A DNA stretch of 64,000 nt from assembly GCF_009389715.1 (NCBI RefSeq), contig NW_024068519.1, positions 1-64,000 of the forward strand, read 5' to 3'. Shown here in pieces: positions 1 to 64,000 of this stretch. The first letter of the stretch is position 1, and each line of letters opens with the position of its first letter. A program made the position numbers and the translations under genes. This stretch comes from Phoenix dactylifera. Its lineage: Eukaryota; Streptophyta; Magnoliopsida; Arecales; Arecaceae. Below the pieces are notes generated by a model. That model did not search any database. It was not told the DNA's origin and saw nothing but the letters and a program-made list of their open reading frames with translations.

Positions 1-1
1 G

Positions 2-2572
2 AGTTATGTCGACCTCTCAAAAGCATCCAACTGGATTCATGTGATCAATATGCTCCCTTCTCTTTCTGTCTTGCGTCTGTCTGGTGCAACTCTTCCTAGC
101 CTTCCCTCTACACTACCCCATGTTAATTTCACTTCTCTTACTACACTTGATCTCTCTGGGAACTACTTTGCATCAAGCATACCCGGTTGGCTGTTTAATC
201 TTAGCAGCCTTGAACTTCTCGATCTTGGGTCCAATAATTTCTATGGCAATATACCACTTGCCATCGGGAATCTCCAGAAGCTTCAAGTCTTAGATCTCTC
301 ATCGAACAACTTCAGTGGAGACATCCCAGAAACAGTATGGAGTCTCAAGAGCTTGCTATCAATAGATTTGAGTATGAACAGTAATGGTGGGTATGGTGGG
401 CGGATACCAGAAACTGTGGGGAATGGTATCGGTGGGCGGATACCAGAAACTGTGGGGAATCTCAAAAGCTTGATGTCTTTGGACCTCAGCTATAACAATA
501 TCAGTGGGCATATACCAGAAACTGTGGGGAATCTCAAAAGCTTGGTGTCTTTGGATCTCAGCAATAACGGTATCAGTGGGCGTATACCAGAAACTGTGTG
601 GAATCTCAAAAGCTTGGAGACCTTGGACCTCAGCTCTAACAACATTAGTGGGCGTATACCAGAAACTGTGGGGAATCTCAAAAGCTTGGAGACCTTGGAC
701 CTCAGCTCTAACAATATCAGTGGTGAAATACCAAAGATCATTGGGAGGCTTACAAAGCTGCAGAATTTATGGTTGCACGACAATCAAATTAGTGGGGAGA
801 TTCCAGAAACCATAGGGAATCTCGGTGAGTTGAGCAGTTTGGATTTATCACGTAATCGTATCAACGGGCAGATACCTAGTGCAGTGGGTAACCTCTGCAA
901 CTTGAGCAACCTTATTGCTTTTGATAACAATATAGGTGGAACTATTGCAGGATTCATGGAAGGTTTCTCGAGATGCAGCACCAACAGATTACGGAAAGTT
1001 AGTTTGCAACAGAACAATCTTAGCGGTCCTTTGCCCAGTCAGATAGGAGAGCTCCAAAGTTTGGGCCATCTTGATCTTGGTTCGAATTCATTGGACGGTT
1101 CAATTCCTGCATCATTGTGGAAATTATCTGCCCTTTATTATCTGAATCTCACAGCAAATTCCTTGGCAGGTGCACTGACTGAAGCCCACTTCGCCAACCT
1201 CACACGCTTATCATTTTCGGGTACTATATCTTATGACGCATTGATCAGTACTCCTGGATTAATAGATCTATCCAACAATTCATTCTCTGGACCTATTCCG
1301 CCAACCTGGGGTGGTGGTTTCGACTATCTTGCCAGTCTGCTTCTTGCACATAACAGGTTCAATGGCAGCATTCCATCAGCATTTTGTGAGGCAAATAGTC
1401 TAAAAGTTCTCAATCTTGCCGATAATGATTTATCAGGAGTTGTCCCTAACTGTTGGAACAATTCATCTCATTTGGGAGTCATTGATTTCTCAGATAACAA
1501 ATTGTCAGGAGGCATTCCTAGCTCAATGGGATCTCTCAGTCAACTCATGTCACTGCATTTGAGAGACAACAACTTCTCTGGTAAAATTCCTTTGTCCTTG
1601 CAACAGTGCAAACAGCTAACTACTATTGACTTTGGCAATAATAAGTTCTCAGGTTGCATACCTGAATGGATTGGAGGGAGCCTCTTATCATTAAGGGTTC
1701 TCCGTCTGCGATCAAATATGTTGGATGGTAATATTTCTAAGCAACTATCACTCCTTGCTTCCCTTCAAGTGTTGGATCTTGCTGACAACAAACTTTCTGG
1801 AACTTTGCCACCATCATTTGGTAATTTTAAAGCCATGATTACCACACAAAATGGGAGCGAACCTATTCTTTCTGAAAATATGGCCTCCTATTATACCGAG
1901 AATATTCAGATAAACACGAAAAGTTTGGAACTCACATTCACTAGTGTGCTCTCACTTGTGACAAGCTTAGACCTCTCAGACAACAATATTTCTGGAGAGA
2001 TTCCTGAGGAGTTTACAAACCTTCGTGGGCTTCATTCCTTGAACTTATCGGGGAATCATTTGACAGGAAGGATTCCGTTCAATATTGGTGCCATGGGGCA
2101 GTTGGAGTCACTTGATCTGTCGATGAACAACCTATCAAGCACAATTCCTACAAGCATCGCAGATTTGAATTTTTTGGCGCGCTTGAACTTGTCCCACAAC
2201 AATCTGTCAGGAAGGATTCCATCTGGCAACCAACTCCAAACCTTGAATGATTCATCCATCTACATTGGCAATCAGTATCTTTGTGGACAACCACTGCCAG
2301 AAAAATGCCCCGGCGATGAACCTGCAGAAGGTCCAATAGAAGAAAAACAAGATGAAAATGGTTCAGAAATGATATGGCTTTATGTTGGCTTAAGTCCGGG
2401 AGTTGTGGTTGGCTTCTGGGGATTTTTTGCCGCAGTGATGCTCAAAAGGAGTACAAGGTATGCTTATATCCAATTCATTGACAGGATATGTGATTGGATT
2501 TATATGGCTGCAACAATAAATTTTACTAGGCCAAAGTCCAAGAGAAACCGAGGACGTAGAGGACGTACGTAA
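2..2572 (+). CDS. LRR receptor-like protein, unit A copy (5' partial)
   Basis: This is a cell-surface receptor-like protein of the EIX2/Cf type: extracellular leucine-rich repeats, one membrane span and no kinase. Such proteins usually sense microbial or developmental ligands and signal through partner kinases. The frame is open from base 2, so the signal peptide and LRR N-cap lie outside the window. About 25 LRRs of the plant type (LxxLxxLxLSxNxxSGxIPxx) follow. The C-cap includes YLCGQPLPEKCPG, then an acidic juxtamembrane stretch, a membrane helix beginning near MIWLYVGLSPG, and a short basic tail ending KRNRGRRGRT. Compared with unit B it lacks about 80 residues around residue 395, an in-frame loss that removes several LRRs and the loop next to them. 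It also has fewer copies of the near-identical 24-residue repeat. Family assignment is firm; ligand and function are unknown. Confidence 0.93.
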   Translation, partial: SYVDLSKASNWIHVINMLPSLSVLRLSGATLPSLPSTLPHVNFTSLTTLDLSGNYFASSIPGWLFNLSSLELLDLGSNNFYGNIPLAIGNLQKLQVLDLSSNNFSGDIPETVWSLKSLLSIDLSMNSNGGYGGRIPETVGNGIGGRIPETVGNLKSLMSLDLSYNNISGHIPETVGNLKSLVSLDLSNNGISGRIPETVWNLKSLETLDLSSNNISGRIPETVGNLKSLETLDLSSNNISGEIPKIIGRLTKLQNLWLHDNQISGEIPETIGNLGELSSLDLSRNRINGQIPSAVGNLCNLSNLIAFDNNIGGTIAGFMEGFSRCSTNRLRKVSLQQNNLSGPLPSQIGELQSLGHLDLGSNSLDGSIPASLWKLSALYYLNLTANSLAGALTEAHFANLTRLSFSGTISYDALISTPGLIDLSNNSFSGPIPPTWGGGFDYLASLLLAHNRFNGSIPSAFCEANSLKVLNLADNDLSGVVPNCWNNSSHLGVIDFSDNKLSGGIPSSMGSLSQLMSLHLRDNNFSGKIPLSLQQCKQLTTIDFGNNKFSGCIPEWIGGSLLSLRVLRLRSNMLDGNISKQLSLLASLQVLDLADNKLSGTLPPSFGNFKAMITTQNGSEPILSENMASYYTENIQINTKSLELTFTSVLSLVTSLDLSDNNISGEIPEEFTNLRGLHSLNLSGNHLTGRIPFNIGAMGQLESLDLSMNNLSSTIPTSIADLNFLARLNLSHNNLSGRIPSGNQLQTLNDSSIYIGNQYLCGQPLPEKCPGDEPAEGPIEEKQDENGSEMIWLYVGLSPGVVVGFWGFFAAVMLKRSTRYAYIQFIDRICDWIYMAATINFTRPKSKRNRGRRGRT
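320..735 (+). repeat. 72-bp tandem LRR-coding repeats (RLP A)
   Basis: Successive 72-bp units encode the 24-residue pattern GRIPETVGNLKSLxxLDLSxNxIS with nearly identical DNA; each carries an AAGCTT within the codons for KSL. Unit A has about five full units plus a 36-bp half unit (GRIPETVGNGIG, near 412-447). The corresponding block in unit B has about eight or nine. The pattern indicates recent unequal exchange or slippage within the gene. Confidence 0.85.
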
Positions 2573-5500
2573 GTTGTTGCAAAGTTGTAATGTTTCCGCC
2601 GTGTATGGTTCAGGTTGACTTGATGTTTCTGTGATGCATCATGCATAAAAGATTAGTAGAAATATGGGCTATTAGAATAAATAGAAATACTTGGAAACCA
2701 TTTAAATGGTTTAGTTATTGAGGACTTAAAGCTGTATTTGAGTAAATTGCTTAAGCAAAATACTCCTAAAAGCATCTCTACATTTTCTATATGCTGAAAC
2801 TTTTCTTTCGGTGCTTTTATCATTGTAAGTGACAGGTGTAGCATCTCACTGTTTTGCTTAGAAAAAATATTTGGATGCTTTATTCTTATCATCATTTTCA
2901 AATACTTTATGTGCAATGATATAGAATTGGAAAATATAAATGTACATATTTTTGCATATATAAGGCAAAGGAATGCTACATAAATAAAGAGGCCAATATG
3001 CATTTTAGTGCATATCCTTTTTATTATTATTATTTTCTTTTAAATTCTTAGGCAAAAGGCACAAAGCCCCCAAGTACATTTTTTCCGACCTCACTCCTAC
3101 GGCATCAACCACTACGAATTGATTAATCCTTCTTGGTAGATCTTGACTCCCAAAAATTATGCCTAACACCGCATTGGGCTCTTGACACACACACACACAC
3201 ACACAGAGAGAGCAATGCTAGTATCTACAGACGCACACAACGTTGTTAGGATTGTATCACTTCTCGTTCCAATTTTAGAAATCCGATCCGTTTAGTTTAG
3301 GTTTGGATCAAAGGGATCAGAAAAGTATGAGTTGAGAAAGATGTTGTGATATGTATCTTAGATTTGTGTTGAGTTTATTGTTTAAGTTGAGGAGAGAAGT
3401 GGAAAGGAAGAAAAGGGATGATGTCGAGCTTGAAGAGGGATTTGAAAATATGATTATTGATAGAGAAAGCCTTGGATCAAGCATATAAGAGACTATACCC
3501 GCACTTCTATCTGGAAGTATATAGGCAATTATCTGGATCCATTTTGGATGGTCTTGTTTTTAATCTCTTCTTGATCTCCTTAATTTCGCACACCCACATC
3601 CTAGCCGCAACATGCCAAGATGTAAGTTAAAATCTTTATGTGGCTTGCTTTAAAGCTGAATACAAGAGAAATTCTATCAAGAAAAGGTTGGAGCCAAGGA
3701 TCCAATTGTATCCCCTTGGGGATCCATTATTCTCAACCGTGCCCTTGAGACAAGGACTGCACCATTTTGTCAAGGATGTGAAGGAAATACTTGAAAGAAC
3801 TTTACCAAGGACCTTTTATTACCCTCCTCCCATTTTACCTCGATATCCTCGCCAAATTAAAGGTTCAAATTCAATCAAATCCAATTACAAATGCCACGAT
3901 TAGCATGTGGTTACTCCACCCAAGCTGTGATATGTCCTAGTCTACATAGATCATGAGGCAAATATGCTCTGATACCATTTCTAACGATGCAGAAGCTTAC
4001 CTAAAAAGGTTAGCTCAAAGTTGTTATTTGGATTTATTAACTTTGTATGAGTATCCAGATCTTCCTATTGCATACTAGATGTGGGGCTAAAAATAAGCTT
4101 GCACATGTCCTCCAATACTCGGTGTAAATGAACTCGAACCATGCAATAGAATGAACCTTAGGAAGCTTTGGCAACAATATAGAAGACAGCCTCAGCTGAA
4201 AGCTTTTCTTATTTTCTTTTTGTTTTGGTATCTGCAAGAGGACTCTCTTGTCCTAGTGACGTTCGAGTCATTCTAGAGAGAGCAAAACAACAGGGTTTTC
4301 CTCAAAAAGTCCAACTATTCAGATAAGAATTCTTGGCATAGTGTTGTTCTTCATCGCTTCTTGGCAGGATCTTGCACCATTAAAATATTTTCAGAGCTTT
4401 CAAACCTTATCGTGCAAGTTTGATTGTTTTTCTTCTCTTTCCCGAGATATAACCAGTTTTTCACTCTCTCTGGCTCTCAGGGAAGATCTGAATTACCCTA
4501 CTAGTTAGGTTACGGTGTGGGCACATGGGATACTTGGACTCTTGAAGCTATATGTTGTTTACAACTATTCAACACTGTGGATCATATTTATTACAGGAAT
4601 AATTATATAATTATGCCACACAACTAAACAAAACTAAATAAAATAAATTTGCTATGGAAGCCTGCAACCTTGACAATCCAAATAATTTTGTTCTAGTATA
4701 TGCATGGTGGCCTCTCTTTACTCTTTAGCATCAGATGGAACAACCATACGGATGGTATATCGCACAACATAGTCATTCATTTGGTTCACAATTGTCCCAC
4801 ATGTTATGCTAGATGGGTATGCCATTCTAGCAAGGGGCAAGCATGAAGGTAAGATTCTATCAATTGTGACAGCCTCGACCTCATTGGTGAATACTCCTGC
4901 CTTTTTAATTTTTTTTTGTCAGTTCAGTCAAAGCTATTACTAGTTTCATATAGTCCTTGACCATCCCAATCACTCGGTAGTTGCTGGTTGTCATTAGGTC
5001 CCTCAATTTATGCCATGAGTTAATTCTTTGAATTGTATATCTCTATTTTGTCCCTATTTTTTCTTTTTTCTTTCTGTACAGACATTTGATTGCTGATTCC
5101 AAATAATTCAGATAAGGCCAGATGGTTATCATTATGGTCCTAATTCTTCTAATTATCACAAAGAAGTACACTACAATATTATAACCAAATCATGTATAGA
5201 AGAAGCAGCCTAATGAAACTATGCTTTCAAGTTGCTATTAGACATTTGGTGTGAAGTTGCATAAGAAGACTTCACTTAGTGAGTCATGGAGTGAAACAAT
5301 CAGACCTAATTCAAGAAATTAAAGAAAATGAATATAAATGGAGAGGGACAACATTTAATTCAGGAGATATGATCTAATCTTTTCAGACTTCATATTCATG
5401 AGAAGAAAATCTAGAGTCCATACTTGGATACCTGATTCTAGTTGAACAATAATTAAGAGCCCATGCACAATGAAAAGTTGAGTTTGATTCAACATGCACC

Positions 5501-7465
5501 TCATAAATGACTTAAATATATTTTCTTACAATCACATGCCAATCTTAGATGAATTAAAGATTGGGTTCCTAGTAAAACTAAGATAGAAAAAATTAAATAT
5601 TGGAAGGTCAAGGGACATTCGGCTGCGAAGCCACCAACCCAGGATGCCTAGTAGATCGAGACTTGGATCACTAAAATTAACGCAAGGCTGTGCCAAAATG
5701 AAGCTGGATTATTACTCTCCATCCATGCAGACTCATGGCTGTCTCCCTCACTTCATCCAAAATGTAATAGGCTTTTGGTGCAGTCAAATTGGTGGGCAAC
5801 TATGCTTTCCATGCGAGGTAATTACAATTATATATATGTCTCTTCAAACAAAATATGCAAAAATATGAGTATATTAAATAGTAAAAAATTATAGATCACC
5901 CATGAGAGGATCTACACGTGCATTTTTTTAGTCCTACATCAGTTATGTGCTAGAGAGATCCTGAGTACTTGTATAGGATTAAGAAACTCAAAATAATACC
6001 TTCCAGCTAGCTTTTCTTTTTTCTTTTTATAAGATTGTGGATTGTTACAAAATGATATCAGACTAGACCTAACTCATGCCCTATATGGATTAGGGAACAC
6101 TAGAAAATGATTTCTTTTGGAGCCACGAACTGATCATAGTATTGTGATTGGATTTAAGGCTAAGAATAACGTCAAAGCTTAAATGGAAAGAGTATGTAAG
6201 GATCCATATAAACGTATGTTTAATTCACATCGATATGCACTAGGAAGAACTTGGATAATGATACTAGGACTAAGGAATATAAAAGAATACATTCTGGCTA
6301 GGCTATGTCAGTAAGGTCCTAGGTTGTCAAAATTCACTTCCGATCATCATTTAATTCATCGGGGATGAGAAAGTGTGTAACTGATTAGGCACATACAAGA
6401 CCCGATTGATATCTAGCTGAATCAAGTGATGATTACTAATGAGTGATTGGAACCAATACTCATTTAAGTAACAACAAGTCCTTGCAAAACTATCCTAGAA
6501 ACATGGATTAATTTATCAAAAATTTCTTCCTCAAAGAGAACCGACCATTGAAGGCATAAGAAATTTGGTATATACAATACTTGTCTACTTATAGAGAATT
6601 GGCATATACAATGTTGTCTCTAGGTTGCTTGTCTACTTATCTTGTATATACAAAAAAATTCCTTCAATCAAAAGGCATAAAAAATTGGTATGGCTCAAGA
6701 GAATTGGTGTGATACACACAAAGTGATTAAGTATTAACTTGCCTAGCCGGTTTTGAGTGGGCTTGAAAAAATTTTTCTTGTGTACTGATGGGCACCCTGA
6801 AGTATTTTCCTTTATTTTGAGTTTATATCATGTAACTGCATTGGTATGTCACATATACAAAAAAATATAGGCATACTAATATTACCAAAGATAGGCATCC
6901 ATGTTAATATTTTGAAAACTGACTTAGATGTTAACTCATTAGTGTTTGGGTCATGAGTCAACAATTCAGCTATGGGTGAAACATGGAATAATCCATTGAC
7001 CTATGGAATCATTTATACAATATAATAATGAATATTTAGAAGTAATAAAAATTTTAAAAAATAAAAAAATAAAAAATATGCATAATATAAAAGTTATGAT
7101 AGTCATAATTTAATTAGTTATTACATATGCAATATCCATGATCCTCATCAAAAATAATAAAATATCTATACCATAAAAATGATAGATTATTACAATTTAT
7201 TTTATAGAAAAATAAATAAAAAGATATCTATCAGTATCTTTTACTAAATATATCTCTTACTAGATTCAGACTTAGCATGGTTGTTAAATCTCGGCCAAAG
7301 ACCAACAAGTTATTGTGCAGTGGTTTGGCGGTTGTATACCACGTCTAATATCAGCAATTTGTATCCCTGTTTAAAGTATAGGTTTTTGTTTACTTATTCT
7401 AGCAACTATCTATTTTCTCAGCAACTCACATACTTTGGGAAGGTAATCAAATGGCTGATTGTTTA
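2573..7465. other. Non-coding spacer downstream of RLP A
   Basis: There is no convincing gene here. The first few hundred bases are the probable 3' untranslated region and flank of the RLP, conserved in unit B from 52861. The remainder is AT-rich and matches 53000-58140 of unit B apart from indels. The short ORFs (for example 3640-3903 and 5644-5868) are not preserved as ORFs in unit B and resemble no family I know. Confidence 0.75.
3186..3212. repeat. (AC)n(AG)n microsatellite
   Basis: A run of about ten AC dinucleotides is followed by a short AG run. In unit B the same locus (about 53381-53402) is shorter and interrupted, so the repeat length differs between the duplicates. Confidence 0.9.
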
Positions 7466-7470
7466 GCTAA

Positions 7471-9726
7471 TGTAATACCCCAGAAAAGAAAAAAAAAAGG
7501 GGGTGGATGGGCCGGCCCGAAAAGACCGGGCCCATCCACCATATACGATCGTGCCCTAGGCACGATCGTGGGAGAAGAAACACACAAAAAAAAGGGGGGG
7601 GGGGGAGAGGGGGCGGCGGCGGCGTGAGGTCGATCGCCGGAGGAGACCCAGCGCCGACGCCGGGATCCGGCCGGCCGCGGAGGAAGACCACTTCCCTTTG
7701 TCGAAGATTCCGACGGGTGAAGAAGCTTGGATCCGAGGGAGTTGCTCACGGGTTCTTCCACCCATCTCTCGCCGGAAAGATCGCCGGAACACACTGTCGG
7801 ACCGAGGTAAGTGTGGCTCCTCTCCTTGCATGTCATTTGCTAGATTTAGGGCTGCTGTGGTTGGGGATTTGGCCGGTGAATCATTGGAGAAGAGTCCGAA
7901 ACAGGGTACCCCTGTTTCGGCCTCTTCTTTCCGGTTGTTGCCGCCGCCGGCTGCCGGGATTGGCCGAGATCCATGGTGTTGGGTGTCGATCGGGTTGTAT
8001 GGAGATGGGTGAGGGATTTCTATGATTTATTTGAAGATGGGGGATGGGGGATCCGAGGCCTTCTTCCTCGTGATCCCGTTGTCTCCTCTTCCCCTCGTTG
8101 GTTGGCCGCCGGCCGACCACCGTCTCCGGTGGTGCCACAGCTGAGGGTCGTCACAGGCCGGCCATCGTCGCCAAGGATGGGCACCTTGGTGGCTGTGCCA
8201 TCCTAATTCGAGAAGAGAGGGAGATGGATCGGCTTCCCTCATTTTGAGGAGGAAGAGTTTTCTATCTCCTCTCTTCTCTCTCCTAGGTTCTCTCTACTTG
8301 GATTATTTCTCTCACCATTTTCTCTCTCTAGATTGGAGTTTTCTCTCTCTAGTTTGATTCGAGGAGATTATTGTTTGTAAGGATTGCTGGATAGTCGTGG
8401 GTCAATGGAGGGTTTTGGGTTGTCAGATACTCCGGATAATTTTTTAATATTGATTTGGTTCTGTAGGGTAACAAACTGTTGGACAAAGAGACATTGACCA
8501 AGGTTCTACGCACCCTAGTTCGTAGATCACGGTGGTCTGTCTGGGTTGTCAGCAAAGAGTAAGAATCCTTGTACGCCAATCCTGCATGATATAAATATTT
8601 TTACACCATATATATATTTGATATGCTATGATCCAAACAAAGCATAAATAGTTTTATATTTAATTATATTTTGATTGTGCTGGTTTATGATTGGTAGTGT
8701 GATGGATGCATGCATGCGCATAACTTACACCTACATAAGTGGACTGATGGATGTGGTGCTCTAAACTAACCATGTGATATTGGTTGCCCCGTCACGGGCT
8801 GGAAACGTGACCGTGGTTAGTTTAAAGCCGGAAATAAATACAAAGAAATTGATGTGTGGATGTAAACTGGATTGTATGAAAAGGAACTTTGGGTTTATCT
8901 TGTTAATATGGCAGGCCCCGTCACAGGCTGAAAAAGTGGTACTTTGATAGGCCCCCTCACAGGCTAGAAATGTGGAACTATAATGTGCAGGCCCCGCCAC
9001 AGGCTGAAAATGTGATACTTTGGTAGGCCCCCTCACAGGCTAGAAATGTGGAACTATAATGTGCAGGCCCTGCCACAGGCTGAAAATGTGATAATTTGGA
9101 TGCCCCACCACAGGCTGAGAAATGTGACCGAGATTTGACCCAAAGTCGGAAAGATAATTAATCCGGATCAAATTGAAGGAAAGGCATTAAAACTATAATA
9201 CGGATTTATGAGCTATTATATGCTATATTATTCTTGTATGGCTGGACTTTTATTAATGTTTGGTGTACATATTTATATCAATTGTTGAGCTTTGATAGTT
9301 GGTTTATGACTTCATGGTATGTGATTCGACTTGCCGTGGCTTTCAAATTCATATTATTATTGTGTTGGTATGGATGTGTAGGAATTCTTACTGGGCTGTA
9401 AAGCTCACCCCCCTTCTTCTTTTTTTTTACCAGAGCTACAGGATGCATAGATTTGGATGGGATGGGCGCAGAGTGCGAGTACCAGAGTTATTAGTTAGTT
9501 AGTTTGTTTATCCTTCTTTGATGTCGATGAACATTTGAAGATTTTGTAATTGAACCAAATTTGTTTATTTGGACATGTCGGATTTGTCTATTTGAATTAG
9601 TAAATTAATTGTGGATTTATTGGAATTTTTGATAATCATAGGCCTTGCATGATCTCTAGGGCACTGCTCTAGGGCTCATGCGGCCGGTCGCGTGCCGGAC
9701 CCGGGTGTTGGGTTCGGGGCGTGACA
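7471..9726 (+). mobile_element. Solo LTR of a gypsy-type retrotransposon
   Basis: The 2256-bp block starts TGTAATACCCC and ends GGGGCGTGACA, the TG...CA ends of an LTR. It is flanked by a 5-bp target duplication, gctaa, at 7466-7470 and 9727-9731. Unit B has the uninterrupted site at about 58136-58142. There is no internal domain, primer site or pol gene, so this is what remains after recombination between two LTRs. It shares motifs with the LTRs of the 22824-33318 element: the GTGACA end, AGGCCC-GTCAC repeats, and a GAGCTGT/AGCTCA block before a T-rich run. A related chromovirus family is likely. Confidence 0.93.
8913..9115. repeat. Tandem repeats inside the solo LTR
   Basis: Units of 36-40 bp beginning AGGCCC(C/T)(G/C)(T/C)CACAGGCT start at 8913, 8949, 8989, 9025 and 9065, with degenerate outliers near 8785 and 9100. 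They alternate between two variants, giving a 76-bp dimer. Short tandem repeats of this kind often lie in the U3/R region of long plant LTRs. Confidence 0.8.
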
Positions 9727-9731
9727 GCTAA

Positions 9732-10740
9732 TATGAGATGTGAGCTTGATGAACCCTTGATATGGGTTACAACATTTCATGTAGCTGATCGGATTAGCTA
9801 GTATAGGATGTGAGCTTGATGAACCCTCACTCTAGGTTGCAGCAATCCCTGCAGCTGTTTGTTTTGCTTCATGATGCTTTTAGTTGTCAGTTTGCTTCTC
9901 TCTACTGATGCCTGTTAATACTCTTTTGTAAGAGTTGAAGAGGTTGCCTCCCATTCCTAATTTGAAAAAAAAAAAAACTTTAGCTTGTTCTTTCTGAGAA
10001 CTAGCTAATTTTTTGATGGATCCGAATGCATTCCAAATCCTTTAAGAAACCGGATGGGCCAGAGGTTGGTTTGCTGGTTTTCGGTCCCGTCCAATGTGGC
10101 AGTAATAACCATGGGACTTAGACAAGCTCTCGGTATAGCTAAGATCAAAACCTAATTCTAAAAATAAAATAATAAAATATATTTATAATTTTTTTTTAAT
10201 AAGGATGCTATGATGTTTATCTAATAAACTGAATTTTTTGGTGCTAAATACAGTGGGTAGGTGGTTTATTATAGTCTATATATTAGCTTTGCCGTCGGTG
10301 CTCAAAGGAAAAAAAAAAAACTCTTCATATCTGTTTCAATATTTCTATAGAATTGAATTGAAAATACTGTAGAATTTGAGAATTGGGTTGTCCATTTAAG
10401 TATCGCTCTGTAGCGACTAAATATCAACCAGTCCAAAATTTGTGGGAAGAAAAAAAATTTATAATTTTAATTTTCTTTTTATAGCCTAAAGATTACGATC
10501 TGGGTTGGATTTGGATAAAATATTTTTTCTTGTAATAAAAAGCAGCTGTAGCAACCTCCCATTGACGCAAAGCCAAGCCATTTTCTCAGGGCCGAGGCTG
10601 TGTCCTCTCCACGAAGAAAATGTTCCAGATTTCGGTCGAGATCGACCGCAGCTGAAGAGAGTTAGATTGGATAGTGAAAATAATGATTTTGGAGAGTTTT
10701 GGAATCGGGAACTATGCTCGCTCGAGAGAATCTCCTCTTC
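9732..10740. other. Spacer upstream of the degraded gene, unit A
   Basis: This is non-coding AT-rich sequence matching 58142-59140 of unit B. About 170 bp near 10150-10320 is present in A only. No ORF or RNA gene could be supported. Confidence 0.7.
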
Positions 10741-10746
10741 GAACGA

Positions 10747-10754
10747 TATATAAG
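10747..10754 (+). promoter_or_regulatory. TATA box with downstream telo-box, unit A
   Basis: TATATAAG is followed about 130 bp later by CTAGGGTTT (10880-10888), a telo-box typical of plant promoters and leader exons. A GT splice donor follows at 10906. All three are preserved at 59145-59304 of unit B. Confidence 0.6.
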
Positions 10755-10774
10755 AGGAGGCAGACGGAGGACCT

Positions 10775-12720
10775 CGAAGAGCACCCAAGCCCGCAGTAGA
10801 GAAGCCCTTGTCCTACTCCGTTTAGAGCAGGCTCCTCTCCTTCGAATCCCTTTGAGGTATAAATCCCATCGATCTAGAGCTAGGGTTTGTGATTTCTTGG
10901 AAAAGGTATTGTCTTGAATGTGAATTGATGAATATCCTTGGAAGAAATCTGTGCTTCATTTTGCACCGATAATTGTACTTTCTACTATGTCGGATCTGCA
11001 GTTAAATTTCAAAAATATGAACTTATGATCGGACGATATGTTGTGTCTGAGTTAGTGGTGTTGGGGAATTTCGATGCTAGGTTATGCAGAATTCCTGTTT
11101 GATGCAAGAGCTCCGAGAAGAACAGAGTTTTTGATTTAATCTCGGTTTTTCTGATTTATGTGTAGTTGCGTACTTGTTAGGTTTCATTGGAATTTGTGAG
11201 CTTGCGTACTGATTTGACCTGGGCAATTTGCTTCCTATATTCAAGTCTGCTAGAAATAAAACCTCCAGTTAATTAGTTCTATCATTCAACTTTTTTGGAA
11301 TCACCTCTGCGGTGCTCTTCATTACACTGTGCTAGTTGTGATGTAATTACTTAGTAAAATAATAAAATTTTCTTATACCTTTTTCAGACATTATGATCGC
11401 CATTTTGTATGCATTTATTCATATTGGTATTAGCTATGCAGGCTTTTACTCGGATATCTTGAAATGCCTAAATTATCAAGAGTTTTATTAGAATGCATGC
11501 TCCATTTTATCGTGCTGTAACTATTTCTTTGCTGCTAAATATTCACTCTTGTGCTTTTCTGAGTTGTTGAAGTGTTTGTAATTCTTTTCAGTGTAGATAT
11601 TGCTACTCTTTAGCAGTCAAGGACACTTCTATATAGGGTTTCATGCTGGCCTTCAAAAAGCAATAGATCTTCCAACAGATATTGGTGGGTTCCAATGGAA
11701 GTGCAATCCTTTGAGCCAAATACATTTTTCCTCAAGGAGGATGTCTCTATTTCTCGTGCAAAAAGCAATGCACAATCTGAAACCAAAGCTCCTAGCAACA
11801 GAGTAAGTACAGCGAAGTTTATTTATATCACCAGTTGCAGGGATCTGGGATTATGTTGGTCAGCCAGCAATTTTTCATACCAATGGAAGCTTGAAATACC
11901 ACGACATTTGTCATAAGGATAATCTCATATGCTATTCTGATGGCCAAACAAAGCATAAATCTAAATCTGCCAATGGAGAAAATTTTTGGAATAATCTCAC
12001 ATCCAGTAGCTGTTTCTCATCATCTGCAAAGTCAAACTTTGAAGTTCTGAAAACAATCAAGAAAAGGTTATTGTTTGCTTCATGCAATAGGAATGTCATT
12101 AATTCTTTCATCTGTAAAAATGGCCAGGTCGGTGATTCTCATTTGCCTGTAGACTCTTATGGAATCGATAAGGTGGCAAGCCAAGAGGTTCCAATGATCT
12201 GGCACACGCATATGAAAGTACAATTAGGGAGAAATTTCTGACCAAACCCACTAGCAATGGATCGGATGGAACAGATGATAACTGCACCATTGCAGAAAGA
12301 AATTCTTTGGCTGACTTATCTGCTAATCAGAGTGAAGGAGGTATTGTCGCAACTGAATGTGAAGATGTTTCTAGTGGTAATGTTGTGAATTTAGTAGAAA
12401 AAGTTCTACAAACTCATGGTTCTCATTATTCAACTTATACATTTCAACCATTGAAAACTTCGAAAGAGGCAATCATTGTTTTAAGAAATCCAAGTTCTGG
12501 TCTTAACTTCGACTGGAACATGGATCTTTTAAGTTCAACTGATTGCACACTTGGACGGTGCCAACAAGAAACAGACTCCTTATGTGCAGTCATTGAATCC
12601 TCAGGCGAAATTTCTGCTTCCGAGGATTGTAATGTTCATGATAATAGTACAAAATTACATGACAAGCTTGTTCATGAGCAAGAGCCTTCTCTAAAGCATT
12701 GGTTATACAGTGTATGCTAG
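10775..12720 (+). pseudogene. Degraded gene of unknown product, unit A
   Basis: A probable untranslated first exon ends at 10905 with a GT donor. An intron of about 690 bp ends at TTTTCAG, and exon 2 starts at 11592. Three ORF pieces follow: 11695-11802, about 11841-12241, and about 12190-12720. They encode a Ser/Asn-rich, probably disordered protein with no domain I recognise. Damage: the start codon seen in unit B (60028) is lost to a small deletion near 11641, a 4-nt insertion shifts the frame near 11823, and a shift near 12190 is shared with unit B. It may be the remote N-terminal part of the carrier gene whose last exons lie at 19369-19849, since both units keep that order, but the carrier core is absent. 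That link is inference. Confidence 0.5.
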
Positions 12721-13144
12721 ATCTCATATCCATGAGACTGTTGATGTTATAAACCGTCCACTTTTATTCCTGAACCTGCTTTTCGTTTTGACATCTGGAA
12801 TCCGTAACTTGAATGCACCGCGGACGAAGAAAACAGGGAAGGCTGTGCGTTGGTTTTTGTTAGCCTTCTTCCCATCTACCTTTTTTCTGCCTTCTGTGGT
12901 GCGACATTAGGTTGCCAAGTTAGCGATAGCACGACACGTGATGATGGAGCTTGGTACTAGGGTTGGGCCACGAAGCATTTACGTTAGCTACACAAACTAC
13001 CTATGATCTGCAGTTATATGGAACAAAGTATAATTTGCCGTACTAACTCGAATCGAACAGTACAGAACATACTATATTATTTTATTCGGTACTAATATCT
13101 GGTACGAAAGATGTACGATACTCCATACGTAAAAAAAAAAAAAA

Positions 13145-13315
13145 GGGGTAATTAATTTCCTATCCTTCAAAAGACCGTGCTATAACAAGAAATCTCTGTT
13201 GACCGGTCTTAAAATCTTTGGTCCAAGATCTCCACCAACTTTAATTCCTGGTCCCTTAGCTTCTTTCTTTTTTTTCAAAAAATACCAAAAATGCCCCTAC
13301 CCCTTTTGATCTAAC
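13145..13315 (+). repeat. Left terminal inverted repeat of the Mutator-like element
   Basis: Imperfectly complementary to 17265-17433. Shared blocks in order: GGGG-AA-TAAT-TCC, GACCG, AATC-CTGTTGA, CTTTGGTCCA or its equivalent, and AATGCCC. By eye about 60-65% of positions agree, so the ends are old or diverged. Confidence 0.55.
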
Positions 13316-13329
13316 ATTCCCAGAAGAAC

Positions 13330-14720
13330 AAGAAAAAAAATGCATGGCCGCCGCCGACCACTGCCCGTCCCCGCCCGAGCTCCCTCCCGTGGACGCCGCC
13401 GACCCTGGCTCGCCCCCTCCCGAGCCCCCTACCGCGGCCTCGCTCCCTCCCGAGCCCCCTCCCACGTTCCGCCCCCACCTGAGCTCCCTCCCGCGACCGC
13501 CGCTAGCCTCGGCTTGCCCCCTCCCGAGCCCCCTCCCACGGCCGCTCCGCCAGACATGCCCCCGCCCCCGCCCCTTCACGAGCCCCCTCCTGTGGCCGTC
13601 GTCGGCCGCTTCCTCCTCCCGCGTCCGCCGCGGCCCAGCCCCTTTCTGGAGCCGCCGGCCTCGTGGGAGGAGAAGTGTTCTCCGCTGGCCAGCCGGCGCC
13701 GACGGCGGCCCTGCCACCCCTCCCGCGGCCCCCTCCAACAGCCGCCACGGCTCGGCCCCCTTCCGGCGCCGCCGGCTCGCGGGAAGAGAAAAAAGAAGAA
13801 AGAAGAAGAAGGGAAGAAGAGAAGAAAGAAGAAGAAGGAAAAAAAAAGAAAAGGAAAGAAAAAAAGAAAGAAAAGAAAAAAAAGAAAGAAAAGAAAAATA
13901 AATAAATAAATAAATAAATGCATAAATAAATATAAATAAATGAATGAATAAATAAATAAATAAATAAATTATATATTCTAATGAAATAAAATAATTATAA
14001 AAAATAAATAAATAAAGCCGCCACGGTCAAGCCCTCTCCCACGGCCTCCTTCTGTGGCCGCCACGGCCCACGTTCCGCCCCCACCTGAGCTCCCTCCCGC
14101 GACCGCCGCAAGCCTCGGCTTGCTCCCTCCCGAGCCCCCTCCCAAGGCCGCGCTGCCAGGCATGCTCTCGCCCCCACCCCTTCACGAGCCTCCTCCTGCG
14201 GCCGTCGCCGGCCGCGGCCCGCCCTCCTCCCGCGTCCTCCGCGGCCCAGCCCCTTTTCGGAGCCGCCAGCCTCGCGGGAGGAGAGGTGTTCTCCGCTGGC
14301 CAGCCGCCGCCGACGGCAGCCCTGCTCCCTCCCACGGCTTGGCCCCCTTCCGGCGCCGTCGGCTCGCGGGAGGAGAAAAAAGAAGAAAGAAGAAGAAGGG
14401 AAGAAGAGAAGAAAGAAGAAGAAGGAAAAAAAAGAAAAAAAGAAAGAAAAGAAAAAAAGAAAGAAAAGAAAAATAAATAAATGCATAAATAAATAAAAAT
14501 AAATGAATGAATAAATAAATAAAAGAAAAAAAAAGAAAGGGGGCCGCCACGGCTCGGCCCCCTTCCGGCGCCGTCGGCTCGTAGGAGGAGAAGAAAGAAG
14601 AAAGAAGAAGAAAGGAAGAAGAGAAGAAGAAAAAAAAAGAAAAGAAAAAAAGAAGAAAAGGAAAGAAAAAGAAAGAAAAAAAGAAAAAAAACAGAAGAAA
14701 AGGAAAGAAAAAGAAAATTT
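13330..14720. repeat. GC-rich plus polypurine tandem duplication
   Basis: A Pro/Ala/Arg-coding GC-rich block followed by a GAA/AAAG polypurine tract and AAAT microsatellite occurs at 13330-13970, again at 14016-14530, and partially at 14540-14720. Long ORFs on both strands arise from this composition. No frame shows a recognisable protein, so I do not call genes here. Confidence 0.75.
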
Positions 14721-16030
14721 AAGTATGTGTAGATAAGACTTGATTGTGTACAGAGAGCACTTAACTGTGTGATGCACACAATTAAGTGTTCTCTGTACAC
14801 AATTAGTCTTCTCTGCACACACTTAACTGTGTGATGCACACAATTAAGTGTTCTCTGTAAATAATTAAGTGTTCTCTGCACACACTTAACTGTGCATAGA
14901 ACACTTAACTATATGCAGAAAAGATTTAAGTATCTGCAGAGAAGATTTAATTGTGTGCAGAGAATATTCAACTTAACTGTGTGATGTATAGAACACTTAA
15001 CTGTGTGCAGAAAAGATTTAAGTATGTGCAGAGAAGACTTAATTGTGTACAGAGAATACTTAACTGTATGCAGATAAGATTTAAGTGTGTGCAGAGAAGA
15101 CTTAATCATATACAGAAAATACTTAACTTAACTGTGTGATGCATAGAATACTTAACCGTGTGCATAAAAGATTTAAGTATGTGCAGAGAAGACTTAATTG
15201 TATACAAAAAACACTTAACTGTATGATGCACACAGTTAAGTGTTCTCTGTACACAATTAAGTTTTCTCTGCATACATTTAACTGTGTGATGCAGAGAATA
15301 CTTAACTGTATGCAGAGAAGGAAAGAAAAAGAAGCAGGAAAGAAAAAGAAGAGAGGGAAAGAAAAAGAAGAAAAAAAGGAAAGAAAAAGCAAATAAGGAA
15401 AGAAAAAGAAGAAAAGGAAAAAAGAAAAGAAAAAGAAAAAAATGAAAGAAAAGGAAAAAAAGAAAAGAAAAAGAAGAAAAAGGAAGAAAAGGAAAGAAAA
15501 AGAAGAAAAAGGAAAGAAAACGAAGAAAAGAAAAAGAAAGAAAAAAAAGAAGAAGGAAAAGGAAAGAAAACAAAGAGAATGAAAGAAATGTGATGTATAA
15601 AATACTTAACTGTATGCAGAGAAGATTTAAGTATGTGCAGAGAAGACTTAATTGTGTACAAAGAATACTTAACTTAACTATGTGATGTATAGAACACTTA
15701 ACTATGTGCAGAGAAGATTTAAGTGTATGCAGAGAAGTTTGGCACACAGGTAATATACCATGGCACACATTTAAGTAAGCTTGGCACACAGTTAATCAAT
15801 ATTTGAACACTTAATCTAACCTTATATGGGGTATTGAAAGCCATCCAATTTCAGTCCATCTTCTCGCCGAAGAAAGCCTCAAAAGCGCTCAAGGAACACA
15901 TAGTTAAATCTTCTCGGTACATAGTTAAGAAAGATTTAACCGTGTGCTAGACTAGATTAAGTGTTCAAATATTGACTAACCGTATGCTAAGCTTACTTAA
16001 ATATGTCATACTATATTATATGTGTACCAA
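14715..16030. repeat. Satellite-like array with inverted units
   Basis: About 30-bp units built on ACTTAACTGTGTGCAGAGAAGA recur in direct orientation and as the reverse form (TCTCTGCACACAATTAAGTGTTC). Polypurine sequence interrupts them at 15315-15590. The alternation of orientations would allow many hairpins. I do not recognise it as a known satellite. Confidence 0.7.
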
Positions 16031-16039
16031 GCTTACTAA

Positions 16040-17010
16040 CCTAACTGTCACTCACTAATTATTTTCCTTTTTCTTCCTTTTTCTTTTCTTTTCTTCTTTT
16101 TCTTCTTTTTCTTTCCTTCTCTTCTTTTTCTTTCCTTTTCCTTCTTTTTCTTCTTCTTCTTTTTCTTTCCTTTTCTTCTTTTTCTTTCCTTTTCTTTCTT
16201 TTTTTTCTTTTCTTTTTCTTCTATCTTCTCCTCCCATCTTATTTATTTATTTTTATTTTATTTCATTGAAATATATTTAGTTATTATCTTATTTATTTAT
16301 TTATTTATTCATTCGTAGATATAATTATTTATGCATTTATTTATTTATTTTTCTTTTTTTCTTCTTTTCTTCCTTTTTCTTTCCTTTTTCTTTTCTTTTT
16401 TTCCCTTTTCTTCTTTTTTTTTCTTTTCTTTTTTCTTCTCTTCTTCTCCTCCCTCCTTATTATTTATTTATTTATTATTTTATTTTATTGAAATATATTT
16501 AGTTATTATTTTAATTATTTATTTATTTCTTTATTCATTCATTCATAGATATATTGTTATATGCATTTATATATTTATTTATTTCTTTTTTCTTTCTTTT
16601 TTCTTCTTTCCTTTTTCTTCTTTTTTTCTTTTCTTTTTTCTTCTTTTCTTTCCGAAGCTTCTTCTTCTTTCTTCCTTCTTCTCCTCCCTCCTTTCTTCTC
16701 CTTCCGCGACGCCGGCGACGCCGGAAGAGTGTCGGTCGTTATTTATTTATTTATTATTTTATTTTATTGAAATATATTTATTTATTATCTTATTTATTAT
16801 CTTATTTATTTATTTATTTATTTATTCGTTCATTCATATATATATATATTTATTTATACATTTATTTATTTATTTTTCTTTTCTTTTTTTCTTTTTCTTT
16901 TCTTTTCTTTTTTTTTCTTTTCTTTTTTCTTCTCTTCTTCCTTATGCCTCTTCTTCTTTCTTCTTTCTTCTTTCTTCTTTCTTCTCCTCCCTCCTCCTCC
17001 CGCGAGGCTG
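16040..17010. repeat. Polypyrimidine tracts and ATTT microsatellites
   Basis: TTC/TTTC-rich blocks alternate with TTTA repeats, roughly the mirror of the polypurine blocks at 13790-14720 on the other strand. Three similar cassettes occur, near 16050-16330, 16340-16560 and 16570-16860, so this half is also built by tandem copying. Confidence 0.7.
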
Positions 17011-17433
17011 GCGACGCCGGAAGAGTGCCGAGGCCAGCGGTGGCTTAGCGACGTGGCCGGTGGAGCGCGGCCGAGATCCTTTCTCCTCCGGATTCTCTCG
17101 CAGGCGGCGACGGTGGGGAAGAAGCACGGGTGGAGGTCGAGCGCAAGGAAGACGGCGGCGGAGAGGCAGTCGCACTTAGCTTGGAGATCGGAGCCGATGA
17201 TGTGGAAGCGGAACGGGCACACGCGGAGCTTACGGGATGGCTTGGAAGGAATAGGATTCAAAACAGAGGAAAAAAAAGGGAAAATGAAGATGAAGGAGGT
17301 GAAGGGCATTATGGTCTTTTCATGAAAATTTATTATGCATTGGAAATGGGTATGGACCGGTTGTTAAAGTTATGTTCAACAGGGATTAAACATTACAGTC
17401 CGGTCAAAGAATGGACCGGACATTAGTTTCCCC

Positions 17434-19368
17434 AAAAAAAAATTCATTCTGTATCATATTGATACAGTGCTAATGTGGCACCGGCACAGAATCCGGTATC
17501 AAAACGGCAGACCTTAAAATAGAGTAAGACAAACTACATGAACCGTGCAATTTATTCCTCCCTTTTGAGGATCAGAGAGGAACAACCCAAATACACATGT
17601 ATAAAGTTATGACAAGCAACACAAAAAAGTTCTATCTATTGTAGATTTGACCTTCATGAAAGCGAAAATGCAGAAAGGATCATAGGCCAGCCCTCCTATG
17701 AAAGCTCCAACATAAATAACACAAAATTCAAAAAGCTTTATTGCTTACTACCTGTCATAATACGGGAAAAGAAACATTGGTCCCAGAAAATATATCACTT
17801 GGAGATAGAAAAACCTTCAGATATAACACTAAACAATTACAGATGCAGCAGAAATATACCAAGTTCCGTCAGCATCGTGCCATGTGTTTTGACATTTCTG
17901 GGTCATGAATAGGAATTTGATCATGAATAAATTAACTATATTATCATTATAAAAAAATTTGCCAATAAATCACAATTGGATGGTTTCACACACAAAAAAC
18001 TACTAAGGGTGGGCATGTCGTATATAAGCACCGTTCTAATAGTTACTTGTCAAATATTGGGTGTATAGTGCCTTCTAAAGGTATAATGTACTATCACATG
18101 AACTTGTTAATATTTGGAAACTTTAGTATGTTCTGTCATTCATATCAAATAAACCTAGATATTTTTTGGCTGGGCCAGGTTCATTTCAGGTCATAGTGCA
18201 AGGTCAAGAGCCAAATAGTTGGCAGGAGCCTAAACTAGCTGACCTTGCACCTACTTTAATATAACCCAAATCCAGCCTGATTATTAAATAGTTAAACCAT
18301 AGGCCTAAGGTAGGATGAGCCCTGCATGGCCTAACCCTAGTTTCAACACTCAAAGGCAACCTTCATTTCATGGCTGCCTTGAGAGAAATACGGGGGTTGA
18401 GGAGGGGGAGGGGCTAGGCCTATATGGGTAGAGGTGATGTTTGGGAAAGAGAAAGGGGGAAGGTTGGGGTTGTGGTTTAGTTTTGGGAAAGAGAGGAGTC
18501 ATGGATCAACGATTAGGTACTGGATGGTGTAGTTGAGAGTGGTGTCGGGGAGTGGAGAGGAGAGCCATGAGATGGAGATTAAGGGATTAAGATGATAGAG
18601 AGGGGACACATCATACCTTAGGTGCAATGGTAGCCACTGACAAGTGGTGCGTCTATGGTGGCAGAGGAGGGAAGGGATGAAGGGATAGAGGAAAGAAAGG
18701 GAAAGCTGCCAAAGTGGGAGGAGAGGGGAAGTGGGTGAAGGAATAAAGGAAACAATTTTAGGGTTGAAACTAAGGACAATATTAGGAATTATTGATACAT
18801 TTATCATATATAAACTGTTTGGGTAGGCAAGCCAAGCGAAAGATAAACTTATATCCAGCTCGTGCCTGACCCTGACCCAAAATCAACTCAGGCCTGAAAT
18901 TTTGAGGCCAATAAAACTTGGCAGGCCGATATTCCTTGCGCAGACCTGCCGAAAATCTGGCCAGGTGGGTTGGACAAAAAATGCTAGATAAGTTAGATTA
19001 TGCTCGGTAGATGTATTATTTGCGATTAGTTAATTAGATTTGATAAATGTATTATTTGTAGTTTTGAGAGCAAAATTATAAAATATTTAATGCAAGGGAG
19101 GCATTCTTGATTACAAAAGTCATAATGAGGTCAGGCCTTCCCTTTGAGTCCCAATTAAATGAATGCTAGATGCAATTAACTAAAATGAATACTGAAAGTA
19201 CTTGATAAGTAACTAAACAACTGCAAGAAAGCAATTTGTTGAAACTGATGGCTTGAATATGATCATCATTTTTGGGAATATGAGATCAGATACTTTTTTA
19301 TGCCTTGTAGCCATTTACATGTGTGAGCTTAGAGAGTTCTGTACTTTTAATGAGAAATTATTATCTAG
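17434..19368. other. Spacer or intron before the carrier exons, unit A
   Basis: This aligns with 61534-63462 of unit B over its whole length. It ends in a clear splice acceptor (TTATCTAG) at 19368, so at least its right part is intronic to the carrier gene. No coding exon could be supported; the ORF at 18499-18807 on the minus strand is not conserved as a full-length ORF in unit B. Confidence 0.65.
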
Positions 19369-19849
19369 GCTCCTGGAACTCTTGGAAGGTACAATGGGGT
19401 TGTCCATGCGCTTCAAGAAATAGCTAGGGAAGAAGGTATGCAAGGTCTTTACAGGTGAGTGTAATTTCATCATGTCTCTATCACGTAGTTACTTTAAATG
19501 AATCCATGTTTTTCCCCCAAAAAATCCATGCAATCATTCTTCCTCTGTTGACAATTGAACAGCCGATTCACTTATTCTCTAAGCCTGTAATTATGCTTGT
19601 AATCTTCAGTATTGAGATTACTTCACCTAAATTTTGCTATAAGCTGATATTTTCTCTTTGTCCGTGTTTAGGGGCTTGACTCCGAGGTTGGCTATGTATG
19701 TTTCTCAAGGAGCCATCTTTTTTGCATCATATGAGTTTCTCAAAGCAATTTTTGCTTTGGAAGTTCCACAACCACCTTCCGAAGTCACCGAGATCAAACA
19801 AAAGGCAGATGATCTTGCACCATCAAGAATGCACAAACTGCATTCATAA
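19369..19849 (+). CDS. Mitochondrial carrier family protein, last two exons (unit A)
   Basis: Exon 19369-19454 (donor GTGAGT) and exon 19672-19849 (acceptor TTTAG at 19671) join in phase to a stop at 19847-19849. The protein segment includes HALQEIAREEGMQGLYRG then LTPRLAMYVSQGAIFFASYE. This is the end of the third repeat of the mitochondrial carrier (SLC25-like) family: the odd-helix follower EG-LYRG-PR and the last membrane helix. Such carriers move metabolites or cofactors across the inner mitochondrial or plastid membrane; substrate cannot be told from this piece. No exon for the first two repeats, with their PxDxxK signatures, is visible upstream. The gene is therefore either spread over long introns disturbed by the Mutator-like insertion or already incomplete. 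Confidence 0.75.
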
Positions 19850-20340
19850 TTGCAGTTTGAGCACATATTTGAAAGTTCATATGAAGTTTTTTCAATGAAA
19901 GAAAGTCAGATATACCAAGTTAAGAAAGAATCTACAGGAGAGCTGTCGGTTGGAAGAACAAAGCTCAAGTTAGATTCTGCAATTCTATTTATTTCCAACC
20001 AACATATTTTAATTTTCTTTGAAGTTTTTGAGGTTTTGTTCTGCTAATACTCCTTTTGTTTCTCTAGAATTCCTTTCATCACAAACTAAATATCTTGTTG
20101 ACAATTCAGAGTTACAATCACACACTACAGGAAAAAGGACCTATCCCGACGCTTTTTTGGACCTTTAGCGACGCTTTTTAGCGTCGGCTAAAGTACCCCC
20201 GACGCATACAGAAGCGTCACCAAAGCGTCGACCATACCGGAGTGGAAAAAGTTTTTTCCGACGCTCTTGAGAAGCGTTGTAAAAGGTTGATTTTTAGCGA
20301 CGCTTTTTAGGGACGCTTAAAAGCGTCGCTAAAAACCCCG

Positions 20341-20671
20341 AAGCTTGCCATCGAGGACGCTGCAGAAGACATGGGGAGGCACATCGTAACGGAGGAGCCC
20401 AACGCCGCCGCCGTCTCCAAGCTGCTCGAGATGCCCCTGCGGCAAGTACACCACCACTCTCCCCTTCCTCGGCAAGGATATCAGCGGCCCCGCGCAGGCA
20501 TGCTAGAGCTCCAAGCACACCGGCAACTACTCCGCCCGACGCCGCAGCCGGCGGCGGAGGATGAGGGGGCTGCCGCCGGTGGTGGTGGTGGGTTTGCGGT
20601 GGCTGGAGTGAGGTCGGGTGCTCCGCCGCCTCCTCCTCCTCCTCCTCGATCATGTTTAGATCGATCCCCAT
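20341..20671 (-). pseudogene. Captured ARF3/ETTIN-like N-terminal fragment
   Basis: The reverse strand begins MGIDLN followed by a run of glutamates, the usual start of ETTIN/ARF3-type auxin response factors. One frame over it continues VCLEL[15 protein letters not shown] then [15 protein letters not shown] and YDVPPHVFC. This is the conserved segment just before the B3 DNA-binding domain. ARFs are nuclear transcription factors of auxin signalling. The copy is dead as protein: the invariant Trp codon of ELWHACAG is a TAG at 20503-20505, a frameshift separates the first exon part from this motif, and the B3 domain is missing. It lies wholly inside CACTA element 1, so it was acquired by the transposon. 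Confidence 0.88.
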
Positions 20672-20832
20672 CCTCTCCCTCCCAACACCCCATGCCAAAG
20701 AGTAGCAGAAAGAAGAACGGAGAAGCCCAAAGGTGCAGTAGATAAAGAAAAGGGGAGAACGGGTGGGGTCTCCGGTGTGGGATTAAAAGAAGAACTTCGG
20801 CGGATGGAGCGGCTGGGTGAAAAAGGAGGGAT

Positions 20833-21016
20833 CGGGGGAGCGGCTGGGTGAAGAAGGAGGGATCGGGGGAGTTGGGCCCCTTTTTGGCCTCCGACGTCGC
20901 TTTAAAGCGTCGTCGTCTCTAAGATCGGGGGAGCGGCTGGGTGAAGAAGGAGGGATCGGGGGAGTTGGGCCCCTTTTGGCCTCCGACGACGCTTTAAAGC
21001 GTCGTCGTCTCTAAAT
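20833..21016. repeat. About 90-bp tandem duplication inside CACTA element 1
   Basis: Two copies of a segment running from GGAGCGGCTGGGTGAAG through GACGCTTTAAAGCGTCGTCGTCTCTAA lie side by side, with a third partial start at about 20800. Each ends with the palindromic subterminal motif, so the duplication multiplies candidate transposase-binding sites. Confidence 0.8.
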
Positions 21017-21134
21017 TTCACCCGACACTATCAAAAAGCGTCGTCGAGTTTCGACCCCCGCTCGAAATTCGCCGACGCTTTTTGATAGCGTCGGCGGGGA
21101 AGAGTCGGCAAAACCATATTTTTTTGTAGTGACA

Positions 21135-22818
21135 CTTCCACTGGATAAAGGCAGGATACTAGCCATCCCACCCCCCACAATAAAAAAAAATCCGGAAAGG
21201 GAAAACATTACATTCTCTTAGGGAAGATGAACAATTTTCTCCATTAATTTGGATTCTTGTATGTCCTCTTGTTTCTGTTTGTTTCTTCATGCTGAATGAA
21301 CGCTACATGGGTATACTTCTGCAACCATGGATGCAAAACTGCCTCAAGCATCAGATCCAACAGCATTTCAAGCAGCATTCTAAACATCATGGAGCTTTCC
21401 ATTCTTCCAAGATTTCAAGATTCTTATCAAGCAACAGAAAATGTCATCTGGATGTTATCTTTACATGATTGTATGTTTGCTTGATCTCCTTGTTAATTAC
21501 CTTTTGGTTTTTTGCATACGTTACCAATACAGGTACCAGTTTATGTGTGCTTAGACATCTCAATAAAAACGGAATGTTGCATCTCCCTCCCTCCCTGAGC
21601 CAAGAAATATTTTCAATTAACACTATTCAAATGAAAAGTGGAAAGAATAGTTTGAATGGCTGGTGGCATATCTGAAGCTGCTTGGTCTTGTAATCGCAGC
21701 ATCTTTTGGTCAGTATCAGATAACACAGACATGCAATGCAGGAGGAGAAGATTCTTGTTCTCTACAAGGCACTTTTTTTTAAAAAAAAAGAAGGAAAAAA
21801 AAGAAGGGAGAGGTTTCGGATAGCTTGACATTTTGGAGGCAGAGAAACAATCTCAGTGGTCGACGGTGGCGACGGCCAGGGAGGAGGATAGAGAGAGAGG
21901 AGCCCGAGTCTGCGGCGGTGGGATTGCTTTGGAGTGATGAAGGGGGTGGGGGACGGCTCTCGACGGAACTAACGGATTCCGTTGGTTCCCGTCCCCTCCC
22001 TCGCAACTGTGCGCTAGAAAATGTGAATGGGCTTACGCGGCGTGTTCCAGATCTTAACCCTTTTTTTTATAAAAAAAAGCAATTAGCTACTAAGTACTAA
22101 GATTATTTTAGTATTTTATTTTTTGTTTTCTAATGGAGATATGAGCAGCGAGAGACCATCGTAATGCAGACAACTATCAACGTCTTCCATGTATTTCGCA
22201 TGATAATAAAAAGCCAGCATTCACAATATTCAAATATGTTTCATCCACAAGTATGGCGAACATGGATTATTTTAAACTTCAATTATTGAATTTAATTATT
22301 TTAAACATTTTTTAGTTATCAAACATCTCCTTACATGAATTGACACGGCTCCCTGAAAGCTATAGAATGCTAAATTGCCTAACCAGCATATGTAGGCCTA
22401 AAATGCAATAACATGTGTCTCAAAGCACATCCAAAAGATCATAGATGTACAATGCAAACTAAGTTTTGATATGTTAAGATTTATAACACATTAGTTATTT
22501 ATACATCTCAAAAGTAAAACTTTCTTTGCAATTCTTGAATAAATGTAAGAGTTCGGAGATGGATCAAAGGTAGCGGCAGCTTAATTTGGAAATGCATGTA
22601 TCTACATGTTCACCTAAAGAAAAGCCCTTCAACTAAGAGGTGTATAGGGGTCAGCTCTAGATGGCAAAGTTTCAGGCTACAATGTTGCATGCTTGATGTT
22701 ATCGTAATTTTTTGAGAAGAAAAATAGGACAGACATGGTGAGAGTGAAATGGTTACAAAAATTATATGGCTGGTGATGAAACTGAATACCAGTTCAACAA
22801 TTAGATGTTTAGTAATTA
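21135..22818. other. Spacer between CACTA element 1 and the gypsy element
   Basis: No gene could be supported. The left part may be 3' flank of the carrier gene. A T/A homopolymer junction at 21770-21792 precedes a GC-rich patch (21830-22020) with short ORFs on both strands that resemble nothing I know. Confidence 0.6.
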
Positions 22819-22823
22819 GCTTC

Positions 22824-25800
22824 TGTCACGCCTCGAATCCGGATCATGACACGGCCGTGCTATTGCAATCTTATGCACACAATAACACGAAGCCACTTAA
22901 AATTTCATAACAAAAATAAATAGTTTCATTTACTAATGTCATAATATTATTCATGAAGTTGGAACAGTACAGAGCTTCTAAAATTTGATTATTACATAAC
23001 ATTTTCAGTTACCCCAACCCTGAATAACACCAAGCTCCCTGCTCCTAGTAGTCTTATTCATCTGTAGGAAAAAAAATAGGAAAAAGATATGAGCTACACA
23101 GCTCAGTAAGTAACCAAGTACTATCTTATTGGATCAAGTACAATTATGCCAATGCAGTGATTAAAAAGCCAACAGTTGTAGCAAAAATAAAATATTTTAT
23201 AGATGATAAACACAAATCAGGTCACTATAATCTCGTGACAGGGCCTGTTAATCTTAGTCGACTAATTCTGTTATTCGTTACTAACTTTAACCCGTTGGCA
23301 GAGGGCCTGTTATTCTTTGGATGCTAGCTCCAGGGTGTCGACTGGCCCCTATTTCTAGAGGTGGTCATAGCTATCTGAGAGTTCATAAATCATATTCTTT
23401 TTCTTTTATAAATCATAATCATCATAAATAGGTTGGAAAATGATAAATGGCATCATATAATTTAAAATGCATAAACATGTCTCAAATATCATTTTTCATG
23501 CAGTCTAACATAATCATAATTTCATAACTCCTACACCATCAAATATTCATGAAGAATGCTTTTTAATCAAATTCATGAATCACATGCAATCATATACTTG
23601 ATCCTAATTTTGAGAAAAATATATCATAACCAATACATTTTCATAATTGTAAATAAACAGTAATTTAAAAACTTTAAGATCAGTACCAAGGTTACTTACA
23701 ACAATTTGCTTTCCAATTTCTTACGTCCGGATGATGAATTCTTGATCACCTAAATTAATCACATAGGGATCACATTATTCTCTATTTATTTCATAATTTT
23801 TCTAATTTATCATAATATGAATTTACTTGCTTGAATCTCAAGTCCAATTTACTTAATTTAGAGCCCTTGGCCTCGATTTAGAACCAGATTGGGTTCACGT
23901 AGGTCAATTGGGTCTTTAATTAAAGAATTGGGCTCGGTTCCTGATTGGGTCTAGCCCTATCGGGTCAATTTGGTCTTCTGATTAGGTTATTGGGCTCAAT
24001 TTCAAGTCCAGTTAGGTTTAATTTTGGTCCAGGGTCAATGTGGCTCATTTAAGCTTAAGTCAGGGTCAGCCCGAAGTCAATTTGGTCTCAATTTAGTTAA
24101 ACTGGTTTTGAATTGGGCTTGATTCATATTCAATTTGGGTCTGTTGAGACTAACTCAGCTTAATTGGTTTGGGACCCAACTCAATTAGGCTTAATTTGAT
24201 TCGGATCTAACCCAATTTATAGTTTGGGTTCGTCCGAACTTAGTCCAATCTGATTGGGCTGGGTTTTAGTTAAATTTGGCTAAACCTATTTTTCTTTTCT
24301 TTTATTTGGCCTAACAGGTTCGGACTCGAACTCGGATCCGACCCGTTAGGTCGGACCCGTTAAGGGTCTCTCTCTTTTTTTCTTTTTTTCTTTTTTTTCC
24401 TTTTCTTTTCTTTTTCTTTTCTTTTTCTTTTCTTTTTTTCTTTTTCTTTTCTTCCTTCTTCCTTCCCGAACGTTCTTCTCCCTTTCTTTCTTTTTTTTTT
24501 CTTTTCTTCTCTTCCTCTTCTCTTCTTCCGACTCCTCCTTCCCCCTTTCTTCTCATTTCTTCTCCTGTGGAGGGAGGAGGGTGAGCTCGGTGTCACGCCC
24601 CCGCCTGCGCGGAGCACGTGAGGCACCCAGTGCCCACGTGGGGGCCACATGAGGGGGACCGCGGGGCTCCCCTGCCAGATATTATCCGGTTCCGGGGCTT
24701 CACGCAAGCGTCCTTCACCCCTCTCCGGTTTTGTTTTCCTCCCAAAACGCGTCTGCAGGATTAGGAGACACCCGCCTCATATGCCCAGGCTCTGGAACGA
24801 GTCTTTCCGATGTGGGACTATTGGGCCTCACACCCTTCCCACCATCGGACAAGAGCCGTCCTCAGCTCTGATACCAAATGTCACGCCCCCGCCTGCGCGG
24901 AGCACGTGAGGCACCCAGTGCCCACATGGGGGCCACATGAGGAGGGACCGCGGGGCTCCCCTGCCAGATATTGTCCGGTTCCGGGGCTTCACGCAAGCGT
25001 CCTTCACCCCTCCCCGGTTTTGTTTTCCTCCCAAAACGCGTCTGCAGGATTAGGAGACACCCGCCTCATATGCCCAGGCTCTGGAACGAGTCTTTCCGAT
25101 GTGGGACTGTTGGGCCTCACACTCGGGAGGAACGGGCAACGGCCGACGGCGCTCGGCGGCCGGCCTGCGGTGCCCATGGTCGCGCCCGCGGCCGTGCCTG
25201 CGGTCGTGCCCGTGGTCGTGCCTAAGGCCGCTTCGGTGACCCGCGTCCCGCTGCTGGCGACCTACGTCCCGCTGCCGGCGACCCGCGGCCCACGGCCGAG
25301 GCCGGCGCCCGCGGTTGCGGCTGCGGATCAACCACCGGTATGTTTTTTTTTTTCTATTCTTCCTCTTCCTCTCTTATTCTTTTTCTTCCTCCCCTTCTTT
25401 CTTCTCCCGTGGAGTGGAGATTGGACTCGGGGAGGGCCTGAGCCACAGCCGGCGGCGCTCCCCGGCTGGTCAGCGACATCGGCCGCGCCTGCGGCCACAA
25501 CTGGTGCTCGCGGCCAACGGCCTGCGGCCGCTGTGGCCTATGGCCGACGCTGCTCGGCCACCCCGACCGACGCCCGCCTTTTCTTTTCTTTTGTTTTTTT
25601 TAATCTCTAAGCTAGATCTACAAAAATAAATTATGAAGAAGGGCTTTACCTGCTTTGAAGGGTCGTTCGTCTCCTACTCCGGCGATGCAGCCCTCTGCTC
25701 CGGCGACGTGGGACTAACACCGGGTCCTGCCAATCGGAGAGGATTGTGAGAGAGAGACAGTGGAGGAGGAGGAGAAAAGGGTGGTGAAATTGTCTAGCCG

Positions 25801-25934
25801 ATCAGGGCTTCTTGTAGCCCCCGATCGCTAAGGGAGGCGGACGGTTGTCACCATCCCCTACCAGGCGTTACAAACGCCTGTACAGTGATGTAATGGCCTC
25901 CTTCCATTTCTTCTGAAACGGGGCGGTTATCACA
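22824..25934 (-). repeat. 3' LTR of the gypsy element (with nested TRIM)
   Basis: Starts TGTCACGCC and ends GGTTATCACA as read on the plus strand. It is 3111 bp, against 2655 bp for its partner. The difference is the 531-bp TRIM plus its target duplication (about 536 bp gained) and a loss of about 115 bp near 23225, where the partner has extra sequence at about 31071-31188. Otherwise the two LTRs differ by roughly 3% in the stretches I compared. Confidence 0.95.
24591..25121 (-). mobile_element. TRIM element (miniature LTR retrotransposon)
   Basis: Two near-identical direct repeats of about 242 bp (24591-24832 and 24879-25121) flank only 46 bp. Read on the minus strand, each repeat begins TGTGAGGCCCAATAGTCCCA and ends CGTGACA. 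The internal segment begins with TTTGGTATCAGAGC, an initiator tRNA-Met primer site, and ends in the purine-rich GATGGTGGGAAGGG next to the second repeat. Target duplications ctcgg lie at 24586-24590 and 25122-25126, and the other LTR of the host element (near 32510) shows the empty site. It has no coding capacity, so it needs enzymes from other elements. The terminal repeats differ at about five or six positions. Confidence 0.95.
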
Positions 25935-25947
25935 TTCTCCCCTCCTT
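25935..25947 (-). other. Polypurine tract of the gypsy element
   Basis: On the minus strand AAGGAGGGGAGAA abuts the 3' LTR. This is the RNase H-resistant primer for plus-strand DNA synthesis. Confidence 0.85.
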
Positions 25948-25969
25948 AAAAGAATTTCGTCGTCGAAAT

Positions 25970-28900
25970 TTATATACCTATATTCTCAAAGAGTTGCGGA
26001 TGTCTTGCTCGCATATCCTCCTCAAGTTCCCATATGGCCTCTCTCTCCGAATGGTTGCTCCACTGAACTTTCACATAGGGGATGATACATCGCCTCAGGA
26101 CCTGCTCCTTATGATCAATGATGCGTAAAGGATACTCTTCATAAATTAGGTCTCTATCAATCTGTAGGAGCTCGTGCTGTACTATATGGCTGGGATCAGG
26201 AATGTATCTCCGTAGAAGAGAAACGTGAAAGACATTATGCATATTGGATAACTCTGGTGGCAAAGCCAGTTTGTGAGCAACCTCCCCTACTCTGACAAGA
26301 ATCTCAAAGGGTCCAATGTAGCGAGGATTCAGTTTACTATGTCTTCCAAATCTTGTAACACCTTTCGAGGGTGAAACTTTTAAGAATACAAAGTCCCCCT
26401 CCTGAAATTTCACTTCTCTTCTTTTCTTATCTGCCCAGCTTTTCTGTCTATCTTGAGCTACCTTGAGCCTTTTCCTGATCAGTAGAATCTTCTCCCTAGC
26501 ACTCTGAACTAATTCAGGGCCCAACAACTTCTTCTCTCCAACATCATCCCAATGTAGAGGAGACCGACATTTTCTTCCATACAAGGCTTCATAAGGTGCC
26601 ATCTGAATGCTAGAATGATAACTATTATTGTAAGCAAACTCCACTAGTGATATATGATCATCCCAGCAACCTTCCAGATCAACAATACTAGTCCGCAGCA
26701 TATCCTCCAGGGTCTGGATCGTCCTCTCTGACTGACCATCAGTCTGAGGGTGATAAGCAGTGCTGAGTCTCAGATCAGTGCCCATAGCAGTCTGGAAGCT
26801 TCTCCAAAATCCAGATACAAAGCGGGGGTCCTGATCAGATACAATGCTTACTGGTACCCCATGTAAGCGCACAATATCATCAATATACCTCTGAGCCAGC
26901 CTATCAAGTGAAGTGCCAAACCAAAAGGGTAAAAAGTGAGCTGACTTCGTGAGGCGATCAACAATCACCCACACTGCATCATTCCTCCTTATTGTCATCG
27001 GAAGCCCAGTAACAAAATCCATAGTAATGTGCTCCCATTTCCACTCTGGAATCTCTAGTGGTTCTAGCAAACCAGCCGGCCTCTGATGCTCAGCCTTTAC
27101 CTGCTGACATACCAAGCACCGAGCTACAAATCCTGCTATCTCTCTCTTCATGCCGTGCCACCAGAAATGTTCCCGTAAATCTCTATACATTTTAGAGCTG
27201 TCGGGATGAATAGAGAAACGAGACTGATGAGCTTCCTCCAGAATCTCTCTTTTTAGATCAGCATTCTTGGGCACACATAATCTACTGCCCAAACGCAGAG
27301 TACTATCCGGATGGATTCGGAGTTCGGGTTGTAACCCTCTCTCCACATCATTTCTAAGCTGACACAAATATGCATCTGTCTATTGAGCAGCCTTTATTCT
27401 TTCTATCAAGGTAGGTTGCACCAACAAACTAGTCAACATACTCCCAGCACCCTTGGTAATCACCTCGATCTGCATCATATCAAAATCTTTCAAAATCTGC
27501 TTCTGAGTGGTAAGCAAAGATATGGAGCCCACTGCTGACTTCCTACTGAGAGCATCTGCCACAACATTAGCCTTTCCCGGATGATATTTGATGCTTAGAT
27601 CATAATCTTTTAGTAGCTCAAGCCATCTTCTTTGCCCTATGTTTAATTCCTTCTGAGTAAATATATACTTTAGGTTTTTGTGATCAGTAAAAAACCTCAC
27701 AAGGCTCACCATATAGATAATGTCGCCAAATCTTCAGAGCAAAGACCACTGCTGCCAACTCCAAATCATGTGTCGAATAGTTCTGCTCATATGGCTTCAG
27801 CTGTCTAGAGGTATAGGCTACTACTTTATCATTCTGTATTAGTACACAGCCTAATCCTTTCTTGGAGGCATCACTATAGATGATGAAACCTCCAGTACTG
27901 GTTGGCAAAGTAAGAATAGGAGCATATACCAGCCTTTGCTTTAGCTCTTGAAAACTTTGCTCACAATCTTCACTCCATACAAACTTTGCTCGTTTCTGGG
28001 TCAAACAAGTCAAAGGAGTAGCGATCCGAGAGAATCCTTCCACAAATCTTCTATAATAACCAGCCAAACCCAAGAAGCTTCTGATTTCAGTGACATTAGT
28101 AGGACGAGGCCAATCCACCACTGCTTCTATTTTCTTTGGGTCCACTGATACCCCTTCTTTAGAGATTACATGACCAAGAAATGCAATACTATCCAGCTAG
28201 AAATCACATTTGCTCAGTTTGGCATATAATCTATTCTCCTGAAGAATCTGTAATACCACTCTCAAGTAATCTTCATGTTCTTTGCTCTTAGAATAGATCA
28301 GTATATCATCAATGAAAATAATAACAAACTGATCCAAATACTACTTAAAGACCCTGTTTATCAGATCCATAAAAGCAGCTGGCGCATTGGTTAGTCCAAA
28401 TGGCATAACTAAAAATTCATAGTGCCCATACCTGGTTCGAAATGCAGTCTTCGGCACATCATCTGCTAGGATTTTCAATTGAGGATACCCAGATCGCAGA
28501 TCTATCTTGGAGAAGACTTGGGCACCTTGTAGCTGATCAAATAAATCATCAATCTGGGGCAGAGGGTATTTGTTCTTCACTGTAACCTTGTTCAACTCCC
28601 GGTAATCAATACACAGCCGCATACTTCCATCCTTCTTCTTGACAAATAGTACAGGAGCTCCCCATGGTGAAACACTCGGGCGGATGAATTTCTTCTCTAG
28701 AAGTTTCTGTAGCTGAACCTTCAACTCTCTCAGCTCTGCCGGGGCCATCCGATAAGGAGCCTTCGAGATAGGCCCAACACCCGGTAAGAGATCGATCGGA
28801 AAATCAATCTCCCGATCAAGAGGTAATCCAGGTAGATCATCAGGGAATACTTCTAGATACTCTCTCACAACAGGGATATCCTCTAGTCTTGTTTCTTTTG

Positions 28901-29153
28901 TAGTGTCTACCACACAAGCTAGGTAGGCCTGACACCCCTTTCTGAGGGCCTTCCTTGCACTCATTGCAGAGATAATGTGCAAAGAGGGACTCATAGTGGG
29001 TGCATCACCCTGATAGAAAATTTCTTGTTCACCAGGTATATGAAACACTACCCTCTTGCCAAAGCAATCAATGTGAGCATGATATTCAGACAGCCAATTC
29101 ATACCAAGGATGACATCAAAATCATACATGTCTAACAGTACTAAGTCAGCCAT
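25970..29153 (-). pseudogene. Gypsy pol: protease end, RT, RNase H, integrase, chromodomain
   Basis: Pieces in order on the minus strand. 29153-28341: end of protease, then reverse transcriptase with the YRELNK and LRSGY blocks. About 28340-28146: the FIDDIL catalytic motif near 28302-28319. 28145-27684: end of RT and the start of RNase H with YSDAS. 27712-27380: remainder of RNase H. 27367-25970: integrase with an H-H-C-C zinc region, the MDFVTGLP and SDQDPRF catalytic segments, then a chromodomain-like C-terminus ending near WELEEDMRARHPQLF. Breaks: in-frame stops at 28341-28343, 28197-28199 and about 27377-27379, a one-base frameshift in a T-run near 27690, and a frameshift from gag near 29150. 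Five lesions make it non-functional. Confidence 0.93.
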
Positions 29154-30517
29154 AATTTTCTGTCCTCTATCTGAATTATGCAGTTTTTATGAACAGAATC
29201 CACCACCACTGTCTTCTTGAGAGGGGTAGCAACAAGTAAAGGCTCATCTAACTTATCAGGCATAAGATGCAACGACGCAGAGAACTTGGAGGATATAAAG
29301 GAATGTGTAGCGCCAGAATCAAATAGTACTGAAGCATCAACAGAGTTGATGGGAATCATACCTGCCACAACTCTGTCACTGGTACTAGCATCCTGTCGTG
29401 TCAGTGCGTACACCCATGCAGCTCCTCTCTGCATCTGATCAGTTGGTCTAGAAGGTTCAGATTCCACCTTCTTTTTGTTCGGGCAATCTCTGGCTATGTG
29501 TCCTGGCTGCCCACATATAAAACAGGCTCCCATCCTCTTCAAGCAAGGACCAGAATGCATTTTGTCACAGTAATAACAAGCCTTAAATTTCTTCTTCTTG
29601 TTAGGAGGGCCTTCAAAGTTTCTTGGTCGGTTCATCAGATTCCTTGACGTCTCGGGCCTTTTCTGCTCACCTCTTTCCTTTCCTGATTTCTTCAGATCTG
29701 CTTCTACCTTCAGTGCTCTCTCCAGGGCCTCTCCGTAGCTGGTAAAAATCAGAACTAACAATCGGGGTCGAATTTCGTCCCTCAAGCCTTGCTCAAATCT
29801 ATTAGCCTTGCTTCTCTCAATCTCTATCATTTGAGGGCAGAACCGACCTAGCTCAGTAAATTTGTTGGCATATTCTAGCACAGTCATATCATCTGTCTGC
29901 CTCAGAGATAAAAATTCATTTTCTTTAGATATTCTGACTGACTCAGGAAAATACTGGTCATAAAACATCTTCTTGAATTCTTCCCATGTCGGTAGCTCGT
30001 CCTCACCCTCGAGTGCAGCTTCAATGGCCGTCCACCAGAACTCTGCATTCCCTTTCAGCATAGGGATAGCCGATCTGACCTTCACTTCTTTGGGATATTG
30101 CAAGGCTTTGAACATCTTCTCTACCTCCCGAATCCAGGTCTCAGCAACTAGAGGGTCAGCTCCACCATCAAACATAGGTGGGTTGAGCCTATGGAATCGC
30201 TCATAGTAGGACTCAATGGACTGTGCAGGTCGGGCAGTAGTCTGCACCTGCTGCTGCATCTGCATCTGTATCTGCTGCTGCACCTGCTGCTGCATCTGCA
30301 TCTGCTGCTGTATCTGCTGCTGCATCTGTTGTTGCATCTCCTGCTGCATCTGAAGGAGCTGAGTCATCATCTGACTTGCTCCGGCAAAATCTGCCTGGGT
30401 GGCAGCTGGGTTAGGAGTTTGCTCAGCTAGCTGCCTGGCAAGTCCTCTCCCTCTTGCTCCTCTCCTCCGAGCTGCAATATTTGCCGAGACTTCCTCCTCT
30501 CTGTTCCTCATTTTCAC
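29141..30517 (-). CDS. Gypsy gag and start of protease
   Basis: This 458-codon ORF encodes the capsid-type polyprotein that packages element RNA. In order: a basic N-terminus; a Gln/Met-rich tract at about residues 55-92; the retrotransposon gag domain; then a Lys-rich stretch with two zinc-knuckle-like motifs, of which [14 protein letters not shown] is canonical. Near the end, [11 protein letters not shown] is the aspartic-protease active site. The ORF ends prematurely by a shift at about 29150, just before the frame resumes in pol. The start at 30517 lies about 146 bp inside the 5' LTR, which is a normal spacing. Confidence 0.92.
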
Positions 30518-30640
30518 CTATCAAAAATATTAGCATAATTCAATTAACTAATTTTCTTTCTTTTGAATATGCCGAATTTAATTGAACGAGGATTAACTAC
30601 CCATTTTTCTTACTATCTTTTTTTTTTACTCTTGATTAAA

Positions 30641-30658
30641 CCTATTGCTCTGATACCA
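30641..30658 (-). other. Primer-binding site of the gypsy element
   Basis: Read on the minus strand it is TGGTATCAGAGCAATAGG, matching the 3' end of initiator tRNA-Met. It lies five bases inside the 5' LTR. Confidence 0.92.
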
Positions 30659-30663
30659 CTAAA

Positions 30664-33318
30664 TGTCACGCCCCGAATCCGGATCATGACACGGCCATGC
30701 TATTGCAATCTTATGCACATAAAAACACGAAGCCACTTAAAATTTCATAACAAAAATAAATAGTTTCATTTACTAATGTCATAACATTATTCATGAAGTT
30801 GGAACAGTACAGATCTTCTAAAATTTGATTATTACATAACATTTTCAGTTACCCCAACCCTGAATAACACCAATCTCCCTGCTCCTAGTAGTCTTATTCA
30901 TCTGTAGAAAAAAAAAATAGGAAAAAGATATGAGCTATACAGCTCAGTAAGTAACCAAGTACTATCTTATTGGATCAAATACAATTATGCCAATGCAGTG
31001 ATTAAAAAGCCAACAGTTGTAGCAAAAATAAAATATTTTATAGATGATATACACAAATCAGGTCATAAAGCAATGCATGTTTCATCCATGAAAGTTCATA
31101 ATCATGATAATGCAAGTCATATAGAAATATTGCCATTTATCCATACTTTATAAAACATACTCTCAGACGGATGTGCTGCTATGGTCACTATAATCCCGTG
31201 ACAGGGCCTGTTAATCTTAGTCGACTAATTCTGTTATTCGTTACCAACATTAACCCGTTGGCAGAGGGCCTGTTATTCTTTGGATGCTAGCTCCAGGGTG
31301 TCGACTAGCCTCTATTTTTAGAGGTGGTCATAGCTATCTGAGAGTTCATAAATCATATTCTTTTTCTTTTATAAATCATAATCATCATAAATAGGTTGGA
31401 AAATGATAAATGGCATCATATAATTTAAAATACATAAACATGTCTCAAATATCATTTTTCATGCAGTCTAACATAATCATAATTTCATAACTCCTACACC
31501 ATCAAATATTCATGAAGAATGCTCTTTAATCAAATTCATGAATCACATGCAATCATATACTTGATCCTAATTTTGAGAAAAATATATCATAACCAATACA
31601 TTTTCATAATTGTAAATAAACAGTAATTTAAAAACTTTAAGATCAGTGCCAAGATTACTTACTGCAATTTGCTTTCCAATTTCTTACGTCTAGATGATGA
31701 ATCCTTGATCACCTAAATTAATCACATAGGGATCTCATTATTCTCTATTTATTTCATAATTTTTCTAATTTATCATAACATGAATTTACTTGCTTGGATC
31801 TCAAGTCCAATTTACTTAATTTAGAGCCCTTGCCTCGATTTAGAACCAGATTGGGTTCACGTAGGTCAATTGGGTCTTTAATTAAAGAATTGGGCTCGGT
31901 TTCTGATTGGGTCTAGCCCTATCGAGTCAATTTGGTCTTCTGATTAGGTTATTGGGCTCAATTTCAAGTCCAATTAGGTTTAATTTTGGTCCAGGATCAA
32001 TGTGGCTCATTTAGGCTTGAGTCAGGGTCAGCCCAAAGTCAATTTGGTCTCAATTTAGTTAAATTGGTTTTGAATTGGGCTTGATTCATATTCAATTTGG
32101 GTCTGCTGAGACTAACTCAGCTTAATTGGTTTGGAACCCAACTCAATTGGGCTTAATTTGATTCGGATCTAACCCAATTTATAGTTTGGGTTCGTCCGAA
32201 CTTAGTCCAATCTATTGGGCTGGGTTTTAGTTAAATTTGGCTAAACCCATTTTTCTTTTCTTTTATTTGGCCTAACAGGTTCGGACCCGAACTTGGATCC
32301 GACCCGTTAGGTCGGACCCGTTAAGGGTCTCTCTCTTTTTTTTCTTTTTTTCTTTTTTTTTTCTTTTTCTTTTCTTCGTTCTTCCTTCCCGAACGTTCTT
32401 CTCCCTTTCTTTCTTTTTTTTCTTTTCTTCTCTTCCTCTTCTCTTCTCCCGACTCCTCCTTCCCCCTTTCTTCTCATTTCTTCTCCCGTGGAGGGAGGAG
32501 GGTGAGCTCGGGAGGAACGGGCAACGGTCGACGGCGCCCGACGGTCGGCCTGCGGTGCCCACAGTCGCGCCCGCGGCCGTGCCTGCGGTCATGCCCGTGG
32601 CCGTGCCCAAGGCTGCTTCGGCGACCCGCGTCCCGCTGCCAGCGACCTGCATCCCCCGGCCGACGACCCGGGGCCCACGGCCGAGGCCAGCGCCCGCGGT
32701 TGCGGCTGCGGATCAACCACCGGTATGTTTTTTTTTTCTATTCATCCTCTTCCTCTCTTATTCTTTTTCTTCCTCCCCTTCTTTCTTCTCCTGTGGAGTG
32801 GAGATTGGACTCGGGGAGGGCCTGAGCCACAGCCGGCGGCGCTCCCCGGCCGGTCAGCGACACCGGCCGCGCCTGCGGCCACAACTGGTGCTCGCGGCCG
32901 ACGGCCTGCGGCCGCCGTGGCCTGTGGCCGACGCTGCTCGGCCACCCCGACCGACGCCTGCCTTTTCTTTTTTTCTTTTTTTTTTTAATCTCTAAGCTAG
33001 ATCTACAAAAATAAATTATGAAGAAGGGCTTTACCTGCTTTGAAAGGGATCGTTCGTCTCCTACTCCGGCGATGCAGCCCTCTGCTCCGGCGACATGCGA
33101 CTAACACCGGGTCCTGCCAATCGGAGAGGATTGTGAGAGAGAGACAGTGGAGGAGGAGGAAAGGGTGGTGAAATTGTCTAGCCGATCAGGGCTTCTTGTA
33201 GCCCCCGATCGCTGAGGGAGGCGGACGGTTGTAACCGTCCCCTACCAGGCGTTACAAACGCCTGTACAGTGGTGTAATGGCCTCCTTCCATTTCTTCTGA
33301 AACGGGGCGGTTATCACA
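30664..33318 (-). repeat. 5' LTR of the gypsy element
   Basis: 2655 bp with TG...CA ends. It retains about 115 bp (31071-31188) that is missing from the other LTR and shows the uninterrupted TRIM target ctcgg near 32508-32512. Its GC-rich ORFs (about 32502-32995) are LTR leader sequence rather than genes. Confidence 0.95.
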
Positions 33319-33323
33319 GCTTC

Positions 33324-34665
33324 ATTCTATCCAACTATACAAAGCAAGGTTTTAGATATGAATACCGAATCTCATATTATTTTTCCATTAGAATGGTATG
33401 ATATCAATACGGTACCTACATACCAAAACTAATATATTCCCAAAAATTGAACATTAGTACTACTACAATACTACCGATATGGATTAGTATGGACCGGTAT
33501 GGTTGGTATGTACCATTACAATTGTTGCGTCATCTAGCATTCACACCGAGTTTCATGCCAGAATGATACGGTACTTGCCGTACCATTCCATTTCAATAGT
33601 TTTTGAAACCATGATATCAAGTCCTAGTCATTTACGATTACAAACATAGGAATGCTCCCTTCAATTTGCTCACCAACAAGCTGTATTGGAAACAATCGAA
33701 TGCACTGGCCCAAAGTCCTCAAGTTTAAGCAGCAGTACCAGAAGAAAGAGGTGTTCCATGTGAGTAAAAGACAAACATAGGCAAAGTGAACAATTATAAA
33801 ATGATGCCAATCCAATACCCAGATCATAAATTTAAGAAAGGGATGTTCCACAATTCATGCTCAATGCTTTGATGGGGAAAGATGAGGCAGCAAAGTTGCA
33901 TGTTTTATGTAATTACCTTCACCTATGGGTAACATGAGCTTCCCTTAATGTAAAACTACACAATGCATGTTCCACATTTCACATAGTTTCATGATTTATG
34001 CCCCATCCAGCCTCTGGGATGAGCAAGGGTGTACATCTGTCTCAGCAGCGAACTGAACAATTAAGTGAAGAATCATTGTTCTACTTTCGAGCGCTTTGGA
34101 TGTCTTAGTGCGTCATAAAGCTAAACCAAAACCAAGTATTAATAATTACTGATCCAGTGAGACTACTCTGTGCGGTGTTCCTTTTAGATCCTTTTACAAA
34201 AGTAGAAGCTGGGTTCCTTTTAGATCCATGAATTTAGCTGCTGTGAGATGGAGTAGATGAATCTCGTTATATTTATCTGAAGCAGATTCCATTGCCGTCC
34301 ATGACCCGCCAATAAATTGACCTCTGAATATTCTATCTTGGAAAGTTAGTGGAAGCTTCCCAACAAGATCAAGCCGGCAATGCAGTCAAAAAGTCCGTGG
34401 GATACTTTCGAAGACTTCTTTCCACACCACGCATGACTTCTGAGTGCTTGTCTGGTGGTCCAAAAGTTGACGAGTCGTCAAAAAGTTTGTGAGATAACTA
34501 TGAAGACTTCTTTACACACCATGCATGACTTCTGAGTGCTTGTCTGGTGGTCCAAAAGTTGACGGTAGTCAAAAAGTTTAGATATCTATGAAGAGTTCTT
34601 TCCACACCAAACGACTTCTTGTCGAGTGGTCTAAAACTTGACAAGTCGTACCAAAACCAGACTAT
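33324..34665. other. Spacer between the gypsy and Harbinger elements
   Basis: Non-coding. The left part contains repeated CGGTATGG/GGTACC words resembling the sequence at 13020-13130 and 61430-61520, perhaps an old dispersed repeat. The right end carries a 92-bp tandem repeat. Confidence 0.6.
34386..34650. repeat. 92-bp tandem repeat, about three copies
   Basis: Units beginning TCAAAAAGT start at 34386, 34478 and 34569; the third is degenerate. Each includes GAAGACTTCTTTCCACACC and TGTCTGGTGGTCCAAAAGTTGACG. A related single copy lies near 45525-45580, beyond the Harbinger element. Confidence 0.85.
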
Positions 34666-35109
34666 TAAGGCCCTGTTTGGGGGAGCTTTTGGAGGGCCAG
34701 AAAGCACTTTCTGGCCCTCCAAAAGTACTTTTAGATGAAAAACTGTGTCTGGTAAATTTTTCAAAAAGCTGTTTCAGCTTTTGCGGGAAGCTGAAAATAG
34801 CTTTTGGGAGGAAGCTCCAATTTGGAGCTTTTGGGAGGAAGTTGTTTCAGCTTTTTCGGAAAGCTGTATTTTTGACAAAAATGCCCATATTAAAATATAA
34901 TAATTACATAACTTGTCCCTTTATAAACCTAAAAATCTGCTTGAGCCAAGAACGTAGCCGTCAGACTCCCTTCCATCAGAAAGGTATTTTTCTTTTCAAT
35001 TTTTGTATGCATCTCTTGAACCACATTTTAGAAGAAAAAAATTTTAATCCTTTTCCGTACCTTCCAAAATCAATTTTCTGTTTTTCTTTTTTTTTATTAT
35101 CAACCTCGC

Positions 35110-35580
35110 GGCCCACGCTGAGGTCCTCCTCGATCGTGGACCACGAAGAAGAGCCCCTGGACCGCGGCATCGCGGTCCAGGCTGTAGCCGCGACACCGTG
35201 GACCGCACCACCGCGGTCCACGGTGCCTCCCCTTACTGATCTCGCGGTCCCCGGGTGACCGCGAGATCTCCCTCTGTTACAGAGAGAGAGAGGATCTCTC
35301 TCTATAACACAGAGAGATCCTCTCTCTATACGCTTAATGATCTCGCGGTCCACGGTGGACCGCGAGATCCTCTCTCTGTTGCACGGAGGGAGTTCGGGTG
35401 GACGGCGAGATCTTCTCCCTCTCTGTTACAGAGGGAGAGAGAGAGAGAGAACAGAGAGAGAAATCTCTGTTACAGAGAGAGAGATTTCCCTCTGTGGTTC
35501 GGGTGGACCAAATTTTTCCTCTCTCTAATTCGGGTGGACCAAGTTTTTCCTCTCTCTGTTACAGAGAGAGAGAGATAGAT
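35110..35580. repeat. Palindromic CGCGGTCC and AGAGAG repeat cluster in the Harbinger element
   Basis: CGCGGTCCA and its reverse complement recur many times. TCTCTGTTACAGAGAGAG hairpins and the words GGTTCGGGTGGACC also repeat. A 31-nt near-palindrome with 15-bp arms lies at 35339-35369. No protein-coding potential is credible; ORFs in this block are frames of the repeat. Confidence 0.75.
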
Positions 35581-36399
35581 TTGTATTTAGAATTCTAATG
35601 GAGTTTGGTAATATTATTGTTGCCTTCTAACTTAAGATTGTTTTCTGTCAGGTACTGTCACCTAGTGGCTCAGAAATTTGCAATCTCCATTGCACTTTGA
35701 AGTTTTAAGAAGTAAGAATACTCCTTTTATCCTTAATTAGCCAAAATTTTTTATGCTTATACTTTTGACTTAAAGATCCAAATTACTACTTACATTGTCA
35801 TTCTTCAACAAAATTCACTGCTAGTGATTCCAAGAATGGACATTTGATGAATATTGAAGCATGTTTTAATTAAAAGATCTTACACCTTATTTTCATTTTA
35901 GTGGCGCATACTATTGTTACTAGTACTTCCAATATTGCCGAGAAGATATTGGGTACTCAACATCGTATTTGGCTAATATTGGAAACTTGACAATGTAATA
36001 TGTTTTGGGTTTTTATACAGCAGCCCAACATAGAAAAGTTCTGGCTGGTTTTATATAACATGTACATGGCTTGGGTTGGTCATATTGTACCCATCAAACA
36101 TGCAATGCATTCATAAAGATTTGTTTATTATAAATTGGCTGAATAGTGTGGGGTAGATTATGAATCTTATGTTTTTTCATATTATTAAAATTCTCATGAT
36201 GTGGGCACCTCAAAATCCTCTTAGAATACAAACTTACTTTATAACGGCTCTTTAGAGTGAGAAACTCTGAGGAGAGAGAAAGGATTGCTATGCTAACGGT
36301 CTCCTTCGCCGGCGTTGAGCGGTGGTGGGGGAGCTCTGCTATGTCCGGGCCATCCCGTGAACCCAGTTCCTTTGTTCTGCAGGGTGCCAACGGGATCCG

Positions 36400-38466
36400 A
36401 TGAAGGGGAAGATGCCGATGGAGGGGTCGGCGGGCTCAGTCGGGGAGCCGGGGTCGGGGGCGACGGCGGAAGCTGCCTCGACGAAGCAGACTGCGGCATC
36501 GTCGTTGACGAGGTCTTGGGCGGAGGTGGTAGCTCAAGGACCAGGTACGTCTAAGGGTAAGGGGGGAAAAGGGGACCGACCAGTTGGTTGGACGCGGCCC
36601 GGGCCCTGGGTCACCCATCGACTGACGGAGGAGGAGGTGGCTCGCTTGAGCCTTCACTTCCCGTCGGTCTTCGAGCTCCCGGAGGAGCCCATTGAGGCTG
36701 CCCGCCGGGAGTGGGAGGGGCTAGCACTTGTCGGCCGGAGCCTCGGCCGGCGGGTGCCGGTCGAGTGGGTGGCCAAGGACGTGGCTGCCCGGCTGAAGAA
36801 AACATGGGAGGTGGTGGCGGTGACCCTTGCCGAAGACCACTTCGCTCTGCGATTCCGATCGCCGGAGGTCCGGGATCGCGCCCTAGCGGAGGGGCCCTGG
36901 GTGGTGGCAGGGCAACTGCTTGCCTTGGAGCCGTGGGTGCCGGACTTCCTACCTAGGGAGACTCCGGTCAAGACCGTAGTGGTTTGGCTCCGGCTACCTG
37001 GGCTCCCCCCGGAATATTGGTCGACTTCGACCATTCTAGAGATTGCGGCCAAGGCAGGAAGGCCAATGGCGGTGGACGGTGTCACCGAGGGCCGACGAGC
37101 TATGGGCTTCGCTCGTGTCAAGGTGGCCATCGACGCATCCGCGCCTCTTCTCCCAGGGATACGGATACTCGGGAGGACGAAGGCTTTTTGGCAGCCTTTC
37201 GTCTTCGAGAGCATCCCGGACCTCTGCGTTCGGTGTGGAAGAATCGGGCATCTCGGGCCCGTGTGCCGGTTTGGGGCTCCGGCTCCGACCGGCGTTAGTT
37301 CACCTGAAGAGGAGGTCCCTGGCCCGATCTATGGCCCGTGGTTGGTGACCTCCCGTGCCAGACAGCCGCGGGGAAAAGGGCCGCCGGAGCTAGGGAAGAC
37401 GACCGAGCCCTCCGCTGGGTTGCCCCTTTCTCAGCCGGATCCGCCGATTGCTTCGCCTAGCCCTCCGGTGTCCCCACCGGATCTCGAGGGCTGGCAAAAG
37501 CCCGTCAAGGTGGCCCGTCACCACTCCCCGCCGGGGGTGGCGGTCCTGGCCTCCGACGGGCGCGTGGAGGGTTCCCGAGTCGACACGGCCCCGCCCGTGG
37601 GACGCGTCGACCCGGTGCCTGTGGCTGACGAGTCCGGGCCGTCTGAGTCCCGGGCTGACTCGTCGGATCAGGGCGGGCCGCCTGGAGCGGCGGGCTAGGC
37701 CACTGTCAAGCCTAAGAAGCGGCCCAGAAATACTGGGCTGCTAACGGAACTGGGCCGCTCCCTGGGCCGGGGGCGGGCGGGCCACAGGGGTGGCTCGGCC
37801 GGGACAGCGGCACGCGGGGCACGCGTGCCCCGCGTGTTTCGTACGGTGAACCGCGCGACGGTCCCCCAGGCCCGTCGCGCGGAGCTTGGTGCGTGGCCCA
37901 AATCGGCTGGGCCACGCACGGGATTCCCTGGGAAGGCCCCTGTGGGTGGGGGCCTTCCACTGTTCACGGCCCAACTGGGCCATATAGGGCCTGAGACCAG
38001 GCTTGATCCACTGGCCCAGTTCACAGGGCCCAGCGACTTCCAGTTTGGGGCCCAGACCCTGGGAGTGGATCCGCCAGCTGTGATGCTCTCCACTCTAGGC
38101 CCTCTAGAGGGGGATGTGGGGCAGGGGGATGGTGTCTCGGGCAGGCCTGATCCGGTCGATGTACCTAGGACTAGTGGGGTTTCTGCCTGCGCTGTCTACC
38201 CTATGAGTGATTTCTTGGCGGAGCGGGATATGCCTGCACCTATGGAGCTAGGGGTAGGTGACTCGAGTGGCCCCGAGGGGGCTGCTTGCAGGTCCGCGGA
38301 TCACTCGACGGTCGTACAACGGGTGAAGGCGGCAGTGTTGCGAGTTGTCTCTGGGGTGAGTGCGGATGAGGGTCAGCGGATTGACCCCATCCATGAGGTG
38401 GTGTTGGACCCTATGGCCCAGAGGGTTGATGTTCCTGTGGCCGACCTCTCGGACTTTTCCCCATAA
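36400..38466 (+). pseudogene. LINE ORF1 (RNA-binding, DUF4283 and CCHC knuckle)
   Basis: The ATG at 36400 opens a frame that stops at a TAG (37696-37698), after which the same frame stays open to TAA at 38464-38466. The full ORF was probably about 688 codons with one internal stop. Residues about 70-260 match the DUF4283 domain of plant LINE ORF1 proteins. C-VRC-GRIGH-LGPVC at residues 276-289 is a CCHC zinc knuckle. The Pro-rich remainder looks disordered. ORF1 proteins coat element RNA. The end overlaps the start of ORF2 by four bases. Confidence 0.85.
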
Positions 38467-41400
38467 GGATTCTTGCGTGGAATTGTAGGGGGGCGGCTAA
38501 GCCGGCATTCATGTCATCATTTAGGAGGTTGGTCCAGATCCATAGTCCAGAGATCTGCCTACTCTATGAAACTCGCCTTTCTGGTCGAGGTCTTGGTCGT
38601 GCTATACGACGGTTTGAGGTTGACTGGGAGTCATATGCTGTGGATTCCCAGAGGTTGTCCGGGGGCATCGTGGCTCTATGGAAGCGGGGTGTGGCTACAG
38701 TCGACGTATTCCATAACTGCTCCCAACAGGTCCTCATGATCATTTCCGAACCTAATGCTGCTCCGTGGGTTTTGAGCGGTGTGTACGCTAGTACCGACTA
38801 TCGGACTAGGAGAGTTCTGTGGGATGAGCTCACCCACTTAATTGCTCAGGGTCTTCCAACTGCAATGGTGGGGGATTTCAATTGTATTTTGGCGGGTAGT
38901 GAGAAACGAGGGGGTAGGGCCTTCACAGACACTGCAGATAGGAGGGAGTTCCGCGATTTCCTCTCGCGTAATGGCCTAGTCGATCTGGGCTTTTCCGGTC
39001 CGCAGTTCACTTGGTGTAACAACCAGTCCGGCCAAGCTAGGGTGTGGGAGCGACTGGATAGGGCTGTTGCTTCCACCGACTGGCTTATCAGATTTTCCTC
39101 CTATAGGGTCAGTCATCTTCTCCGGATTGCTTCGGATCATTGTCCTTTGCTGATTTCGACGGTATCGGGCTCGAGTCACCAAAGCCCATTCCGTTTCGAG
39201 AAGGTCTGGCTGTCTTTCCCTCAATCCTGGGACATTGTCCGAGGAGCTTGGGGTATGCCGGTTCGCGGTGACGCCATGCAAAGGGTTTTACGTAAATTGG
39301 AGTTGACTAAGCGATGGCTACGCCGTTGGAATCATGAGGTAGTGGGCAACATCTTCCGGAAGCTGGAGGAAGTGGAGGTCGCGATTGTTGACCTCCAAAG
39401 AAGAGAAGATCAGGTGGGCGCACTTCCTGAGGCCGATATGGTGTGCCTCCGGGGTCTTCTCGCCACCCACCACTCGATCCTGCGGCAACATGAGATATTC
39501 TGAAGACAGAAATCTAGAATTCAGTGGATCAGAGAGGGTGATCGGAACACTAGTTTCTTTCACCGATCCACGGTTATCAGAAGACAGAGGAACATGATTC
39601 GTTCCTTACGGGATGAGCTAGGCCACAGGACTGAGGATGATTCGGCGATCAGCCATATCCTATTCAACTTCTTTCGCTCTCGTTGGACGGAGGATGGTGG
39701 GCCCGCCGCAGTTGGCCAGCTCCCGCGAGCTGATTCCCAAATCGGGCCGGCCGAGAATGCCCTGTTGGTCCGACCAGTGACGGAGGGGGAGGTGCGAGCG
39801 GCGATCTGGGCTCTGGGCGAGGATAGGGCCCCGGGTCCAGATGGATTCCCTCCTTTCTTTTTTCGGAGATACTGGGGTATTGTCCGGACTGCTGTGGTGG
39901 AAGCAGCTTTGTGTTTCTTCAGTCGAGCGGGGATGCCTGACGACTGGAAGGCCACATTTGTCACGCTGATACCAAAGCGCCAGGACGCGTCCGAGCCGAG
40001 TCACTTTAGACCGATAGTTTGTGCACTACTTTATACAAAGTTGTGGCAAGAATCCTGATGGATCGCATGAAGCCTTTGCTCCCGGGCATTATCTGTCATG
40101 AGCAAGGTGCTTTTGTGGGAGGCAGGAGTATTTCTGATAATGTTATGGTGGCCCAAGAGATGATGTGGGATCTCCGACGGGCTTCGAAGCGACGGAGCCT
40201 GATGGCTATCAAACTGGATATGGAGCGAGCGTATGATAGAATCAGGTGGAGTTTTCTCAGGCTAGCCTTGGCGAGTCTGGGCTTCCATGACATCTGGATT
40301 GGTTGGATTATGGGGTGTGTCCGGGGTCCGAGGTTTGCTATCTTGGTCAACGGCTCACCATCCCCTTTCTTTAGATCTACTATGGGGCTTCGGCAGGGAT
40401 GCCCGTTATCCCCGTACCTGTTCATCATCTGTTCTGATGTCCTGTCTCGGTCACTGCGGGCTGCGTGCACTGCCAGAGAGCTGGGGGCTTACGTCCCAGC
40501 TCCAGGGGCCCAGCCGATATCACATTTACTCTTTGCCGATGACTGCCTCCTCCTGACGCGGGCTTGCATAGCGGATGCTCAGGCTATCAGGCTGATTTTG
40601 GCCACCTATTGCCATGCATCGGGTCAAAGAGTGAACGCCCAGAAATCCACCATCTCCTTCAGCCCGAGTACGCCACCCGGGATTCGACGGGGGGTTCGGA
40701 GGATTCTGGAGATGCCCGAGCAGGATGGGACCTGGAACTATCTGGGTGTTCCGATCACAGGTAGGAGACTGCGTGTATCCGAGTGCACCGGGATGGTGCA
40801 ACGGGTCCAGAGTAGGCTAGAGGGTTGGAGGGCAGCGTCCCTATCTATGATGGGTAGAGTAACGCTGATTAGGTCTGTTCTGGGCTCTATGCCCATCTAT
40901 CTCATGGCGAACACGGTGGTGCCAAGATCAGTTCTTCTGAAGATTGAGCGTCTTCTTCGGGGCTTCCTATGGGGCTCGCTTGGCGGGGGTCGTGGGGTGC
41001 ATCTAGTGGCATGGGAGAGTATCTGCCGCCCTCTTAGGGAGGGTGGCTAGGGGTGTTGTCTCTCCTGGAGAGTCGTGAGCTGCTCCTCGCCCGGCATGCC
41101 TCCCGTTTCGTCCTGGAGCCGCATGGGTTTTGGAGCCGGATCATGATTGCCCGTTATGGGAGGGCAGGCCCGGAGGGCTGGGCCCGAGGAGGGCGGAGTT
41201 GCTCCTTTCTATGGCGTGAGATAGCGAGGTATGTACCCATGGTGTCGGATCATACCCGATGGTTGATAGGCGACGGGCGCAGTATCGATGTGACCGGTGA
41301 CCCATGGGTTGACGGCCTTCCCCTGCGCCTTTGGCCAACTACAGTTAGTGTCGATGCTGAGGAGGGTCTACATGTCTGTGATCTCATGTCCCCCGGGGTG

Positions 41401-42606
41401 GCCGGTTGGGATGAGATTCGATTGGCCCGCCTCTTCGGGGAGCATCTGGCGGAGAGGGTCCGTTCTCTCTCCTTACCTCGGAGTGGTGGACCAGATGTGC
41501 GAGTGTGGGGTTCCTCGACCAGTCCTAGAGTCCGGATGAGTGATCTTTCTCGCTTTCTTAGGCAGGAGTATGAGCCTGGTCTTGATTGCGCCTGGATTTG
41601 GCGATTGGGCCTCCTCCCGAGGGTCGCGCTGTTTCTCTGGAAGGTGGTTTGGGACCGGCTCCCTACGAGAGCTGTACTTGGTGGACGAGGATTGAGGATC
41701 CCATTGGAGTGTGGGGTGTGCGGTGTGGTCGAGACGGTAGACCATGCCCTGTTTCGGTGCACATGGGCGAGGGATACTTGGCGCCTGGCAGGGGTCCCAC
41801 AGTTGGTTTGGAGCTGCAGGGACCAGTTCTTACAGTCCATGCGTCAGGGCTCGGAGTCCCCGACGCTTAGTCAGGTGGTGGTTCGAGCGAGTTGTACTGC
41901 CTACCAGATCTGGTTGGACAGGAACGCTCGTACATTCGGCGAGCGACATATGTCGCCGAGATTTGTGGTCGAGAGTGCCCGCTGTCAGGCGGCAGAGTTG
42001 TGTCACATCACCCCCGTTGGAGGGACCTTGATAGCTCGGGACATCTGGAGCTCCCACTCTGCTTCGGCAGCTTCCCGCACGGTGTTTTTCACCTGGGAGC
42101 CCCCACCCCCGAGTTTCCTCAAGGTCAACTTTGATGGGTCAGTCTTGGACGGTGGCACTAGGGGAGGCGCGGGTTTCGTTATTCGGGACCCGTCTGTGAG
42201 GGTCGTGGCTGCCGGGGGTAGTCAGTTATTTGATACCTCGGTACCGAGTGCGGAGCTGATAGCTGCCTGGGCGGGCCTTTGCCATGCCCGGTGCGTGTTA
42301 CAGGCCAGGTCTATCATCCTGGAGGGTGATTCTGCCACCGTTATAAGTTGGATCCAGGGGGGACCTCGGGGTGGCGGTAGCGACCATCCCTTGCTCCGAG
42401 ACATTTGGGCTATGGTGAGAGATGGAGGGGCCGTTCAGGCCAAGCACATTTATCGTGAAGCCAATGGTGCGGCAGATTGGGTGGCTGCGTATGTAGCTAG
42501 TCATTCCGGAGGCACTTTGTGGTCTGGAGATGGGGAGCTGCCTTTGGCACTCCGAGGTATCCTATTTTTTAACTTTATTGGGTGTATCCGTACCCGCCGG
42601 GTATAA
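38463..42606 (+). pseudogene. LINE ORF2 (endonuclease, reverse transcriptase, RNase H)
   Basis: It starts at ILAWNCRG. An AP-type endonuclease follows, with the catalytic Glu of YETRLS, GDFNC and SDHCPLL, to about 39170. Reverse transcriptase begins near APGPDGFPPFFF (39830) and has FADD at 40532-40543. The zf-RVT region (about 41590-41780) contains CGVCGVVETVDHALFRC. RNase H (about 42113-42520) contains VNFDGS, ILEGDS and EANGAADWVA. Lesions: a TGA at 39501-39503, a frameshift near 40025 and another near 41047. The position expected for the start codon reads ATA in the four-base overlap with the ORF1 stop. An RNase H after zf-RVT is typical of plant L1 elements. Confidence 0.92.
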
Positions 42607-42646
42607 TTCATCCGTATTAGCAAAAAAAAAAAGAAAAAAAAAAAAA

Positions 42647-43998
42647 CCTCCTTGCAGTACAGGAGGTACTGCATTTAAATCCCCCACTGGTTCCCTAGAG
42701 ATCCAATGAAGAATAATGTTGGTGGCTAGTTCTTGTTGGCCTGAGCTTAGTTAGTGCAAGCAACAAAGTGCAGTTAGAAATAATCAATTTTTAAGAGAAA
42801 TCTCGGTGCGCTATTGCTTTTATTCCTTTAGAAATAATCAATTTTCATATTTATTACAGAATCATATGAGCATGTTCTGAGAGCTAAAAGGAAAGAACCT
42901 GTAGGTGCTAATGGATTTACAAAATAAAATCGAGATACTGGAGATAAATAAGGTAATAAATGTTCCTATTAATCTGATCTTATTTCCAATAGAAAGAGAG
43001 AGTCCTACAAGATCTGGAAGTTGAAATTTAAAAAGAAAGGAGATCATGGTACGTAGGCAAATTTTTCCTGAGAACTCATCCACCAATTATAGAAGAGTTT
43101 AAAAGAAAGGGTCATGTGTAAGGCAGCAATACAGGAAACCACTAGTGGTTTTAAACCATTTCATGTAAGCTAGAGATCACAAGATTAACGGACACAGATA
43201 ACCATCGAATTGCACCATCAGAAGCAAGCTGGGGCTCAGATATATCAAACTCCGAGGAAGGGGGGCCATGGGGTGCTCCATTAAGAGAAATCTCCTACTC
43301 ATATGTAAGTTCCTAGGCTGGTCTAACACCAAAAGGTATGACCACTGAGCTAATGCTCAGGTTATACATACATGTTTATCAAAAAAAAGAGTAGCTATAA
43401 TGGTATAAAGATGAATATGACTTCAAGATGGAATAGATAGACATACACCCCCTTCACAATTACAAGGTAGATAATGAGGAAAATGAACAAAATGCAGCAG
43501 CCACAAGAGGATGCATGGGCCATGGCAAAAATGCTGCTACCTAGTTAGGAATGGGAAGAGTAAGTTTATGCATGGTAATGGCAATTTCTTTATTTAGTAT
43601 CATAATAGCCATCCATCAAATCCTTGATTCTATATTTAGTTTACCTTTTGTCCTTTTATGTCCTAAGGCTTTTGTCGAAGGAATGATGATTGATTCATTA
43701 GGCATTTGTTCCATATGACAAGCTTTATTAACTCACATAATATAAATTCATCAGAAGTTTAATGGACAATTTTGAACCAGTGGACTGAGAGGTGAAGGGT
43801 AAACAATTACAAGAGAACCACCAGATGTACATAATGTCCAACCATGTATAGAAACTTTGCCTCTTATTGCATGCCTTGTCTAATATCTCATTGTTTTTCT
43901 AATATGCTTTACAAAGTGTTTTATTCATATGGATGAAATCAAGACTTATGATTGACAAAATGTTTCATGTCTTTGTTGTTGCATTGTAAGAAAAACAA
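42647..43998. other. Right interior of the Harbinger element
   Basis: AT-rich non-coding sequence between the LINE tail and the transposase-related ORF, presumably Harbinger sequence. No TSD partner for the LINE was found at its start (CCTCCTTGCAGTACAGG). Confidence 0.6.
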
Positions 43999-44589
43999 AT
44001 GTCTAAGAAGAGCCAACATATCCTTGCTGGTCCATCAACCCAAGATGAGAAGAAGAGGAAGGCCATTTGGAATGAAAAATTGATAGAGGAGTTTATCGAT
44101 ATATGTATTGGTGAAGTTGAAGCTGGTAATATGTTTTCTACAGGTATGGGCAGCATTGACAATAGTTCTGAGGAGAATTATTCCAGTGAAGATGAGATAG
44201 TTGATGATGATAATTATAATATTCTACTAACTGCAACTGTTGGTATTGTTACTGAATATTACACAAAATATATTGAAAAGGAGCCTTGTAGGACCTCTTA
44301 TCAAACTGGATACAAGTTTGTATCAGAAATTTTACATGGCAATCCATATAGATGCCAACAACAATTTCGAATGGAAAAACATGTATTTATTAATCTGTGC
44401 ATGGAATTGAAAATCAAATATGGTTTAAAGGCTTCTAGATATATTCCTGTTGAGGAGCTGTTATGTTTTATTATGTTCTGTTGTATAATACTATGCAATG
44501 TCCTTTATGGTAATTTTGTCATACAAAAGTACTTTATCAGTTTGTTTACCAAACACAAAACAAAGTACCACAGCACTTTACGAATGTAG
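43999..44589 (+). pseudogene. Harbinger ORF: Myb/SANT-like segment fused to transposase N-terminus
   Basis: A 196-codon ORF. The first 45 residues, including KAIWNEKLIEEFIDICIGEV, resemble the Myb/SANT-like DNA-binding protein that PIF/Harbinger elements encode separately. After an acidic linker, residues from about 95, including EPCRTSYQTG and then FRMEKHVFINLC and IPVEELLCF, match the start of the HARBI1-type DDE nuclease. The DDE catalytic part is absent and the ORF runs straight into the terminal region. Two normally separate element genes have thus been fused by an internal deletion. It could be a remnant or a truncated DNA-binding protein. Confidence 0.85.
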
Positions 44590-44700
44590 TTACCAAACAG
44601 GAAACAGCTTTTTATAAAAGCTCTACTTCAGACGGTTCTACTTCCAACGGCTCTACTTCCAACAGCTCTGCTGCCAACAGCTCCCCCAAACAGGGCCTAA

Positions 44701-47700
44701 GTCATGGAAGGGCTGGAGTAGATGTAGTGCTTCCACATCTAATGAGAGGAACCATGTCGGTTTGGTGCAAGGCTGTGTAGGTGGCAAAGATGAAGTCAAA
44801 TCGGTGTGATAATGCAACGTTGCATTTGAAGGAGAGATGGGGGAGAGAAAAAAAAAATAAAGAGAGAGACCAAGTAGGAGCAAGTTTTATTTAGACTTCT
44901 TTATTATCTTTGGTATGAAAATTAAAATAAAAAAAGAAATAATAGAAATTTTCTTATATTTAGTATAATCAAAAAAATTGAACGTAATAGCTGATTATGT
45001 TAACTTGACTTCTTGTCTATTTATTATATTCTTTAAGATGGTTAATTTCTTTAGAGGAAAATCTTTGATGTGTTGCAATAAATTTTTATCGTTGTTTTCC
45101 TTTTTTAATTTTTTATTGAATTCTTATATTTACTGAACAATGATACAAAATCCTTACTAGTATACTTCTTTTTTTTAATTTTTTCCCAAATATTCTAAGC
45201 CATGAAGCAGAGCTTCAAAATTTAGACTTCATTCGAGTTGAACCCAGTTCTGTCGGACAACTGGATTCCATTCCCATGCTTCCAGGTGGGCTCCTTTCCT
45301 GGAAGATTAGATTTCAATTTTTCTGCACCCAATATATACAACATAAAATAGTCAAATTATTGGACTTTTCTTGTAAAGTTGAGATCCCAACCAAACATGC
45401 AATGAACTTGACTGCACCTCAAACTAAGCCAGCATCCAACGCCAGTACACACCCCACCCCCGGTATATACAAGTGTACATGTCTATACAAACTGCTAGGA
45501 ATTTATCTGAAGAGAGATCTTGGTACTCATGCATGACTTCTGTGTACTTGGTTACTGGTTCGAAACTTGACAAATGGTACTGAAGCCAATTTAAGTCATG
45601 AAAGGGCTAAAATAGCTATAGTGCTTCCACATCTAACAAGAGGATCCATGTAGCCATATTTAATCCTTAATCAGTTATAGATTGAAGACATCTTGGTGCT
45701 TACATAGGGTAAAGAAACTTAAAGAACATTTTTCAAAATGCTTGATGCTTAGCTCAAAGAGATTCAGCTCTTCAGGTGAAGCAAAGGAGCTATGTCATCC
45801 TGAACACCACCTCATATATGTTTGAGTCCCCACTTTCATCTATTTGTAAATGCCCAACAATAAAGCTGGTCTGTTATTGCCAGAGTTGATGCCTCCTCTG
45901 AAACCAAAAAGGGCATTCTTCTTCTAGGGATTAAAAGGGAAAATTTAAAAGTGTTTTGTTTCACTGATATGTAAGGATTGGATAGCAATAGTGGCAAAAG
46001 ATTTTTTTTTTTTTTTTGATGGAAAGGGAAGTAGAGAGACTGCCACTTGGCTTTTATTTAACAAAGAGAGAACAGAAAATAAAAGGAAGGACGGTGCTAC
46101 AAAAGGATCAAAGCTAGTAGAGATTCCAGCCATCTATATATGAAAGCGCAGGTGGAATGAAACGGCAAAGGAAATAGTCAGAAGCAGCAGAGAAGTGGAA
46201 TGAAACGGAGAGCTTAATCACAAATTCAATCATCAAGAAGCCGCCTCAACCAAAGACAACAACCGTACAAAGGTCAAATAAATACTGATCCAGTGATAAC
46301 AACAAAAAAAAAAAATTCTCCATTATGGTGAATAGTGATTGGCATCAGCACCTGCAATACCTCCTAGTTATTAATAATTAATAATATATCATTATCTATA
46401 TAACTACCTAGGCGGTTTTAACAAACAATATAACAGCTAATAAGGATTTCATTGAAGTCCATTATAACGAATAATAGCATTTTCAGAACTTTTGCGTATT
46501 TTTAAACAATAAAGTTGCGCATTATCTTAATGGCGAGACTGTGCTTCACAGACTTTATCATTATATTTTCAAGACCAAGTAGCATAATTCAAAACCCCTT
46601 TCATTTTAAAAAAGACGCAAATATCATAAAAGCAAAGCAGACCCGACCCACTAACTATCGCGTTTTAGCTGGATAGGGTCCGGCTCAGAAATAGTGCGGC
46701 TTGAGTTTCTAAATTACCTTGAAAGGATCGATACTATTTGGCAGGGTAAATTTTAGAGCTATAGCTCATTATATGATAATATTTGAGTACTTTAATTTGG
46801 ATCAGGGATATGAACCTGACCGATGGATCAAATTTCGGAATCTAAATGTGGTATATGTTGAAATGTTGCTATTGGGAACTGGCATCAAAGCTTGCATGAC
46901 CTAAACCAAGTCCTGGAATAAATGTTCCATCGAATATGGCAAAGATATTGGGTCCTAGGTTAGGTCATTCCAAAGTAGTTTTTTTTTTTTCATTAAAAAA
47001 GGGGGAAGAAATTCTTAAACCGTCTTTAGGGGACTGTATATAAGAAAGTCCTATACAATTAATTTAATCGGTTTGCAGTAATGAAGCCAACTCTGAATGT
47101 ACTTCCAAAGTGGCTGTTAGCGACCTAAACGCAATAGCATTTGGTTGGCAATATTGAATTTGGAGCTCAAACCAACCCACCCACTGGAGGAATTCTTTTT
47201 CACTGTTGTTTGATTGGACCATGAGTTAACCTAGCCTTTTTTTCAGCAGCAGGACTTGTGGTCGGACCTCCCACAAGTGGGGTTTGGTGTCGAGCGGGGA
47301 AATAGCCCCAAACACCCCCACAAATAACCGTGGTTGTTGACATCTGCCATGCTGGCATGGCCTAGCCATATGGGCAACTTAATTAAAAATAAAAAATTTT
47401 CCTTCCTCCCTCTTGTCCTCTACCAACCATATCTCGTAGACTTCCTTGGCAACCGATGTTCATCACCGGCCACACCGCTCCATCTCCTCAAATTAGCTTA
47501 TCCAATAGTGGTAGCAGCAGTCAAGTGGCGAGGGTTGCAGCTATTGAAAGGCAATTATGGCGGCCATGATAGTTTTATATTGGTAGCAACAATCACAGCA
47601 GCTGGGGATTCTCGAGTTATCATGTGTGGTCGAGATTAAAATTAGCAGAGGGTCGCTCCCTCCCATGCTTGATGAAACATATCTCGCTATGGCCTAATCG

Positions 47701-48378
47701 CTTTAGAGAGATGTGAATTAAAAATTAGATTAAGAATAGCAAAAATATAACTAAATAATTTTTTTAAAAAAATAAATCTTAAATATAAAGGAAACATCAA
47801 TTAATAAATATAGAAAATTAAAAACAAAAAATGTAGGAAAATTATAAATCATAATAATAATAATAAAATGAAATTAAAATAAAAAACAAAATAAAATTAA
47901 ATAAAATAAAAACTATGAATTATATATATATGTTCACGTATGTATGTATGTATGTATTCCCATTCTATATCCAATTCTTGTTCTAATTTTTCATTCCTAA
48001 AATCCAAACATAGTGTTAAAGATTAGCCAGGTGATCATACTTCTTTTTTTTTTTATACCACAGTTGGCAAGAGATGCGCGTGCCATCCCACAAATCACCA
48101 TCCCTGCATCTGAACTGAGACATTCTAGGTGGTGCCAACCCATATGGAGAAGACTCTCAAGTTTGGATGGCCAAAAATAGCTTAGTCATCCACTTTTCCT
48201 TGTGGAGTCAAGCATAGCAATTAAAGTTTTATCTGCTCATGGTGTTGTAATCTTCACGTAGCCGATAGATTTAATAGCCTGTGCACGATCTTTTGTGCTT
48301 ATTGTCAAGGAAATTCTTCATACAGCTTATTTCTTATATATAATTTGACAAGATCAACTTGTCCAAAATCTTTTGTGA
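44701..48378. other. Spacer between the Harbinger element and unit B
   Basis: No gene could be supported. It holds the empty Harbinger target paralogue (about 45525-45660), a 17-base T run (about 46002-46018) that may mark an old retroposed fragment on the minus strand, an AT-rich block (47700-47930) and a TATG microsatellite (47939-47956). Confidence 0.6.
45525..45660. repeat. Paralogous empty target site of the Harbinger element
   Basis: The sequence from CTTGACAAATGGTACTGAAGCCAAT through TTAAGTCATGAAAGGGC to GTGCTTCCACATCTAA reproduces the left flank (34640-34668) joined directly to the right flank (44698-44755). A single TAA at 45592-45594 marks the junction. Confidence 0.88.
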
Positions 48379-48729
48379 TACTCGACTGTCAAGGAGACAG
48401 ATCTTGACATGAGTAATGTCGACCTCTCAAAAGCATCCAACTGGATTCATCTGATCAATATGATCCCTTCTCTTTCTGTCTTGCGTCTGTCTGATGCTGC
48501 TCTTCCTAGCCTTCCCTCTACACTACCCCATGTTAATTTCACTTCTCTTACTACACTTGATCTCTCTGGGAACAACTTTGCATCAAGCATTCCTGGTTGG
48601 CTGTTTAATCTTAGCAGCCTTGAACTTCTCGATCTTGGGAACAATAATTTCTATGGCAATATACCACTTGCCATCGGGAATCTCAAGAAGCTTCAAGTCT
48701 TAGATCTCTCAGGGAACAACTTTAGTGGA

Positions 48730-49305
48730 GACATCCCAGAAACGGTATGGAGTCTCAAGAGCTTGCGGTCAATATATTTCGTTCACAACAGTATCAGTGG
48801 GCGGATACCAGAAACTGTAAGAAATCTAAAAAGCTTGGTGTCCTTAAACCTCAGCTCTAACTGCATCAGTGGGCGTATACCAGAAACTATGGGGAAACTC
48901 AAAAGCTTGAAGTACTTGGACCTCGGCACAAACAATATCAGTGGGCATATACCAGAAACTATGGAAAATCTCAAAAGCTTGGTGTCTTTGGACCTCAGCG
49001 ATAACAGTATCAGTGGGCGTATACCAGAAACTGTGGGGAATCTCAAAAGCTTGGTGTCCTTGGACCTCAGCGATAATAGAATCAGTGGGCGGATACCAGA
49101 AACTATTGGAAATCTCAAAAGCTTGGTGTCCTTGGCCCTCAGCAGAAACAATATCAGTGGGCGTATATCAGAAACTGTGGGGAATCTCAAAAGCTTGGTG
49201 TCTTTGGACCTCAGCTATAACAGAATCAGTGGGCAGATACCAGAAACTGTTGGAAATCTCAAAAGCTTGGTGTCCTTGGCCCTCAGCAGAAACAATATTA
49301 GTGGT
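48730..49305 (+). repeat. 72-bp tandem LRR-coding repeats (RLP B)
   Basis: About eight to nine near-identical 24-residue units (GRIPETVGNLKSLVSLDLS...), against five and a half in unit A. Adjacent pairs share alternating variants (LALSRNNIS and LDLSxNRIS), suggesting that a two-unit block was itself duplicated. Confidence 0.85.
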
Positions 49306-51169
49306 GAAATACCAAAGACCATTGGGCGGCTTACAAAGCTGCAGAATTTATGGTTGGATCGCAATCAAATTAGTGGGGAGATTCCGGAAACCATAGGGAA
49401 TCTTGGTGAGTTGATCAGTTTGGATTTATCCCGAAATTTTATCAACGAGCAGATACCTAGAACAGTGGGTAACCTCCGCAACTTGAGCGACTTTGATGCT
49501 TCTGAAAACAATCTTAGTGGTCCTTTGCCCAGTCAGATAGGAGAACTCCAAAGTTTGAAAAGTCTTGATCTTGGTTTTAATTCGTTGCACGGTTCAATTC
49601 CTGCATCATTGGGGAAGTTATCTGCCCTATTTAATCTGATTCTCACAGCAAATTCCTTGGTAGGTGCACTGACTGAAGCCCACTTTGCCAACCTCACAAG
49701 CTTATCATATTTGGATCTGTCTTATAACTCATTGACAGTAAATGTGAGTCAAGATTGGCTTCCTCCATTTAAACTAGACGACATCATCATGACGTCTTGT
49801 CCACTGGGGCCCAAATTCCCTCCATGGCTTCGAAACCAGACTAATTTGTTTGTACTGGACCTATCTGGTGCAGGAATATCAGAAAATTTTCCTGATTGGT
49901 TTTGGGACATGCGTCCATCCATGGTCGTTCTTAATGTTTCTCATAATAATATGAAAGGAAAGCTACCTAGCTTTGAACCTCTACCCCCCATTCTGAGTCC
50001 CGATCAAGGAATATTAATAGATTTATCCAACAATTTATCCTCTGGACCTATCCCCCCAAGCTCGGGTAGTGATGTCAACCCTATCGGCTTTTTGCTTCTT
50101 GCACATAACAGGTTCAATGGCAGCATTCCATCAGCATTTTGTGAGGCAAATTATCTAAAAGTTCTCAATCTTGCCGATAATGATTTATCAGGAGTTCTCC
50201 CTAACTGCTGGAACAATTCATCTCTTTTGATAGTCATTGATTTCTCAGACAACAAATTGTCAGGAGGCATTCCTAGCTCAATGGGATCTCTCAGTCAACT
50301 TATGTCACTGCATTTGAGAGACAACAACTTCTCTGGTAAAATTCCTTTGTCCTTGCAACAGTGCAAACAGCTGACTACTATTGACCTTGGCAATAATAAG
50401 TTGTCAGGTAGCATACCTGAATGGATTGGAGAGAGCCTCTTATTATTAAGGGTTCTCCGTCTGCGATCAAATATGTTGGATGGTAATATTCCTAAGCAAC
50501 TGTCACTCCTTGCTTCTCTTCAAGTGTTGGATCTTGCTGACAACAAGCTTTCTGGAACTTTGCCACCATCATTTGGTAATTTCACAGCCATGATTATGAA
50601 ACCAAATGGGAGCGAACCTGTTCTTTCAGAAGATTTGGCCTCCTATTACATTGAGAATATCCAGATAACCATGAAAGATTTGCAACTCACATTCACTAGT
50701 GTGCTCTCACTTGTGACAAGCTTAGACCTCTCAGACAACAATATTTTTGGAGAGATTCCTGAGGAGTTTACAAACCTTCATGGGCTTAGTTCCTTGAACT
50801 TATCAGGGAATCATTTGACAGGAAGGATTCCGAGAAATATTGGTGCCATGGGGCAGTTGGAGTCACTTGATCTATCGATGAACAACCTAACTACAACAAA
50901 AACAAGATTTGGCGACGCTTTTTAAGGCCTTTACCGACGCTTATAAGCGTCGGTCTGTTTCCTTTTGACGCTTTTAAAAGCGTCGCCAAAGGGTCGGCTA
51001 TGTCAGAGTGGAAAAAAGAATTACCGACGCTTCTAGAAAGCGTTGCTAAGGTTGATTTTAGCGACGTTTTTTAGCGACGCTTTTAAGCGTCGCTATAAAT
51101 CCCGTTAGCGACGCTTTAAAGCGTCGTTATAAATATTTTTTTAAAAAAAAATTTAAAAATTATTTTGAA

Positions 51170-51886
51170 TCAGGGCCTCGCCTTCCGGTTCCTAGGATTT
51201 TTCCCCAGCACCTTCCTCTCCGCCTCCTTCATCGCATCCCTCACCTTCCGGTTCCTAGGATCCCACAGATATCCCATGCTCGCGCTCAGATCCAGCGGCT
51301 CCATCTGCACCACGTCGACCCCCTCGACGCCGGCGATCACCTCGATCTCCGCCACCCCCGCCGCCGTCTCCACCTGGCACATCACCAGCAGCTCCTCGTC
51401 AACCCGCGCCAGGTAGCCGTCGTCGATGCCGTAGGCAGAGGCGCGCACCACTGTGTGGGTGGACCCACGGACGCCGTGCGGCGGGAAACGGCAGAATGAG
51501 ACGGCAAGCTCGGCGGCGCCGGGGGACTCGATCATGGGGAACATGAGGCCCTGGGGGCCGAGATCGAGGGCCTTCTTGGCGCAGGCGGCGGAGAGCTCCG
51601 GAAGGCGGAGGATGGCCGGGGTGCGGGCGGCGGCGAGGGCGCGGAGGCAGGGGAGGGCCTCGGCGATGCCGCCAGAGCCGTGCTCCATGTCGACGACCAC
51701 GTAGTCGTAGCCGGCGAGGGTCGGGGAGGAGCGCAGGAGGAAGAGGCCGTAGAGGGTCTCGTCGGCGACGAGGCGGGACTTGAGGATCCGCGGTTCGGGG
51801 GAGAGGGGGGCGGAGTCGGGATCCAAGGAGGCGGCGAAGAGGCGGGCGAAGACATCATCGCCAGAGCCGTTCTGCTTCTTGAATCT
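51170..51886 (-). pseudogene. Captured HpcH/HpaI aldolase-like gene fragment
   Basis: Within a 275-codon ORF (ATG at 51997), residues 38-260 match plant HpcH/HpaI-type aldolases, class II enzymes that cleave or join 2-keto acids. Hallmarks: DMEHG (residues 103-107), LPE, PMIES, PPHGVRGS, QVE (Glu 210, a metal ligand in the family) and DLSAS (Asp 236, the second ligand). Signs of decay: the conserved Gly before PLDLS is Glu at residue 233, about seven residues are missing between SPTLA and GYDYVVVD, and the C-terminus is cut and replaced by a short repeat (PRNRK twice). ORF residues 1-37 are out-of-frame EBS-like and junction sequence. Long ORF survival suggests recent capture; activity is doubtful. 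Confidence 0.85.
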
Positions 51887-51928
51887 GGAGGGGGTTAGGG
51901 AGGGGGGGCGATGATGATGAGAAGGTAC

Positions 51929-52052
51929 CTTTGACGACCTTGTTGGTGCCTTTAATGGTGTAGGAATCGAGATCCTTCTTGCCATCGCCGGAGCCATCGC
52001 CTACCTTCCTCTCTGTACCTCTATCTCTATGAATGGGTTTGGTCTTGGCCAT
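51929..52052 (-). pseudogene. Captured first exon of an EBS-like BAH-domain gene
   Basis: The reverse strand starts MAKTKP and after an insertion continues KKDLDSYTIKGTNKVVK. That is the start of plant EBS (EARLY BOLTING IN SHORT DAYS)-type BAH-PHD chromatin proteins, which read histone marks to delay flowering. Directly after the codon for the final Lys comes G then GTACCT (GT at 51928-51927), a good splice donor at the place where a first exon would end. The rest of the BAH and PHD domains is absent. It abuts the aldolase-like fragment, so the transposon has joined two unrelated genes head to tail. Confidence 0.75.
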
Positions 52053-52860
52053 CGCCTCCATCCCCTACCTTCTTACCGATGTTTCTGGAGAGAGAGAGAG
52101 AAGACGAGGAATGGGCGAGAGAGATGTGGGCGAGAGAGATGCTTGCACGTTTTCTCTTCGATCTCTGGAATGGGTTGAGGGAGGAGGGATGAGAGTGAGG
52201 AGGGCGGTGGTCAAGAGAAGGCTCGTTGGGATTTAGCCTGATGCTGATAATCACCAGCTCGTTGGCTTCCGACGACGCTTTTTAGCGTCGTCTTAGGCCG
52301 GGGACTACACCGACACCTTTTACAAGCGTCGGCAACTTTTGACGCTAGACCAAAAATTGCCGACGCTTGTAATAAGCGTCGGCAAAAAGGCGTCGGTAAA
52401 ACCGACTTTTCCTGTAGTGCTATCAAGCACAATTCCTACAAGCATCGCAGATTTGAATTTTTTGGAGCGCCTGAACTTGTCCCACAACAATCTATCAGGA
52501 AGGATTCCATCTGGGAACCAACTCCAAACCTTGAATGATCCATCCATCTACATTGGCAATCAGTATCTTTGTGGACAACCACTGCTAGAAAAATGCCCCG
52601 GCGATGAACCTGCAGAAGGTCCAATAGAAGAAAAACAGGATGAAAATGGTTCAGAAATGATATGGCTTTATGTTGGCTTAAGTCCGGGATTTGTGGTTGG
52701 CTTTTGGGGATTTCTTGGCGCAGTGACGCTCAAAAAGAGCACAAGGTATGCTTATATCCGATTCATTGACAGGATATGTGATTGGATTTATATGACTGTA
52801 ACAATAAATTCTGCTAGGCCAAAGTCCAAGAAAAACCGAGGACGCAAAGGAGGCAGGTAA

Positions 52861-55800
52861 ACTGTTGCAAAGTTGTAATGCTTCCCCCTGTGTATGGTTC
52901 AGGTTGTTTCTGTGATGTATCATGCATGAAATATGAGTAGAAATATGGACTATTAGAATAAATAGAAATGCTTGGAAACCATTTAAATGGTTTAGTTATT
53001 GTGGACATAAAAGCTGTAATTGAGTGAATTATTTAAGCAAAATACTCCTAAAAGCCTCTCTACATTTGCTATAAGTTGTAAGTTTTCTTTTGATACTTTT
53101 ATCAATGGAAGTGACAAGTGTAGCATCCTCACTATTTTGCTTAGAAAAAATATTTGGATGCTTTATGTGCAATGATATGAAATTGGAAAATATAAACATA
53201 CATATTTTTGCATATTTCTTTTTATTATTTTCTTTTAAATTCTTAGGAAAAAGGGATAAAGCCCCTAAGAACATTTTTCCAAACCTCACTCCCACAACAT
53301 CAACCATTACTAATTGATTACCTTCTTGGCAGATCTTGACTGCCAAAAAGTACGCCTAACACCATTTTGGGCTCTTGACAGACACACACATGCACACACA
53401 GAGCAATGCTCGTATCTATAGGGGCATATAGCATTGTCAGGATTGTATCACTTCTTGTTCCAATTTTAGATATCCGATCCATTTAGTTCAGGTTTGGATC
53501 AAAGGGATTAGAAAAGTATGAGTTGAGAAAGATGTTGTGATATGTGTCTTAGATTTGTGTTGAGTTTATTGTTTAAGTTGAGGAGAGAAGTGGAGAGGAA
53601 GGATAGAGATGATGTGGTGCTTGAAGAGGGATTTGAAAATTTGATTATTGATAAAGAAAGCCTTGGATCAAGCAAATCTATTAGAATTATTACAAGAGGA
53701 TGGGCTTCAATCTTACAGGCGTAGGAGACTATAACCAGACTTCTTTCTGGATCCATTTTGGATGGTCTTGCTTTTAATCTCTCCTTGATCTCCTCAATTT
53801 TGCACACCCACATCCCAGCTGTAGCATGCCAAGATGTAAGTTAAAATCTTTATGGGGCTTGCTTTAAAGCTGAATACAAGAGAAATTCTATCAAAAGGTT
53901 GGAGCTAAGGATCCAATTGCATCCCTTTGGGGATCCATTATTCTCAATTGCACCTTTGAGTCAAGGACGACACCCTTTACTCAAGGATATGAAGGAAATG
54001 CTTGAAACGAGTTAACCGAGGACCTCACCAGAAAAGGAATGTGTTATTACACTCTTCTTGTTTATACTCTAATATCCTTGCCATGTTAAAGGTTTAAATC
54101 CAATCAAATCCAATTAGATCCAATTACAAATACCATGACCTATAATTTCTCCACCCATGCTACAGTATCTTCTAGTCCACGTGGATGATACACCAGATAT
54201 GCTCTAATACCACTTCTAAAGATGCAAAACCTACCTTAACTAAGCAAAACTAAATAAAATAAATTTGCTATGGAAGCCTGCAACCTTGACATTCCAAATA
54301 ATTTTGTTCTAATATATGCATGGGGGCCTCTATTTACTCTTTAGCATCAGAGAGAACAACCCATACGGATGGTATATCGCACGGCATAGTCATTCATTTG
54401 GTTGTTGTGTTTCTAAAGTTCCACAGTTATGCCCGATGGATATGCCATTCTAGCAACGGGCAAGCACGAAGGTAGGATTCCAGCAATTGCGACAACCTCG
54501 ACCTCATTGGTGAACACTCCAGCCTTTTTTTTTTTGACAGTTCAATGAAAGTTATTTCTAGTTTCACAGAGTCCTGGACCATCCTAATTGCTGGGTAGTT
54601 GCTAGTTGTCAGCAATTAGGTCAAAGGAGTAAATAACCAATATAGTGAAAATTGGGTCTCTCAATTTATGCAATGAGTTAATTTTTTGAATTGTATGTCT
54701 CTATTTTGTCCCTTTTTTTTCTTTATATACAGACATTTGATTGCTGAATCCAAATAATTTAGATAAGGGCAGATGGTTATAATTATGGTCACAATTCTCC
54801 TAATTGTCACAAAGAAGTACACTATAGTGCTGTAACCAAATCATGTGCAGAAGAAGCAGCCTAATGAAACTATGCTTTCAAGTTGCTATTAGACATTTGG
54901 TGCGAAGTTGCTTAAGAAGACTTCATTTAGCGAAGCATGGAGTGAAATAATCAGACCTAATTCAAGAAATTAAAGAAAATGAATATAAATGGAGAGGGAC
55001 AACATTTAATTCAGGTGACATGATCCGATCTTATCAGCCTTCCATATTCATGAGAAGAAATTCTAGAGTCCATCACTCGGATATTTGATTCCAACTGAGC
55101 AAGAATTAAGAGCCGTGCACAATGAAAAGTTGAGATTGATTCAACATCCACCTGTTAAATGACTTAAATATATTTTCTTACAATCACATGCCAATCTTAG
55201 ATGAATTAAAGACCGGGTTCCTAGTAAAACTAAGATAGAAAAAACTAAATATTTGAAGGTTAGGTGACATTCAGGTGCAAGGCCTCCAACCCAGGATGCC
55301 TGGTAGATCAAAACTTGGTTCACTAAAATTAACGCAAGGTTGTGCCAAAATGAAGCTGGATTATTACTCTCCATCAATGCGAACTCATGGCTATCTCCCT
55401 CGCTTCATCCTCAATGTAATAGGCTTTTGCAGCAGTCCAAATTCCTAGGCAACTATGCTTTCCATGTGAGGTAATTACAACTATATATATATATGTCCCT
55501 TCAAACAAAATATGCAAAAATATAAGTATATTAAATAGTAAAAACTTATAGATCACTCATGAGCGGATCTGTACAAGAAAAATTTTAAGTACTTATACGG
55601 GATTAAGAAACTCAAAATAATACCTTTCAGCTCACTTTTTTTTTGTAAAATCGTGGATTATTACAAAATGATATTAGACTAGATCTAACTCATGGTCTAT
55701 ATGGATTAAGAAACACTGCAACATGGTTCCTTTTGGAACCATGGACCGATCATAGTATTGTGATTGAATTTAAACCTAGAAAAACGTTAGAGCTTAAATG

Positions 55801-58800
55801 GAAGAGTATGTAAGGATCCATACAGGCGTATGCTTAATTCACATCGATTATGCGCTGGGAAGAACATGGATAATGATACCAGGACTAAGGAATATAAAAA
55901 ATACATGCTAGCTAGCCTATGTGGGTAAGGTCCTAGGTTGTCAAAATCTGCTTCCGATCATTATTTAATTCACCGGGGATGTGAAAGTCTGTAACTAATA
56001 GAGCACATAGAAGACCTGATTGATATCTAGGTGAATTGAGCGATGATTACTAATGAGTGATTGGAACGAATACTCATTTAAGTAACAACAAGTCCTTCCA
56101 AAACTATCCTAGAAAAATGGGTTAATTTATCAAAATTTCTTCCTCAAAGAGAACGCACCATCGAAGGCATAAGAAATTTGCTATATACAAAATTGCTTGT
56201 CTACTTATAGAGAATTGGCGTTTACAAAGTTGTTTTTATGTTGCTTGTCTGCTTATCTTATATACACGAAAAATTCCTCTAATCAAAAGGCATAAAAATT
56301 GGTATGGCTCAAGAGAATCGGTGTGATACACACAAAGTGATTGAGGACAACCTTGCCTAGCTAGTAGTGAGTGGGCTTGGAAAAACTTTTCATATGCACT
56401 AGTGGGCACCCTAAAGTATTTTCCTTTATTTTGAGCTGCTATTATGTAGTTGCATTGGTAAGGTCCTAGGTTTAATTCGCATCGATCATGCGTTGGGAAG
56501 AACTTGGATAATGATACCAGGACTAAGGATTATAAAAGAATACATGCTGGCTAGCCTATGTGGGTAAGGTCCTAGGTTATCAAAATCCACTTCTAATCAT
56601 CATTTAATTCACTGGGGATGTGAAAGTGTGTAACTGATAGAGCGCATACAAGACCCGATTGATATCTAGGTGAATGAGCGATGATTACTAATGAGTGATT
56701 GGAACCAATACTCATTTAAGTAACAACAAGTCCTTTCAAAACTATCCTAGAAAAGTGGGTTAATTTATCAAAAATTTCTTCCTCAAAGAGAACCCACTTT
56801 TGAAGGCATAAAAAATTTGGTATATACAAAATTGTTTGTCTACTTAAAGAGAATTGGCATTTACAAAGTTGTTTTTAGGTTCTTTGTCTACTTATCTTAT
56901 ATATACGAAAAATTCTTCCAATCAAAAGGTATAAAAAATTGGTATGGCTTAAGAGAATCGGTGTGATACACACAAAGTAATTGAGTACAAACTTGTCTAG
57001 TAAGTATCGAGTGGGCTTGGAAAAACTTTTCATGTGTACTGATAGGCACTCTGAAGTATTTTCCTTTATTTTGAGCTTATATTATGTAGCTGCATTAGTA
57101 AGTCACATATACCAAAAATATAGGTAAACTAATTTTACCAAAGACGGGCATCCATGTTAGTATTTTGAAAACTAACTTTGATGCTAACTCATTAGTGTTT
57201 GGGTCATGAGTGAACAATTCAGCTGTGGGTGAAACATGGGTAAATCCATTGACCTATGGAATCATTTGTACTATATAATAATGAATATTTAGAAGTAACA
57301 AAATTTAAAAATTATAAAAAAGGAATAAATATAAAAGTTATGACAATCATAATTTAATTAGTTATTACATATGTAATATCCATGATCCACATCAAAAATA
57401 ATAAAATATCCATACCATAAAAATGATAGATTATTGCAATTTATTTTATATAAAAATAAATAAAAAGATATCTATTAGTATCTTTTACTAAATATATCTC
57501 TCACTGGATTCAGACTTAGCATACCAAAGACCAACTTGGCTAAGGATTTGGGTTGCCAACTTGGCCATCACTCGGATTGGATTTGCATTATAAATATATT
57601 TTAAAATATCTATATTTTATAATTTTATATTTCGATTTTACTTTTTAAATCACATTGATCGACATTCTATGCTACTCTTTGATGATAGCATAAACAGAAA
57701 ATAATCATGAATTATTTAATTTTAAAACCTATGAAATTATTTATATTATGGGAAACGATATTTGAAACTTATTGATTTTGTAATACTACAATGTTAAGAT
57801 TTGAAAATACTCAAAAAATAAAATAAGTATGCATTGTATGTTTCATTCTCCTCCAAAAGATTGAAATGATTATATTTTTTATACAAATTATTTGATTATG
57901 AAATATCATAACCTATTTAAAATAATTTCACGTAATGACATTGAATAAGTATAAAAAAAATCAAAATGACACAACAACAAGTTATTGTGCAGTGGTTTGG
58001 CGATTGTATACCATGTGAAATATCAGCAATCCGTATCCCAGTTTAAAGTATAGGTTTTTATTTACTTATTCTAGCAACTATCTTTCTTCTCGACAACTCA
58101 CATACTTCGGAAAGGTAATCAAATGGCTGATTGTTTAGCTAATATGGGATGTGAGCTTGATGAACCCTTGATATGGGTTACAACATTTCAAGTAGCTGAT
58201 TGGATTAGCTAATATAGGATGTGAGATTGATGAACCGTCACTCTAGGTTGCAGCAATCCCTGCAGCTGTTAGTTTTGCATCATGATGTTTTCGGTTGTTA
58301 GTTTGCTTCTCTCTAGTGATGCATATTAATGCTCTTTTGTAAGAGTTCAAGGGGTTGCCTCCAATTCCTAATTTGAAAAAAAAGACTTCAGGTTTTTTTT
58401 CCTAAAAACTGGCTAATTTTTTGAAAGATCCGAATGCATTTCCAAATCCTTTAAGAAACCGGATAGGCCAAAGGTTGGTTTGCTGGTTTTTCAGCTGGTC
58501 CGATGTGGCAAGAATAAACATGGGACTTAGACAAGCTCTCGGTGTAGCTAAGATCAAAAACTCTTCAGCTCTGTTTCAATAATACTATAAAATTGAGTTG
58601 AAAATTCTGTAGAATTCGATAATTAGGTCGTCCATCTAAGCATGACTCTGTATCCACTAAGTACCAACCAGTCTAAATTCTGTGGGAAGAAAAAAAAATC
58701 TATATATCTTTTTCTTCTCACAGACTACGAATTAGGTTTGGATTTGGATTTGGATAAATTTTTAGAAAATACAAGCTAAATATACTAAAAGCGCTGAATC

Positions 58801-59140
58801 CTTAAAAATTGTTAGTTTAATTCTATAAAAATATCCTAATAAGCTCTGCATTTGTACAAGTTTAGGAAAAATTTCGACAGAGATAAAATATTTTTTTTCT
58901 TGTAAAAAAAAGCAGTCGTGGCAACTTCTATCCATCATTCGTTTTCAAAAAAGAAAACACTCGCTAAAAAAACGTTTGCACAAAGTAGCCGAGGCTGTGT
59001 TCTCTCCACGAAGAAAATGTTCCAGATTTCGGTTGAGATCGACCGCAGCTGAAGAGAGTTAGATTGGATAGTGAAAACAATGATTTTTGGAGAGTTTTGG
59101 AACCGGGAACGATGCTCGCTCGAGAGAATCTCCTCTTCGA
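52861..59140. other. Non-coding spacer downstream of RLP B
   Basis: Matches unit A 2573-10740 without the solo LTR. It holds a B-specific internal tandem duplication (55836-57100) and about 440 bp (57540-57975) not present in A. No gene could be supported; the ORFs at 53508-53813 and 55141-55377 are unconvincing. Confidence 0.7.
55836..57100. repeat. About 638-bp tandem duplication, unit B only
   Basis: The segment from TTAATTCACATCGAT (55836) recurs from TTAATTCGCATCGAT (about 56472) in the same order through CTTGTCTACTTA and GAGTGGGCTTGGAAAAAC. The junction is at GCATTGGTAAGGTCCTAGG (about 56453-56471). Unit A has one copy (about 6217-6850). The two B copies differ by several percent, so the event is not very recent. 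Confidence 0.88.
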
Positions 59141-59144
59141 ACGA

Positions 59145-59152
59145 TATATAAG
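59145..59152 (+). promoter_or_regulatory. TATA box with downstream telo-box, unit B
   Basis: TATATAAG, then CTAGGGTTT at 59278-59286 and a GT donor at 59304, at the same spacing as in unit A. The sequence between is almost unchanged, so this block is better preserved than the spacer around it. Confidence 0.6.
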
Positions 59153-59174
59153 AGGAGGCAGATGGAAGACCTCG

Positions 59175-61113
59175 AAGAGCACCCAAGCCCGCAGTAGAGA
59201 AGCCCTTGTCCTACTCCGTTTGGAGCAGGCTCCTCTCCTTCGAATCCCTTTGAGGTATAAATCCCATCGATCTAGAGCTAGGGTTTGTGATTTCTTGGAA
59301 AAGGTAATTGTCTTGAATGTGAATTGATGAATATCCTTTGAAGAAATCTGTGCTTCATTTTACACCGATAATTGCACTTTCTACTATGTCGGATCTGCAG
59401 TTAAATTTCAAAAGATGAACTTATGATCGGATGATATGTTGTGTTTGAGTTAGTGGTGTCGGGGAATTTCGATGCTAGGTTATGCAGAATTCCTGTTTGA
59501 TGCAAGAGCTCCGAGAGGAACAGTGTTTTTTATTTAATCTCGCCTTTTCTGGTTTATCTGGAGTTGCGTGCTTGTTAGGTTTCATTGGAATTTGTGAGCT
59601 TGCGTACTGATTTGACCTGGGCAATTTGCTTCCTATATTCAAGTCTGCTAGAAATAAAACCTCCAGTTAATTAGTTCTATCATTCAACTTTTTTGGAATC
59701 ACCTCTGCGGTACTCTTCATTACACTGTGCTAGTTGTGATGTAATTACTTAGTAAAATAATAAAATTTTCTTATACCTTTTTCAGACATTATGATCGCCA
59801 TTTTGTATGCGTTTATTGATATTGGTATTAGCTATGCAGGCTTTTTACTCTGATATCAAGAGTTATATTAGAATGCATGCTCCATGTTATCGTGCTGTAA
59901 CTATTTCTTTGCTACTAAATATTAACTCTTGTGCTTTTCTGAGTTGTTGAAGTGTTTGTTATTCTTTTCAGTGTAGATATTGCTACTCTTTAGCAGTCAA
60001 GGACACTTCTATATAGGGTTTCTGAAAATGGCTTCCCAGTGCCGGCCTTCAAAAAGCAATAGATCTTCAACCAGATATTGGTGGGTTCCAATGGAAGTGC
60101 AATCCTTTGAGCCAAATACATTTTTTCCTCAAGGAGGATGTCTCTATTTCTCGTGCAAAAAGCAATGCACAATCTGAAACCAAAGCTCCTAGCAACAGAG
60201 TAAGTACAGCGAAGTTTATATCAGCAGTTGCAGGGATCTGGGATTATGTTGGTCAGCCAGCAATTTTTCATACCAATGGAAGCTTGAAATACCACGACAT
60301 TTGTCAGAAGGATAATCATATATGCTATTCTGATGGCCAAACAAAGCATAAATCTAAATCTGCCAATGGAGAAAATTTTTGCAATAATCTCACATCCAGT
60401 AGCTGTTTCTCATCATCTGCAAAGTCAAACTTTGAAGTTCTGAAAACAATCAAGAAAAGGTTATTGTTTGCTTCATGCAATAGGAATGTCATTAATTCTT
60501 TCATCTGTAAAAATGTCCAGGTCGGTGATTCTCATTTGCCTGTAGACTCTTATGGAATCGATAAGGTGGCAAGCCAAGAGGTTCCAATGATCTGGCACAC
60601 GCATATGAAAGTACAATTAGGGAGAAATTTCTGACCAAACCCACTAGCAATGGATCGGATGGAACAGATGATAACTGCACCATTGCAGAAAGAAATTCTT
60701 TGGCTGACTTATCTGCTAATCAGAGTGAAGGAGGTATTGTCGCAACTGAATGTGAAGATGTTTCTAGTGGTAATGTTGTGAATTTAGTAGAAAAAGTTCT
60801 ACAAACTCATGGTTCTCATTATTCAACTTATACATTTCAACCATTGAAAACTTCGAAAGAGGCAATCATTGTTTTAAGAAATCCAAGTTCTGGTCTTCAC
60901 TTCGACTGTAACATGGATCTTTTAAGTTCAACTGATTGCACACTTGGACGGTGCCAACAAGAAACAGACTCCTTATGTGCAGTCATTGAATCCTCAGGCG
61001 AAATTTCTGCTTCCGAGGATTGTAATGTTCATGATAATAGTACAAAATTACATGACAAGCTTGTTCATGAGCAAGAGCCTTCTCTAAAGCATTGGTTATA
61101 CAGTGTATGCTAG
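59175..61113 (+). pseudogene. Degraded gene of unknown product, unit B
   Basis: Untranslated exon to 59303, intron to TTTTCAG at 59971, exon 2 from 59972. An ATG at 60028 begins MASQCRPSKSNRSST, lost in unit A. After about 30 codons an extra T (six Ts at 60121-60126 against five in A) shifts the frame. The frame continuing at 60107-60634 is uninterrupted here but broken in A. A frameshift near 60585, shared with A, leads to the final ORF (to 61113) ending KHWLYSVC. Each copy has private damage plus one shared lesion, so the gene was probably dead, or relied on splicing I cannot see, before duplication. No domain recognised; rich in Ser, Asn and Lys. Confidence 0.5.
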
Positions 61114-63462
61114 ATCTCATATCCAAGAGACTGTTGATGTTATAAACCGTCCACTTTTATTCCTGAACCTGCTTTTCGTTTTGACATCTGGAATCCGTAA
61201 CTTGAATGCACCGCGGACGAAGAAAACAGGGAAGGCTGTGCGTTGGTTTTTGTTAGCCTTCCTCCCATCTACCTTTTTTCTGCCTTCTGTGGTGCGACAT
61301 TAGGTTGCCAAGTTAGCGATAGCACGACACGTGATGATGGAGCTTGGTACTAGGGTTGGGCCACAAAGCATTTACGTTAGCTACACAAACTACCTATGAT
61401 CTGCAGTTATATGGAACAAAGCATAATTTGCCGTACCAACCCGAATTGAACAGTACAGAGCATACTATATTGTTTTAGTTTGGTACCAATATCTGATACG
61501 GAAAATGTACGATACTCCCTACGTAAAAAAAAAAATTCATTCTGTATTATATTGATACAGTGCTAATGTGGCACCGGTATAGAATCCGGTATCAAAACGG
61601 CAGACCTTAAAATAGAGTTTGACAAACTACATCAACCGTGCAATTTATTCCTCCCTTTTGAGGATCAGAGAGGAACAACCCAAATACACATGTATGAAGT
61701 TATGACAAGCAACACAAAAAAGTTCTATCTATTGTAGATTTGACCTTCATGAAAGCGAAAATGCAGAAAGGATCCATAGGCCAGCCCTCCTATGAAAGCT
61801 CCAACATAAATAACACAAAATTCAAAAAGCTTTATTGCTTACTACCTGTCACAATACGGGAAAAGAAACATTGGTCCCAGAAAATATATCACTTGGAGAT
61901 AGAAAAACCTTCATATATAACACTAAACAATTACAGATGCAGCAGAAATATACCAAGTTCCGTCAGCATCGTGCCATGTGTTTTGACATTTCTAGGTCAT
62001 GAATAGGAATTTGATCATGAATAAATTAACTATATTATCATTATAAAATTTTTTGCCAATAAATCACAACTGGATGGTTTCACACACAAAAAACTGCTAA
62101 GGGCATATCGTATATAAGCATCGTTCTAATAGTTACTTGTCAAATATTGGGTGTATAGTGCCTTCTAAAGGTATAATGTACTATCACATGAACTTGTTAA
62201 TATTTGGAAACTCTAGTATGTTCTGTCATTCATATCAAATAAACCTAGATATTTTTTAGCTGGGCCAGGTTCATTTCAGGTCACAGTGCAAGGTCAAGAG
62301 CCAAATAGTTGGCAGGAGCCTAAACTAGCTGACTTTGCACCTACTTTAATATAGCCCAAATCTAGCCTGATTATTAAACAGTTAAACCATAGGCCTGAGG
62401 TAGGATGAGCCCTTCATGGCCTAACCCTAGGTTCAACACTCAAAGGCAACCTTCATTTCATGGCTGCTTTGAGAGAAATACGGGGGTTGAGGAGGGGGAG
62501 GGGCTAGGCCTATATGGGTAGAGGTGATGTTCGGGAAAGGGAGGGGGAAGGTTGGGGTTGTGGTTTAGTTTTGGGAAAAAGAGGAGTCATGGATCAACAA
62601 TTAGGTACTGGAGGGTGTAGTTGAGAGTGGTGTCGGGGAGTGGAGAGGAGAGCCATGAAATGGAGATTAAAGGATTAAGATGATAGAGAGGGGACGCATC
62701 ATACCTTGGGTGCAATGGTAGTCACTGACAAGTGGTGCGTCTATGGTGGCAGAGGAGGAAAGGGATGAAGGGATATAAGAAAGAGAGGGAAAGCTGCCAA
62801 AGTGGGAGGAGAGGGGAAGAGGGTGAAGGAATAAGGGAAGCAATTTTAGGGTTGAAACTAAGGACAATATTAGGAATTATTGATACATTTATCATATATA
62901 AACTGTTTGGGCAGGCAAGGCAAGCCAAGGCAAGATAAACTTATATCCAGCTCATGCCTGACCCTGACCCAAAATCAACTCAGGCCTAAAATTTTGAGGT
63001 CAATATAAAACTTGGCAGGCCAATATTCCTTGTGCAAACCTGCCGAGAATTTGGCCAGGTGGATTGGACAAAAAATGCTAGATAAGTTAGATTATATTCG
63101 GTAGATGTATTATTTGCAATTAGTTAATTAGATTTGATAAATGTACTATTTGTAGTTTTGAGAACAAAATCATAAAATATTTAATGCAAATGAGGCATTC
63201 TTGATTACAAAAGTCATAATGAGGTCAGGCCTTCCCTTTGAGTCCCAATTAAATGAATGCTAGATGCAATTAACAAAAATGAATATTGAAAGTACTTGAT
63301 AAGTAACTAAACAACTGCAAGAAAGCAATTTGTTGAAGCTGATGGCTTGAATATGATCATCATTTTTGGGAATATGAGATCAGATACTTTTTTATGCCTT
63401 GTAGCCATTTACATGTGTGAGCTTAGAGAGTTCTGTGTTTTTAATGAGAAATTATTATCTAG
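61114..63462. other. Spacer or intron before the carrier exons, unit B
   Basis: Matches unit A 12721-19368 minus the Mutator-like insert, whose empty site is the A-run at about 61524-61534. A 66-codon ORF at 61103-61303 is preserved in A (12710-12910) but unrecognised. It ends at a splice acceptor at 63462. Confidence 0.65.
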
Positions 63463-63812
63463 GCTCCTGGCACTCTTGGAAGGTACGATGGGGTTCTTCA
63501 TGCGCTTCAAGAAATAGCTAGGGAAGAAGGTATGCAAGGTCTTTACAGGTGAGTGTAATTTTATCATGTCTCTATCACGTAGTTACTTTAAATGAATCCA
63601 TGTTTTTCCCCCAAAAAATCCATGCAATCATTCTTCCTCTGTTGACAATTGAACAACCGATTCACTTATTCTCTAAGCATGTAATTATGCTTGTAATCTT
63701 CAGTATTGAGATTACTTCACCTAAATTTTGCTATAAGCTGATATTTTCTCTTTTTCCGTGTTCAAGGGCTTGACTCCGAGGTTGGCTATGTATGTTTCTC
63801 AAGGAGCCATCT
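63463..63812 (+). pseudogene. Mitochondrial carrier exons, unit B, frameshifted and truncated
   Basis: Exon 63463-63548 is intact and in phase. At the next acceptor unit A reads TTTAG/GGGCTTG but unit B reads TTCAAG/GGCTTG, so splicing at the AG drops one base and meets a stop (TGA) almost at once. The exon then breaks off after GGAGCCATCT, inside the last membrane helix, at the end of the duplication. It cannot encode a working carrier. Confidence 0.8.
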
Positions 63813-64000
63813 ATTAGCAATATATCACCTAAACAAGCAAATAAATCTATAATCACAATTAATAGAAATTCTTAAAAGAAATAATATATTTTTTTTCGGC
63901 ATCAAAATAAATCATTTTATCACAAAAGAAGTCTATTCTAGCACAAAATAAATCTATTAATTTAATATATTTAAATCATAAAGTTGCAAATCCTACGGAT
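63813..64000. other. AT-rich sequence beyond the duplication
   Basis: Begins TATTAGCAATATATCACC and is unrelated to unit A. Short words such as AAATAAATCTAT and ATCACAA recur. No feature could be named. Confidence 0.6.

Follow-up and report, generated by a model that had tools for sequence, protein, structure and literature searches.

A date palm Pack-CACTA element carrying fragments of an aldolase gene and an EBS gene

A 64,000-nucleotide stretch of the Phoenix dactylifera genome (contig NW_024068519.1, positions 1 to 64,000; the window) contains at 50890-52419 a transposon that is very probably one copy of a modular date palm Pack-CACTA family, with captured pieces of an aldolase gene and of an EBS gene. 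Copies of the family carry up to nt 196-1058 of an intronless aldolase coding sequence (best match on contig C17), with a 5' border in common. At least 8 copies form a lineage in which an EBS gene (best match on contig C7) has contributed its 5'UTR, exon 1 and the beginning of intron 1 to this core, and one such EBS-aldolase copy was inserted in an LRR receptor-like gene, breaking its frame. Judged from the sequence, the carried pieces look like unselected passengers, not like a working new gene.

Termini, insertion site and class of the element

The element, its flanks and the interrupted gene are composed as follows.

50890..52419, minus strand: non-autonomous Pack-CACTA element, 1530 bp, with the cargo reading on the minus strand
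50887..50889: target-site duplication CTA, left
52420..52422: target-site duplication CTA, right
50890..50902, plus strand: terminal inverted repeat, left, without its first C
52407..52419, minus strand: terminal inverted repeat, right, CACTACAGGAAAA
50908..51127: subterminal GACGCTT..AAGCGTC repeats, left
52268..52385: subterminal repeats, right
48379..50925, plus strand: frame of the LRR receptor-like gene (Pfam LRR models), interrupted by the element, with its stop inside the element
52423..52860, plus strand: remainder of the same LRR gene, with the last repeats and a membrane helix (by eye)
1834..2434, plus strand: segment of a paralogous LRR gene, in which the target site (about 2132-2134) is empty

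The initial annotation had placed a CACTA element at 50890-52419, and these coordinates are exact. The termini read ACTACAACAAAAAC at 50890 and TTTTCCTGTAGTG up to 52419; the right inverted repeat starts with CACTA, and the first C, retained in the sister copy L009, is missing from the left end, ACTACAACAAAA. Both ends adjoin the 3-bp duplication CTA, and the insertion sits in the coding sequence of the LRR gene, of which the window holds a pair (1834-2434 versus 50589-52722, 94% identical over 601 bp), the second one being broken by the element. Since the paralogue in the same window is free of an insertion at the matching place, the element is a real insertion. Palindromes of the form GACGCTT..AAGCGTC with up to 2 mismatches occur nine times in the window, against 0.16 expected, with four in this element, four in a second CACTA element and one elsewhere.

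The element carries host fragments without a transposase: its long open frames are the aldolase frame or overlap it, as judged with a Pfam search of two of its frames, and best-matching donors were found for the cargo. Further copies with the same ends and cargo are present in the genome, the closest being L009 (92% identity over query positions 1-1498 of 1530 bp, with its own duplication AAT), and L010 and L027 share the order of EBS piece, intervening segment and aldolase piece. Identical 3-bp duplications adjoining recognisable ends were seen in 20 of 36 fetched copies and not found in the other 16, with more than one candidate end in some of the fetched copies (L011, L025, L039, L042).

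The second CACTA element, at 20123-21131 of the window, is flanked by the duplication ACA, bears subterminal repeats of the same kind, and contains on its minus strand a fragment of an auxin response factor (PDB ARF1 4ldv, E 5.6e-9). A third candidate at 28893 was rejected, as no partner end with a matching duplication accompanies it.

Captured fragments and their best-matching donors

The cargo, all on the minus strand, is arranged as follows, in the order in which it reads, with the open frame that overlaps several of the pieces given last.

52075..52166, minus strand: EBS 5'UTR segment
52035..52052, minus strand: start of EBS exon 1 (nt 1-18), including the EBS ATG at 52052
51998..52033, minus strand: EBS 5'UTR, duplicated piece (module nt 119-154)
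51929..51983, minus strand: EBS exon 1, nt 19-73
51907..51928, minus strand: remnant of EBS intron 1 (about 20 nt), with the GT donor at 51928-51927 and an approximate inner border
51829..51918, minus strand: segment X as searched, PPSLTPSRFKKQNGSGDDVFARLFAA, its first 7 nt overlapping the aldolase piece and its last 12 the intron remnant
51202..51835, minus strand: piece of the aldolase gene (donor CDS nt 196-847), lacking 18 nt in frame near 51716
51176..51198, minus strand: 23-nt filler adjoining the aldolase piece at its 3' border and copying 51239-51261 (96%)
51170..51997, minus strand: unspliced open frame P0001 of 275 aa, which begins within the EBS exon, in a frame other than that of EBS, and extends across X into the aldolase piece

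An EBS-like exon 1 followed by a GT donor and an HpcH/HpaI-type aldolase frame, both on the minus strand, had been read from the DNA in the initial annotation, and both are borne out by the searches. On the EBS side, the minus-strand sequence KKDLDSYTIKGTNKVVK has a PDB match to EBS (5z8n, E 0.0011), the EBS proteins of oil palm and coconut contain MAKTKPGKKDLDSYTIKGTNKVVK, and 51929-52052 is similar to BAH-PHD genes of the palm's own genome. In the EBS genes on C7, C22 and C11 the exon 1 match comprises residues 1-24 and has the same end as the exon in the element, and a native GT donor follows exon 1 in all three genes compared. Across leader, exon 1 and intron start, the EBS module shares 81% identity with the C7 gene (best 40 of 54 candidates). 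Among the same best 40 of 54 candidates, nine places match into exon 1, namely the C7 gene and eight element copies: the window, L009 (C164), L010 (C401), L027 and L045 (both C8), L047 (C120), L061 (C82) and L036 (C14, shortened). Exon 1 of L010 differs from that of C7 at 4 of 73 nt (counted by eye).

On the aldolase side, the frame at 51170-52000 matches Pfam PF03328 (HpcH_HpaI) with 1e-34, the domain being incomplete (profile positions 18-175 of 221, plus a 6-residue deletion), and its best homologues are palm proteins. The best-matching gene, L017 on C17, is intronless with an intact 368-aa frame, and a single match spans residues 3-370 of an oil palm protein at 88%. The piece in the window is 94% identical to nt 196-847 of this coding sequence. 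As the best-matching aldolase gene is itself intronless, the piece is compatible with capture either from a gene or from a retrocopy.

The best-matching donors lie on different contigs, which argues that two unlinked genes were captured, as had been proposed; the two segments were not found adjacent in a host locus. With 81% identity of the EBS module to C7 against 94% of the aldolase piece to C17, the true EBS donor could be another paralogue. No capture scar in the form of the CACTA end motifs CACTACA or TGTAGTG was found in the EBS locus on C7 (3 kb) or in the 4.5 kb read at the aldolase locus L017 on C17.

Unseen in the initial annotation were the truncation of the aldolase at both ends and its 18-nt deletion, the partial duplication and rearrangement of the EBS leader and exon 1, and, between the EBS and aldolase pieces, a third segment, X, of some 70-80 nt. 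The window and L009 both have a duplication of the first 18 nt of exon 1, and L009 also has a longer version of the 23-nt filler; in the window, a further change creates the odd reading MAKTKP-IHRDRGTERKVGDGSGDG-KKDL and a new ATG in the aldolase frame. Segment X was scored at 40 places of its own genome (best 40 of 88 candidates), each match reaching up to the aldolase end of the query, and the 18 places that overlap read loci are all copies of this Pack-CACTA family. A source gene for X was not found, either among these best 40 of 88 candidates or by protein search, which yielded four proteins at E up to 10, all containing family sequence. As intron pieces and templated filler are kept, capture would have taken place at the DNA level, via aberrant repair or re-mobilisation of nearby elements.

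A modular family across the genome

A search of the genome with the element gave 147 matching pieces (best 40 of 1396 candidates). The distinct aldolase-bearing copies that were read number 42: 37 copies, being the window and 36 of the 39 loci L009-L047 (leaving out the aldolase gene L017, its paralogue L033 and L038, a relic without element ends), and in addition L061, L065, L067, L068 and L071. Among the 37, the aldolase piece starts at donor nt 195-196 in 22 and at nt 419-489 in 15, and in the longest copies it reaches nt 1058. The common 5' border points to one capture followed by deletions; the present copies would then have arisen from that capture by amplification, with mobilisation presumably by a transposase supplied in trans.

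The aldolase core is accompanied by varying modules. Among the 42 copies, EBS exon 1 was counted in 8, an Alfin fragment in 10, A20 in 5, ZF-HD in 3, plastid uL15 in 6 and cyclophilin in 1. Pfam matches, from one copy each, support Alfin (2.5e-38), A20 (5e-11), ZF-HD (4e-10) and cyclophilin (3.8e-8), the last piece containing an apparent intron; uL15, which lies behind the aldolase piece, gave no match in Pfam and was found by PDB search alone (2.8e-14). Most forks in the trees of the copies have weak support (stars on 3 of 20 and on 3 of 26 inner branches), so that the order of events is partly guesswork.

The EBS leader is more widespread than exon 1, which suggests, as an unlikely alternative, that the leader, perhaps with promoter activity, is retained as a module while the coding modules behind it are exchanged. 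It is present in 31 of the 42 copies, standing before EBS exon 1 in 8 and before the Alfin fragment in 9 of the 10 copies that bear one, and among the best 40 of 54 genomic candidates 31 further places, 12 of which were read, match the leader without exon 1. However, common descent suffices for this pattern without any function, 11 copies have no leader, the A20 piece stands upstream of it in L039 and L040 (where A20, EBS leader, Alfin and aldolase occur together), and the ZF-HD piece is antisense in L045, L047 and L061. An extended form, in which the family is a transposable exon-shuffling cassette whose leader, with a putative promoter, tends to be kept, whose modules (EBS exon 1, Alfin-like, A20, ZF-HD, uL15, cyclophilin) are exchanged via repeated recombination, whose chimeric transcripts recur, and of which a few copies (for example those underlying P0002, P0003 and P0241) become genes, we consider distinctly improbable.

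A modular Pack-CACTA family with passenger fragments is of a kind known from other plants, and this one, built around one aldolase core, is richer than usual. Pack-MULEs and gene-bearing Helitrons likewise shuffle and fuse gene fragments. These belong to superfamilies other than CACTA, with different ends and target duplications. The Pack-CACTA or Pack-TYPE elements of Arabidopsis, rice and maize (PMC8903248) likewise have short non-autonomous CACTA ends with host coding fragments, form small multi-copy families and combine fragments of several loci per element, whereas the date palm family, in a palm host, joins one aldolase core with six other recognisable gene fragments across its subfamilies. 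Tgm-Express1 of soybean (PMC1947982), likewise a CACTA element within a host gene, has also captured fragments of several genes and kept intron parts; it lies in an intron and its chimeric cDNAs were obtained by RT-PCR, whereas the date palm element lies in coding sequence. Among the papers listed by the literature searches, none is by its title about a Pack-CACTA of palms, though the term occurs in a date palm genome paper (PMC12295771). With best-matching donors, intermediate forms and an empty site all in a single genome, the present case resolves step-wise gene shuffling by CACTA elements, and the family offers a means to date and order successive captures.

Beyond the uL15 fragment, a candidate terminus of another kind, CACTGGAAAAAAA, was noted in L010, L027 and L036, so that not only cargo but also ends may have been swapped within the family.

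Coding potential, selection and annotated proteins

A chimeric transcript starting in the EBS exon and spliced from 51928 into the aldolase segment, which the initial annotation had thought possible and which would make the element a new gene, is highly unlikely. The element did capture the native EBS exon 1 donor with the start of intron 1, two RefSeq-named Phoenix proteins, P0003 and P0241, combine sequence of related element copies with other sequence, and Tgm-Express1 yields spliced chimeric cDNAs (PMC1947982). However, the donor is not kept across the sister copies: among the four with complete EBS exon, X and aldolase, it reads GT in the window, L010 and L027 and AT in L009, the closest sister; it is GT in L036 with its shortened exon, and lost in L045 and L061. 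The reading frames of EBS and aldolase also differ. All 29 AGs located 20-689 nt downstream of the donor at 51928 were surveyed as acceptors, and a single one is in frame, giving an exon from 51451 that leaves out about 60% of the aldolase piece; with the best nearby acceptor, the intron would be 44 nt long and the frame wrong. The mutated donor in L009, the single in-frame AG and the presence of an unspliced 275-aa frame together make a spliced chimera unlikely, and the cargo shows no selection.

Translation of the unspliced 275-aa frame itself, as a fusion with an aldolase-like body, is very improbable. It is open from the ATG at 51997 to 51170 and includes the HpcH_HpaI match (1e-34), and L036 has a 194-aa frame of its own from the EBS ATG. 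Against this, the frame lacks the C-terminal part of the aldolase and six residues (LAEIAG or similar) that are kept in 10 of 10 other aligned proteins, its start codon was made by a local rearrangement absent from L009, L010 and L027, and the copy-specific changes are neutral.

The latter was determined over 37 copies, in which 191 copy-specific substitutions relative to the family consensus comprise 67 synonymous, 122 non-synonymous and 2 stops; a neutral simulation with the same mutation classes gave 66.7, 120.7 and 3.6, respectively. Pooled in this manner, the copies behave as neutral, without purifying selection on the coding part, the test including fragmentary and frameshifted copies and having little power for any single copy. 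When each copy is compared with the donor over its main match, pairwise dN/dS ranges from 0.17 to 0.88 (window 0.28, L011 0.19); as these values below 1, which point in the opposite direction, mix in the constrained branch of the donor, the copy-specific test was used. CpG or CHG transitions account for 98 of the 191 substitutions, as expected of methylated DNA, and the copies would thus be decaying as methylated passenger DNA. A function of a fused product is not indicated by these data.

Capture from a host gene or retrocopy in which EBS exon and aldolase already formed one unit is almost certainly wrong: the order of exon, X and aldolase is identical in the window, L009, L010 and L027, yet seven copies (L011-L013, L019-L021, L023) have X and aldolase without any EBS piece, in others that have the EBS leader, Alfin or A20 takes the place of exon 1 or nothing does, and the retained EBS intron sequence argues against a cDNA step for the EBS piece.

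Copies of the family appear to have entered protein annotation. The locus L011 (C11:13100000-13104500) contains a 333-aa frame that agrees with P0002 in length, contig and the first 60 residues, and a frame of L013 (C8:2458500-2463000) agrees with P0003 over 60 residues and is located on the contig of P0003. P0241, which ends in an ENT domain, is 98% identical to L071 (C8, near 13223836) over residues 16-277. By these matches, copies of this transposon family appear to encode all or part of the RefSeq-named Phoenix proteins P0002 and P0003, and probably of P0241 as well, a warning that some RefSeq-named date palm proteins are partly or wholly transposon-encoded.

Behind the aldolase piece, L035 (1094-1297) and L071 (432-653) contain exons of a further gene, AYVQWEIELLGFEMPK and VLLTEEISGSLRKLK, with an apparent intron between them; these exons belong to the model of the ENT-domain protein P0241.
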